From NCBI GenBank assembly GCA_028282565.1, contig JANQHS010000172.1, positions 1 to 47,933 of the forward strand: 47,933 nucleotides of DNA, read 5' to 3'. Below the pieces are notes generated by a model, which had not been told where the DNA came from, made no database searches, and worked only from the letters and a program-made list of their open reading frames with translations. The number at the start of each line of letters is the position of its first letter. Position 1 is the first letter of the stretch. Below are positions 1-47,933 of this stretch, one piece after another. Position numbers and translations under genes: made by a program. The stretch comes from Cytophagales bacterium. GTDB lineage: Bacteria > Bacteroidota > Bacteroidia > Cytophagales > CCMP332.

Positions 1-1
1 G

Positions 2-502
2 GTTAAGAAAGCCAAAGAGAACAATGATTCCTTAGGAGGCCGCATAACCTGCGTCATCAAGAATGTCCCTCCAGGATTGGGAGAGCCGGTTTTCGATAAG
101 ATCACCTCCCGTCTGGGAGCTTCATTGCTGAGTCTGAATGCTGTGAAAGGAGTTGAATTCGGAGCAGGATTTCAGGGCACAACTCTTCGTGGGTCTGAGT
201 CGAACGATGAGATCGGAATGGATGCTGACAAGGTGGTGTTCAAAAGCAATAATTCAGGAGGAACCCTAGGTGGATTAAGTTCTGGAGCAGATATTTGCCT
301 TCGAATTGCATTTAAGCCAACAGCGACCATAGGCAAAAAGCAAAGGACAATCGACAAAAAGGGAAACGCTACAGAACTCGAGGCCCGTGGCCGTCATGAT
401 CCCTGTGTAGTTCCCCGGGCGGTGCCCATTGTTAAAGCCTTGGTTTCATTGGTGATATCGGATTTCATAATGATCGATAAGCTTTCAAGATTTTCCGAAT
501 GA
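2..502 (+). CDS. aroC: Chorismate synthase, C-terminal part (5' end outside window)
   Basis: Catalyses the last shikimate-pathway step, 5-enolpyruvylshikimate-3-phosphate to chorismate, in the cytoplasm with reduced FMN as cofactor. The frame is open from base 2, so the start lies outside the window; 166 residues remain, roughly the second half of the enzyme. Visible family blocks (visible numbering) are GLGEPVFDK at 25-33, a SLNAVKGVEFGAGF block, the glycine-rich NNSGGTLGGLSSG block and the late RHDPCVVPRAVPI motif that helps form the FMN/substrate site. The TGA stop overlaps the ATG of the next gene by 4 bp (ATGA), so the two are probably translated together. An internal TTG at 77 is a conserved Leu of GLGEP, not a start. 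The identification is firm. Confidence 0.95.
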   Translation, partial: VKKAKENNDSLGGRITCVIKNVPPGLGEPVFDKITSRLGASLLSLNAVKGVEFGAGFQGTTLRGSESNDEIGMDADKVVFKSNNSGGTLGGLSSGADICLRIAFKPTATIGKKQRTIDKKGNATELEARGRHDPCVVPRAVPIVKALVSLVISDFIMIDKLSRFSE

Positions 503-1899
503 GAAAGATCCCTTTACACGTACAAATTGTTATCGGATTGGTTTTGGGAGTTGCCTGGGCCATTCTTTCCGCCTATCTGGATTTTTCTGAATTCACATCT
601 GATTGGATAGCACCCTTTGGTATCATTTTTATCCGCCTCCTAAAACTCATTGCGGTACCGTTGGTCTTGTTTTCGATCATTCAGGGCATCTCCGGGTTAA
701 CAGATATTAAAAAGCTTGGAAGGATTGGAGCAAAAACCCTTCTCGCTTATCTGGCAACAACGGTATTAGCGGTAACGCTTGGTTTGCTGCTCGTGAATAC
801 CATTAAGCCAGGGAGTCAAATGGATGAGCAGCAAAGGATTGACAATAGGGTTGAGTATGAGAAATGGGTGGCCAGAACTGATGGGGTGGAGATCCTTGAT
901 GGTCAAAGATTCCATGTCGATGGAAATGCTGCCCCGGAGTTTGGTGACAATACCGAGGCGGAGATCGACGAAAAGATCAAACAGGTCGAAGAACAAAGGG
1001 ATTCGAGTCCTCTGCAATTCTTGGTGGATATTGTGCCTTTCAACATTTTCGTTTCCTTCAGCGACAATAAGCTGATGCTGCAGGTGATCTTTTTTGCGAT
1101 CTTCTTCGGCGTCACTATGGTCAGTCTGCCTCAGGAGAAAGTGAAACCCTTGAATAATATGATCAATGGTTTGGCGGAGGTTTTTCTGCAAATGGTCCAC
1201 ATCATCATGAAGGCGGCTCCGATCTTTGTCTTTTGCCTGCTGGCAGGGCAGATCAACAAAATGGCAGGAGATAACCCGGCCAAAGTGTTTGAGATCTTTC
1301 AAACCCTTGCATGGTATATTGTGACGGTCGTTTTGGGATTAGGAGTACTGATCTTCGTAATCTACCCTTCGGTGGTTCATGCTCTGATCAAAGGCATCAA
1401 TTTCAAAAAATTTGTCAGAGGTATGGCTCCGGCACAGTTCCTGGCTTTTTCCTCCAGCAGCAGTGCAGCCACGCTTCCCGTGACCATGGATTGCGTTAAC
1501 CAAAACCTTGGCGTTTCCAAGGAGGTAACAAGTTTCGTTTTACCGATTGGGGCCACCGTGAACATGGATGGGACATCACTTTACCAGGCAATAGCCGTAG
1601 TATTTCTTGCTCAGATCCATATGGTCGACCTGAGTATCGGCCAACAATTGATGATCGTTTTGACAGCAACGCTTGCCTCCATAGGCTCAGCTGCGGTCCC
1701 AAGCGCAGGATTGATCATGCTGATCATCGTGCTTCAATCGGTAGGACTTAATCCCGCCTGGATCGCGATCATTTTTCCGGTCGACAGGCTATTGGATATG
1801 TGCAGGACCGTCGCCAATGTAACGGGTGATGCCACTGTAGCATCGATCATTGCAAGCACCGAAAACGAGATCAGCCAAAGAACCAACACAGAACAATAA
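499..1899 (+). CDS. Dicarboxylate/glutamate:cation symporter (DAACS family)
   Basis: Inner-membrane secondary transporter that takes up dicarboxylates or acidic amino acids with Na+ or H+. It has 466 residues with about eight hydrophobic segments. The family signatures are all present: a serine-rich hairpin (S318-S322, FSSSSSAATLP), NMDGT at 355-359, and FPVDRLLDMCRTVANVTGD near residues 427-445, which in characterised GltPh/DctA proteins line the substrate and cation sites. A charged loop of about 75 residues after the third hydrophobic segment (around 100-175, with a Glu/Lys-rich stretch) is longer than in the archetypes. The ATG overlaps the aroC stop by 4 bp; nfu follows after 13 bp. The substrate cannot be read from sequence. 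Confidence 0.92.
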   Translation: MRKIPLHVQIVIGLVLGVAWAILSAYLDFSEFTSDWIAPFGIIFIRLLKLIAVPLVLFSIIQGISGLTDIKKLGRIGAKTLLAYLATTVLAVTLGLLLVNTIKPGSQMDEQQRIDNRVEYEKWVARTDGVEILDGQRFHVDGNAAPEFGDNTEAEIDEKIKQVEEQRDSSPLQFLVDIVPFNIFVSFSDNKLMLQVIFFAIFFGVTMVSLPQEKVKPLNNMINGLAEVFLQMVHIIMKAAPIFVFCLLAGQINKMAGDNPAKVFEIFQTLAWYIVTVVLGLGVLIFVIYPSVVHALIKGINFKKFVRGMAPAQFLAFSSSSSAATLPVTMDCVNQNLGVSKEVTSFVLPIGATVNMDGTSLYQAIAVVFLAQIHMVDLSIGQQLMIVLTATLASIGSAAVPSAGLIMLIIVLQSVGLNPAWIAIIFPVDRLLDMCRTVANVTGDATVASIIASTENEISQRTNTEQ

Positions 1900-1912
1900 G
1901 CGTTAAGAGATC

Positions 1913-2488
1913 ATGGAAAACAAACGCCCCACAGAGGTCTATACAGAATCAAATCCCAATCCAAATTCCATGAAGTTCGTGGTGAATTATGAGCTTCTTC
2001 CGCCAAGCTCAAGCGTCGAATATGCCAATAAGGAAGAAGCCGGTGAGTCACCGCTTTCTACCGAATTATTTGGCTTCGAGCCTGTCGAAAGGGTTTTTAT
2101 CACTTCGAATTTCATTACACTCAACAAGCATCCTGAGGCCGAATGGCAGGAACTTGCTCCCCAGATCCGGAATCATATCAAATCTTATCTTGAGTCCGGC
2201 AAGAATGTGGTCAGCATTTCCGAAGCCATGAATTCGGAGATCGTTCCCATGGAGGACGAACTTGAAAAAAAGATCCAGTCGGTACTTGAGGAGTACGTGA
2301 AACCCGCGGTGGAAATGGATGGTGGAGCAATTGTTTTCAAGTCTTTCGATGAAGGGACGCTCAAGGTTCAACTAAAAGGTTCCTGCTCCGGGTGCCCATC
2401 TTCCACGCTGACCCTCAAATCAGGGATTGAGAATCTGATGAAAAGAATGGTACCGGAAGTTCAGACTGTGGAAGCAGAAGATGCTTAG
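1913..2488 (+). CDS. Nfu-type iron-sulfur cluster carrier (NifU C-terminal domain)
   Basis: Cytoplasmic Fe-S scaffold/carrier that delivers clusters to apoproteins. It has 191 residues in two parts. The N-terminal Nfu_N domain starts with the typical SNPNPNSMKF block (residues about 14-23). The C-terminal NifU-like domain (about 110-188) carries the cluster-binding pair C158-S-G-C161 within GSCSGCPSSTLTLKSGIENLM. This is the architecture of mitochondrial and bacterial Nfu1. The gene lies 13 bp behind the symporter gene and is probably the last gene of the aroC transcript. Its stop is only 6 bp from the stop of the convergent exporter gene, with no visible terminator between. Confidence 0.93.
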   Translation: MENKRPTEVYTESNPNPNSMKFVVNYELLPPSSSVEYANKEEAGESPLSTELFGFEPVERVFITSNFITLNKHPEAEWQELAPQIRNHIKSYLESGKNVVSISEAMNSEIVPMEDELEKKIQSVLEEYVKPAVEMDGGAIVFKSFDEGTLKVQLKGSCSGCPSSTLTLKSGIENLMKRMVPEVQTVEAEDA

Positions 2489-2494
2489 CAAAAC

Positions 2495-3739
2495 CTAATC
2501 TTCAGCCTTTCCGAGTTTCATTTGATAATCAAATAGCACCTTGGCCTGCCTTGGGTCAACCACCCTGGCCATGTTGTAAAAATCCCCCGCTTCTACATCA
2601 AAAAGGAATGCTTCTTTGATCCAGTCGGAAATCGCTCCATTGGTTTTCAGGTAAAGCGTCAATGAATATCTCCCCTGGTTCATGGGGAATTTCTTAATGG
2701 TAAGATCAACAAAGTCTACACCCTGTTCAAAGGAGTAGTTCTCGTCCATGAGATCGGTGGAACACCAGGACAGTCTTTCATTGAACCCACCATTGAAACC
2801 CACGTGGAATTTGAGATTCTTAAATCTGAATCCGGATTCATGGTGCAGGCCAAAGCGGAAAGTGACCTCGGCACCGGTTTTGATCGCGTTATTCTTCTTT
2901 CCGTTGACATAGACCTCCACGTTTTTCACCTTGACCTGACCGTTCCCTTCTCTATCCTTTCTTTCAAGAAGCGGGACTTCATTGGAATGCAGGAAATTGT
3001 TCTCGAAATATTTATTCACACAATCCTGCACCGAACCCATTTCCTGGATCTTTCCATCTGCCAGTAAGATCCCACTATCACATAGGGATTGCACGGCTCC
3101 CATGTTATGACTGACAAAAATAATTGTACGTCCGGAGCTCGTTACCTCTCCCATCTTGCCGATGCATTTTTTTTGAAAATCCGCATCACCTACTGCAAGG
3201 ACCTCATCTATGATCATCACCTCAGGCTCGAGGTGGGCTGCTACGCTAAATGCAAGTCTCACAGACATCCCCGATGAATACCTCTTTACCGGAGTATCAA
3301 GAAAGTCCTCTATTCCACTGAAATCAACAATTTCATCGAATTTGGAGCGAACTTCATTCCGAGACATCCCCAGGATAGTCCCGTTGAGATAAATGTTTTC
3401 TCTCCCTGTCAACTCAGGGTGAAAGCCCGTACCCACTTCAAGCAAAGAGGACACCCTTCCGATAATCTCCACTCTGCCCTCCGTGGGCTCGGTGATCTTG
3501 GAGAGGATTTTCAACAGGGTACTCTTGCCTGCACCATTTTTTCCAATGATACCCACAGCCTTTCCTTCTTCAAGTTCGAAGGATACATCTCTCAAAGCCC
3601 AGAAATCTTCAGCTGGCACATAGTCGCCCAGAAGGTGCTTCCATTTTCTTCTGAAGTTCTCCCTGAAGTCCCCGCTTTTGGCGAGCCCGACATGATACTT
3701 TTTTCCAAGGCCCTGAACCTTTACCCCAATCTCACTCAT
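2495..3739 (-). CDS. ABC transporter ATP-binding protein, Wzt-like polysaccharide exporter
   Basis: ATPase subunit of an O-antigen/teichoic-acid-type polysaccharide exporter at the inner membrane. It has 414 residues. The nucleotide-binding domain (about 1-240) has Walker A GKNGAGKST (66-74), signature YSSGMSVRL (154-162), Walker B VMIIDEVLAVGD (174-185) and H-loop H211. Residues about 250-414 form an extra beta-rich domain comparable with the Wzt C-terminal domain, which in characterised systems recognises the terminal modification of the exported glycan. The ATG overlaps the permease stop by 4 bp (ATGA), so the pair is translationally coupled. No glycosyltransferase genes are next to it, so the cargo glycan is presumably made elsewhere. 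Confidence 0.92.
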   Translation of the reverse strand: MSEIGVKVQGLGKKYHVGLAKSGDFRENFRRKWKHLLGDYVPAEDFWALRDVSFELEEGKAVGIIGKNGAGKSTLLKILSKITEPTEGRVEIIGRVSSLLEVGTGFHPELTGRENIYLNGTILGMSRNEVRSKFDEIVDFSGIEDFLDTPVKRYSSGMSVRLAFSVAAHLEPEVMIIDEVLAVGDADFQKKCIGKMGEVTSSGRTIIFVSHNMGAVQSLCDSGILLADGKIQEMGSVQDCVNKYFENNFLHSNEVPLLERKDREGNGQVKVKNVEVYVNGKKNNAIKTGAEVTFRFGLHHESGFRFKNLKFHVGFNGGFNERLSWCSTDLMDENYSFEQGVDFVDLTIKKFPMNQGRYSLTLYLKTNGAISDWIKEAFLFDVEAGDFYNMARVVDPRQAKVLFDYQMKLGKAED

Positions 3740-4557
3740 ACAATATCCGCCATTACACGTTCAACGCGTCTGAAATACATAATGCTGGTAAAAAACAGTA
3801 AGGCTCCGATCGCCAATGACAGGAAGCCAAGATCATTTGAAGGAAGAATTCCAAGCAGCGAATATCGAAAGCCTTCGACAACGCCCACCATTGGATTGAG
3901 ATAGTAGAGAAGCTGATATTTTTCAGGGATCAGGGAAGTAGGATATGCGATCGGCGAAGCATAGAGGCCCAACTGGACCACAAATGGGATCACATGCGTC
4001 ATATCCCTGAACCGAATGGTCAGGGCGCTGGTCCAGATCCCCACCCCAAGGGCGGTCAGGATATTCATGAGGAAATACAATGGGAACAACAAAAATGATT
4101 TGGTGAGCGGAACACCAAAAAAGACCATCAGAATGATCAAAAATGAGATCGACACAAAAAAATCCACAAAACCGGCCACCGCTTTGGATAAGGGAATAAC
4201 CAGTCTGGGGAAATAGATCTTTTTCACCATCTCCTGTGATCCGATGATCGATGTTCCACTTTGGTTTAACACAAAGGCAAAATAGGCCCATGCAGCCATG
4301 CCGGACAGGGCAAAGACCGGGTAGGGCATTCCATTGGTGTCCACATTCAGGGCCTGTCCAAAGATCAATGTGAAGATCAGCAGCGTCAACAAGGGTTGCA
4401 GAACGGCCCAAAACAAGCCCAGGAAGGTCTGCGCATAGCGCACTCTGAGGTCCCTCCAGGCCAGTACGAGGAAGAGGTCCTTGTACCTGATGATCTCTTT
4501 TAAATTATAAGTAGAGGAAGGCTTTTTTGCGTCAATTATCGTTCTCTCCTTGCCCAT
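3736..4557 (-). CDS. ABC-2 type permease, Wzm-like polysaccharide exporter
   Basis: Membrane subunit partnering the ATPase just downstream. It has 273 residues with six hydrophobic segments, beginning after an amphipathic N-terminal stretch (YKDLFLVLAWRDLRVRYAQTFLG) that matches the cytoplasmic gate/coupling region of Wzm/TagG proteins. The region FRDMTHVIPFVVQLGLYASPIAYP (about residues 185-208) is typical of the ABC2_membrane family. It is the first gene of a two-gene minus-strand operon and starts at ATG 4557. The 199 bp upstream (4558-4756) separate it from a divergent type IX cargo gene. Confidence 0.92.
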   Translation of the reverse strand: MGKERTIIDAKKPSSTYNLKEIIRYKDLFLVLAWRDLRVRYAQTFLGLFWAVLQPLLTLLIFTLIFGQALNVDTNGMPYPVFALSGMAAWAYFAFVLNQSGTSIIGSQEMVKKIYFPRLVIPLSKAVAGFVDFFVSISFLIILMVFFGVPLTKSFLLFPLYFLMNILTALGVGIWTSALTIRFRDMTHVIPFVVQLGLYASPIAYPTSLIPEKYQLLYYLNPMVGVVEGFRYSLLGILPSNDLGFLSLAIGALLFFTSIMYFRRVERVMADIV

Positions 4558-4725
4558 TTCTCAAAAATTCGGGCCAAAGATAAATATTTGAATATCGATT
4601 CCTGAAGGGCCCAGGCCAATGAAACTTTTTTTTTGAAACCCTACACCCGAGGCCTGGCCTGATGACAAGCCTTGCTTTTTACGATTCCCATCAATTGGGT
4701 GAGCGAAATTGCGTTCCTAAAGAGT

Positions 4726-4733
4726 TAATTTTG
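4726..4733 (+). promoter_or_regulatory. Putative -7 box (TAATTTTG) for the type IX cargo gene
   Basis: The sequence matches the Bacteroidota housekeeping -7 consensus TAnnTTTG. It sits 23 bp before the ATG at 4757, predicting a leader of about 19 nt. I see no convincing -33 TTG at the usual spacing. The rest of the 199-bp divergent region 4558-4756 holds no other element I can support. Confidence 0.45.
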
Positions 4734-4756
4734 CATAGGTACTACTGATTACGGCA

Positions 4757-7168
4757 ATGAGGAACATATCACTGGCGCTTTTAGGCCTCCTTTTTCTTTC
4801 ATCCAAGGCGTTCACGCAAATACAGGTTTCCGATACGGCTACTCTAACCCAGGCTATCGAGGCATTGGTATCGGAGGGAGTTCAAATCTCAAATATCAGT
4901 TCCAATTGTGCATCCACCGCCTGGGGAACTTTTGAAGACACAACGGGAGTATTGGGAATAGAAGAAGGCTTATGCCTGGCATCAGGTTCGATATGGGATA
5001 TCCCGGGACCCAATAACGACCCTGGCGCAGGCCAAAATCTTCTCGCTCCGGGAGATGTTGATTTAAACGCTTTGGGTGTCGGTACAACTCAGGACGCCTG
5101 TTATGTACAGTTTGATGTTACTCCTTCTGCCGATACCCTGGTATTCAACTATGTTTTTGGTTCCGAAGAATATGATGAGTATGTCTGCAGCAATTTCAAT
5201 GATGTTTTTGCATTCTTCATTTCCGGACCCGGCATCACAGGGAAGCAAAACATTGCACTCATTCCGGGTACCAATACTCCTGTTTCGATCAATAATGTTA
5301 ACCAGGGCAATCCCGCAGCCATTCCACCATGTCCGGCTACTAATCCATCTTATTTTGTTACCAACCCTACCGGAGCTCCGGAATTACAATATGATGGAAG
5401 AACAGTGGTTCTTCAGGCAATGACGCCAGTGACCCCTTGTGAAACCTATACGCTTAAACTGGCCGTCGCAGATGTTTCGGACGGGATCTTGGACTCAGGT
5501 GTGTTTATTGAAAAAGGAAGCCTGGGAAGTTTTGGAGCCGAAATTTCCCCTTCCTCAGCTTACGCGAGATTCGAATATGGTGTTGAGGGTTGTAATGCCG
5601 GAAAATTCATTTTTATTCGAACCATAGCGGATACATTTGAAGTTCCTTTGAGGTGGGAATTAGGCGGAACCGCCACCAATGGTGTCGACTACGTAGATGA
5701 GAACGGTGATCCTTTGGGCAATGCGGATACCATTCCTGCGTTCGTTGACTCCCTTGAAATCGTTGTTTATCCGGTTTTTGACACGGTCAGCGATCCGATT
5801 GAGACCATCGAATTGACGCTCTTCGACCCATGCGATGATACAACTTCGCTTCCTACAGGTGATGCAGTTGTTTTGTTCATCAGAGAAGAATTCATCTACA
5901 GCGCTGGTGAAGATGACAGCATCTGCACTGGAGATATTATTGAGCTGAACAGCCAGTTCTATGATGGTGACAGTGTATTATGGACTCCATCAACGGGATT
6001 GAGTTGTGCAACATGCCCAAATCCATTGGCAAATCCCACCACAACCACGACATACATTTTGAGGGTATTTGATTCGGTCACAGGTTGCCCGGCAAGCGAC
6101 TCCCTCACTGTAAATGTTTTTGAATATCCCGATCCGAATATCATTTCCGTTTCGGACAGCAGCGGATGGATATGTGAAGGAACCACTCTGGTACTCTTTA
6201 GCGGATTGGAAAATGACCCTCTTTATGACCTCATGACATTTAAGTGGGATTCTTCGACATCATATTTAAATGCCACTGATACTTCCGTTGTCTGGGCAAG
6301 GCCAAACGATGATCATTATTTTCCATTGACCGTGACCAATGAGATCGGTTGCTCCATAAGGGATTCGATCCTGATCACAGTGATCCCATGGCCCGAAGTT
6401 GACTTTCCCGAAGATTACAATCTTTGCTTCGATGCTTCAACTCAGGTAGTTCCGGATCTGACCTTTTTTCCAAATGTCGGATATAGCTATTTATGGGAGC
6501 CCGCATCAAACGGACAGGCAGGCGATATCAGCGATCCCAGGATCTCAAATCCAGTTATATCCCCTTCAAGTGAAGGCAGGTCCAAATACCTGTTGACCGT
6601 GAGCAATGGGATTTGCGAATCAGCAGATGAGGTGACCATGGAAATGGAGGAAGAGATCGAAGTTGAATACAGGTATGATTCCCTGGATGAATTCCTCAAA
6701 ATTCCACAAAGCATCAGCTTTGAAAATACAACCTTCACCCCCTTTAAGTATGAATTCCTCTGGCGCATTGAAAATATGACAACCAGCTCTGTGGATTCGA
6801 TATTTGCCGAGAATTTAGATTACCGGTTCTTGGATCCGGATCCTTTTGAAATTACTCTGGAAGCACATGATACGGTGCTGAACTGTGTGGCCTTTTACAC
6901 CGAAGATTTTCAATTTGAAGATGTGGTCAGACCAAATACCATAACCCCAAATGGCGATGGGAAAAATGATGTATTTGAGATCGAAGCTCCCAGCTCACAA
7001 ACCTGGTTAATTCGCATTTATAATCGTCATGGCACCTTGATCTTTGAATCCACTGATTATCAAAATGACTGGGGAGCGGAAAATGTTGCGGCAGGGGTGT
7101 ACTACTACGTTATTTCCACTGAAGATACCGACGAAAGCTACGTTGGCTACATCGAAGTCTTAAAATAA
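4757..7168 (+). CDS. Type IX-secreted surface protein with choice-of-anchor L domain and type B sorting tail
   Basis: Predicted cell-surface or extracellular protein of 803 residues. Residues 1-20 are a Sec signal peptide ending ...SSKAFTQ. Residues about 35-250 resemble the choice-of-anchor L domain, with the typical run ISNISSNCASTAWGTF, VFGSEEYDEYV and FAFFISGPG. Residues about 265-375 look like a Calx-beta-type domain (NGVDYVD ... IETIELTLFDPC). About 385-455 is an Ig/PKD-like segment with WTPSTGLSCATCPNP. Residues about 728-803 are the gliding-motility-associated C-terminal (type B) sorting domain, starting TITPNGDGKNDVFEI and ending GVYYYVISTED...GYIEVLK. Such tails direct export by the type IX system, whose translocon sprA is encoded in this window. 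Adhesin or matrix roles are inference. Confidence 0.9.
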   Translation: MRNISLALLGLLFLSSKAFTQIQVSDTATLTQAIEALVSEGVQISNISSNCASTAWGTFEDTTGVLGIEEGLCLASGSIWDIPGPNNDPGAGQNLLAPGDVDLNALGVGTTQDACYVQFDVTPSADTLVFNYVFGSEEYDEYVCSNFNDVFAFFISGPGITGKQNIALIPGTNTPVSINNVNQGNPAAIPPCPATNPSYFVTNPTGAPELQYDGRTVVLQAMTPVTPCETYTLKLAVADVSDGILDSGVFIEKGSLGSFGAEISPSSAYARFEYGVEGCNAGKFIFIRTIADTFEVPLRWELGGTATNGVDYVDENGDPLGNADTIPAFVDSLEIVVYPVFDTVSDPIETIELTLFDPCDDTTSLPTGDAVVLFIREEFIYSAGEDDSICTGDIIELNSQFYDGDSVLWTPSTGLSCATCPNPLANPTTTTTYILRVFDSVTGCPASDSLTVNVFEYPDPNIISVSDSSGWICEGTTLVLFSGLENDPLYDLMTFKWDSSTSYLNATDTSVVWARPNDDHYFPLTVTNEIGCSIRDSILITVIPWPEVDFPEDYNLCFDASTQVVPDLTFFPNVGYSYLWEPASNGQAGDISDPRISNPVISPSSEGRSKYLLTVSNGICESADEVTMEMEEEIEVEYRYDSLDEFLKIPQSISFENTTFTPFKYEFLWRIENMTTSSVDSIFAENLDYRFLDPDPFEITLEAHDTVLNCVAFYTEDFQFEDVVRPNTITPNGDGKNDVFEIEAPSSQTWLIRIYNRHGTLIFESTDYQNDWGAENVAAGVYYYVISTEDTDESYVGYIEVLK

Positions 7169-7169
7169 T

Positions 7170-7481
7170 TTGGCAGGGCTGATCTATAATGTAACGGTTT
7201 CCGTTTCTTCGGATATTGAGGAAAAATGGGTTCATTGGATGAAGGAAAAACATATTCCTGACGTCATGCGCACCGGTTGTTTCTCTGGTTTCAAATTGTT
7301 GAAACTGATTGACGGGAATCATGGCACAGAACCAACTTTTGCTATTCAATATTTCTGTAATACCGAAAAGGACCTGGAGTTGTACAGGACAAAATATGCA
7401 GAAGCTCTACAAAAAGAGCATAAGGAAGTATTTGAGGGAAAATTTGCAGCCTTTAGGACAGTTCTTCAAGATATCAGCTAG
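7170..7481 (+). CDS. DUF4286 family protein
   Basis: Small cytoplasmic protein of 103 residues and unknown function, matching the DUF4286 pattern (IYNVTVSV ... WVHWMKEKHIPDVM ... AIQYFCNTEKDLELYRTKYAEAL). The start must be non-ATG: an in-frame TAA lies 9 bp upstream and the first ATG is at residue 24, inside the conserved region. TTG at 7170, one base after the preceding stop, is the best candidate; CTG at 7179 would give the family-like MIYNV start but is a rarer codon. It probably shares the transcript of the surface-protein gene. Its 3' end overlaps the convergent serS stop by 8 bp. Confidence 0.85.
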   Translation: MAGLIYNVTVSVSSDIEEKWVHWMKEKHIPDVMRTGCFSGFKLLKLIDGNHGTEPTFAIQYFCNTEKDLELYRTKYAEALQKEHKEVFEGKFAAFRTVLQDIS

Positions 7482-8757
7482 GATAATCCATCCGCTCAAA
7501 AGGCAAATATGACCTCAGGGCAGATGGGATCTCCACTCCTCTCGCATCCTGGAAATTCTCCAGTATCCCCGCCAGGACTCTGGGAAGCGCCAGTGCGCTA
7601 CCGTTTAAGGTATGGATAAGGTGCACCTTTTTGTTTGAATCCCGGTATCTCGTTTTCATCCGGTTGGACTGAAAGGATCCAAAATTGCTGACAGAGCTGA
7701 CCTCAAGCCAACGATCCTGGGCGGAAGAAAAGACCTCAAAATCGATCGTTTCGGATGCAGCGAAACCCAGGTCACCACCGCAAAGTCTCAGCAAACGGTA
7801 TGGAAGTTCCAGAGCACCCAACAGTCCACTCACATGATCACACATCTCATCAAGTGCTTTGGCAGAATGTTCAGGTTGAATGGCCTGAACGATCTCTACT
7901 TTGTCAAATTGATGGAGTCGGTTCAACCCTCTGACATGCGAACCCCAGGAGCCAGCCTCTCTTCGGAAACAAGGTGTATAGCCTATAAACTTTGTTGGAA
8001 GATCGCTTTCATCAAGAATATCCCCCCTCAATATATTGGTGATCGGTACCTCAGCCGTGGGTATCACAAACAGTTCATCATCATGAATGGTGTACATCTG
8101 TCCATCCTTATCCGGAAGCTGACCGGTTCCAAAGGCCGAGTCACGAGATACAAGTATTGGCGGAAGAATCTCCTTATACCCTGATTCGATTCCCTTGTCC
8201 AGAAAGAACTGGACCAGTGCCCTTTGCAGCCTTGCGCCCTGGCCCATATAAACCGGAAATCCGGCACCGGTAATTTTGTTACCCAATTCAAAATCAATGA
8301 TCCCGAGCTTCGACGTTATTTCCCAATGCGGAAGCGGCTCAGAGACGGAAGGTTTTCGTCCCTCATTGGTCTCGAGGATGTCATTATCATTTTCATTTGT
8401 CCCAGCAGGGACCTTTTCAGAAGGTGCGTTTGGAATTTTGCTCAAGAGGTCATTGAGCATTGACTCCACCTTTCTCAGCTCTTCTCCTGCCCTTTTCGAA
8501 TCCCCTTTCAACTTTCCGGTCTCAACCTTGATCATTTCCGCCTCCTCCTTTTTACCCTCTTTCATCAAGCCTCCGATCTGCTTGGCCAGCTGGTTGGATC
8601 TTGAAAGAAGCTCATCATGTTCCTGTTGAATTCTCCGACGCTCATTGTCCACTTCAAGGATCTTGGAGATCTCTTCGCTTGCATTCTTTACCCCCCTTTT
8701 ATTGAGGGCTTCACTTACTTCTTTTCCTTGCTCTCTTAGTCTTTTTAGTTCCAGCAT
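7474..8757 (-). CDS. serS: Seryl-tRNA synthetase
   Basis: Class II aminoacyl-tRNA synthetase that charges tRNA-Ser. I place the start at ATG 8757 (427 residues), because MLELKRLREQ aligns with the normal SerS N-terminus; the TTG at 8802 would add 15 residues unlike the family. The N-terminal long coiled-coil arm (about 25-105, rich in Lys/Glu) binds the tRNA variable arm. The catalytic core has motif 2 (FRREAGSWGSHVRGLNRLHQFDKVE) and motif 3 (LNGSALALPRVLAGILENFQ), with the intervening GGDLGFAASETIDFEV segment in place of the common GDLGFAAAKTYDLEV. It is transcribed divergently from rho and overlaps DUF4286 tail to tail. Confidence 0.96.
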   Translation of the reverse strand: MLELKRLREQGKEVSEALNKRGVKNASEEISKILEVDNERRRIQQEHDELLSRSNQLAKQIGGLMKEGKKEEAEMIKVETGKLKGDSKRAGEELRKVESMLNDLLSKIPNAPSEKVPAGTNENDNDILETNEGRKPSVSEPLPHWEITSKLGIIDFELGNKITGAGFPVYMGQGARLQRALVQFFLDKGIESGYKEILPPILVSRDSAFGTGQLPDKDGQMYTIHDDELFVIPTAEVPITNILRGDILDESDLPTKFIGYTPCFRREAGSWGSHVRGLNRLHQFDKVEIVQAIQPEHSAKALDEMCDHVSGLLGALELPYRLLRLCGGDLGFAASETIDFEVFSSAQDRWLEVSSVSNFGSFQSNRMKTRYRDSNKKVHLIHTLNGSALALPRVLAGILENFQDARGVEIPSALRSYLPFERMDYPS

Positions 8758-8870
8758 TTCCTGCGATTCAGATTGAAATTCAAAATTGACATTTTCTCTC
8801 AAAGAATCATTTTACTTGACCAAAATTTGCATATCCAATTGATAAAGCAGTATTATTGCAAAGTCTTCAC

Positions 8871-8890
8871 AGACCAAAGTCGTTTGGTCT
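8871..8890 (+). promoter_or_regulatory. Perfect 8-bp inverted repeat in the rho leader
   Basis: AGACCAAA, a GTCG loop, then TTTGGTCT: a perfect hairpin ending 57 bp before the rho ATG. No T-tract follows (TCCCCTTATCC), so it is not a standard intrinsic terminator. It could be an RNA hairpin in the rho leader or an operator for a dimeric regulator serving rho and/or divergent serS. The function is inference. Confidence 0.45.
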
Positions 8891-8905
8891 TCCCCTTATC
8901 CATAT

Positions 8906-8913
8906 CAAAATTA
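8906..8913 (-). promoter_or_regulatory. Putative minus-strand -7 box (TAATTTTG) toward serS
   Basis: Read on the minus strand this matches TAnnTTTG. It would give serS a leader of about 140 nt that contains the complement of the 8871-8890 hairpin. No -33 element is evident. Confidence 0.25.
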
Positions 8914-8947
8914 ATTTTTAACTCATAACCATAACCTTTCCCATTGT

Positions 8948-10477
8948 ATGTACACTATTGAGGAATTAAATGTTAAGCTCCTCTCTGAACTCAAAGAGAT
9001 TGCTGAACAATTGAAGCTTGGCAATTACAAGAAACTTCCCAAAAAGGATCTGGTTTACAAGATCCTGGACTTTCAGGCTTCAAACCCCGATGCGCTGAAA
9101 AAAGTAAAAAACGGTCAAGGCGAAGAAGTGCTTGTCAAGGAAAAAGAAGCCGCCCCCGCGTCTAAAGAAAAAACCAAAAAAGAGGATCCCGTTAATCTTG
9201 AAGATGAATTTGACTTCAAGCTCCCCGATCTGGAAGAATCACCAGACCAAAAAAACCGGGACTCGGAAAAGAAATCCAATAAGCCTGATCGGGAAGGTCA
9301 AAGAGGTGACCGCAGAGACAGGGATAATCGAGGAAAAAGCAACAAACCCAATTACAAGGAATTTGAAGGCGTGATCGAAAGCGAAGGAGTACTTGAGATC
9401 ATGCAGGATGGTTATGGGTTTTTGAGATCTACGGATTACAACTACCTGGCCAGTCCCGATGATGTATATGTTTCTCCCTCACAAATAAAGCTATTCGGTC
9501 TGAAGACCGGAGATACCATTCAGGGTTTTATCAGGCCGCCTAAGGATGGAGAAAAATATTTCGCCCTCTTAAGGATCGCTACCGTTAACAACAAAACTAC
9601 CGAAGAGATTCGTGACAGGGTATCCTTTGAACACCTTACTCCACTTTTCCCGGACGAAAAGATCAGTCTATCCAACGATCCTGGAGAGTATTCAACGAGG
9701 ATACTGGACCTTTTTGCTCCTATAGGCAAGGGACAAAGGGGAATGATCGTTGCACAGCCAAAAACCGGCAAAACGGTTCTGCTGAAGCAGGTAGCAAATG
9801 CCATCACAAAAAATCATCCTGAGATCTATCTGATCATTCTTTTGATCGATGAGAGACCTGAGGAGGTCACCGATATGGCCAGAAGTGTTGATGCAGAAGT
9901 GATCGCATCGACCTTTGATGAGCAGGCCGAAAGGCACGTGAAGGTTGCAAATATCGTTCATGAGAAAGCCAAAAGAATGGTGGAATGCGGGCATGATGTA
10001 GTGATCCTGCTGGATTCCATCACCAGACTTGCCAGAGCTCACAACACCGTCATTCCTTCTTCCGGAAAGATCCTTTCAGGAGGTGTGGATGCCAACGCCC
10101 TTCATAAACCGAAGAGGTTCTTCGGTGCGGCAAGGAATGTTGAAAATGGGGGTTCCCTGACGATCATATCGACGGCCCTGATCGAAACCGGCTCCAAAAT
10201 GGATGAGGTGATCTTCGAGGAGTTCAAGGGCACTGGTAACATGGAACTTCAACTTGACAGGAAACTTTCCAACAAGAGGGTTTATCCTGCCATTGATATT
10301 CCTTCCTCCGGAACGAGGAGAGAAGATCTGCTCATGGACAAGGATGAACTGAACAGGGTTTGGATACTGAGGAAGTTCATGGCGGATATGAATTCTATCG
10401 AGGCAATGGAATTCCTTCTTGAGAGGATCAAGGGTACTAAGAGCAATGAGGAGTTCCTGATCTCAATGAACGGATAA
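8948..10477 (+). CDS. rho: Transcription termination factor Rho
   Basis: Hexameric RNA-dependent ATPase/helicase that ends transcription. It has 509 residues, about 90 longer than the E. coli protein. Residues 1-45 are a Rho_N helical domain ([19 protein letters not shown]). Residues about 50-138 are a low-complexity charged insert rich in Lys, Glu, Asp and Arg. The cold-shock RNA-binding domain covers about 140-215 ([30 protein letters not shown]). The ATPase covers about 225-500, with Walker A QPKTGKT, Walker [15 protein letters not shown], and the Q-loop/R-loop region [24 protein letters not shown]. Long disordered inserts are common in Bacteroidota Rho. It starts at ATG 8948 after a leader with a strong inverted repeat, and a GC-rich terminator follows. 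Confidence 0.97.
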
Positions 10478-10497
10478 AGGTTTTTTGCATTAGCATG

Positions 10498-10529
10498 AAA
10501 ACCCGGGGTTTACGCCCCGGGTTTTTTTT
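10498..10529 (+). terminator. Rho-independent terminator of rho, shared with the end of the convergent regulator gene
   Basis: ACCCGGGG (10501-10508) pairs perfectly with CCCCGGGT (10515-10522) around a six-base loop; flanking AAA/TTT extends the stem, and eight T residues follow (10522-10529). The TAA stop of the convergent response regulator (10510-10512) lies in the loop, and its last codons form the 3' stem and T-tract, so the element is partly coding on the other strand. The short A-run upstream makes it a weaker minus-strand terminator. Confidence 0.85.
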
Positions 10530-11214
10530 CGATCAGACTGAATCCCAGCCCATGAATATTGAGGATCTCAAGCGAGTCATCCTTTTTCAGCTTCTTTCTG
10601 AGCTTGGAAATGTACACATCCATGCTACGCGATGAAAAGTAGCTATCGTCCTCCCAGATCGTATTCAGTACAATTGATCTTTCCAGTACCTCATTCTTTT
10701 TCCGGATCAACAGATTCAAGAGCTGGCTTTCTTTTGAAGTCAGCTTGATTTGCTCTCCGTTCACTTGAAGGGTTCTTTCATTGAGATGAAAGGCATATTT
10801 ACCGAGCTCCAAGACCTGGGTTTTGGAGGGTTCCCTTTTTTCCGAAGAATTGCCGGTTCTTCTCAGAACAGCTGTAATTCTCAGATGAAGCTCCTCAACA
10901 CTGAATGGTTTGGTGACATAATCATCCGCACCGATCTCAAAACCCTTGATGGCGTCCTGCTTTTTATCCTTGGCGGTCAGGTAAATGATCGGGAAATGCG
11001 GATCGGCTGATCTCACTAACTCACCAAGCCAGAAGCCATCCTTCTTGGGCATCATGACATCAAAGATGCCCAGATCATATTTGGAGTGTTGAAATTTCTC
11101 TTTTCCTTCTTCCCCATTCTTAGCAAGAGTAGTGTCATATCCTTTCATCTCGAGGAATTCCTTGAGCATAAAGCCCAGGTTCGGGTCATCCTCGACCAGC
11201 AGGATCCTTTTCAT
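10510..11214 (-). CDS. Response regulator, OmpR/PhoB family (RprY-like)
   Basis: DNA-binding response regulator of 234 residues. The receiver domain (about 1-120) has acidic pocket E8/D9/D10, phospho-acceptor D52 in FDVMMPKKDG, T80 and the conserved Lys in DDYVTKPF. The winged-helix Trans_reg_C domain covers about 132-232 (ELGKYAFHLNERTLQVNGEQIKLTSKESQLLNLLI ... SRSMDVYISKLRKKLKKD). Its ATG overlaps the kinase stop by 4 bp, so the pair is co-translated. OmpR-type regulators bind tandem half sites spaced about 10-11 bp, which fits the repeat found upstream of the kinase gene. The C-terminal codons are part of the rho terminator hairpin. Confidence 0.93.
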   Translation of the reverse strand: MKRILLVEDDPNLGFMLKEFLEMKGYDTTLAKNGEEGKEKFQHSKYDLGIFDVMMPKKDGFWLGELVRSADPHFPIIYLTAKDKKQDAIKGFEIGADDYVTKPFSVEELHLRITAVLRRTGNSSEKREPSKTQVLELGKYAFHLNERTLQVNGEQIKLTSKESQLLNLLIRKKNEVLERSIVLNTIWEDDSYFSSRSMDVYISKLRKKLKKDDSLEILNIHGLGFSLIEKKPGA

Positions 11215-12791
11215 GATACCGAAGCCTTTTTTGGCAATGTCAATACGATCCTCGTACCCTTACCTTCTTCCGAATGAAGTACTAACCGGCCTTCCATTTG
11301 ATCTATGGCATTCCTCACATAACTCAAACCCAGTCCCGATCCCCTGGTATTCTGCACGTTGCCCGTGGGTACCCTAAAAAACTTTTCGAACACCATGGCT
11401 TGGTAATCCCTGGGAATTCCAGGACCATCATCGGAAAAAATGAGTCTGATCGATGTATCGTCCATATCATGACTCACAGCGAATTTCAATCCTTCCTGGC
11501 CAAACTTAATAGCATTATCGATCAGGTTTCCGCAGATCCTTTTCATTGTATCTCTGTCCCAACGAAAAATAACCCCTGAAGCAACAAGGTTTTCCATCGA
11601 TGCATTTTTCTCCAAAGCCTTCAACTCCAGCTCTGAAAAGCATGCATCGATCAACTCCGATAGATCGATGTCCTCCAAATGCAGTTTACTGCCCTTCCAT
11701 GATTCATTCTTCAATTCCAGAACTCCTTCGACCTGGCTCAGAAGCAATCCGCTTTCATGATCGATTATATCCAGGTATTTGCTTTTCATCTCATCGTTAC
11801 GACTCAGCTTGTCATCCTTTAATGATTGTGACGCCAGGGAAATATTTGTCAAGGGCGTTTTGAGCTCATGCGTCATATTATCGATGAAATCATTCTTGAT
11901 CTCATTCAACTTCTTTTGGGAAAGGAATAGCCTTGCTACATACCAAAAACATATTCCCATTGCAATAATGAGAACAACGGAGGTTAAGAGGGCTGAAACC
12001 GATTCACGGAACAGGAATTTGTTCTTGTCCGGGAAAAGGACGCCCAGATAAGAATCGGAGAGGTATACATCCGTTGGAAAAAGCCTGGCCTCGTAAGGGA
12101 AATAACCTGCAGAAAACTTAATAGGGTCAAAATTTGAAAACAAAAGTGAATCTTCATCAAGGGTAATTCCAAAGAAAAAGGGAATGGAAATTCCATTTTC
12201 CCGAAGCTCCTGATTCAAAAATGAATCAACCGCTAAGGAATCCAACCTTTCGGAAAGGTTTATTTCTTCAACCACAAGTTCTTCCCATACTTCGCTGACC
12301 AACTCTTCACGCTCCTGAACCCGCTCGATATGCTTTTTAATAATGATGGTTTTTTCTTCCCTTTCGGAGATGATGTTATCAACTGTTCCGGAATTGCTTT
12401 CATAATATGTGTAGGTCTGGTTCTCACCATCCACCCCGATGTCTACAACTACATCATTATCTCCATTTTCTGGAATCACCATCAAACTTGAGCCACTCGA
12501 TACCGTAACCACCGTATTGACAGTGGTATCACCGCTCGAGATCCAGTGCCTTGCGTTCATTCCACTAGCCTCACCTGTGTCCAGGGAAATAAAAAAATCG
12601 TAAGTCCTCCCTTCAATATCCTTCTTCTCCAGGTATCGCACCACATTGGCCAAGGATTGGTTGACTGTGGCGTTGAACTTTCTTTCGTTCTCCTCGATGA
12701 TCCCGAGTGCCCAATAGGTTTGAAGGGATAACAATCCTGTTATGGAAATTCCCATAAAGAGTGTTACAAGGAGAAGTTTGCGGTTTCGCAT
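11211..12791 (-). CDS. Membrane sensor histidine kinase
   Basis: Partner kinase of the response regulator, 526 residues. A transmembrane segment at about 5-30 is followed by a periplasmic sensor region (about 31-263, with a charged helical part near 140-190), then a second transmembrane segment at about 266-290. The HisKA domain has phospho-acceptor H308 in DNMTHELKTPLTN. The ATPase domain has N-box NLIDNAIKFG, G1 DDGPGIP and G2 GSGLGLSYV. It starts at ATG 12791, immediately downstream of a -7 box, so its mRNA may be leaderless. The signal sensed is unknown. It is divergent from a secreted type IX cargo gene that is a likely target. Confidence 0.93.
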   Translation of the reverse strand: MRNRKLLLVTLFMGISITGLLSLQTYWALGIIEENERKFNATVNQSLANVVRYLEKKDIEGRTYDFFISLDTGEASGMNARHWISSGDTTVNTVVTVSSGSSLMVIPENGDNDVVVDIGVDGENQTYTYYESNSGTVDNIISEREEKTIIIKKHIERVQEREELVSEVWEELVVEEINLSERLDSLAVDSFLNQELRENGISIPFFFGITLDEDSLLFSNFDPIKFSAGYFPYEARLFPTDVYLSDSYLGVLFPDKNKFLFRESVSALLTSVVLIIAMGICFWYVARLFLSQKKLNEIKNDFIDNMTHELKTPLTNISLASQSLKDDKLSRNDEMKSKYLDIIDHESGLLLSQVEGVLELKNESWKGSKLHLEDIDLSELIDACFSELELKALEKNASMENLVASGVIFRWDRDTMKRICGNLIDNAIKFGQEGLKFAVSHDMDDTSIRLIFSDDGPGIPRDYQAMVFEKFFRVPTGNVQNTRGSGLGLSYVRNAIDQMEGRLVLHSEEGKGTRIVLTLPKKASVS

Positions 12792-12795
12792 TATA

Positions 12796-12803
12796 CAAAA
12801 ATA
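12796..12803 (-). promoter_or_regulatory. Putative -7 box (TATTTTTG) of the kinase/regulator operon
   Basis: Minus-strand match to TAnnTTTG, with only 4 bp between its last G and the kinase ATG (12791), predicting a leaderless or nearly leaderless transcript. The tandem repeat at 12831-12850 would lie at about -40 to -59, a typical activator position. Confidence 0.45.
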
Positions 12804-12830
12804 CCTCTATAAGGACTTAGCGGTCTATTT

Positions 12831-12850
12831 TTAACATTTTTTAACATTTT
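12831..12850. promoter_or_regulatory. Tandem 10-bp repeat (TTAACATTTT x2), putative operator of the two-component system
   Basis: TTAACATTTT occurs twice head to tail with exactly 10-bp periodicity in the 123-bp divergent region between the kinase operon and the secreted protein gene. This is the layout OmpR/PhoB-family regulators recognise. It lies upstream of both predicted promoters: about -40 to -59 for the kinase, and about -52 to -71 for the cargo gene. Confidence 0.5.
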
Positions 12851-12888
12851 TTGGGGAGCCTTTAACTATGAGCAGCAATACCGAAATC

Positions 12889-12896
12889 TACATTTG
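12889..12896 (+). promoter_or_regulatory. Putative -7 box (TACATTTG) for the type A cargo gene
   Basis: Perfect TAnnTTTG match. The expected transcription start near 12901 leaves about 14 nt before ATG 12915. It also places the in-frame TTG at 12894 inside the promoter, which argues against that start. No clear -33 TTG. Confidence 0.45.
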
Positions 12897-12914
12897 AAGA
12901 AAAAAAAGAAGACG

Positions 12915-13943
12915 ATGGAAAATCAAAAACACTTCAATCTTAGTCTCCTGTTGGCAATGGTCCTGACCACGGGATTGACGATCGGATCGTTTGCTCAGGA
13001 AAATCAAGAGTCAAAAAAGCAGGTCATTGAATTGGTAAGCGAAGTTAATGGCGTTGAAAAACGGGTTACAGCCACCTATGAAAATGGCGAATGGAAGTAC
13101 GAAGGTGATGCGGAAATGATCGAAAAGATCAAGAAGGAAATGGTATCTCGGGGTGATGACCATGGAATCTACTATGAAGCCGGAGAAGAGGGCCAAACCA
13201 AGATCATCAACAGGCAAGTCCATACCGGCACGGGTGGAGAGCATGACATCAATATTGAGGTCATTGTCGATGAAGAAGAGGGAAAGCATAATATGATCTT
13301 TGTCAACGATGATGGCGATGTAACCCACATTGATATGGTCGGGGGAGGCAGTGGAAACGTTTGGGTCCATGATGGTGACTCGGACCCCTCGATAGTGGTC
13401 ATGACCGGTGAAGATGGGGAAATCGATCAGGAAAAGGTTGACAAACTAAGATCTATGATAGACGAAGGGGCAAGCAAGGAAGAGATCATGAATGAGCTTG
13501 GGATGGATGAAGATGGGGACAATGTTTTTCTCTCAATCGACAAAACCATTGAGGTTGAGGTGGAAAACGGAGTCAAGGCAGGATCCGAAACCGTCGTCGT
13601 CGTGATCAAGAAATTCGAATTGAAAGAAGTCGAAGAAAGCGAGCTGCCAAAATCAATGAAACAGGGGTTTTCAATTCAGGAAAAAGGTCTGCTGAGCGAT
13701 ATCTCCTTCTACCCAAATCCAAACAACGGTGAATTCAATCTAAGAGGAGAAGTTAATAAGGACTTACCGGTAGAGGTGCTGATCACCGATATGGATGGCA
13801 GAGAGGTTCTATCTGAAAGAATCGCGGGTCATGGCGGCAGTATTGATTACAAAATTGATATCCGGGAAAAATCGACCGGAATGTATCTCGTGCGACTAAG
13901 TCAAAATGGTGAGGGAGTCGTTAAAAAAATCGTGGTCAATTAG
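12915..13943 (+). CDS. Secreted acidic protein with type IX (type A) C-terminal sorting domain
   Basis: Predicted secreted protein of 342 residues from ATG 12915; a TTG at 12894 is in frame but lies within the putative promoter. A Sec signal peptide ends ...LTIGSFAQ (residues 1-28). The middle is strongly acidic, with repeated Gly/Asp/Glu-rich stretches (EDGEIDQEKVDKLRSMIDEG, ELGMDEDGDN). Residues about 265-342 are a Por_Sec_tail/type A sorting domain: FYPNPNNGEFNLRGEV ... MYLVRLSQNGEGVVKKIVVN. It has no recognised catalytic domain. It is divergent from the histidine kinase operon with a tandem operator-like repeat between, so it is probably a target of that system. A terminator-like hairpin follows. 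Confidence 0.85.
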   Translation: MENQKHFNLSLLLAMVLTTGLTIGSFAQENQESKKQVIELVSEVNGVEKRVTATYENGEWKYEGDAEMIEKIKKEMVSRGDDHGIYYEAGEEGQTKIINRQVHTGTGGEHDINIEVIVDEEEGKHNMIFVNDDGDVTHIDMVGGGSGNVWVHDGDSDPSIVVMTGEDGEIDQEKVDKLRSMIDEGASKEEIMNELGMDEDGDNVFLSIDKTIEVEVENGVKAGSETVVVVIKKFELKEVEESELPKSMKQGFSIQEKGLLSDISFYPNPNNGEFNLRGEVNKDLPVEVLITDMDGREVLSERIAGHGGSIDYKIDIREKSTGMYLVRLSQNGEGVVKKIVVN

Positions 13944-13969
13944 GTATTACAAATTGGAGATCAAATACT

Positions 13970-14000
13970 CCCCGGCCTGGTTCATCCCGGGTCGGGGTTT
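13970..14000 (+). terminator. Terminator-like hairpin after the type A cargo gene
   Basis: CCCCGGCC (13970-13977) pairs with GGTCGGGG (13990-13997) with one G-T wobble and a 12-base loop, followed by TTTCTATTT. The T-tract is interrupted, so it is moderate in strength. It lies between the convergent cargo and tonB genes. Confidence 0.55.
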
Positions 14001-14023
14001 CTATTTAATAAGTATCGTTAGGC

Positions 14024-14830
14024 TCATTCGAGCTTGAAGTATACCGGAACAGTCATTTTCACCCTAACCGGACGACCTCTTTGCATACCGGGCTTCCAGG
14101 GCGGAGCCAACTTGACCACACGCACGGCTTCTTCATCACAGCCTCCGCCAATTCCCTTTACAACACGGGCCATGGTGATATGCCCTGTTTTATCCACAAC
14201 AAACTCAACAAAGACCCTTCCCGAGATACCAACCCGCCTGGCGGTTTCAGGGTATTGGATGTGATCTCCCAAAAACTTGTAAAAGGCCGTCATCCCTCCT
14301 ATAGGCGCAGGCTGCTCCTCAACTACAAGAAAGATCTCATCGACTTCTTCGGCGGGTTCTTCAATATCCAATTCCTGTATTTCCTCGACCCTTGTCTCTT
14401 CTGTTACCTCCACATCCAGAACCAGTTCTATTTCCTGCTCAATTTCTTCTTCATCGGGTACAGCCACAATTTCCGGATGCTGTATTTTCGGCTTTGGCGG
14501 AGGAGGCTGCTGGGTTGGTGGGATCTCATATACCTCCTCGAAGGTATCCTTGGCATCAGCCAGTTCGAGTAGCTCTGTCTCGTCATAGGACTTCCACTCA
14601 AACAAGATAAGGGTCAAACCCAGGGACAAAACCAGGCCAATGGTCATGAACAAGGGCTTATAGGTATGGGTGTCGGCGTATAGTATCTTTTTTGGCCAAT
14701 CCCTTGGATCCAGGTTTTGCAGGTGCTCAGCTTCCCGTTTGGAAAGAGCTACCAACAATCGACTAAACCCAAAAGAAAGAATGGCTATGAGGGCGAAAAA
14801 CCCTACTAATAATATGATAAGAGCTGTCAT
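14024..14830 (-). CDS. TonB-type energy transducer (paralogue 1)
   Basis: Couples the inner-membrane proton motive force to outer-membrane TonB-dependent transporters. It has 268 residues, with hydrophobic segments at about 3-27 and 60-80, an IPPTQQPPPPKPK proline-rich stretch (about 102-115), a long acidic periplasmic linker (about 120-175) and the TonB C-terminal domain (about 185-268, YPETARRVGISGRVFVEFVVDKTGHIT ... PPWKPGMQRGRPVRVKMTVPVYF). Two N-terminal membrane segments, rather than one, is a Bacteroidota pattern. It closely parallels the next tonB gene upstream from end to end, which suggests tandem duplication. A terminator upstream (14914-14946) implies its own promoter or regulated read-through. 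No ExbB/ExbD genes are in the window. Confidence 0.9.
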   Translation of the reverse strand: MTALIILLVGFFALIAILSFGFSRLLVALSKREAEHLQNLDPRDWPKKILYADTHTYKPLFMTIGLVLSLGLTLILFEWKSYDETELLELADAKDTFEEVYEIPPTQQPPPPKPKIQHPEIVAVPDEEEIEQEIELVLDVEVTEETRVEEIQELDIEEPAEEVDEIFLVVEEQPAPIGGMTAFYKFLGDHIQYPETARRVGISGRVFVEFVVDKTGHITMARVVKGIGGGCDEEAVRVVKLAPPWKPGMQRGRPVRVKMTVPVYFKLE

Positions 14831-14913
14831 CTTTGATTTTCCTGAAACCCAAGGTATATCCGCAGATGACGCTGAATTATGACAGAAAGGGGTAGTTGGG
14901 ATTGATTAAAATC

Positions 14914-14946
14914 AAAAAAAAACACCCCGAAATATGATCGGGGTGT
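14914..14946 (-). terminator. Intrinsic terminator of tonB paralogue 2 (minus strand)
   Basis: ACACCCCGA (14922-14930) pairs perfectly with TCGGGGTGT (14938-14946) around a 7-base loop. Eight consecutive A on the plus strand (14914-14921) give a U-tract on the minus-strand RNA. It ends the sprA-locus transcript after the first of the two tonB genes. Confidence 0.85.
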
Positions 14947-14975
14947 CATTCTTTATGTCCTGGATTTCCGAGGCT

Positions 14976-15773
14976 CTAGCCCAGTCTAAAGTAGACCGGA
15001 ACGGTCATTTTTACCCTTACGGAACGTCCCCGTTGTTTTCCGGGCTTCCATTTAGGGGCACCTTTTACCACGCGAACCGCTTCCTCGTCACATCCGGCTC
15101 CAATTCCTTTTACAACCTTAACATCGGTAAGACCGCCATCCTTTCCTACAACGAATTCCACGAATACCCGTCCTTCGACACCCATTCTTCTCGCCTGCTC
15201 AGGATACCTGATCTTCTTGCCGAGGTAATCATAAAAAGCTTGCATTCCACCTTCAGGAGTAGGTTGTTCTTCAACGATCAAAAAGACCTGATCAACCTCT
15301 TCTTCCTCAGGCTCTTCTTCAATGACCTCTTCAATTACGGTTTCCTCGGTGACCTCGACATCAAGATTTACCTCAATTTCTTCTTCGAGTTCTTCTTCAT
15401 CCGGCACCTCAATGATCTCCGGCTGCTGAACTTTCGGTGGTGGCGGTGGGGGCTGCTCTGTTGGCGGAATTTCCAGAACCTCATCAAAAGTATCATCCAC
15501 CCTTCCCAGATCAATCACCTGGGTCTCATCGTAGTCTTTCCATTCAAACGCCGTGATCACGACGACGAGGCTAAAAACCAACCCTATGTTGGTCAATAGA
15601 AATGTGTATTTGTGGATGTTCGTGACCTCAAACTTTTTGTAGAGGTTCATGTCCAGTTTATCCGCTTCACCAGAGCTGACAAACTTCTGTGTCCTTCTGT
15701 CAATGAGGAATTTGAAGAAGAAGATTAAACCGACTAAAACGGCGACAAAGGTAAATGTTACTAGAAGTCCCAT
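14976..15773 (-). CDS. TonB-type energy transducer (paralogue 2)
   Basis: 265 residues with the same order as its neighbour: hydrophobic segments at about 2-24 and 55-75, EIPPTEQPPPPPPK, an acidic Glu/Val-rich linker (about 115-170) and a TonB C-terminal domain (about 180-265, YPEQARRMGVEGRVFVEFVVGKDGGLT ... KWKPGKQRGRSVRVKMTVPVYF). It starts at ATG 15773, 51 bp after vanZ, and is last in the maeB-ruvA-sprA-gcvH-vanZ transcription unit before a strong terminator. Its link with sprA is notable because outer-membrane processes need energy from the inner membrane, but direct coupling to the type IX motor is not shown by sequence. Confidence 0.9.
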   Translation of the reverse strand: MGLLVTFTFVAVLVGLIFFFKFLIDRRTQKFVSSGEADKLDMNLYKKFEVTNIHKYTFLLTNIGLVFSLVVVITAFEWKDYDETQVIDLGRVDDTFDEVLEIPPTEQPPPPPPKVQQPEIIEVPDEEELEEEIEVNLDVEVTEETVIEEVIEEEPEEEEVDQVFLIVEEQPTPEGGMQAFYDYLGKKIRYPEQARRMGVEGRVFVEFVVGKDGGLTDVKVVKGIGAGCDEEAVRVVKGAPKWKPGKQRGRSVRVKMTVPVYFRLG

Positions 15774-15824
15774 GACAATCCTTAATGTTTTGTAAAATTA
15801 TCTCAAAAACAATGATTTACAACA

Positions 15825-16202
15825 CTACCGTGGATTAAATGAATAGACGAAGTAAAAAAAGATCCTACCAAAAAAAATCCCGGCCATGTTGGCCACTATA
15901 TCCCAAATCTCAAAATTCCTGCCAGGAACCATCAACTGACCAGATTCCAGTAAAAAGCTAAACCCGAAGACCAACAAAACAGATAGCCTGTAAAGGTTAA
16001 AACGGGGTCTCCTGTTCCCAAATTGTTTCTTAAAACCTATTATCAGCAAAAAAGTCAGAGCGGCATATTCAACAAAATGGACAAGCTTGTCGATTGGAAG
16101 AAACCCGAAGAACAAAAAATCCGGCAGGGTAGACCCGGGCAACAAGGCCGTGAAAAAAATGAACAAGGCCCAGATGATGGAAAAAATATGGTATTTGATC
16201 AA
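15825..16202 (-). CDS. VanZ-like family membrane protein
   Basis: Small inner-membrane protein of 125 residues with about four hydrophobic segments and the VanZ-family pattern (ALLPGSTLPDFLFFGFLPIDKLVHFVEYAALTFLL ... LLESGQLMVPGRNFEIWDIVANMAGIFFG). Its function is unknown; VanZ itself modestly raises teicoplanin resistance. The start is TTG 16202, two bases after the gcvH stop, giving MIKYHIFS; no in-frame ATG is available near the N-terminus. The tight spacing suggests coupling to gcvH. The gcvH-vanZ neighbourhood beside sprA is, as I remember it, common in Bacteroidota. Confidence 0.88.
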   Translation of the reverse strand: MIKYHIFSIIWALFIFFTALLPGSTLPDFLFFGFLPIDKLVHFVEYAALTFLLIIGFKKQFGNRRPRFNLYRLSVLLVFGFSFLLESGQLMVPGRNFEIWDIVANMAGIFFGRIFFYFVYSFNPR

Positions 16203-16204
16203 AT

Positions 16205-16582
16205 CTAGGATACCAAGGCGTGGTATTCTTCTTGGTTTAGAAGTGATTCCACGCTGGAAACGTCTCTTACCCTGATCTTGATCATCCAGCCATCGCCGTA
16301 GGGATCTTCATTGACTTTTTCAGGGTTTCCTTCAAGCTCAGGGTTGATCTCAATAACTTCGCCCGCAACCGGCATGAAAAGATCAGCAACCGTTTTCACC
16401 GCTTCTATTGTACCAAATATTTCCTCCTCATCCAGATCATCGCCTTCACTTGGAATGTCAACAAAAACAACATCTCCAAGCTCCCCTTGAGCATAGGAAG
16501 TCACGCCCACGGTAGCAGTATCGCCTTCTAATTTTACCCACTCATGGTTTTGAGTGTACCTTAGGTTCTCAGGAAAATCCAT
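16205..16582 (-). CDS. gcvH: Glycine cleavage system H protein
   Basis: Lipoyl carrier of the glycine cleavage complex, shuttling the aminomethyl group from P to T protein. It has 125 residues, the standard length. K63 in the EAVK context (IFGTIEAVKTVADLFMPVAGEVIEIN) is the predicted lipoylated lysine, and the C-terminal GDGWMIKIRV block is typical. It lies downstream of sprA with 52 bp between and directly before vanZ. The gcvP and gcvT genes are not in the window, so this is a separated gcvH. The location inside a secretion locus is most simply explained by inherited gene order. Confidence 0.95.
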   Translation of the reverse strand: MDFPENLRYTQNHEWVKLEGDTATVGVTSYAQGELGDVVFVDIPSEGDDLDEEEIFGTIEAVKTVADLFMPVAGEVIEINPELEGNPEKVNEDPYGDGWMIKIRVRDVSSVESLLNQEEYHALVS

Positions 16583-16634
16583 TTCTAGTTTTTTTTGAGT
16601 TAAAATAAACGTTTTCTTAGGTATTGACCAGAAT

Positions 16635-19600
16635 TTAACCCGCTAAACTAAATCTTACCTGCACACCAAAAGAGGTATTTGAATTTTTAAAAGAGGTGGA
16701 GATTTTGGGAGTATTGACATTTCTTTCAAAATAGGCCTGAAGGGATAATCTCTGGTTGACCACATACTCTATGGTAGGCCTAAGCTGTATCGTATTGCTT
16801 CCTCCTGTAACAACTCCATTTTCTTCCAAAGCTCTTTGCAATGTCTCTGTATCCCTGAATGTCAGTTGAACCCTCATGGTCACATCGTTCTGCAAAACAA
16901 CGGGTCTTCCCTGAACACGAAACGGGAGTTTCATTCCTGCCCTGGTATATCCAAAATTGATCACAATATCCTGGTTCTTGATCTCCGTTACCTGGGCATT
17001 GTCAATATTCAATGTGGCATTTCTGCTCGTTCGATATTCTATACCCCCGGACATCTTTGATTTGGTCCGGAAATCCACACCGATCAGAGGACTGAACTGC
17101 TCGGCAAGCGAGGCTGCCGATATATTATAGACCGGAATATAGTAAGAGGTATCGTCTACACTCCTTTTAATGGAAGGCCAAGGATAATTATCCTGAAAAT
17201 CCAGCCAATTGATGTCCGAATTGATGTAATCAATGGAGGTTACCATGTTGGCGATCTGGTATTTCGCGCTATAGGCATGCTTGATATTCACAGAGGTAAA
17301 CTTCTTTCTGATCGCCGGTATATTGGACAATCCGGAGAAATCGATCCGCCAGTTTGGCAATGGGATGGTAGGAAATGGCAATGGTTCCACTGAATTAATA
17401 TCTCTGTCTAGGTAGGCATTCATAAATGCGGGCAAGAGCACATCCTGCGAATTGAGTTGATATCCTGCCCCGTTCGGATTCAATTGATTTAAGCGGTCAA
17501 GCATGGGTTCCCGGTTGTTTTCAAAGGTCTGAAAGACCTCTGTCACATTGGTACGGCCCGGAACAAGACTGCTAAACGAGGTGCCGATCGCGATCACCGT
17601 GATGGAGTATGAACCGGTTCTGTTGGGCTGCAAGCCTACTCCGTCGCTAAATCCCGGCTGCACATAGCCTCCGGTGGCGGTATCTAAACCTCCCAGATTG
17701 TACCGATATAATTCTGTATAATTATCGGTTCTGGATCGATCCGCATCAAACTGGATCCTGAAACTTCTGACCGGCTCCGCAGTCAGCCTGAACGAAAATG
17801 CTTCTGTCTGTGATCTCGAGAATTGGTTGAAGAAGTTTTGATCACGGGTCAGCCATCCATTTTCCGCCGCCCTCTGTCGAATTCCCGGATCCTGACTTCC
17901 CAGAATAAAATCCATTCCCGGAGCATAAAAGGAAGTAATTCCACTTATGTCGTCGGTATACTCGCGTTGAAATCCGAGTATATCGACGGATGGCATATAA
18001 CCCGGCAGGAATGTACCCCGTCTAATAGAATAATTCACATTGGCAGATTTAACCATCATGAGCAACTTCAACACGGCTTTCAGTCCTTTGAATTCGGGCG
18101 GAGGTTTCTTTTGGGTGGTATCGTTCTTGTTTCTCCTGTTGTTATCGGTAGGTTTTCGTCTGGTTCGCCTTGGACTTTCAACCTTCTTCAGAAATCCGCT
18201 TTTGTGGTAAAGTTTTCGGAAATCAACCTTGCCATTCAGAGAGACGTTCTGATTGTTCTGGATGCTATTTCCAAGATTGGCCACTTCCCTTGAAGCTGCA
18301 CGCCAAGAGTATGTGACATTGTAATTCAGGTCCGCACTGGTCCAATCCAGAAGAGGGATCTTATCCAATGGCAGCGCGTAATTAGCGGCTACTGTCTGAT
18401 CAAAATTGACGGTTCTGCCCAGATTTCTAATTTCAGACAGCACAACATCCCTGTAGGCCCCCGGATTGGGCTCTCCTTCCGGTTCATCGATCATCGCACG
18501 CACATTGGCATTGTAATTCAGGGAAATGCTTTTTGTCAGATTCCATCGTACCGCATATGTTCTGTTGAAATTGAAAAACTTCTGATAAAGGATGGGCATA
18601 TTCGTGGTCTCGAGGTTTTCATTTCTGTTCTGAGTCTTGGTGTAATCCCTGTTCAGATCCCATCTCACGGTGTAAGAGCTGGGAACAGGTGTAAGATTGA
18701 CGTCCTTGATCAGCTTGAGCCAATTGTTCTTGAGGGCCCCTGAATTCTTGAAAGGCTCAATGCTCAGAGGCTTTGCAGAGAAATTGTACCCCACACCAAA
18801 ATTGTGGTTGGTTTTGAGATAGGTGGCTACTGTTGAACTGGATCGTTTTGTCTCCGAAAATCCTGCAGACAATGAAAAGTTCTCCACATCATAGATACGC
18901 GATTTCGCCTTGGGGTTTGTTTTTGTTTTAGACACATTGGAAAATCGGAAACTCTTCACCTCACTGCGGGTGGAGACCTTTTTATCGTACTCTTCAGCCG
19001 CTTCTTTTCCGGAGGTCGCTTCTATCACCTCGAGCTTGTCCTTTAATCTTACATCAGGATCCAGTGGGTCAAATTTGGGCTGGATCTTAGTATTCTCATA
19101 CCTGACAAAGAATGGGATTTTCACCCCGGCTTTCTCCCCGACGAATTTCTCCAGATTCATGTTTGACTGAATGTCATATTGCCTTTCAATCTGCCTGGAG
19201 CGATCCGATATCTTATCGGATATTTGTCCAAAACCTTCGGTGACATATTTCCCCGAAGCAGATAGAGTAGCAAAATCTGCAAGCTTGGAATTCAACCTTG
19301 CCGTAGCTGCCCAACCCGCGTTTTTGATAAACTCAGCCACCCTCAATTCATTGAACCACACATAGGCTGACTTGGTCTCCTGCCTTGCTTCCCCCTCATT
19401 AAAGAGGTTCCTTACACCCATCATGACCACCAGGACATCACTCATATCGGGCCTTCCTACCACGCGTATCTTATACTTTCCGCTTTGGTATTCAAAGCTG
19501 TTGGAATCTCGATAAGGGTCACCGTCAAATTGGGCATAGAACTCCGCCCTACGCGTTTTTGCATTAGCCAGCTCACGAAGGTCAACATCAAAGTTGTTCT

Positions 19601-22600
19601 GTTCGGGCCATACATTTTCCGGAGTATACTGGACATCAAGACCCATTGGCGTCATTTTCAACGGAATCTCAACCTCATAATAATTCTGATCGAAGTCCGT
19701 GCCAATACGAATAAATGCGGAGATATCCCCATCTTCGGTAAGACCGGTGGGATCATGGGCGTGGACGTACATTCTTAACTTCTTATAGTTAAGAAGGTCG
19801 TATACCACATTTTTAAATACGGGCCTCCCCACACCTTGTTCAAGGTCCGTGACAAAGACCTGTAATGATTGTTCATTTAACTGCCGACTCACCTGGGATG
19901 TATTATCAAAATCCCTGTTTACACCTGGTGGTAACATATAGGGTACCTTTTCGGCCTTATCCTCAGGCGTTACTGTTCCGTTTTCCTCTATGTTCACCGT
20001 TGATACCACCATCCTTGACTGCACGTCATTGGAAAGTTCAATCCCGTTGTCATTTGCATAGTATTCGTTCTCATCTATCCTCCAAAGCGCCGAGACAAGC
20101 TGAAGATCCACCATTCTCAAAACCACCGGTTGCTCCCAACCTGTCATGAACATCCGCATCCAACGTATTGAATTGAAAGTAAGACCACTGGCCCCTACCT
20201 GTTTTGAAGTTATTCCATTCAATTCCCGAAGTGGAATTCTGAACAGGTACCAGCTGACATTGTCTCCATTTATATTGTTGGTGACCTGATCTACGATGTA
20301 CCCGGAACCCACATTGAGTTGGTCCGGTCTGAGGTCCATCTCATATTGGAAGTACCTGTCCTGAAGATCAACATTGAAGTTCTTATTCAGGTCCTCCTCA
20401 TCAGGAAGAGGGGAGTTTGAAGGCGTAAACTGAGTAGAGTTGGTTTGAGCCGGAGAATTTCCCTCCAATCCATTAAACTGCTTGTAACGTTCAAGAATCG
20501 AAGGATCGGGAACCCGGTATTCATCTTCTAGATAATAGATAAAATCATCGCCACTCGGATCCTGCACGTAATAATTGAAGGCATCAGGTGTGAGGGCGTT
20601 TTCAAGATTGACAAGATATTGCTGATAATCGGGAAAGGATACCTCGGAGGCATTGTTCAGGCCGTCCATACCAATGTCTTGCTGATTTCTGGCTCCGGGA
20701 TCATTGTCGAAAGCACGCGTAATATTTGATATCGTCGGAATTTCCCCCCAATCGGATGTTTGCGTGGTGCCAACCGGGGGGAGTCCATTTTCAAAAGAGT
20801 ATAACCCGTCGTTAAGCACGTCTTCTGAGATATCCCCAAGGTTAAAGAAAAGTTTTCCCCCGGTGGTGTTATTGGTTCCTTCTTGTCCATTTGTACCCGT
20901 CGCAACCCTTCCGTTCTCACCGGGAATAAATGGATCCATCAACCAGAACTCAAGGTATTGAATGTTTGCTGCGTCGAAGTTATTGTTGAAAGTAATCGCT
21001 CTTGTCATACCTCCCCAGTTCTCTTTGGCTTCATCGGGGAGGAATTTTCCGGTAGCGGGATCCAACTCATCCGTATTTGGATTGTAATTGTAGGGCCCCC
21101 TTTCATCAGGATAAAAGGCGACATCCAGGGTTTGTTCGTTGAAGTTTACCGCTTGGCCCTGACGACCCGGAAACACCTCATTAAAAGCTACAGCCCGCAC
21201 ATAGTGATTCTCGAGCTGCTCATCGGAAATGTTATCCGGCTTACCACCTCCATCGCTTCGATAGAATACATTGTCGATCGTATACCATGCCATTCGTGCG
21301 CGTCTGAACCCAGCTTCCCGATCCGGTTGATTGTATCCGGGGATCTCAAGAGGCGTTGAGGCAATCCTCCAGGACACCGGGACAGCAGTGAAATCGTAAG
21401 GGATCTCGGCCCCTTCAAAGTCGTCAATGAAACTGTTTCCCCCATCGCCAAGTCTCTGGTGAGAACCCGGAAACAAAGCGGCTGCTTCGGCGTTCAAATC
21501 CACAGTGGAGGGAACCTTTGTAGAAAGCAGAGGAACCTTATCTATGATCTTGGTGATCAGCTGAGACTCCTTACTTACGCTGTAATCAACACCGACCATG
21601 GTATTCTTGGTCGGCTCATCCCCAACACTTACACGGGTAATGATCGGCCGTTCATTCAACTGCATCACGGTTGCACCGAGGTTCATATCCCGATTAAGCT
21701 TATAGTCGAACCGGCCACCAAACAGCGATCTGGACTGGAAATTGAAAAGATCGGCCTTCTCATACTGGATACGTAGATCACTACCGGAATTCAAGACCCC
21801 ATCATTGGTGATCAGGACACGTCCTAGATTGTAGTCAACCGTGTAATCCTGACCTTCAACCAAAGCCGAGGACCCTGCAAAGACCCTTACCGACCCGGGA
21901 GATATATTGAACCCCGGAAGGTTGATCTCCGAACCGGCTTCTCCCTGGTAGGCCCCTACCAGACGGAATTTATTTTTATCTGCATCGAGTCTTGCTATGG
22001 CCCGAGGCCCTGTATAAAGTGTATCAAAAACATACTTATTGATAAGCGCTCCTTCATTATTCGGGTCAAAGAAGCTTTCCAGGTGGGAACCGAATGGTTC
22101 CAGAACAGGGAAGATGATCCTTCCTCGACGTGCATCGATCAAAATAGGCTCAAAAGTCTCGTTGGTAGATTGGTCAACAAAATCCCAATTACCATCGGAG
22201 CCGGGATCACCGTTGGGATTCAAGTTATCAGCGCCCATCAATTGCACCAACGGAACATCCTTGGTTCTCTGTCCTTCATGAAGACTGGGGTTATCAATAC
22301 CGGTCTGATCATCCCGGTAGATGATCTGCAGTTGGAAGTTGGTTCTTGAGATCTGGCTTGCTCCCATGGCATAGATGTTCTTCATCATCAGATCCCAGGT
22401 AGGGTTATCAAGCAAGGGACTCGAAGCGGGTCGCAGCAACTTCAGATACATGTTTTCCGAGTTCTGGATGTTGGGATCCTGTAGCTCCCCTACGCGGTAG
22501 GCCACCCCGTTTACCACATATTCATAGGCTACCGCAATGACCACATCCTGCTGAAAACTTTGGTTGATCGACACATAGCCCAGCTTGGGATGAAAGCTAT

Positions 22601-24056
22601 ACTCTGAAGGAGAAAGTCTCCTGGCCCCTTTCAGGAATTCATAATCTACACCAACCTCAAGATTGTAGGTTCCCTCCATGTATTCCACCGTGGCCGTTGA
22701 AACATCCCTTGCCAGGGGATCATTGTTCATGGTGTTGTAGAGTGTATTGGCACCATTGTCGGCAGGACTGGAGGGCGGGCGCTGAAATGCCGCCTGACCC
22801 CAGGCAGGATTATCCTGGATCAGGGTTTTGTCAGGATCGGCTTCACCGAGGTCAGTGAAGGAAATAATGTTTCTCTGGTTCTGGGTCTGCTGCTGACGGT
22901 TGGTGATATAAACATCGACTCTTGTGATCTGGACTCCTGAGTTAATGTTGGGGATCTGTTGCAGCCATTGCTCATAATTATCTCTGAAGTACTGAGCGAG
23001 AAAAAAGTGTCGATCCTCCTCATAATCAGATATAGGAACATCAAAATTGGTGTTTTGAGAACCACCGGAAGAAACCGTAACGGATTCCGTTTTTCCCCTC
23101 TGCTGGCTGAATACGGCAGTCACGTCCAGCTTTCCAAACTTGAGCTTGGTTTTTACCCCCATGAGGTTTTGAGAACCCTGGATCAGGGTACTCGGTGGAT
23201 TAAAGGCAATATTCCCCGCCTCGATATCCTGTATGATGTCTTCCTCAAAACCCTGGTAATCAAGCTTCACCCTGTTCTCAAAATCAAAACTGGATTTGGT
23301 ATCCCAATTGGCGGTCAGTTTTAGTTTTTCCCCAACTTTTCCAATGACGTTCATCGAGATCTGCTGATCAAATTCAAAGCCTCCATTTCGCTGTTGGGTA
23401 ATTGGAATTGCTGGATTCTGTACCCTTTGCCACCTCGCCCCGAAATTGAGAGTTACAAAGCCGTTGGGCCTGATGTCAACAAAGTTTCCACCAAAGATCC
23501 TGTCGAATGCCGGGTGCAGGTGAATTATGGGGATCAATCCTCTTTCGCCTCCCAATGGATCTGTTTCATCGGCGTTACCGGAAATCTGCCTGAAGTAGTC
23601 CTGCTCAAGCTGAGCATTTCTGATCCTGCTGAACTCCTCATAGGTTAAAATCGTGGGAGGACGAAAATCATCCTCCCCGATTTGTTCATAGATCGTGTAA
23701 TACTTAAGGCTATCGTCCATTTCGACACTCCTGGAGATGTTACTGGGTAATCCTAAGTAAAGCGGAGATCTAGACAGACGATCAATTAAAGGACTTCCAT
23801 GGATGTCTTGCATGCCGTAAACCGGTTCACGGCTTTTTTCGTAGGAAGTGGGACCGGTGGGTTCCGGTTCTGGTGGAGGTGGAGGTGGTGCATTCAGAGA
23901 ATCACCCGGAACGGTGGAATCGCCGGAAAGCGAATCTTCGAGGAAAAAGTCGGGAGAATGGCCGGGGTAAACCGCTCCAGCCGGGAATACGGCACACAGC
24001 CCAATTCCCGCCACAAACAACAGTAGCAGCAGTTTTCTTTTCTTCAAAAAACTCAA
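16635..24056 (-). CDS. sprA: Type IX secretion outer-membrane translocon SprA (Sov)
   Basis: Very large outer-membrane beta-barrel pore of the type IX secretion system, also needed for gliding in relatives. It has 2473 residues; known SprA/Sov proteins are about 2300-2500. The signal peptide (KKRKLLLLLFVAGIGLCAVFPAGA) is followed by a Pro-rich segment, then SprA-typical stretches such as NFVDIRPNGFVTLNFGARWQRVQNPAIP, VGEKLKLTANWDTKSSFDFENRVKL and GFEEDIIQDIEAGNIAFNPPSTLIQGSQNLMGVKTKLKFGKL. The C-terminus ends in short beta strands (VRFSLAG). No ATG occurs at the N-terminus: TTG 24056 (7 bp after the ruvA stop) or TTG 24047, which would start MKKRKLLLLLF, are the options. No porV or plug gene adjoins it. 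Strong identification. Confidence 0.95.
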   Translation of the reverse strand: MSFLKKRKLLLLLFVAGIGLCAVFPAGAVYPGHSPDFFLEDSLSGDSTVPGDSLNAPPPPPPEPEPTGPTSYEKSREPVYGMQDIHGSPLIDRLSRSPLYLGLPSNISRSVEMDDSLKYYTIYEQIGEDDFRPPTILTYEEFSRIRNAQLEQDYFRQISGNADETDPLGGERGLIPIIHLHPAFDRIFGGNFVDIRPNGFVTLNFGARWQRVQNPAIPITQQRNGGFEFDQQISMNVIGKVGEKLKLTANWDTKSSFDFENRVKLDYQGFEEDIIQDIEAGNIAFNPPSTLIQGSQNLMGVKTKLKFGKLDVTAVFSQQRGKTESVTVSSGGSQNTNFDVPISDYEEDRHFFLAQYFRDNYEQWLQQIPNINSGVQITRVDVYITNRQQQTQNQRNIISFTDLGEADPDKTLIQDNPAWGQAAFQRPPSSPADNGANTLYNTMNNDPLARDVSTATVEYMEGTYNLEVGVDYEFLKGARRLSPSEYSFHPKLGYVSINQSFQQDVVIAVAYEYVVNGVAYRVGELQDPNIQNSENMYLKLLRPASSPLLDNPTWDLMMKNIYAMGASQISRTNFQLQIIYRDDQTGIDNPSLHEGQRTKDVPLVQLMGADNLNPNGDPGSDGNWDFVDQSTNETFEPILIDARRGRIIFPVLEPFGSHLESFFDPNNEGALINKYVFDTLYTGPRAIARLDADKNKFRLVGAYQGEAGSEINLPGFNISPGSVRVFAGSSALVEGQDYTVDYNLGRVLITNDGVLNSGSDLRIQYEKADLFNFQSRSLFGGRFDYKLNRDMNLGATVMQLNERPIITRVSVGDEPTKNTMVGVDYSVSKESQLITKIIDKVPLLSTKVPSTVDLNAEAAALFPGSHQRLGDGGNSFIDDFEGAEIPYDFTAVPVSWRIASTPLEIPGYNQPDREAGFRRARMAWYTIDNVFYRSDGGGKPDNISDEQLENHYVRAVAFNEVFPGRQGQAVNFNEQTLDVAFYPDERGPYNYNPNTDELDPATGKFLPDEAKENWGGMTRAITFNNNFDAANIQYLEFWLMDPFIPGENGRVATGTNGQEGTNNTTGGKLFFNLGDISEDVLNDGLYSFENGLPPVGTTQTSDWGEIPTISNITRAFDNDPGARNQQDIGMDGLNNASEVSFPDYQQYLVNLENALTPDAFNYYVQDPSGDDFIYYLEDEYRVPDPSILERYKQFNGLEGNSPAQTNSTQFTPSNSPLPDEEDLNKNFNVDLQDRYFQYEMDLRPDQLNVGSGYIVDQVTNNINGDNVSWYLFRIPLRELNGITSKQVGASGLTFNSIRWMRMFMTGWEQPVVLRMVDLQLVSALWRIDENEYYANDNGIELSNDVQSRMVVSTVNIEENGTVTPEDKAEKVPYMLPPGVNRDFDNTSQVSRQLNEQSLQVFVTDLEQGVGRPVFKNVVYDLLNYKKLRMYVHAHDPTGLTEDGDISAFIRIGTDFDQNYYEVEIPLKMTPMGLDVQYTPENVWPEQNNFDVDLRELANAKTRRAEFYAQFDGDPYRDSNSFEYQSGKYKIRVVGRPDMSDVLVVMMGVRNLFNEGEARQETKSAYVWFNELRVAEFIKNAGWAATARLNSKLADFATLSASGKYVTEGFGQISDKISDRSRQIERQYDIQSNMNLEKFVGEKAGVKIPFFVRYENTKIQPKFDPLDPDVRLKDKLEVIEATSGKEAAEEYDKKVSTRSEVKSFRFSNVSKTKTNPKAKSRIYDVENFSLSAGFSETKRSSSTVATYLKTNHNFGVGYNFSAKPLSIEPFKNSGALKNNWLKLIKDVNLTPVPSSYTVRWDLNRDYTKTQNRNENLETTNMPILYQKFFNFNRTYAVRWNLTKSISLNYNANVRAMIDEPEGEPNPGAYRDVVLSEIRNLGRTVNFDQTVAANYALPLDKIPLLDWTSADLNYNVTYSWRAASREVANLGNSIQNNQNVSLNGKVDFRKLYHKSGFLKKVESPRRTRRKPTDNNRRNKNDTTQKKPPPEFKGLKAVLKLLMMVKSANVNYSIRRGTFLPGYMPSVDILGFQREYTDDISGITSFYAPGMDFILGSQDPGIRQRAAENGWLTRDQNFFNQFSRSQTEAFSFRLTAEPVRSFRIQFDADRSRTDNYTELYRYNLGGLDTATGGYVQPGFSDGVGLQPNRTGSYSITVIAIGTSFSSLVPGRTNVTEVFQTFENNREPMLDRLNQLNPNGAGYQLNSQDVLLPAFMNAYLDRDINSVEPLPFPTIPLPNWRIDFSGLSNIPAIRKKFTSVNIKHAYSAKYQIANMVTSIDYINSDINWLDFQDNYPWPSIKRSVDDTSYYIPVYNISAASLAEQFSPLIGVDFRTKSKMSGGIEYRTSRNATLNIDNAQVTEIKNQDIVINFGYTRAGMKLPFRVQGRPVVLQNDVTMRVQLTFRDTETLQRALEENGVVTGGSNTIQLRPTIEYVVNQRLSLQAYFERNVNTPKISTSFKNSNTSFGVQVRFSLAG

Positions 24057-24063
24057 ATACCCG

Positions 24064-24654
24064 TCAAGAAGACTTTAATACCCATTTTATGACCTCCTCA
24101 AGGGAGGCTTCCGGCCCCATCTCCAATAAGGCCTGGTGAATACCCTTCTGCGCGGTAGATTTCGCAAAACCAAGGGTAATTAAGGCAGATAACGCTTCAT
24201 CACGTAGGGTATTGTTAAGAATTGAAGGAATATTTTCGTTAGGAGAATCGCCTATGGAACCGAGCTTGTCTCGCAATTCCAAAATGATCCTTTCGGCGGT
24301 TTTTGCGCCTATGCCTTTTACAGATTTTATTCTGGATACATCGCCCTGAGAAATGGCATTGTTCAACTCCTGGGGGGAGAGTGAAGAGAGGATCACAAGT
24401 GCGGTATTTGGCCCAACTCCCGAAATAGAGATCAGGTGCACAAAGGTTTCCTTTTCCTGTTCGGAAAAGAACCCAAACAAGAGGTTGGCATCCTCACGGA
24501 TATGTTGGTAAATGTAAATGGTCACCTCACCCTCATCGGGGAGCGCAGAAAAGGTTTGCAGGCTTATTCGGACTTCATATCCAACACCGTTCACCTCAAC
24601 CCAGATATACCCACCTGTTTTGCGGGCAAGCTCTCCTTTAAGATATCCTATCAT
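24064..24654 (-). CDS. ruvA: Holliday junction DNA helicase subunit RuvA
   Basis: Tetrameric junction-binding subunit of the RuvAB branch-migration complex. It has 196 residues. The N-terminal OB fold (1-62) begins [28 protein letters not shown]. Two helix-hairpin-helix motifs follow ([17 protein letters not shown] near 75-92 and [18 protein letters not shown] near 110-127). The C-terminal domain III (about 150-196) contacts RuvB. The ATG overlaps the maeB stop by 4 bp (ATGA). RuvB is not in the window. Confidence 0.95.
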
Positions 24655-26921
24655 TCCCTATTCTCCTTATGTTGGGCATCAACGACTCCAACGGCCACCA
24701 TATTGACTATTTCCCTTACCGAGGAACTTCTTTGAAGGATCTGCACGGGTTTGTTCATCCCCATAAGAATTGGTCCAATTCCTTCCATTCCTCCTATCTC
24801 AGCCAAAAGATTGTAAGCTATATTTCCGGAACCCAGATCCGGAAAGATGAGGGTATTGGCGCCTTTTTCGGCAATCTTCGAAAAAGGATGGAATTTTTGC
24901 TGCAATTCAGCGGAAACCGCTATATGGGCTTGAAACTCCCCATCGATTAGTATGTCCGGGTGGATCTCCCAGGCTTTCTTCAAAGCGGTCTGCATTTTTT
25001 CCGGCACCTCACCTTTGGCAGAACCCAAATTTGAAAAAGACAGCAATGCGATCCTCGGCTCAATACCAAAAGACCTAACCGTTTCAGCAACCAAACCAAT
25101 GATCTGAACCAGTTCTTCGGAGCTTGGCTCCTGATTTATCGTGGTATCCGCCAGAAAAAACAATCCCTTCTGTCCCATGAGGGCATACATTCCTGCCACC
25201 GTACCGATATGAGGATCTGGACCGATGGTCTGAAGGGGCGGAAGTATACATTTCGGGTACTCACGGTTCATTCCGGAGATCATCAGATCGGCATGACCCA
25301 TTTCTACCATGGCTGAAGCAAAGTAGTTTCTCTCCCTCATCAAACGTATTGCCGCGTAGTAGGTCATCCCCTTTCGCTTTCTCTTTTCATAGAGCATTTT
25401 TCCATAGCGCTCCATATCCTGAGGATTTTGGGAAGGGTTGATGATCTTGCACTTGAGGCTGACCCCATGCTCTTTCATTTTTTCCCTGACCAGCTTTTCG
25501 TTTCCAAGAAGAATAGGAATCCCGATACCCTCCTCATGCACCAGCCGCGCTGCCTTCAGTATCCTTGGGTTGTCGGCCTCAGCAAAGACCACCACCTTCG
25601 GAGCTTCCTTGGCCTGATTTATGATCCTCGAAATGAACCTTTGGTCAAGCCCGAGCCTTTTTAGCAACTGCTCTTCGTAGGCATCCCAGTCTGAAATCTT
25701 CTTTTTGGCAACCTTGCTTTTGATCGCCGCTTTTGCAACAGCAGGCGGTATTCTGGTGATCAGCCTTGGATCCAAGGGCTTCGGGATCAGGTATTTGGGT
25801 CCAAATTCAAGGATCTTTTCTCCATATGCCTTTTTCACAATTTCAGGAACCGGCTCCTTGGCAAGTTCTGCGATCGCCTTCACAGCTGCCAATTTCATTT
25901 CCTGATTGATCTGGGTTGATCTTACATCAAGAGCTCCCCTGAAGATAAATGGAAACCCAAGTACATTATTGACCTGATTGGGATGGTCGGATCTTCCCGT
26001 CGCAACCATGGCATCCGGTCTGGTTGCAATTGCCTTGTTGTAGTCTATTTCCGGTGTGGGGTTCGCCAGGGCAAAGATGATGGGGGAATCGGCCATGGAT
26101 TTTACCATAGCGGGCTTAAGAACATTTCCCACTGACAACCCAATAAACACATCTGCTCCAACCAGGGAGTCCTTGAGGGTATGTATGTCCAGGGATGTCG
26201 CAAATCTTCTTTTTGTTTCGTTCAGGTCAGTTCGATCATCCCTAATGCAACCCTTGCTGTCCAAAAGGATCAAGTTCTTATTCCTTGCGCCCATCTCCAG
26301 GATCAGGTTAGCACAGGAAATTGCAGCTGCTCCGGCCCCGTTAATGACTATCCTGACTTCAGACAATTTCTTATCGGCAAGGGTGAGAGCATTGACCAGG
26401 GCAGCGGAGGCGATGATCGCTGTGCCGTGCTGATCATCATGCATGACCGGAATGCTCATCTGCTTTCTGAGCTCTTCCTCAATATAAAAGGCTTCGGGGG
26501 CCTTAATATCCTCCAGGTTTATTCCGCCAAAGGTTGGCTCAAGGGATTTTACAATCTCTACAAACTTCTTGGGATCGGTTTCGTTGATCTCAATATCAAA
26601 AACATCGATCCCGGCGAACCTTTTAAAAAGGACTCCTTTTCCTTCCATTACAGGCTTTGAGGCTGAAGCACCAATGTTTCCCAGACCCAAAACCGCAGTA
26701 CCATTGGAAATCACCCCTACAAGATTTCCTTTAGAGGTATAGTCATAAACCTTTTCGTCAGACTTATGAATTTCCTTGCAGGGTTCGGCAACGCCAGGAG
26801 AGTATGCAAGAGCCAAATCCAATTGGGTGACAAGAGGTTTTGTCGGGGTCACCTCAATCTTCCCGGGCTGTCCCTGGGTATGATAATTCAGGGCATCCTC
26901 TTTTCTGAAATTGATCGGCAT
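24651..26921 (-). CDS. maeB: NADP-dependent malic enzyme with C-terminal phosphotransacetylase-like domain
   Basis: Decarboxylates malate to pyruvate and makes NADPH. It has 756 residues, the usual size for hybrid malic enzymes. The malic domain (about 15-150) holds [34 protein letters not shown] and the metal-site region [12 protein letters not shown]. The NAD(P)-binding domain follows (about 160-400, [17 protein letters not shown]). The PTA-like domain (about 425-756, [15 protein letters not shown] ... [13 protein letters not shown] ... [14 protein letters not shown]) is thought to be regulatory, sensing acetyl-CoA in characterised MaeB. It starts at ATG 26921 behind a good -7 box and is the probable first gene of the sprA-locus transcript. 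Confidence 0.95.
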
Positions 26922-26941
26922 TGGGTATTAAATTTCTAAGG

Positions 26942-26949
26942 CAAATCTA
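26942..26949 (-). promoter_or_regulatory. Putative -7 box (TAGATTTG) for maeB and the sprA locus
   Basis: Minus-strand TAnnTTTG match predicting a start near 26937 and a leader of about 16 nt. It suggests that maeB-ruvA-sprA-gcvH-vanZ-tonB is a unit separate from the upstream DUF4837 gene, 48 bp away. A 6-bp inverted repeat (AAGGCA/TGCCTT, 26938-26956) surrounds it. Confidence 0.4.
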
Positions 26950-26969
26950 CTGCCTTTTTCGCATCAGAC

Positions 26970-28031
26970 TTAAGGTTGGAAGGTATAAAGATTGGCTTCC
27001 AATTCGCGCATCATTCCCTTTTTGATCTGGTTCGGAGCATATAGGAATCCTTCGATATAGTAGATCCTCTCACGTTCCGGATCAGTCAACACGAATGAGA
27101 GAAAAGGGCCTCCCCTCAGGAAATTCTTTAATCGCCACAATCCCCTTGTTTCGATGGCATAATTCTGATTGAAAGAGATCACCCTGCTCTCCACCTCAAG
27201 GTACCTTTGATCGGTGATCAGGTAGGAACTGGTATCTTCTTCTCCCGATCCAAAAATGTACTTTCGACCAATTCTATCTCTCCATTTGACGATGGAATCA
27301 ATCTCAAATTGTTCTTCGGAGCGATATGGCTTCCAGGCGATGAAAAGGTTCCTGAACAGATCGGTACCAAGCTGGCTCATCCACAAGAAATCTTTCTCCT
27401 GCACGGCCACATCATACCCAAAGGGAACCCGAAACCCAAAACCGTACTTTTCCTTTATGGCCTTGCTTATCCCCTTTTGCTCTTTGGCAGAGAAAACTTC
27501 CCTGGCTATTCTTTTCCTTTCTCGCTGATTGAAAAAATCCTTTAGCTCATCACAATTCGAATTCAAATTTTGGATCAGGTCTGAACTGTTCTCTCCAAAG
27601 AGGTAAAGTGAGTACTGGTCTTTAGCAAATTCATCCCTTCTCACATACTTATACAGATCGGATTCTTCACCGACTTTGGAGATGGACTCATCCGTAAACC
27701 AGGTCTTCATCAATTGCGATGATTTGCTTTCCGAATCAAATGTTGCCACCACCACGATGTTGGACGCCAACCTTAGAAGCCCGGAGAAGCTTTCCGGGGG
27801 GACAACCCTAAGCGTAAATTCTGCTTCGGCTTGGGGTAGTCCGGGAAAGGGCTGACGGAAGCATTCTTTTAAAGCATTTCCCAATTCACCTTCCCAGAGA
27901 GCCGTATCCATAACCAAAACAATCTCACCATAGGCTCCATGGCTCTTTTTACGTATGTCAAGACTCTTTTCGGTTTCCGGGCTGCACGCCAGGATCAACC
28001 ATAGACCAAGAAACAAAAATCCCGACCTCAT
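26970..28031 (-). CDS. DUF4837 family lipoprotein
   Basis: Predicted lipoprotein of 353 residues. The signal ends in lipobox LILAC with lipidated C16. The body matches my memory of DUF4837 (KKSHGAYGEIVLVMDTALWEGELGNALKE ... PGLPQAEAEFTLRVV ... NIVVVATFD), a Bacteroidota family without known function. Conserved features in the second half are the GFGFRVPFGYDVAVQEKDFLWM and LRGGPFLSFVLTDPERERIYYIEGFLYAPNQIKK stretches. Its ATG overlaps the stop of the upstream thioredoxin-like gene by 4 bp, so it belongs to the ABC/M1 operon. Confidence 0.8.
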   Translation of the reverse strand: MRSGFLFLGLWLILACSPETEKSLDIRKKSHGAYGEIVLVMDTALWEGELGNALKECFRQPFPGLPQAEAEFTLRVVPPESFSGLLRLASNIVVVATFDSESKSSQLMKTWFTDESISKVGEESDLYKYVRRDEFAKDQYSLYLFGENSSDLIQNLNSNCDELKDFFNQRERKRIAREVFSAKEQKGISKAIKEKYGFGFRVPFGYDVAVQEKDFLWMSQLGTDLFRNLFIAWKPYRSEEQFEIDSIVKWRDRIGRKYIFGSGEEDTSSYLITDQRYLEVESRVISFNQNYAIETRGLWRLKNFLRGGPFLSFVLTDPERERIYYIEGFLYAPNQIKKGMMRELEANLYTFQP

Positions 28032-28558
28032 TCCAGATAGGATTCTAGCTCTTCCATTTTGGAATCGGCATATGAACCTTCGGTTCGATAAAGAATACTT
28101 CCCTCCTCATCGAGAACGAAGAAATAGGGCGTAGAAGAAGACTTCATATCCAACTCATCCTTGTATTCCTTGACCGAACCTTTATACATCATGATGTACT
28201 CATGGAGTTTAGGGTCAATGCCTTCCTTCAACTCTTTTTCAACCTTTCCGCTCACGGTTTTAGCCAATCCCTGCAACATAGGTATAAAATACAGATTTCC
28301 CTCCCAGGGGTCTTCGGGAATAAAACTGACTTTCGGCGGGGAAATAAACTTGGTATAGGCAGGCTCAAACCATGACCTTAGGTCTTCTTCCGCTTTTTTC
28401 GAAAATGCAATCCCAAGGATGGTCTTTTTCCCATTGGTGGTCTCAGGAATTTTGACGGATTCTCCGGTAAGTGTCTCTCCCGAAATTTCCGGAAAAGCAC
28501 TCTGCCCGGACGCATTGAAGAAAATGCCGAGTGAAAAAATGAAGATCAATTTTCTCAT
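28028..28558 (-). CDS. Secreted thioredoxin-like protein without cysteines (possibly ATP10-like)
   Basis: 176 residues with a Sec signal peptide (MRKLIFIFSLGIFFNASGQS). The order FPEISGETLTGESVKIP, GKKTILGIAF, then PYFFVLDEEGSILYRTEGSY matches the beta strands of a redoxin/TlpA fold, including the usual cis-Pro region (STPYFF). There is no cysteine anywhere, so it cannot be a thiol oxidoreductase. The LxGxxVxIP start and the SW..P motif after the second strand recall the ATP10 assembly-factor family; I hold this only as a possibility. It sits between the ABC/M1 fusion and the DUF4837 lipoprotein with 4-bp overlaps on both sides, which implies joint function in the envelope. Confidence 0.7.
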   Translation of the reverse strand: MRKLIFIFSLGIFFNASGQSAFPEISGETLTGESVKIPETTNGKKTILGIAFSKKAEEDLRSWFEPAYTKFISPPKVSFIPEDPWEGNLYFIPMLQGLAKTVSGKVEKELKEGIDPKLHEYIMMYKGSVKEYKDELDMKSSSTPYFFVLDEEGSILYRTEGSYADSKMEELESYLE

Positions 28559-31500
28559 ATTATGCTACCTTTTTCAGTTACAACGGTTTTGTTGTCATCA
28601 GGATTGCGATCGATAAGCTTAATATATGGATCGATCCCGGCCTTCTCGGGTTTGCCGTGAACAATTAGTTCAAATTGATGCTCTCCGGCCGTGATCTTGT
28701 ATTTCTTAAGAAATAGGGTTTTTTCAATTTCTTCTCCATTCACCTTCTCTGTTCCGAAAACGCCAATGTCGATCCAGTCCTCCATAGCTGCTCCATCGAT
28801 TTCCTTTCCAAGACTATCCTCATAAAACTTTTGCGCTTTCACATCAAGTATCACCCTATAGGTTCCATTGCCAAGATCCTCGTATTCCGCCTTTGTGGAA
28901 CGATTTTCAAATAAAACCCTCCTTTCGAACAGGTCCGTAACAAAATACCGAAGGGAATCCGGCGTCGCACTCAAAATATGCTCGTATAGTTCTTTTGAAG
29001 ATGTAAAGGGCGGAGGCTGGAAGGCAACCGAATCAACATACTTCTTCAAGGCACTGTTGAGGTTTTCCTCTCCGATATAATCCTTGATCGAATACATAGC
29101 CAGGCTTCCCTTGCGATAGTGTACATAGGCTTGCCCTTCATTGTTCAGGAGTGTAGGCTCGTATTTGTTCTCCGAAGCCCGCCCTCTTAAATAACTTCGG
29201 AGCTCATAGTTCAGGAACTTCGATATCTTATCAGGACCATATTCATCTTCCATCACCATCAGGGCCGAATATTGCGCCATGGATTCTGAAACGGTACTGG
29301 CTCCATTGGTTGCCCTTGGCATCACCTGATGTCCCCACCATTGGTGCCCCACCTCATGCGCCGTAACATAAAAGGCATAGTCGATGTCCTCGGTATCGGA
29401 AAAATCACTTACAAAACCAAAGGCCTCAGAGAATGGAACCGTATTCGCAAAGGATTGTGCGAACCGACTGTAGCGTGGGAATTCAAGGATCCTCAGCTGA
29501 CTATGCTGATATGGACTGAAATTCCTTGAGAAATACTCCAAGGACTTTTTCATTCCATTCATCAGACGGTCCAGATTCAGATCGTGGCCCGGATGATGAT
29601 AAATCTCCAGTGAGATCTCATCTCCCTCAGGAGTTGTCCATACATCTCTGTAGACTTCATATCGCGCTGATAATATGGAAAAGAAATAAAACCCAGGGGA
29701 TTCGGTCTTATAATGGTAGAAACTCCTGTCCCCCTCCTGCCAGGTCTTTTGAAGGTAGCCGGGCACTATGGCAATTTGGTCATTTTCAGTGCTTACAACA
29801 ACTTCGAATTGAACATAATCGGCATTAGGGTTGATAAAGGATTCATATTTCTTTTTCGGATCTTCAATTGGAACACTACTCACCTTTGGCTCCATACCAT
29901 GATCCTTCCTTTGCTCATCCGAGGTCAACTCCAGGGATTCATTGTACCCGAAGCCCGGAAGCCAACCTGTATTAAAAAACGTTCCGTTATAATTGAGTTG
30001 ACTTGAAGGAATTTCATTTGAAAAACCCATCTCCTGTTCAAACAAGGAAAAGTCAAGGTTCAGGCTGTCACCAGGCCTGATGGCATTCGGGAATCGATAC
30101 ACGGCAATATCGTATAAGGGATCGGACCAGGCAGGTTGAAGATCCACTCCTTCCAGGGTAAATGAATTCAGCTTTTCAACATCCCTGAAATTGACCATAA
30201 CAGAGTCGATGGGGTTATTTCCAGCATTGGTGAGCAAAAAGGAGCCCTTGATTTCCGTTCTCCTGGCACTCGGATAAATGTCCACATCCAGCTTTACAGA
30301 GTAGATCTTTGGATTCTGAAGGCGTTCATACTTTTTGTACTTCCTTTCAAAATCAGCCCTTTCATCTTCAATGGTATCGCTGATCTTGTATTCGTTAATA
30401 AAATTGGTGTTGTATAAAATCCATGCCCCAAATCCCACGAACATCAAAAATCCAAAGGATAATGCAAGTTTCGAGGGCAGTACCCATCTTTGGCGCGCGA
30501 GCTCAAGTCGGTCCTTAAAACCTGGCAACACACCTCGAGGCCAAAAAAGATTTCCCAATACTACGAGTAGAATGCAAAAGGAAACCCAATAGGATGAAAA
30601 GAACATGAGCGGAGAAAAATAATGGCCGAAGCCATTCATATCTGAGTATATATAATCAGGTCTGTTCCCCACATAAAGCATATTATGATTGTAATCCATC
30701 AGGGTCAAACCAATTCTGGTCAACCAATAAAGAAGGACGACTCCAAACCCGATAAACTTGTTGTTGACCATGATCATGATGAAGAATACAAAAGTTGCCA
30801 TGACCATGTAAAAAGGCAGCGTCAAAACATAAATGTCCGTAAAATACACTCCGAATTCATAATTGAAATACCCCTTTATTGTCTGAACAAAAAGACCCAT
30901 CACGATGACCACAGATGCCAACAGAAAGCAGATGTAAAACATGGCCAACAGCTTTGAACCGAGAAACATCCAGTTAGGTATGGGAAGAGAATCAAGGATC
31001 TGATCAAACTTGAGCGATCTTTCCTTATAGATCATCTCACCGCTGTAATAGATCAAGATGATCAGGACGAAAAGCACAAAGTTGTTGTTCTTGCTTTCAA
31101 GCATATAATAGGTTACCGGTAATGCCGGAGTACCATAGATCTCATCGGTGAAAAAGCAATCGAAAAACAGGAATATTGACCCGGCAAAAAGGATGGAAAC
31201 AAAGTATGGATTGCTGATGGCATTTTTTAATTCCATCCAGGATAGGCTGAACATCTGTGCAAGGTGCGTTTTCCATCCGATGGCGGACACAGAGACTTTC
31301 GGAATTGATCCCGTAGAAGATGTCTCTTCATCCAAAACAACCTTGGCCTTTTTTGATACCTCTTTAAAGCCTGAAAAGCTGAACCTGTTAAAAGCAACAA
31401 TCAACAAGATCAGACTCACAGAACTCCAAAGCAATCGATTGTAGAGCAGATTTCCGGAAACCGGCAGAAGGTTGGTGTTTTGCTGATGAATAGACCAATA

Positions 31501-32163
31501 TCTCGTGACTTCATTCACGCTGGTAAATGCAAATGGATCGAGCAACTCAGCCAGCCATTTCCGATCCAGATCACCGGTGAATTGAAAGGAGATCAGGTAA
31601 GCGACCAGCAAAATAATTGAACCGGTATAAGCGGCCATGATCCTTCGTGTCATCGCCACCAGACTAAAGAAGATGGAAGCCGAAAAAAGCAGATTGGGAA
31701 TAAGGAGAAGAAAGAAAGCCTGAAGATGTGCGCCCCAGATCACCGGCCCGATCTTGTCCTGATTCACCCAGGGCATTTGAGAACCGATCAAAATGGCTAT
31801 CTGAACTGAAGAGAAAATAAACAGCAGCGTCAGGAATGAACCGAGGAACCTACCTGCCAAATAATCTCTTTCCCGAATCGGGAGAGAAAAGAAAAACTTA
31901 TCGGTTTTATATTCAATATCGCGATATAAAGGCACTCCCATAACCGCGGATGATACCAGAATCCCAAATGCCGACATCAGGATCACAAATGAAAAAATGA
32001 CAGTCGGTGCATTTTTAAGCACCTTTTCGGAGGACGCCCCGATCGTGATATTGTCAGAGGTAACGGCTCCAAAGCAGAGCAGGAAGAAGATCAAAAAATA
32101 CAGATAGGTCGCAGGCCTTTTTTTCCTGTACGTAAGCTCAAATCCAAGGATATTCTTCCACAT
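28555..32163 (-). CDS. ABC-2 permease fused to M1-family aminopeptidase domain
   Basis: Inner-membrane protein of 1202 residues. Residues 1 to about 600 contain two ABC-2-type permease blocks with about a dozen hydrophobic segments. Residues about 640-1202 form an M1 metallopeptidase domain facing the periplasm. The zinc site is H936-E937-V-G-H940, followed by QWWGHQ and, 20 residues after H940, E960 in SESMAQYSALM, one residue further than the classic X18 spacing but as I remember it in this fusion family. FPRYSRFAQSFANTVPFSEAFGF replaces the GAMEN exopeptidase motif. The ABC ATPase lies 2 bp upstream, so the two form one transporter. The substrate is unknown; it may process and move peptides, or use the peptidase fold to handle envelope proteins. 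Confidence 0.9.
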   Translation of the reverse strand: MWKNILGFELTYRKKRPATYLYFLIFFLLCFGAVTSDNITIGASSEKVLKNAPTVIFSFVILMSAFGILVSSAVMGVPLYRDIEYKTDKFFFSLPIRERDYLAGRFLGSFLTLLFIFSSVQIAILIGSQMPWVNQDKIGPVIWGAHLQAFFLLLIPNLLFSASIFFSLVAMTRRIMAAYTGSIILLVAYLISFQFTGDLDRKWLAELLDPFAFTSVNEVTRYWSIHQQNTNLLPVSGNLLYNRLLWSSVSLILLIVAFNRFSFSGFKEVSKKAKVVLDEETSSTGSIPKVSVSAIGWKTHLAQMFSLSWMELKNAISNPYFVSILFAGSIFLFFDCFFTDEIYGTPALPVTYYMLESKNNNFVLFVLIILIYYSGEMIYKERSLKFDQILDSLPIPNWMFLGSKLLAMFYICFLLASVVIVMGLFVQTIKGYFNYEFGVYFTDIYVLTLPFYMVMATFVFFIMIMVNNKFIGFGVVLLYWLTRIGLTLMDYNHNMLYVGNRPDYIYSDMNGFGHYFSPLMFFSSYWVSFCILLVVLGNLFWPRGVLPGFKDRLELARQRWVLPSKLALSFGFLMFVGFGAWILYNTNFINEYKISDTIEDERADFERKYKKYERLQNPKIYSVKLDVDIYPSARRTEIKGSFLLTNAGNNPIDSVMVNFRDVEKLNSFTLEGVDLQPAWSDPLYDIAVYRFPNAIRPGDSLNLDFSLFEQEMGFSNEIPSSQLNYNGTFFNTGWLPGFGYNESLELTSDEQRKDHGMEPKVSSVPIEDPKKKYESFINPNADYVQFEVVVSTENDQIAIVPGYLQKTWQEGDRSFYHYKTESPGFYFFSILSARYEVYRDVWTTPEGDEISLEIYHHPGHDLNLDRLMNGMKKSLEYFSRNFSPYQHSQLRILEFPRYSRFAQSFANTVPFSEAFGFVSDFSDTEDIDYAFYVTAHEVGHQWWGHQVMPRATNGASTVSESMAQYSALMVMEDEYGPDKISKFLNYELRSYLRGRASENKYEPTLLNNEGQAYVHYRKGSLAMYSIKDYIGEENLNSALKKYVDSVAFQPPPFTSSKELYEHILSATPDSLRYFVTDLFERRVLFENRSTKAEYEDLGNGTYRVILDVKAQKFYEDSLGKEIDGAAMEDWIDIGVFGTEKVNGEEIEKTLFLKKYKITAGEHQFELIVHGKPEKAGIDPYIKLIDRNPDDNKTVVTEKGSII

Positions 32164-32165
32164 AC

Positions 32166-33059
32166 CTATATCAGTTGTGTTTCGGATCTTTCACCGAGGA
32201 TCGTTTTGAAATAGACATCCTCCAGATCAGGAGCAACAGAAGAAAATCCGTTTCCCGGATCGGTTTCGGAGTAAATATGGATCACCGTGTTGCCGGCAAA
32301 AAGATCCGAGGAGATCACCTGATATTCCGATCTGTAGTCATCAATTTCTTCCTTGGAAATTGTCTTCTTGAAGATCTTGTCGGTCATGGAACCCACAATT
32401 TCAGTCGGGATTCCTTTGAGAACAACCTGGCCTTGATTGATAATGGCCATATTGGAGCATAGATGGCTGACATCTTCCACAATATGCGTGGAAAGGATCA
32501 CAATGGTATTCTCACCTATTTCGCTCAAAAGATTATGGAATCTGTTTCTTTCGGTAGGGTCCAATCCTGCTGTGGGTTCATCCACGATGATCAGCTTGGG
32601 ATTTCCAATGAGTGCCTGAGCTATACCAAACCTTTGTTTCATCCCCCCAGAGAAGGTTCCAAGGTTCTTTTTCCTGTGGCTATGGAGATTGACCTTCTGA
32701 AGCAATGCGTCTACGAGCTCCTTTCTTTCCGATTTTGAGGTTATTCCTTTCAGGGTAGCGATGTGATTGAGCAGGTCCTCAGCGGTAACTTTTGGATAAA
32801 GCCCGAATTCCTGAGGCAAATAACCCAACAACTTCCTGACCTTCTCTTTGTCATAAAGAACATTGATATCTCCAAGGAGAATTTGACCGCTATCCGCCTC
32901 CTGCAAGGTGGCTATGGTCCGCATCAGGGTTGATTTACCGGCTCCATTCGGACCCAGCAAACCAAACATCCCCAAGGGCACCTCAAGGTTGACATCCTTT
33001 AAAGCCTGGACGCCATTTGGATAGGTTTTGTTCAAGTCGGTGATTTTCAGCTCCATCAT
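32166..33059 (-). CDS. ABC transporter ATP-binding protein (partner of the ABC/M1 fusion)
   Basis: ATPase subunit of 297 residues. Walker A is GPNGAGKST (about 35-43), the Q-loop YLPQEFGLYP (about 80-89), the signature TFSGGMKQRFGIAQAL (about 139-154), Walker B LIIVDEPTAGLDP (about 160-172) and the H-loop H192 in STHIVEDV. The C-terminal ~70 residues are a short variable extension. It starts at ATG 33059 or, one codon later, 33056. First gene of the operon ABC ATPase, permease/M1 fusion, thioredoxin-like protein, DUF4837 lipoprotein. The 166-bp divergent region 33060-33225 shows no clear promoter box. Confidence 0.93.
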   Translation of the reverse strand: MMELKITDLNKTYPNGVQALKDVNLEVPLGMFGLLGPNGAGKSTLMRTIATLQEADSGQILLGDINVLYDKEKVRKLLGYLPQEFGLYPKVTAEDLLNHIATLKGITSKSERKELVDALLQKVNLHSHRKKNLGTFSGGMKQRFGIAQALIGNPKLIIVDEPTAGLDPTERNRFHNLLSEIGENTIVILSTHIVEDVSHLCSNMAIINQGQVVLKGIPTEIVGSMTDKIFKKTISKEEIDDYRSEYQVISSDLFAGNTVIHIYSETDPGNGFSSVAPDLEDVYFKTILGERSETQLI

Positions 33060-33225
33060 AAAGGTCTATTTGAGTATGAAATCAAGCACTAATTCTCAAA
33101 ACCGAATTCGGGAAGAGGGAAAAAGTAACATAAGGGATTAACGATTCTGAAATATGCTTCACAGAATTTTAAAAATGGGGAAAAGAGGGGATAAAAAACA
33201 ATAACTAGTATAGCCTTCCATAATT

Positions 33226-35001
33226 ATGGAAAAGCTTTTTAAGCCGGAAAACCTATCCAAGGAGATTAAAAACCCGCTTTTTCAATCTCCTTTTATGGCT
33301 CATTTTATTTTTGATCTCATCGGTCTGGATAGGATCAACGAAATATTCAATGCCTGTGAGAATTTCCAGGGGGCCGAATTTGCAGATAAGATCCTTGAAC
33401 AACTGAATATCAGGATCGAGCTACCGGAAGCTGACCTGAAGCTATTGCCAAAAAATGAACCCGTCATCTTCTTAAGTAATCATCCCTTCGGTCTTCTGGA
33501 TGGTTTGGCCATGATCCATATCCTGGGTAAAAGGAATGAGCCATTTAAGGTAATGGCGAACTATCTGGTAAAAAAGATCCCACAACTGGATGACCTGATC
33601 ATTCCGGTAGACAATTTCAACTCTGAGAATATGTCCGTTAATCTCAGAGGATTAAAGGACTCTTTGAAAGCATTAAAAAATGGAGAATCCATAGGTTTGT
33701 TTCCCTCCGGAGAGGTAGCGCATCAAAAAGGCAAATGGAATCAAACCGTAACCGATTCCGAATGGAAGACCCCCATATTAAAATTGATCAAGAAAGCGAA
33801 GGTTGCAGTCGTACCGATCTATTTTCATGGAAGAAACAGTGGCACATTCTATAATCTGGGAAGGATCAACCCAAGCCTCAGAACCGCATCATTGCCGCGG
33901 GAATTTTTGCTCAAGGCCAATCTTCGGATCCCGGTCAGAATGGGACAAAAAATAAGGCCGGAAAAAATTGCCGAGTACGATGATCTTCAAAAACTCGGAG
34001 CCTATATACGGAACAAGGTTTACTCCATGTCTCCGGAAAATCGTCGAAAAAGAATAAGCACGGCACTCCCAAGGAAAGAATCAAGAATTCAGGACCCTAT
34101 AGATCCACTGTTGCTGGAGATGGAAATCAATGGGCTGGAAAACAAGCTCTTTCTCGAAAAGGGAGGAATAAGGCTTTACCTTGTGAAAGGCTCAGAAATT
34201 CCGATGGCATTAAATGAAATTGGGAGATTGAGGGAGGTCACTTTCAGGGAAATAGGCGAAGGAACGGGTAAAAAATCCGACCTGGACAAGTTTGACAAAT
34301 ACTATCACCACCTTTTTGCCTGGTCTCCGGATGAGAAGAAGATACTGGCTGCATATCGGCTTGGCAACGGTTCGACCATTGTACCCAAATACGGCCAGAA
34401 GGGATTATATACTTCCAAGCTATTCAAGTACAAGGAGCCATTTTATCCTTACCTGAGAGAAAGCCTTGAGCTCGGAAGGTCTTTCATCATAAAGGAGTAC
34501 CAAAAGCGACCTTTTCCCTTGTTCATACTCTGGAAAGGAATTCTGCTTTACCTGTTGAACAACCCCGATCTAAGGTATATTCTTGGTCCTGTTAGCATTT
34601 CCAACAGCTACTCCAAATTGAGCAGAAGCCTGATGGTGGAATATTTGAAACGCTATCATTTCAATGAGCATTTGAGCCAATTCATCAAGGCCAGGAAAAA
34701 ATTCAAAGCCTCAGGTATCAGTATATCCCCGGGTCTGCTTCTGGAAGATCTGGACGGAAGCGACATCAGTCAATTTGAAGGCGTGCTCTCGGATATTGAA
34801 CCAAGAAACAAACAGATCCCTGTACTGCTCAAGAAATATATCAAGGAAAACGCGGAGATCCTCGGCTTCAATATCGATCCGAATTTTAACCATTCATTGG
34901 ACGGGTTAATGTTCCTGGACCTCCAAAACCTAAATGAGACCACTGTACATCTCCTGAGCAGGGAGATGGGCACCGTAAACAAAGTTGCTTTCGCTCAGTA
35001 G
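33226..35001 (+). CDS. OlsF-like bifunctional acyltransferase (O-acyl plus N-acyl domains)
   Basis: Likely makes an aminoacyl (ornithine- or glycine-type) lipid. It has 591 residues in two enzymatic parts. Residues about 60-270 resemble PlsC/OlsA lysophospholipid O-acyltransferases: SNHPFGLLDG with H86 and D92 (H-X5-D), IGLFPSGEVA, and VVPIYFHGRNSG. Residues about 300-520 resemble the GNAT-type OlsB N-acyltransferase (EIGRLREVTFREIGEGTGKKSDLDKFDKYYHHLFAWSPDEKKILAAYRLG ... ELGRSFIIKEYQKRPFPLFILWKGIL). This domain order is that of OlsF, in which the C-terminal half makes the lyso-lipid and the N-terminal half adds the second chain. It is monocistronic. The amino acid used cannot be told from sequence. 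Confidence 0.82.
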   Translation: MEKLFKPENLSKEIKNPLFQSPFMAHFIFDLIGLDRINEIFNACENFQGAEFADKILEQLNIRIELPEADLKLLPKNEPVIFLSNHPFGLLDGLAMIHILGKRNEPFKVMANYLVKKIPQLDDLIIPVDNFNSENMSVNLRGLKDSLKALKNGESIGLFPSGEVAHQKGKWNQTVTDSEWKTPILKLIKKAKVAVVPIYFHGRNSGTFYNLGRINPSLRTASLPREFLLKANLRIPVRMGQKIRPEKIAEYDDLQKLGAYIRNKVYSMSPENRRKRISTALPRKESRIQDPIDPLLLEMEINGLENKLFLEKGGIRLYLVKGSEIPMALNEIGRLREVTFREIGEGTGKKSDLDKFDKYYHHLFAWSPDEKKILAAYRLGNGSTIVPKYGQKGLYTSKLFKYKEPFYPYLRESLELGRSFIIKEYQKRPFPLFILWKGILLYLLNNPDLRYILGPVSISNSYSKLSRSLMVEYLKRYHFNEHLSQFIKARKKFKASGISISPGLLLEDLDGSDISQFEGVLSDIEPRNKQIPVLLKKYIKENAEILGFNIDPNFNHSLDGLMFLDLQNLNETTVHLLSREMGTVNKVAFAQ

Positions 35002-35011
35002 CTTTTCAGCG

Positions 35012-35037
35012 CTAAAGCCTCTGCATGGCTTTTAGTA
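35012..35037 (+). terminator. Weak terminator-like hairpin after the OlsF-like gene
   Basis: CTAAAGCC and GGCTTTTAG pair with one bulged T around a 7-base loop, 10 bp after the stop. There is no real T-tract. The remaining gene-free bases 35038-35224 hold nothing I can support; a minus ORF crossing them has no protein-like features. Confidence 0.25.
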
Positions 35038-35224
35038 TATGTCTGACTTTGTTCATTGAACACATGGACAAAAAACAGGAAGGCAAACCTGAGGCTTGTC
35101 CCTGACCCATTCCTTGCAAAATATTGGAAAGGTTCTCGCTCCCCCAAGACCATAACTGATCTGATGCATGCCTTGCTGCAAATTTTATATCTGCAGTGAT
35201 TATCAGAACAATCGATCTTTAAAC

Positions 35225-35232
35225 TAGTTTTG
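35225..35232 (+). promoter_or_regulatory. Putative -7 box (TAGTTTTG) of the FkbM-like gene
   Basis: Perfect TAnnTTTG match with 4 bp between its last G and the ATG at 35237, so the transcript would be leaderless or nearly so. No -33 TTG is apparent at normal spacing. Confidence 0.4.
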
Positions 35233-35236
35233 CGGC

Positions 35237-36010
35237 ATGAAATACGGCCCAATAGTAAAGCTTCATAATGCCATTGATGGATTTCTAAAATTTCCAAATC
35301 TCCGGAAAGGTGAGGTAGGGGTCCAGATCGGGTTTGACATGAGTTCCGGCAATTTGACAAGCGATATTGTTGTCATGGGGGAAAGGGTAGGAAAAACCGG
35401 GATGGTCATCGGAATTGACCCTGATCCATTTAACCTGGACAGAATTCGTGAAAATGCTGCAAAACTGGACTTCGACTATAAACTTGTTCAAAAAGGAACC
35501 TATTCGGAAAAGACGAATCAAAAACTGGTTTTGGCCAAGAAGGCTTCCTGGAATGTTCTCGAATCCATTGAAAATGACAAGGTTTCAAATCTTACGGATG
35601 AAAAGATCGAGGTGGGGCTCGACACCCTGGATAGTATTATCGAGGGATTGAACATCGATCTCGCAAGGATCGGTCATGTCAACATCACCAATAACGGAGC
35701 GGAATTTGCGACCCTACAGGGCATGGAAAAGATCATGGATCAAAATGATAACCTGGCCATTACGGTTATCGCGGGAAGGCCAGGGAAAATGGGTGAGATC
35801 AACGGCCGGAGAGATGATGAGGTTATCATGGAATTTTTGAAGTCCAAGGGTTTTGAGGCCAACCTTTTTATGAAGAGCAAATTGCTGTGGTGGGGGCCAA
35901 TCCATCAGGGATTGATGAAACGCAGACCCTACAAAGGGGAAAGTGATTTTGGTGTTGTTATGGCCGGCAAGGGCAACAAGCGGAGCAAATGGTATCAATC
36001 ATTTTCCTGA
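35237..36010 (+). CDS. FkbM-like SAM-dependent methyltransferase-fold protein
   Basis: 257 residues. EVGVQIGFDMSSGNLTSDIVVMGERVGKTGMVIGIDPDPFNLDRI (about 26-70) corresponds to the glycine-rich SAM-binding motif I and the acidic end of strand 2. LDTLDSIIEGLNIDLARIGHVNITNNGAEFATLQGMEKIM (about 128-167) matches the FkbM signature TLDD...IKIDVEGAE..VLxGA. The aspartate and glutamate of KIDVEGAE are replaced here by Thr and Asn (NITNNGAE), so catalysis may differ. It forms its own transcription unit, and its stop lies 6 bp from convergent rlpA. Substrate unknown; FkbM relatives methylate sugar or polyketide hydroxyls. Confidence 0.7.
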   Translation: MKYGPIVKLHNAIDGFLKFPNLRKGEVGVQIGFDMSSGNLTSDIVVMGERVGKTGMVIGIDPDPFNLDRIRENAAKLDFDYKLVQKGTYSEKTNQKLVLAKKASWNVLESIENDKVSNLTDEKIEVGLDTLDSIIEGLNIDLARIGHVNITNNGAEFATLQGMEKIMDQNDNLAITVIAGRPGKMGEINGRRDDEVIMEFLKSKGFEANLFMKSKLLWWGPIHQGLMKRRPYKGESDFGVVMAGKGNKRSKWYQSFS

Positions 36011-36016
36011 CCTGAT

Positions 36017-36721
36017 CTAGAATTCATAAACAAAGCACTCAGGAAAATCAGCCTTTAGTGCTTCCTTGAGATCTTCTGCCTTCTCTCGATTCTTTTCTCC
36101 CGAAATAATGATCTTATATACGCGCTGATCGTTTACAACGGCGACCTCAACGATCACCTTTTTCTGATATGACTTCTTTAGGTGCTCGACAACGGCGACC
36201 ATATTTGCAAACTCCCCGTAACTTCCGATCTGCACACCATAACCCTTCGGATTTACGGTTTTGGAATGCAACTCATGATACTCCCTGGATATTTCCTGGG
36301 GAGAATCATATACCTTCCTATGTGTCGCCTCACCGGCGATCGCTTCACCGCTTTCTTTGATGACTTCGATCCTTACCTCCGCCAAGCCTTCCTGAATGAA
36401 ATCAAGTTTTCTGGCTGCGGCCCGACTCAGATCGATGAGCCTGCCTTCTACAAAGGGACCACGGTCATTGATCCGCACCTCGCAGCTCAGGTTATTCTTC
36501 AGATTTGTCACTCTCACCACGGTTCCAAAGGGTAGCATTCTATGAGCCGCGGTCATCTTGGAACCATTGTATTTCTCTCCGTTGGCTGTGGTTCTACCCT
36601 CAAACTTATCGGCATAATAAGAGGCCGTTCCAACCTGGAAAAAATTGTTTTGGCCATGACTCAAAAGAGGACAAAGAATCCAAACGACAAGCAATAAGGA
36701 ATAAAGTGATCTTTGGTTCAT
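36017..36721 (-). CDS. RlpA-like double-psi beta-barrel protein with SPOR domain
   Basis: Septal peptidoglycan-associated protein, possibly a lytic transglycosylase. I use ATG 36721 (234 residues), because it gives a clean signal peptide (MNQRSLYSLLLVVWILCPLLSHGQ); the longer in-frame start at 36796 adds charged residues and would run into the divergent gene. The double-psi barrel (about 28-125) has the RlpA motifs GTASYYADKFEGRTTANGEKYN, AAHRMLPFGTVVRVTN and VRINDRGPFVEGRLIDLSRAAA, with the conserved Asp in RINDRGP. The SPOR domain (about 160-234, YGVQIGSYGEFANMVAVVEHLKK) binds denuded glycan strands in known proteins. There is no lipobox cysteine, unlike E. coli RlpA. Confidence 0.9.
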   Translation of the reverse strand: MNQRSLYSLLLVVWILCPLLSHGQNNFFQVGTASYYADKFEGRTTANGEKYNGSKMTAAHRMLPFGTVVRVTNLKNNLSCEVRINDRGPFVEGRLIDLSRAAARKLDFIQEGLAEVRIEVIKESGEAIAGEATHRKVYDSPQEISREYHELHSKTVNPKGYGVQIGSYGEFANMVAVVEHLKKSYQKKVIVEVAVVNDQRVYKIIISGEKNREKAEDLKEALKADFPECFVYEF

Positions 36722-36778
36722 ATGAGGTTCCTTTATTTCCTCTAAGAAGGCTAATTTTCTACCGAAATCCCTCGGCTC

Positions 36779-37600
36779 ATGAAAAAAGATATCCACTTTT
36801 TATTCCTACTCCTGATCATAATATCCCTGTCGATCCCGGCGAACTCCCAAGCATTTCAACCGGATACCATAAGTCTTGGCAAAAAACCCAACCGGCTCAG
36901 GTACTTTTCGCTTGGGTTCAACTCCAATCAGATCTTCTACAAAGACCGCTTCAATTCGGTGATGCGGTATAAGGGGCATATTTCGGGATTGGATCTGGGA
37001 TATCGCAAGTACGGTCCGAAATCCTATAATGAGATCGATTTTTCCATCCAGGGAGGTCTTGCCAACAAACAATTTTCAAATGGAGAGGTGGAATCCGGAA
37101 TTCAGATCATGGTTCTCAGACCTGAACTCAAGTATGATCATTTGAGGCATATCCCAAGGCTCTCGGGCGAATCATTCAATACATGGTTAGGGGGAAATAG
37201 CCAGCTAACAGGCTCATTGAGGCGAAATCTGGAAATGTCCAATTCAGCATACGCTTATGATGTGTTTTTCAACCTCGGTCTCAGCGGAGGCTTCGACTAC
37301 AATTTCAGATGGAAGGAAAGGAATTTCAGAATCTTCTACATGCTGGGAATTCCAATTCTGGGATTGACGCTCAGGCCCCACTACGGGCTACTTTGGGAGG
37401 GAAAAACGCTGACCAGTTCATCCTTTGGGGTCTGGAATAACTTCTTTTGCCTTGATACCAAATTAGAACTGCACTACTTCTTAAAAAATGGAAATTTTGT
37501 AGCCATCGGATTCGATTGGTTTTATACCAACATTAAAGAACCTCATCAGCTAAAGATCTCCGGACTTGGAGCCAGCCTGCTTTTAGCATTCAAATTTTGA
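36779..37600 (+). CDS. Predicted outer-membrane/secreted beta-rich protein, unknown function
   Basis: 273 residues with a Sec signal peptide (MKKDIHFLFLLLIIISLSIPANSQ). The mature part alternates aromatic and polar residues in short beta-strand patterns (SLGFNSNQIFYKDRFNSVMRYKGHISGLDLGYRKYG) and ends ASLLLAFKF with a C-terminal aromatic, typical of small outer-membrane barrels. I do not recognise the family. It is first in a compact plus-strand operon: the S41 peptidase gene starts 4 bp after its stop. It is divergent from rlpA with 57 bp between starts; a near-consensus -7 box (TAATTTTC at 36752) is present. Confidence 0.7.
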   Translation: MKKDIHFLFLLLIIISLSIPANSQAFQPDTISLGKKPNRLRYFSLGFNSNQIFYKDRFNSVMRYKGHISGLDLGYRKYGPKSYNEIDFSIQGGLANKQFSNGEVESGIQIMVLRPELKYDHLRHIPRLSGESFNTWLGGNSQLTGSLRRNLEMSNSAYAYDVFFNLGLSGGFDYNFRWKERNFRIFYMLGIPILGLTLRPHYGLLWEGKTLTSSSFGVWNNFFCLDTKLELHYFLKNGNFVAIGFDWFYTNIKEPHQLKISGLGASLLLAFKF

Positions 37601-37604
37601 TATC

Positions 37605-38693
37605 ATGAAGAATTATCTACTCATCATTCCGGTACTCATTCTATCTTCTTGCAATAACTGGGTGGTCGATAAAAGCCCCGGTGATTCCAACTATGAGAAT
37701 TTCGAAAGCATGTGGTCGACCATCGATCAACGATACTCTTTCTTCGAATACAAAAGGATCAACTGGGATTCATTAAGATCCGAGTATGAGAAAAGGATCT
37801 TTCCCTCAATGAGCCAAGAGGCACTTGCCAATGTGCTCGGAGACATGATCAGCGAACTGCAGGATGGTCATGTAAACCTTTCCTCACCGTATGATTATCA
37901 CAGAAACTGGGATTGGTACCTGAACTTTCCTCCGAATTTTGACAGGAACATTGCCGAAAGGAATTACTGGGGAAAGGATTATCGCATAGGCACGGGTAGC
38001 ATTCGCCATAATTTCCTGAAGGATACCATGACGGATATCGGATATATTTTCCTACCCTCCTTTTCTGTTTTCCTCAATAATGCCGAACTGGATATCATAC
38101 TGCAGAAATATGCGACGACCAAGGGCTTGATCGTCGACATTCGGGATAATGGAGGAGGATTTCTTACAACTGCACATCAACTGGCCGATCGATTTGCAGA
38201 TCAGGAGAGGTTGGGATATAAAAGCATTTCCAAAGCGGGCCCTGCTCATGATCAATTCTCAAATCCTGAGAACTTCAATGTGGCACCAAGCGATAATTTC
38301 CGCTACCTGGGTAAGGTAGTGCTGCTCACCAACAGGAGGTGCTTTTCATCTTCCACAACATTCACCGCGCTCATGAGAGCACTTCCCAATGTCTTGGTTA
38401 TCGGGGATCGAACCGGAGGAGGTGGAGGGACACCCGCTGATTTTGAACTACCAAATGGCTGGGTATATCGCTTTTCAGTTACTCAAACCTATATACCGGA
38501 ATCGAGTCTGCCGACCGGATATCTGGAAGATCCGGATTCGGTATTTGCCAGTTACGACAAAATCTACCCGGAACTTGGATTCAATGTAGAATTCGGAATT
38601 CCCGTCGACATTTCCGTTGAGCAAACACCGGAAGATCTGGCAAACGGCATTGATCCTATTATCGAACAGGCCGTGATAGAAATAAGAAAATGA
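37605..38693 (+). CDS. S41 family peptidase, lipoprotein
   Basis: Tail-specific/carboxyl-terminal-processing protease-type serine peptidase, 362 residues. Lipobox LSSC predicts lipidation at C16, so it is envelope-anchored. Residues about 170-330 form the catalytic core: GLIVDIRDNGGG (174-185), LLTNRRCFSSSTTF with S248 the likely nucleophile, and GDRTGGGGGTPADFELPNGWVYRFSVTQTYIP. No PDZ domain is evident between the N-terminal helical region (30-95) and the core. Its stop overlaps the next gene's ATG by 4 bp. Confidence 0.88.
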   Translation: MKNYLLIIPVLILSSCNNWVVDKSPGDSNYENFESMWSTIDQRYSFFEYKRINWDSLRSEYEKRIFPSMSQEALANVLGDMISELQDGHVNLSSPYDYHRNWDWYLNFPPNFDRNIAERNYWGKDYRIGTGSIRHNFLKDTMTDIGYIFLPSFSVFLNNAELDIILQKYATTKGLIVDIRDNGGGFLTTAHQLADRFADQERLGYKSISKAGPAHDQFSNPENFNVAPSDNFRYLGKVVLLTNRRCFSSSTTFTALMRALPNVLVIGDRTGGGGGTPADFELPNGWVYRFSVTQTYIPESSLPTGYLEDPDSVFASYDKIYPELGFNVEFGIPVDISVEQTPEDLANGIDPIIEQAVIEIRK

Positions 38694-39262
38694 ATGAGAA
38701 CGAGATCTTAAGACTGGTTGTCGTCCCCGGTTTTGGCGAAAAATTTAACTCTGATGCGCTCAAGACTATTCTATCTGAAGTGTCCCTTGAGGAAAAGAGC
38801 ATTTTATTGTTTGGCAAAGAGATCCTCCAACCGAGATTGATCGCCTATCAGGGAGATCCCGATGCCTTTTATACCTATTCGGGAAGGAAGCTATCTCCTC
38901 AACCATGGACTCCCAAAATAGATGCAATAAAGAATTCCATAGAAAAAGACTTTGGGGTAAGATTTAACTCATGCCTGATCAATTACTATCGAAACGGACG
39001 GGATTCAATGGGCTGGCATTCCGACAATGAACCCGAACTCGGGATGAAGCCACTGATAGCCTCGATCAGTTTTGGTGAAAATCGCGCAATTCAGTTCAAA
39101 CCAAAAAAAGGAATTGTATTCCAAGCGTTTTCCGTACCACAGCCGGATGGCACTCTCCTTTTCATGGCCGGAAATACACAAAGATTCTTCTTGCATTCCA
39201 TTCCAAAATCAAATAGAGCCCAGCCCAGGTTAAATCTGACCTTCCGGCGAATTCTTACTTAA
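38690..39262 (+). CDS. AlkB-like 2-oxoglutarate/Fe(II) dioxygenase
   Basis: Oxidative demethylase of the AlkB family (alkylation damage in DNA or RNA), 190 residues. Iron ligands H110 and D112 (WHSDNEP) and H169 (FLHSIPK), and the 2-oxoglutarate-binding pair R180 and R186 in RLNLTFR, match the AlkB pattern exactly. NYYRNGRDSMGWH (98-110) is a typical ALKBH2/3-like entry to the active site. It overlaps the S41 gene by 4 bp. The pairing with envelope peptidases in one operon has no obvious functional logic; regulation by damage cannot be seen. Confidence 0.92.
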   Translation: MNENEILRLVVVPGFGEKFNSDALKTILSEVSLEEKSILLFGKEILQPRLIAYQGDPDAFYTYSGRKLSPQPWTPKIDAIKNSIEKDFGVRFNSCLINYYRNGRDSMGWHSDNEPELGMKPLIASISFGENRAIQFKPKKGIVFQAFSVPQPDGTLLFMAGNTQRFFLHSIPKSNRAQPRLNLTFRRILT

Positions 39263-39294
39263 AACAATGTAATTTTCAGCCCTAACCATGCGCT

Positions 39295-39732
39295 ATGAAT
39301 TATACTCTCGAGATCCTCATTGACCTTCCAAGGGAAGAGGTCATCGAATTATTTGACAACCCGGATAATCTTGGATCCTGGCAGCCTGGATTCATTTCAT
39401 TCGAACATTTGAGCGGAGACCCGGGCCAAGCCGGAGCAAAGTCCAAGCTCCTGTACAACATGGGCAAAAGAGAGGTAGAAATGATCGAAACGATCATCAA
39501 GAGAAACCCGCCTGATGAATTCGATGGCACCTATGAAGCGAATGGGGTTTACAACCTACAGAAAAACCGCTTTGTCGCGGTCAGTGAAAACAGGACAAAA
39601 TGGATCTCGGAATCCGTTTTTAAGTTATCGGGATTTATGGCCATAATGGGGTTTTTCATGAAAGGAGCCTTCAAAAAGCAAAGCATGAAATATCTGGAGC
39701 ATTTCAAGGAGTTTGCCGAAAATGCCGGTTAG
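39295..39732 (+). CDS. SRPBCC (START/Bet v1-like) family protein
   Basis: 145 residues with the helix-grip fold pattern: TLEILIDLPREEVIELFDNPDNLGSWQPGFISFEHLSGDPGQAGAKSKLLY at the N-terminus and a long C-terminal helix (MGFFMKGAFKKQSMKYLEHFKEFAENAG). Proteins of this fold bind lipids or other hydrophobic ligands; no ligand can be assigned. It starts at ATG 39295, 32 bp after the AlkB-like gene, and its end overlaps the CPBP gene by 11 bp. Confidence 0.8.
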   Translation: MNYTLEILIDLPREEVIELFDNPDNLGSWQPGFISFEHLSGDPGQAGAKSKLLYNMGKREVEMIETIIKRNPPDEFDGTYEANGVYNLQKNRFVAVSENRTKWISESVFKLSGFMAIMGFFMKGAFKKQSMKYLEHFKEFAENAG

Positions 39733-40420
39733 GCTAAATCAGGTCTTCAAAAACCTGCCTTTTCAGAGGGCGTTTCTCATTGTCAATCTTGCTTGGATAC
39801 TCATCCTGATCGTATGGCAAGGGCCTTATGGTTTATTCTGGACCCTGGCATTGACGATCCTCCTTTTCTTTCTTACGGGAAGAAACTGGGATTATGTCGG
39901 ACTTGGAAACTGTAAATGGGGCAGATCAATTCTGCATGCCATTCCCTGGGCCATAGGTATTTTCCTCGCTGTCGATGTTCTGGTCCAACCTTTTGTTGAA
40001 AGGATATTCGGGATCATCGACCTTTCGGGCTTTTCCTGGCTAAAAGGCAACCTTCAGGGGTATCTCATTTTTTCCCTGATCATGTGGGTGGTCGCAGGAA
40101 TCGGAGAAGAACTGGCATTTCGGGGATTCATTCAAAAGCAAATCGCATTTCTTCTGGGGGATAACAGGAATGCCTGGATAATCGCTGCTGTCATTTCTTC
40201 AGTCCATTTTGGCTTGGCGCATATGTATCAAGGCTGGTCAGGAGTGATCTCGACAGGACTTATCGGCTTTGTACTTGCTCTGATATTCATCAAGAACAAG
40301 CAGAATCTGATCCAGACCATGTTCATCCACGGCTTTTATGACATGATAGGGCTGACATTGCTTTATCTCGATATGGAAAGGGTTTTGGTCGACCCGGTAA
40401 CCAGGTTTTTCTTCGGCTAG
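39722..40420 (+). CDS. CPBP family intramembrane glutamic endopeptidase
   Basis: Type II CAAX prenyl endopeptidase/bacteriocin-processing-like membrane protein. I use ATG 39722 (232 residues), which overlaps the SRPBCC gene by 11 bp; a TTG at 39713 is also in frame. It has about six hydrophobic segments. The catalytic motifs are E129-E130-LAF-R134 (motif 1), SSVHFGLAH around H162 (motif 2) and FIHGFYD (motif 3) near residue 205. Last gene of the five-gene operon that starts at 36779. The 120 bp that follow (40421-40540) contain the promoter of the sigma factor gene. Confidence 0.87.
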   Translation: MPVRLNQVFKNLPFQRAFLIVNLAWILILIVWQGPYGLFWTLALTILLFFLTGRNWDYVGLGNCKWGRSILHAIPWAIGIFLAVDVLVQPFVERIFGIIDLSGFSWLKGNLQGYLIFSLIMWVVAGIGEELAFRGFIQKQIAFLLGDNRNAWIIAAVISSVHFGLAHMYQGWSGVISTGLIGFVLALIFIKNKQNLIQTMFIHGFYDMIGLTLLYLDMERVLVDPVTRFFFG

Positions 40421-40504
40421 AGAACTAATTTCGAGAAGATCCTTGTTCTAATGCCGATTAGTTTCATGAGATATTGAAGACCAGAAAATGCGACTCAAAA
40501 AGTT

Positions 40505-40534
40505 TGCATCCATTTTTGATTTGACGCGTCTATA
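40505..40534 (+). promoter_or_regulatory. ECF-type promoter of the sigma factor gene (TGCATCC-N15-CGTCTATA)
   Basis: TGCATCC (40505-40511) and CGTCTATA (40527-40534) are 15 bp apart. The same two blocks with the same spacing recur before the small peptide gene at 41141. CGTC at the -10 position is typical of ECF promoters. With ATG at 40541 the transcript would be leaderless or nearly so. Confidence 0.65.
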
Positions 40535-40540
40535 CCCGAA

Positions 40541-41086
40541 ATGAACAGCAAGATAAATACAGAGAAGATCTGGGATCAGTTTTCAGATCAACTCAAGCCT
40601 TTCATTCTAAAGCGGGTGAAGGATCGGGAAATTTCAGACGACATTCTGCAGGATACCTTTATCAAGGTTCACCAAAAAATTGACTCCCTAAGGGATGTAG
40701 ACAAAATAGGATCATGGGTTTTTAGCATAGCGAGAAATACCATAAACGACCATTTCCGTAAGAAGCCGAACCACGAATACGGAGAACAGGATTTCGTGAA
40801 TGAAAGCGATGAAGGGCTTAGCCCACTGGGTTTTGAGGAATGCCTTATTCCATTCATAAACTGCCTGCCACCCATTTACAAGGAAGCCCTGGAAATAACA
40901 GAACTTCAGGGCTTTAGTCAGAAAGAATACGCCGAGATGGTTGGCATCAGTTATCCCGGGGCAAAATCCAGGGTTCAAAGGGCGAAAGCAGAGTTGAAAA
41001 AACTATTTGTCCAATGCTGTAATCCAAAAGCGGATGCTTATGGGAATATTGTTCAAAAAGATGAGGTTGAGGGATGCCCTTGCTAA
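40541..41086 (+). CDS. sigZ: SigZ-type ECF sigma factor with Cys-rich C-terminal tail
   Basis: Alternative sigma-70 factor of 181 residues. Region 2 is at about 8-70 (FILKRVKDREISDDILQDTFIKVHQKIDSLRDVDKIGSWVFSIARNTINDHFRK). Region 4 is at about 105-155 (LPPIYKEALEITELQGFSQKEYAEMVGISYPGAKSRVQRAKAELKKLF). After region 4 comes a tail of about 24 residues with two cysteine pairs, QCC near 159-160 and ending in CPC at 179-181. No anti-sigma gene is adjacent, so the tail could itself sense metal or redox state; this is inference. The gene has its own promoter, shared in sequence with the downstream Cys-rich peptide gene, implying autoregulation. Confidence 0.88.
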   Translation: MNSKINTEKIWDQFSDQLKPFILKRVKDREISDDILQDTFIKVHQKIDSLRDVDKIGSWVFSIARNTINDHFRKKPNHEYGEQDFVNESDEGLSPLGFEECLIPFINCLPPIYKEALEITELQGFSQKEYAEMVGISYPGAKSRVQRAKAELKKLFVQCCNPKADAYGNIVQKDEVEGCPC

Positions 41087-41088
41087 TC

Positions 41089-41118
41089 TGCATCCTTTTT
41101 AATGCCCGCACGTCTATA
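41089..41118 (+). promoter_or_regulatory. ECF-type promoter of the Cys-rich peptide gene (TGCATCC-N15-CGTCTATA)
   Basis: TGCATCC (41089-41095) and CGTCTATA (41111-41118), 15 bp apart, repeat the sigZ promoter exactly in both blocks and spacing. It begins 3 bp after the sigZ stop and leaves 22 bp before ATG 41141. It therefore predicts a separate short SigZ-driven transcript ending at the terminator at 41207. Confidence 0.65.
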
Positions 41119-41140
41119 GGGCGAATCAAAAACAAATATC

Positions 41141-41200
41141 ATGAACAGAAAAGATGAATGTTGCGGTGGTGGCTGCTGTGGTGGCTGTTGCAACGATTAA
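41141..41200 (+). CDS. 19-residue Cys/Gly-rich micropeptide, putative SigZ target
   Basis: The open frame encodes MNRKDECCGGGCCGGCCND: six cysteines in three pairs separated by glycines, with charged ends. It starts at ATG 41141, 22 bp after a copy of the sigZ promoter, and ends 6 bp before an intrinsic terminator, so promoter, frame and terminator form a complete minimal gene. Paired cysteines on a glycine backbone suggest a metal-thiolate or redox-active peptide, or a substrate for modification; nothing in the sequence decides between them. It has no clear Shine-Dalgarno sequence, as usual here. Its first codons (ATGAACAG) match those of sigZ, so a duplicated leader is possible. Translation is unproven. 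Confidence 0.6.
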   Translation: MNRKDECCGGGCCGGCCND

Positions 41201-41206
41201 GGCAGG

Positions 41207-41235
41207 TCCCGGGGTTAAGAATCCCGGGATTTTTA
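41207..41235 (+). terminator. Intrinsic terminator after the Cys-rich peptide gene
   Basis: TCCCGGG (41207-41213) pairs with CCCGGGA (41223-41229) around a 9-base loop, followed by a T-rich run that reaches the stop codon (41233-41235) of the convergent outer-membrane gene. Confidence 0.8.
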
Positions 41236-42576
41236 TTTTATCCCAAAGGACGCTCCCATATAGAAGTTCAGATAGCTGGCATCACTGTTATCAGCAAGGG
41301 ATGAAAAAATATTGGCAGAACCTATGAAGTAAGTCTTATAGCTGAACGCAAATCCCGCTGTGTTTCGAATACCTCTACGAATATTAACCGGCAAATAGAA
41401 TCCGAATTTTTGGTTTTCAAATCTGGGCGTCAATGTGATACTGTAAAAGCTGTTGAAGGCATCCAGTTCTTCATAATTGGATAATACCGTAGAACCCTGA
41501 ACATTGAAATAGAAATCCTTGTAAACCTTTACGTCTGCTTGAAACCCAAATCTGGTGGGCAAACTGATGGTATAGTTTTCGGCCTGCGGAATCGATTGCT
41601 CAAAAGCCTGTAATGAATCAACGATCTGATCTATACCGCTTATCGTGCCGAGGACTTTCCACACGATGGTCCTGTCATCAAAATCAAATTCCGTACTGTT
41701 GTTTGAAGGTGTATACCTGACCTGGCCGAGATCGGTCAGCGCTACACCAACGTCAAAGAGGTAATCTCCGTTTTCAGCATCTTCGGGATCTCTGAAATAG
41801 GAATATCTGGCGCCAAGGTCAATGCCAAGGCCAAAATTTCTGAAGAGGTCAAACTTTAAGGGCTCTCCTTCCAAAAATTGTGATAGGCCGTCATTGTAGA
41901 TAAATGAAAGTCCCCCATCCAGAATAATGGTATCGCCTCCCAACTGTCGTACCTGAAGCTCTCTCAGCTCAACAGAGCCCGAAGAACTTCCGGAGATCAA
42001 TTTGAGACTTCCGCCAATTTGAATACGGTGTTTTTTATCGTTATAGATCTCATAGGAGACCGGGAAAGCAAAGGAGATCCAATTGTGCATGAGAATAAAG
42101 GCAAACTCTGAGCTGCCCCCAAAGGAAATGGGTTCGTCCGTATCTCCATTGGCAAGATTCTCAACAAACGTGAGCACCTTGGGCCTGGTATAGCGGCCAA
42201 GTCCTATGCTGCGGAAGCTCGGGGCAAACCCAACCGCCAACCGGTCTGTCGGCTTATAGACCAATCCGGGCAGGACCAGGTTTGCATAAAACCCGGCCGA
42301 AGCGTTTTCAAGTCTGGACAATTGAAAGATATTTCTTCCGAATACAGCATCGGAGGCAGCACTTGCAGACGCTTCCTCCAAACCACCAACCAGGTTTGCA
42401 TTCACACCAAGCACATTGATATTCCACCTTTTCTCCATATCAAGAATCCTTGTTGGCTGTATCGCTAAAGCATAAAAACCCGCTCTTTTGGAGGTATTGT
42501 ACCCTTTAAAACCTTGCGAGAACACATCAGTACCAGTAGCGATCAAAAAAAGGGCTAAAAAGAAAAGAGGACGCAT
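41233..42576 (-). CDS. DUF5723-like outer-membrane barrel protein
   Basis: 447 residues from ATG 42576 (a TTG one codon earlier is the only alternative). The signal peptide is MRPLFFLALFLIATGTDVFSQ. The N-terminal mature part (GFKGYNTSKRAGFYALAIQPTRILDMEKRWNINVLGVNANLVGG) matches the pattern I associate with DUF5723, where an FxLNPA-like segment opens a FadL/PorV-like barrel. Later regions repeat beta-hairpins ending in aromatics, down to FYMGASFGIK. Function unknown. It is divergent from the porin gene with only 39 bp between start codons and a one-mismatch -7 box (GATATTTG, 42599-42606). Confidence 0.75.
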   Translation of the reverse strand: MRPLFFLALFLIATGTDVFSQGFKGYNTSKRAGFYALAIQPTRILDMEKRWNINVLGVNANLVGGLEEASASAASDAVFGRNIFQLSRLENASAGFYANLVLPGLVYKPTDRLAVGFAPSFRSIGLGRYTRPKVLTFVENLANGDTDEPISFGGSSEFAFILMHNWISFAFPVSYEIYNDKKHRIQIGGSLKLISGSSSGSVELRELQVRQLGGDTIILDGGLSFIYNDGLSQFLEGEPLKFDLFRNFGLGIDLGARYSYFRDPEDAENGDYLFDVGVALTDLGQVRYTPSNNSTEFDFDDRTIVWKVLGTISGIDQIVDSLQAFEQSIPQAENYTISLPTRFGFQADVKVYKDFYFNVQGSTVLSNYEELDAFNSFYSITLTPRFENQKFGFYLPVNIRRGIRNTAGFAFSYKTYFIGSANIFSSLADNSDASYLNFYMGASFGIK

Positions 42577-42584
42577 CAAGAATT

Positions 42585-42592
42585 TATATTTG
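42585..42592 (+). promoter_or_regulatory. Putative -7 box (TATATTTG) of the porin gene
   Basis: Perfect TAnnTTTG match 23 bp before the TTG start at 42616. It lies inside the 39-bp divergent gap, so the porin promoter and that of the DUF5723-like gene overlap. Confidence 0.45.
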
Positions 42593-42615
42593 AATCTGCA
42601 AATATCCTTACAAAC

Positions 42616-43731
42616 TTGAAGAAAGCTACCTTTCTACTGCTGGTTTTACTTATTTCTGCAAAAACATGGGCACAAAAGGATTCCACTTTTACCCAGACCA
42701 GTGAGGGTCGAACAGATTCTCTGAAGTTTAAGGTAGGGGGTTTTATGGAGGTCTTTTACAGCTATGATTTCAACGAGCCCACAACAGGGTACAGGCAAAC
42801 ATTTTTTGTAAATCACAACCGGCATAATGAATTCAATATCAACTTGGCCCTGGCCCGGTTTTCAGCCGAACATCCTCGCTATCATGCCTTTGTCGATTTG
42901 CAGGCCGGCACCTATCCGCATGATAATTATGCCCGTGAAGATCAGATCATGAAAAGCATCTATCAAAGCTATGTCGGCGTGGCTTTGGACAAGAGGAGCC
43001 GGTGGTGGGTAGATGCAGGGATATTTCTGTCGCATCTCAGTTTTGAGAGTCTGCTGGGACCAAAAAATCCGACCACCACTAGGTTGATCATCACGGAAAA
43101 TATCCCTTATTACCTATCGGGTGCCAAGCTTACTTTTTTTCCCGCTCCTAAGTGGAAGCTGATGGCTGTCATGGCCAATGGATGGCAGAAAATCAAAAGG
43201 GAGCCTGGGAGTTCACTGTTCTATTGGGGAACGGATATTTCATACAGGGATCCCGAAAAGTTTTCTTTCCATTGGGCTACTTTTTTTGGTTCGGATGATC
43301 CGGACACCGCCCGTAGGAGCAGATATTATTCAAATGTAGACGTGGGCATTCCATTGGGAAAGAATTTCAAGTTGATCCTCTTGTACCATCAAATATGGCA
43401 GCAGAAAACACCGGGAAGTACTGATTACTCCGTCCTTAACTCTACAGGGTTCATCTTATCTCACAGCTTCCGGGAAAAGTGGAGAACCGCTTTCAGATGG
43501 GAATACTACAACGATCCGGACAAGATCATTACCACCAACCCAAGTCCCGAGGCGTTCAACACGCATGGCACTTCGATCAATCTTGATCGCTGGTTATACA
43601 ATGCGATCATGGCAAGGATCGAAGCCAGATGGCTACACTCTCCGAACAAGATCTTCCCCCAAGATGATGGCTTCATTCAAGACAATGTGTTTGTAACCCT
43701 TTCATTATCGGCATTCATCAGCAAAAATTGA
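42616..43731 (+). CDS. Outer-membrane porin, BBP2/OmpL-like
   Basis: 371 residues. The signal peptide MKKATFLLLVLLISAKTWAQ starts at TTG 42616; the first in-frame ATG is at residue 43, within the mature barrel, so TTG is the start. The mature part has the beta-barrel porin-2 pattern: LKFKVGGFMEVFYSYDFNEP near the start, HNEFNINLALARFSAEHPRYHAFVDLQAGTYP, a surface loop HLSFESLLGPKNPTTTRLI and many Trp/Tyr-rich amphipathic strands. Likely forms a diffusion channel for small solutes; specificity unknown. No operon partner follows within 50 bp. Confidence 0.82.
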   Translation: MKKATFLLLVLLISAKTWAQKDSTFTQTSEGRTDSLKFKVGGFMEVFYSYDFNEPTTGYRQTFFVNHNRHNEFNINLALARFSAEHPRYHAFVDLQAGTYPHDNYAREDQIMKSIYQSYVGVALDKRSRWWVDAGIFLSHLSFESLLGPKNPTTTRLIITENIPYYLSGAKLTFFPAPKWKLMAVMANGWQKIKREPGSSLFYWGTDISYRDPEKFSFHWATFFGSDDPDTARRSRYYSNVDVGIPLGKNFKLILLYHQIWQQKTPGSTDYSVLNSTGFILSHSFREKWRTAFRWEYYNDPDKIITTNPSPEAFNTHGTSINLDRWLYNAIMARIEARWLHSPNKIFPQDDGFIQDNVFVTLSLSAFISKN

Positions 43732-43781
43732 GTTCGTCTCCCAGTACGGCACTGTGCACATAACTTATTATCTTTAGTACC

Positions 43782-44324
43782 ATGACAGGAAAGCGGATCT
43801 GGCTCATCGTATTGCTTTTTGCTCCGTTGCTTGCAATTTCTCAGGACAAATTGGTGCTCAGAAACGGGGATATCCTTCATGGAAAAGTTTGGGATCTTAA
43901 CCAAACAAGCCTTGTTTTCGAGGACAAGGAAGGCAACTTTTTCAATTATGAGCAGGAGGATCTCGAAAAGGTTTTTCTCGATGAATATACCAATGCTGAG
44001 ATCATTGAGATGATCAGGAGGGGAAGCATATCCCCAAAACAACAAGGAGAGGAAAAGACCAGGGGTAGGATAGGCATGGCTCTGTTGAATTTTGGAGCGG
44101 GTTTTTGCTCTGCCAAAACAGGTGTAATTCCTGCGAATGGTTTGCAATCAGATGCCATGATCCGGAATGAGATCAGGGACAACAATTCAAAGGAAGAATC
44201 CCATTATCTGGGCTATGTCAGCAAGGCCAAAAAACAGAACCGCAGAAATTTCTCCCTTGGTTTTGTCGGAGGGATGATCTCGAACCTGCTTACCCATCCC
44301 GGCAGAACGGTCAGGATCTTCTGA
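43782..44324 (+). CDS. Secreted protein with small N-terminal beta domain, unknown function
   Basis: 180 residues with a signal peptide (MTGKRIWLIVLLFAPLLAISQ). Residues 22-70 (DKLVLRNGDILHGKVWDLNQTSLVFEDKEGNFFNYEQEDLEKVFL) match a short beta domain common at the N-terminus of Bacteroidota envelope proteins. The C-terminal half is Arg/Lys-rich with one hydrophobic patch (RIGMALLNFGAGFCSAKTG) and ends LLTHPGRTVRIF. I do not recognise a family. The TGA stop abuts the TGA stop of the convergent 62-residue gene with no base between. Confidence 0.7.
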   Translation: MTGKRIWLIVLLFAPLLAISQDKLVLRNGDILHGKVWDLNQTSLVFEDKEGNFFNYEQEDLEKVFLDEYTNAEIIEMIRRGSISPKQQGEEKTRGRIGMALLNFGAGFCSAKTGVIPANGLQSDAMIRNEIRDNNSKEESHYLGYVSKAKKQNRRNFSLGFVGGMISNLLTHPGRTVRIF

Positions 44325-44513
44325 TCAATCGGAAACCTGATATTCTTTGATGGCCAGTTCGATCTGGTCTACCATGAATTCAAAAGCATTTTCACCAATA
44401 GTGGCAACAACGAGCTCGATCATCTCTTCTTCGGGGAGAGTCTGCTGAAGTGAATAATTAAACCTTATGATTTCGATTGCGCGTTTCTGCGCAATTCTTC
44501 TTGACCTTCTCAT
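44325..44513 (-). CDS. Small conserved-looking protein coupled to the C45 hydrolase gene
   Basis: 62 residues, with a basic N-terminus (MRRSRRIAQKRAIEIIRF) and an acidic, helix-forming remainder (PEEEMIELVVATIGENAFEFMVDQIELAIKEYQ). No domain is recognised. It is probably real because its ATG overlaps the stop of the C45 gene in a TAATG junction, the same coupling used between the upstream genes of this operon. The amphipathic C-terminal helix could bind a partner enzyme. Confidence 0.6.
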   Translation of the reverse strand: MRRSRRIAQKRAIEIIRFNYSLQQTLPEEEMIELVVATIGENAFEFMVDQIELAIKEYQVSD

Positions 44514-45505
44514 TAAAGTGTAAGTTTTCCGGAAACGCTTTGACCTAAATGCGTCACCGTTTTCTGCTCTGCAAAATTGCTGAAGCTTTGGCTAATTGAC
44601 TTACCCGGCCAGTAAATATTTGCAATCCCTTCTGTTGGCAAATAGGAAGCGGTGTAAAGGGTGGCATAAGCGTTCTTGGGCTGCAATGTATAAAGAGGTG
44701 GGTGCAGGAATTTATTGATCAATTGCTGGTTCTGAGGGTTCTCAAAATGCAGGTAATTGAGCAAATCGCTCTCCCTTTCGATCGTGCCGGTCTGGGCTGC
44801 ATATTCGGGCCAGTCGATCATTTCCTGATGATTGGTGCAAAGCGCAGCATTCTGGATCCCTATTTTTCGGTCAGGACCCAGGAAAACGGTTTTAAAGGAT
44901 CCCTTTTTGTCCAGAATTGTGACGTTGTAAACCATATGGCTGGGAATTCTTGAAAATGCCTCAACAGCGGATTCCACGTCATTGCATGTTTCGAGTACAT
45001 ACCTCATGATCAAGGGGATGCCGAAGCCCTCTCCCACGGATTTCCTTCCTCCGAAAGTCAATGAAAGCGCAAGTCCTTTTTTGTTGATTCCATCAAGCAG
45101 ACCCCAATTGCAATCCAAAACTCCAATTACGGGCTGAAGCCAATTGGATTTGAGCATTACCCCTTCGAAGAGTTTGGGATTGTAATCATAGTTCCTGACC
45201 AGAATAGGAACCGACTTCGTCCAGGCCACCTGGGTACAGCCGGTCATAAAGGCAGGAGGGTTATACAGTGATAGAAATCTTGAGGCTAGATCTCCCCCAC
45301 CCGCCAGCTGCGATAGTTGCTCGAAGATCGGATAGATCTCTGGCATATATTCCTTGAGTTTCCTGGAAGAGGTCAGGAAACCTGCCCTTTCCCTTGAGCC
45401 CTCCCGGGTATACCAATTCCTATAATACGGCCAGGTCTTTTCAAACTGGGATTTCCATTTGCTTCCCGGTTTTTCTTCTTTCAGAAATTGTAATGAAACG
45501 AACAA
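44513..45505 (-). CDS. C45-family Ntn hydrolase/acyltransferase (6-APA acyltransferase-like)
   Basis: 330 residues. Belongs to the N-terminal-nucleophile fold of acyl-CoA:6-aminopenicillanate acyltransferase and choloylglycine hydrolase. GCTQVAW places the predicted self-cleavage before C90, which becomes the catalytic N-terminal cysteine. PILVRNYDY (100-108), GLLDGINKKGLALSLTFGG and LCTNHQE are further family motifs. The start is TTG 45505, one base after the ATP-grasp stop; an in-frame TGA just upstream leaves no other N-terminal start, and VSLQFLKEEKPGSKWKSQFEKTWPYY fits the family N-terminus. It likely transfers or hydrolyses an amide-bound acyl group on the product of the upstream ligase; the substrate is unknown. 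Confidence 0.85.
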   Translation of the reverse strand: MFVSLQFLKEEKPGSKWKSQFEKTWPYYRNWYTREGSRERAGFLTSSRKLKEYMPEIYPIFEQLSQLAGGGDLASRFLSLYNPPAFMTGCTQVAWTKSVPILVRNYDYNPKLFEGVMLKSNWLQPVIGVLDCNWGLLDGINKKGLALSLTFGGRKSVGEGFGIPLIMRYVLETCNDVESAVEAFSRIPSHMVYNVTILDKKGSFKTVFLGPDRKIGIQNAALCTNHQEMIDWPEYAAQTGTIERESDLLNYLHFENPQNQQLINKFLHPPLYTLQPKNAYATLYTASYLPTEGIANIYWPGKSISQSFSNFAEQKTVTHLGQSVSGKLTL

Positions 45506-45506
45506 G

Positions 45507-46991
45507 CTACATCATTTTGAAGCCGCCGATCTCGGCAACCTTCTGCTCCATTGTTTTGATGTTCCTTGGTGTGACCGCTTTGAATTCACCTTTGATGGCA
45601 TCGATCCATTTCCTTGCCCGATCCTTCAATTTGAAATCCCTGGTCATCAATCTCCCCCTCATAACGAGTATTCCTATATCCGCCCCTTCATAGAGATAGT
45701 CATCCTTTCTGGCGATCCGAAGGAAGAAGGCCTCATTATCAGCTTCAACGGCCCTTCGATGTGTATCCATTCGGTCAAATCGAATGCTTCCATCCTCCTC
45801 CATCACCCAGATACCCGATCTAGGCGCCTGGCGGATCACTTTCAGATTGTCCTCGGTATGCTTGATCACCAATTGGCCCCAATCATCTATGTTCTCGGCT
45901 TTGAACCAGCGCTTATTAATCGAATCCACACTGATCTCATAGGGCTGATTCATCCACTCCAACAAATGGAAAATGAAGAGCGGGGCATCGGCCAGTGCAA
46001 AAACCGCATGGTTGGTAATGGAGCTTGCTCCGGTGATCCTTGGGTTGAGTTCTCCCAGATAAACCTTGTTGGTTTTTTCTTCGATCAGAAAGTCGAGTTC
46101 GAAATATCCCTTGTATCCCTCCTTGCGCAATTGATCACCAAATAGCCTTGTGTACCGGCGGGCTTTTTTACGGATCTGGGGAGTAAAAGCATCTGAATAG
46201 ATCTCATTTCCACACCATCCGCCCTTATAGGGAGTGAGCTCCTTGAAGCCAACCAGTTCTGTCATCAAGGGGGCTACGATCGTTCCATGCCTGGTCACAC
46301 ATGCCTCTATGGCAGAGCCGCGGCAATCGATCCTTTTCATGACCTTCACCTCTTTCTCCTCAATGATCTCCTGCTCGTATTTCAGAAAGTCTTCTTCTGA
46401 GGAAATGAAGAAGGTAGTATGGCCGGAATCACCAAAGGGTGTCTGGATAACCAGATCGTCTCCGAGCTTCTTCGCAACCTTCTTCAATTGCTTATAATTT
46501 TTGATCGGGGTCAGCACATTGGGAACACAGGGAACTCCGGCTTTCTCGGCGATGCGGTTGGTGTTGACCTTATTGTCCATGGAGGTCCTCATTTGCGCTG
46601 ATGGAAAACAGACCTCCAAACCATTCATTTTGGCCAGTTTCTCGGTCTTTTCATCAAACATCAGGAAGAGTCCCTTCCCTTTTTTGCCACGACTTTCCAG
46701 AAACTCCACCACCTCCTTATGCTCAAGAAGGTAATTATTGATGTCTTCTATGCTCTGGAACTCTTCGTGGGGCATCTCTTCCTTCGGAGAAAAGACATTG
46801 GGATGCAATCCGTCAAAACATTCGATATAGCAAATGAATTTGAATCCTTTCACCCATTCATCAGCTCCAAGAAGGTTGAAATTCGTGGCCGAGATAAAGT
46901 AAATGGGGGTTTCATTCTTGTAGAAGAACCTTCGAATATCGGAGATCCCCTTCAGGACCTTTTTTCCCTTTTTCTTCTTACTCATCCGCAT
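45507..46991 (-). CDS. ATP-grasp ligase (biotin carboxylase-like annotation)
   Basis: 494 residues. Likely forms an amide or peptide bond via an acyl-phosphate. The N-terminal pre-ATP-grasp domain (about 1-150) opens with a Lys-rich stretch (SKKKKGKKVLKG). The ATP-grasp core (about 150-340) has DDLVIQTPFGDSGHTTFFI as the nucleotide-binding lysine/loop region and ELDFLIEEKTNKVYLGELNPRITG as the metal site, with E314 and N316. About 150 further residues follow with no recognised domain. There is no biotin carboxylase-specific or carrier domain, so that label should not be read as function. ATG 46991 overlaps the decarboxylase stop in a TAATG junction. Confidence 0.82.
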   Translation of the reverse strand: MRMSKKKKGKKVLKGISDIRRFFYKNETPIYFISATNFNLLGADEWVKGFKFICYIECFDGLHPNVFSPKEEMPHEEFQSIEDINNYLLEHKEVVEFLESRGKKGKGLFLMFDEKTEKLAKMNGLEVCFPSAQMRTSMDNKVNTNRIAEKAGVPCVPNVLTPIKNYKQLKKVAKKLGDDLVIQTPFGDSGHTTFFISSEEDFLKYEQEIIEEKEVKVMKRIDCRGSAIEACVTRHGTIVAPLMTELVGFKELTPYKGGWCGNEIYSDAFTPQIRKKARRYTRLFGDQLRKEGYKGYFELDFLIEEKTNKVYLGELNPRITGASSITNHAVFALADAPLFIFHLLEWMNQPYEISVDSINKRWFKAENIDDWGQLVIKHTEDNLKVIRQAPRSGIWVMEEDGSIRFDRMDTHRRAVEADNEAFFLRIARKDDYLYEGADIGILVMRGRLMTRDFKLKDRARKWIDAIKGEFKAVTPRNIKTMEQKVAEIGGFKMM

Positions 46992-47933
46992 TATGATTTC
47001 TGTTTAACAAGCTTTTTCTTTTGGGTTTTTATTCCGTTCTCCGAATAAGTGTATTTCCCCTTTTGCCCCTTCATGGTCGAGTTTTTAAACAGCCTCAAGC
47101 CCAATTCAGGTCTAAAACCATGTATCTCCTTGACATCGATCTTCACCAGGAAATTCAGAATGTCCTTGTTTACCACCTGTCCGGGAACGAGCACTGGAAA
47201 TCCGGGAGGATAAGGAATGACAAAGTTTGCCGAAACCAGATCTTCTCCCTCCTTGAGTTTTTTAGTGCAATCTTCCAGGGTTGTATACCTGCAGTTTTCG
47301 TCGTTATAGGCCAGGAAAAAAGCCTTTCTAAGATTTCCACCTGGAATTCCGGGGACAGCCTGAAATGAGGAATGAAAATGGCTGAAGTCGGGAAGCGGGG
47401 GATTGTCTTTGGTCAGCGACCTTATCCGCAGTTTCATGATCTTGTTTTCTTCCTGATTCAGGGAAGCAAACTTCTCGTCCAATTCGTCTGCGATCTTGAT
47501 CAAAACGCCCAGAAGATATGCGACCGAACTCCTTGTCGTACCTATGTTGGTCATGAATAACACGGTATTCCTTGAGGTCTTATTGATCTGGATCCCAAAC
47601 TTATCCATGAGGTATGTATTCTTAAAAGTATCACCATCAACGCCCGTTCGGCCGATATGAAGGTTGATCTTGGTTGGGTCCAGGACAAACTCGTCTGAGA
47701 TCCATGCTTCCTCCATCCGGCTCCAGCCGGTCCTGGTACTAAAGTATTCTTCGATCCCTGACTTCCTGTACTTTCTGGGAACAAAGTCCTTCACCGTAAG
47801 TACGTCAAAGTATTTTCTGAGTTTTGGATGCTTGTGAATTTTGGCCCTGAGCACCATGGCCATTTCAATGCTCTTCTCCACCAGTTCATAACCTTCAAAT
47901 TGAACCTGTCTTCTTCCGACATCAAGTGATCCC
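46991..47933 (-). CDS. Orn/Lys/Arg decarboxylase-like PLP enzyme, C-terminal part (start outside window)
   Basis: About 313 residues are visible; the frame is open to the window edge, so the N-terminal PLP-binding half, including the Schiff-base lysine, is not seen. The visible part begins in a SLDVGRRQVQFEGYELVEKSIEMA stretch and continues YFDVLTVKDFVPRKYRKSG, DPTKINLHIGRTGVDGDTFKNTYLMDKFGIQINKTSRNTVLFMTNIGTTRSSVAYLLGVL, typical of the fold-type I decarboxylase major/C-terminal regions, and ends with PYPPGFPVLVPGQVV near the C-terminus, a motif of that family. An apparent GTG start at 47881 is only the first start codon inside the fragment. First visible gene of a coupled operon with ATP-grasp and C45 genes. 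Confidence 0.85.
   Translation of the reverse strand, partial: GSLDVGRRQVQFEGYELVEKSIEMAMVLRAKIHKHPKLRKYFDVLTVKDFVPRKYRKSGIEEYFSTRTGWSRMEEAWISDEFVLDPTKINLHIGRTGVDGDTFKNTYLMDKFGIQINKTSRNTVLFMTNIGTTRSSVAYLLGVLIKIADELDEKFASLNQEENKIMKLRIRSLTKDNPPLPDFSHFHSSFQAVPGIPGGNLRKAFFLAYNDENCRYTTLEDCTKKLKEGEDLVSANFVIPYPPGFPVLVPGQVVNKDILNFLVKIDVKEIHGFRPELGLRLFKNSTMKGQKGKYTYSENGIKTQKKKLVKQKS

Follow-up and report, generated by a model that had tools for sequence, protein, structure and literature searches.

Sequence evidence strongly supports a genuine gene for the 19-residue cysteine- and glycine-rich peptide encoded at positions 41141 to 41200 of the window (the whole 47,933-nucleotide stretch of DNA that was analyzed), and the neighboring sigma factor SigZ apparently turns it on. 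The pairing of a shared promoter with a Cys-rich peptide recurs phylum-wide in Bacteroidota, with largely unrelated peptides in different lineages, and its occurrence beside arsenic-detoxification genes points to an undescribed toxic metal/metalloid trapping system.

Results

The open reading frame at 41141 to 41200 on the plus strand, ATGAACAGAAAAGATGAATGTTGCGGTGGTGGCTGCTGTGGTGGCTGTTGCAACGATTAA, translates to MNRKDECCGGGCCGGCCND, a peptide of 19 residues with six cysteines (32%) and without phenylalanine, tryptophan, tyrosine or histidine. An earlier note, made from the letters of this DNA alone, had counted six cysteines in three CC pairs, and a direct reading of the frame gives the same arrangement. 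It had also placed a promoter 22 bp upstream, which is where we find it: the putative SigZ-type promoter of the micropeptide, TGCATCC-N15-CGTCTATA, lies at 41089 to 41118 on the plus strand, its CGTCTATA element ending at 41118, 22 bp before the ATG. The terminator claimed in the same note is likewise present, although not 6 bp downstream as stated. The predicted intrinsic terminator of the micropeptide transcript (41204 to 41232, plus strand), a hairpin of 13 pairs followed by a T tract, begins 3 bp past the stop codon. Its calculated folding energy is -18.5 kcal/mol (z -2.1) and it is the sole terminator-like site between 40400 and 41300. Directly downstream follows a convergent gene of the DUF5723 family (41233 to 42579, minus strand). 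Rfam and tRNA scans of the window returned no matches.

An identical copy of the promoter, with the same two elements and spacing, is found before sigZ at 40505 to 40534 on the plus strand. The designation "SigZ-type promoter" in the earlier note thus holds up, given this second copy with the same 15-bp spacing. In the 3.29-Mb, 472-contig genome, TGCATCC-N15-CGTCTATA has two exact matches, one before sigZ and one before the micropeptide. A search allowing up to two mismatches yielded one third site, with two mismatches, and the backwards control gave one match. Shuffling the window produced 0.8 matches at up to three mismatches, compared with the two exact sites actually present. A simple sigma-70 scan did not detect the micropeptide promoter, as expected for an ECF site. 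Since there are only two exact sites, the micropeptide would be the sole SigZ-driven gene besides sigZ itself, as far as the motif tells. A GGATGC...GCATCC inverted repeat spanning the sigZ stop codon (41072 to 41095, plus strand) and followed by five T residues was read directly from the sequence and is absent from some relatives; it may serve as the terminator of sigZ. The -35 element from which the micropeptide would be transcribed falls within this repeat and its T tract (41072 to 41100).

The coding status of 41141 to 41200 is strongly supported by comparison with a sister genome of the same genus (G002), whose SigZ is 62% identical. There, 57 bp past the aligned end of sigZ, a peptide MKRRDNCCGGGCCGGCCGD is encoded, followed by a terminator with altered bases in both arms that still pair, after which the convergent gene recurs. 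The 11-codon core CCGGGCCGGCC differs between the window and G002 at six bases, every one of them synonymous. Random placement of the differences gave an all-synonymous core in 12 of 200,000 trials, a figure that applies to a core picked by inspection, a simple mutation model and one genome pair. For the whole micropeptide frame, pN/pS was 0.21, and other homologous SigZ-linked peptide pairs with synonymous change showed values of 0.10 to 0.37. The earlier note had held that an unconserved frame, or equal change at synonymous and nonsynonymous sites, would speak against a gene; the frame is instead conserved and its change synonymous. The exact DNA pattern of CCGGGCCGGCC occurred in the window alone among 395 class genomes, so the 19-residue sequence, known from two genomes in a single genus, is on this evidence restricted to that genus. 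Among GTDB contigs searched with the SigZ protein, the one informative locus was again that of G002. In this sister genome the sigZ frame continues through the promoter of the peptide, and the last of the conserved cysteines is missing (L002, 2020 to 2070).

The promoter was followed across the phylum in a sample of 82 SigZ loci from 32 families, 21 from a phylum-wide draw. The consensus read from their upstream regions, TGCRTCYTTTT-N9-11-CGTCTA, stands before sigZ, a small Cys-rich ORF or both, or before an ArsM or ArsI gene. At up to two mismatches, 78 sites were located near sigZ and one far from it (61 loci, up to 16 kb each). Exact sites in 56 sigZ-positive genomes fell at sigZ in 32 of 33 cases, and 56 sigZ-negative genomes held two sites and seven control matches. 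A promoter common to sigZ and the micropeptide, and nearly exclusive to sigZ loci, is strongly supported by these sequence counts, and the co-occurrence suggests that SigZ recognizes it.

Cys-rich small ORFs start within 130 bp of a SigZ-type site at 38 of the 82 loci, representing 17 families (up to three mismatches). With a stricter limit of two mismatches, a site accompanied 35 of 39 Cys-ORF loci, and column-permuted motifs gave 0 in each of 25 controls. Cys-dense ORFs were defined as having at least 5 Cys and at least 22% Cys; these thresholds were fixed after the first examples, a point which the controls address. In the first 60 loci, the 119 kb within 1 kb of sigZ contained 29 such ORFs and the 573 kb beyond 2.5 kb contained 5, an enrichment near sigZ of about 28- to 37-fold. 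The surroundings of 28 ECF sigma factors other than SigZ (93 kb), taken as a control, showed no convincing Cys ORF. The peptides are unrelated between families (for example MNHEPTDCCDGTCCDGNTSGCC, MENNCCGSTCCCCGTSGSGCC, MNQSCCNENCNCNCGCNCKCSCNCECCKGKCC and MTYKGECTCNCDGCKTGSCTNCTCENCTCSNCNC), with arrays of up to 128 residues. They are placed 3' of sigZ with their own promoter copy, 5' of it in an apparent sigZ cotranscript, or on the opposite strand. For ten sister peptides neither Pfam nor NCBIfam gave a match to metallothioneins or any other Cys-peptide family, in a search whose minimum of 20 residues lies above the 19 of the window's peptide, and the 128-residue sister peptide gave repeat-type matches only. 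On a tree of the 82 SigZ proteins the presence of a Cys peptide requires 8 changes, of which well-supported branches force 3 or more, and therefore several gains or losses, with the deep forks of the tree left open; because the loci are related, locus counts are not independent events. Further small convergent ORFs, MKNVIIQKDGGCCGGLCDC and MKTHSIDGDGCGGGGCC, lie just after sigZ on the other strand in L075/L076 (G020 and G077) and L095 (G234), with weaker promoter matches of three mismatches. In G020 and G077 an exact promoter also precedes an exported protein of 315 to 333 residues, and selD/selU-like genes lie upstream of sigZ.

A SigZ-type promoter is instead followed first by a gene for arsenite methyltransferase (ArsM) or ArsI/CadI at 15 of the 82 loci. 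All seven ArsM proteins tested scored above the NF008823 cut-off, one being encoded by the second gene after a deacetylase, and all six ArsI/CadI proteins tested scored above that of NF041414. In the tally of 82 loci, we saw no locus with both a peptide and an enzyme under SigZ promoters. Other SigZ-type sites precede genes for PatB C-S lyase (above cut-off) as well as BshB-like PIG-L deacetylases and flavin monooxygenases (below cut-off), and ArsR-, ArsC-, Acr3- and aquaporin-like genes adjoin sigZ in several genomes, as read by eye. Based on these sequence assignments, Cys-rich small ORFs or arsenic-detoxification genes are the usual outputs of the SigZ-type promoter phylum-wide. The window's own SigZ unit is without an arsenic gene, and at the ArsM gene found elsewhere in its genome (G000:C249, contig edge) there is no exact SigZ-type site.

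Two side observations concern the proteins encoded at SigZ loci. In L073 (G012) a third exact SigZ-type promoter is located at about +3530 from the end of sigZ, downstream of arsM and PatB-like genes, where it adjoins genes for a Cys-tailed, membrane-anchored protein of 224 residues and a CcdA-like transporter. Enzymes and regulators at SigZ loci also frequently terminate in Cys-pair tails, as in PatB (..NSCCSC), ArsM (..SSCCN), ArsI (..QAACC), DUF6428-like (..GGKCC) and ArsR (..NKCC) proteins (L071, L133/L134, L078, L191/L194, L138 and L147). CC pairs thus occur both as free micropeptides and as tails on enzymes and regulators.

The sigma factor itself is encoded by sigZ at 40541 to 41086 on the plus strand (181 residues). 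It matches TIGR02959 over its full length with 173.2 bits, above the curated cut-off of 168.65, contains Pfam sigma-70 regions 2 and 4, and scores 187.6 bits against a second NCBIfam model for SigZ, NF007215 (PRK09637), under the curated cut-off of 212. SigZ was equated with group ECF238 in 2022 (PMC9239204), the group that also holds the CorE-like factors of Myxococcus (PMC9239204, PMC8999054). The activating metals of CorE and CorE2 are Cu(II) or Cd(II)/Zn(II), which act via a Cys-rich tail and a CXC motif in the linker (PMC8999054, PMC9023288), this linker CXC being described as conserved in the former ECF44 only (PMC8999054). In the window, Cys101 (codon 40841 to 40843) lies in the linker that joins region 2 to region 4 and is a cysteine in 82% of 61 SigZ proteins. 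The Cys159-Cys160 pair directly after region 4 (41015 to 41020) is conserved in 93% at each position, and Cys179 and Cys181 of the tail Cys-Pro-Cys (41075 to 41083) in 95% and 75%, respectively. Of the two CorE-like features, the window's SigZ therefore has the Cys-rich C-terminal extension after region 4, and in the linker the single Cys101 in place of CXC. An AlphaFold2 model of SigZ, built from two sequences, reached a mean pLDDT of 66.9, with fair values for the sigma regions and values below 50 for the tail; clustering of the cysteines is not visible in it. Given the low tail confidence, we make no claim about a metal site in SigZ.

Discussion

We propose, with moderate confidence, that SigZ and the peptide form an autoregulated unit for sensing metals or metalloids and trapping them with thiols. 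The trigger would be a thiophilic metal or metalloid, in all likelihood trivalent arsenic or else a soft metal such as Cd, Zn, Hg or Cu, which would bind the linker and tail cysteines of SigZ and activate it. Active SigZ would then transcribe its own gene and, from the identical second promoter, a monocistronic message for the 19-residue Cys/Gly peptide. With its six cysteines this product would bind the metal(loid), acting as a minimal metallothionein-like (phytochelatin-like) trap, and the resulting drop in free toxicant would return SigZ to its inactive state. Our grounds for inferring the inducer, the feedback and a metal-binding role of the peptide are the arsenic genes under the promoter, the CorE relatives and the peptide's composition. 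The earlier note had suggested a direct SigZ output in a metal/redox response. Its thiol micropeptide gene and SigZ-type promoter are borne out by our analysis, and its metal side is supported indirectly by the ArsM and ArsI/CadI promoters and the CorE-like group. Where it left the choice between metal-thiolate peptide, redox buffer and precursor open, the comparative evidence favors a metal(loid)-thiolate, short of proof.

The main rival is a redox buffer, in which cells under disulfide or electrophile stress make the peptide as a store of thiols and the SigZ cysteines sense oxidation rather than metal. CC pairs can make disulfides, and some SigZ loci carry thiol-linked genes, namely a thioredoxin-like gene (TIGR00412, below cut-off) besides the PatB lyase and BshB-like deacetylase. 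However, the above-cut-off enzymes under SigZ-type promoters belong mainly to arsenic and heavy-metal handling (ArsM, ArsI/CadI), no recurring peroxide or thiol-reductase gene was seen in SigZ loci, and the characterized CorE-like members are metal sensors (PMC8999054). We therefore regard a redox buffer as unlikely.

More doubtful still is a micro anti-sigma factor that binds SigZ or strips it of its metal, which would make detoxification secondary. The restriction of the exact promoter to sigZ and the peptide in the window's genome would fit such a role, as would the lack of an evident anti-sigma gene adjoining sigZ and a pairing that persists despite unrelated peptides between lineages. The same unrelatedness speaks against a specific protein contact, however, and some peptides are metallothionein-like arrays of 89 to 128 residues, or are doubled (G209), which fits capacity and not regulation.

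We attach very little probability to the peptide being a precursor of a modified natural product (RiPP) or metallophore. In favor are its small size, its richness in Cys and Gly, a constant core behind an N-terminus that varies, and a gene for a CPBP-family protease upstream of it in the window, but inspection of the 82 loci by eye revealed no recurring maturase, lanthionine synthetase or exporter beside the ORFs, and most SigZ loci are without a CPBP-like neighbor. An attenuation leader, whose Cys codons sense cysteinyl-tRNA and whose product is non-functional, strikes us as similarly far-fetched. Such a leader would be a short Cys-rich ORF with a terminator immediately after it, as here, and in several families the peptide-hairpin unit even sits between promoter and sigZ. 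The next gene in the window is convergent, though, so there is nothing downstream to attenuate, and it is also on the opposite strand in many loci with a downstream peptide; moreover, glycine is kept alongside cysteine and versions of 41 to 128 residues occur. That the frame is no gene at all, a chance ORF in a non-coding or small-RNA transcript, would suit its very short length and its omission by annotation tools, but is barely credible: the core has changed only at synonymous sites, the frame has a promoter and a terminator to itself, and Cys-rich ORFs recur at this position in 17 families. In this respect the real, separately transcribed gene of the earlier note is upheld, on the strength of those signals and of its conservation.

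Beyond the window, the metal(loid)-trapping reading extends to phylum-wide SigZ/micropeptide pairs in which promoter, position and Cys density would be under selection and the peptides themselves (19 to 130 residues), as the main output of a highly specific SigZ promoter, would be lineage-specific and turn over fast. These would be ribosomal counterparts of phytochelatins, with enzymes that methylate arsenic or cleave C-As bonds replacing the peptide at the promoter in other lineages. We give this broader proposal an even chance. What the loci do expose is a recurrent family of unannotated Cys-rich micropeptides, which sequence-family searches miss because the sequences turn over, with promoter, position and Cys content persisting. 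SigZ is widespread, and the locus supplies a defined promoter, defined outputs and a testable inducer class. If binding of As(III) or soft metals proves true, the peptide would be among the smallest gene-encoded metal traps, useful for biosensors and for understanding how a phylum of major importance in the environment and the gut deals with arsenic. In the open-access literature we found no report of the SigZ/peptide pairing, the promoter or the peptides, with an earlier mention of parts possible in subscription papers, including the ECF re-classification, which lie outside this scope; nor did we find there a description of what SigZ responds to, or which genes it controls, in Bacteroidota. 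Sigma factors of ECF238 that sense metals are already known, as are metallothioneins, and there is a real chance that this peptide class deserves a name of its own.

Among known systems, CorE and CorE2 of Myxococcus xanthus (former ECF44, now ECF238) resemble SigZ in their group, a linker cysteine and a Cys-rich C-terminus. They differ from it in carrying CXC in the linker, where SigZ has one cysteine, and in a tail of CC-x3-C-x2-C-x-C (PMC9023288) compared with CC-x18-CxC in SigZ. The targets of CorE include copper-handling genes, e.g. a P1B-type ATPase (PMC3107203), whereas the window's SigZ appears to drive a 19-residue peptide. Arsenic-detoxification operons (ArsM, ArsI/CadI, Acr3, ArsC) are linked to the system through related loci with SigZ-type promoters before ArsM or ArsI/CadI; in contrast to these operons, the window's output would be the peptide alone, under a sigma factor rather than ArsR.

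In case of the metallothioneins, both the bacterial SmtA/BmtA type and those of plants and yeast comprise about 50 to 60 residues. The micropeptide shares their very high cysteine content (6 of 19), their lack of aromatic residues and histidine and the metal-stress context, but has only 19 residues and is apparently controlled by an ECF sigma factor and not by an SmtB/ArsR repressor. The size of a short Cys/Gly peptide suits the binding of As(III) or Cd, as in phytochelatins. These are likewise short Cys/Gly peptides, yet are made enzymatically as (gamma-Glu-Cys)n-Gly, whereas the micropeptide would be gene-encoded and ribosomal, with its cysteines in CC pairs.
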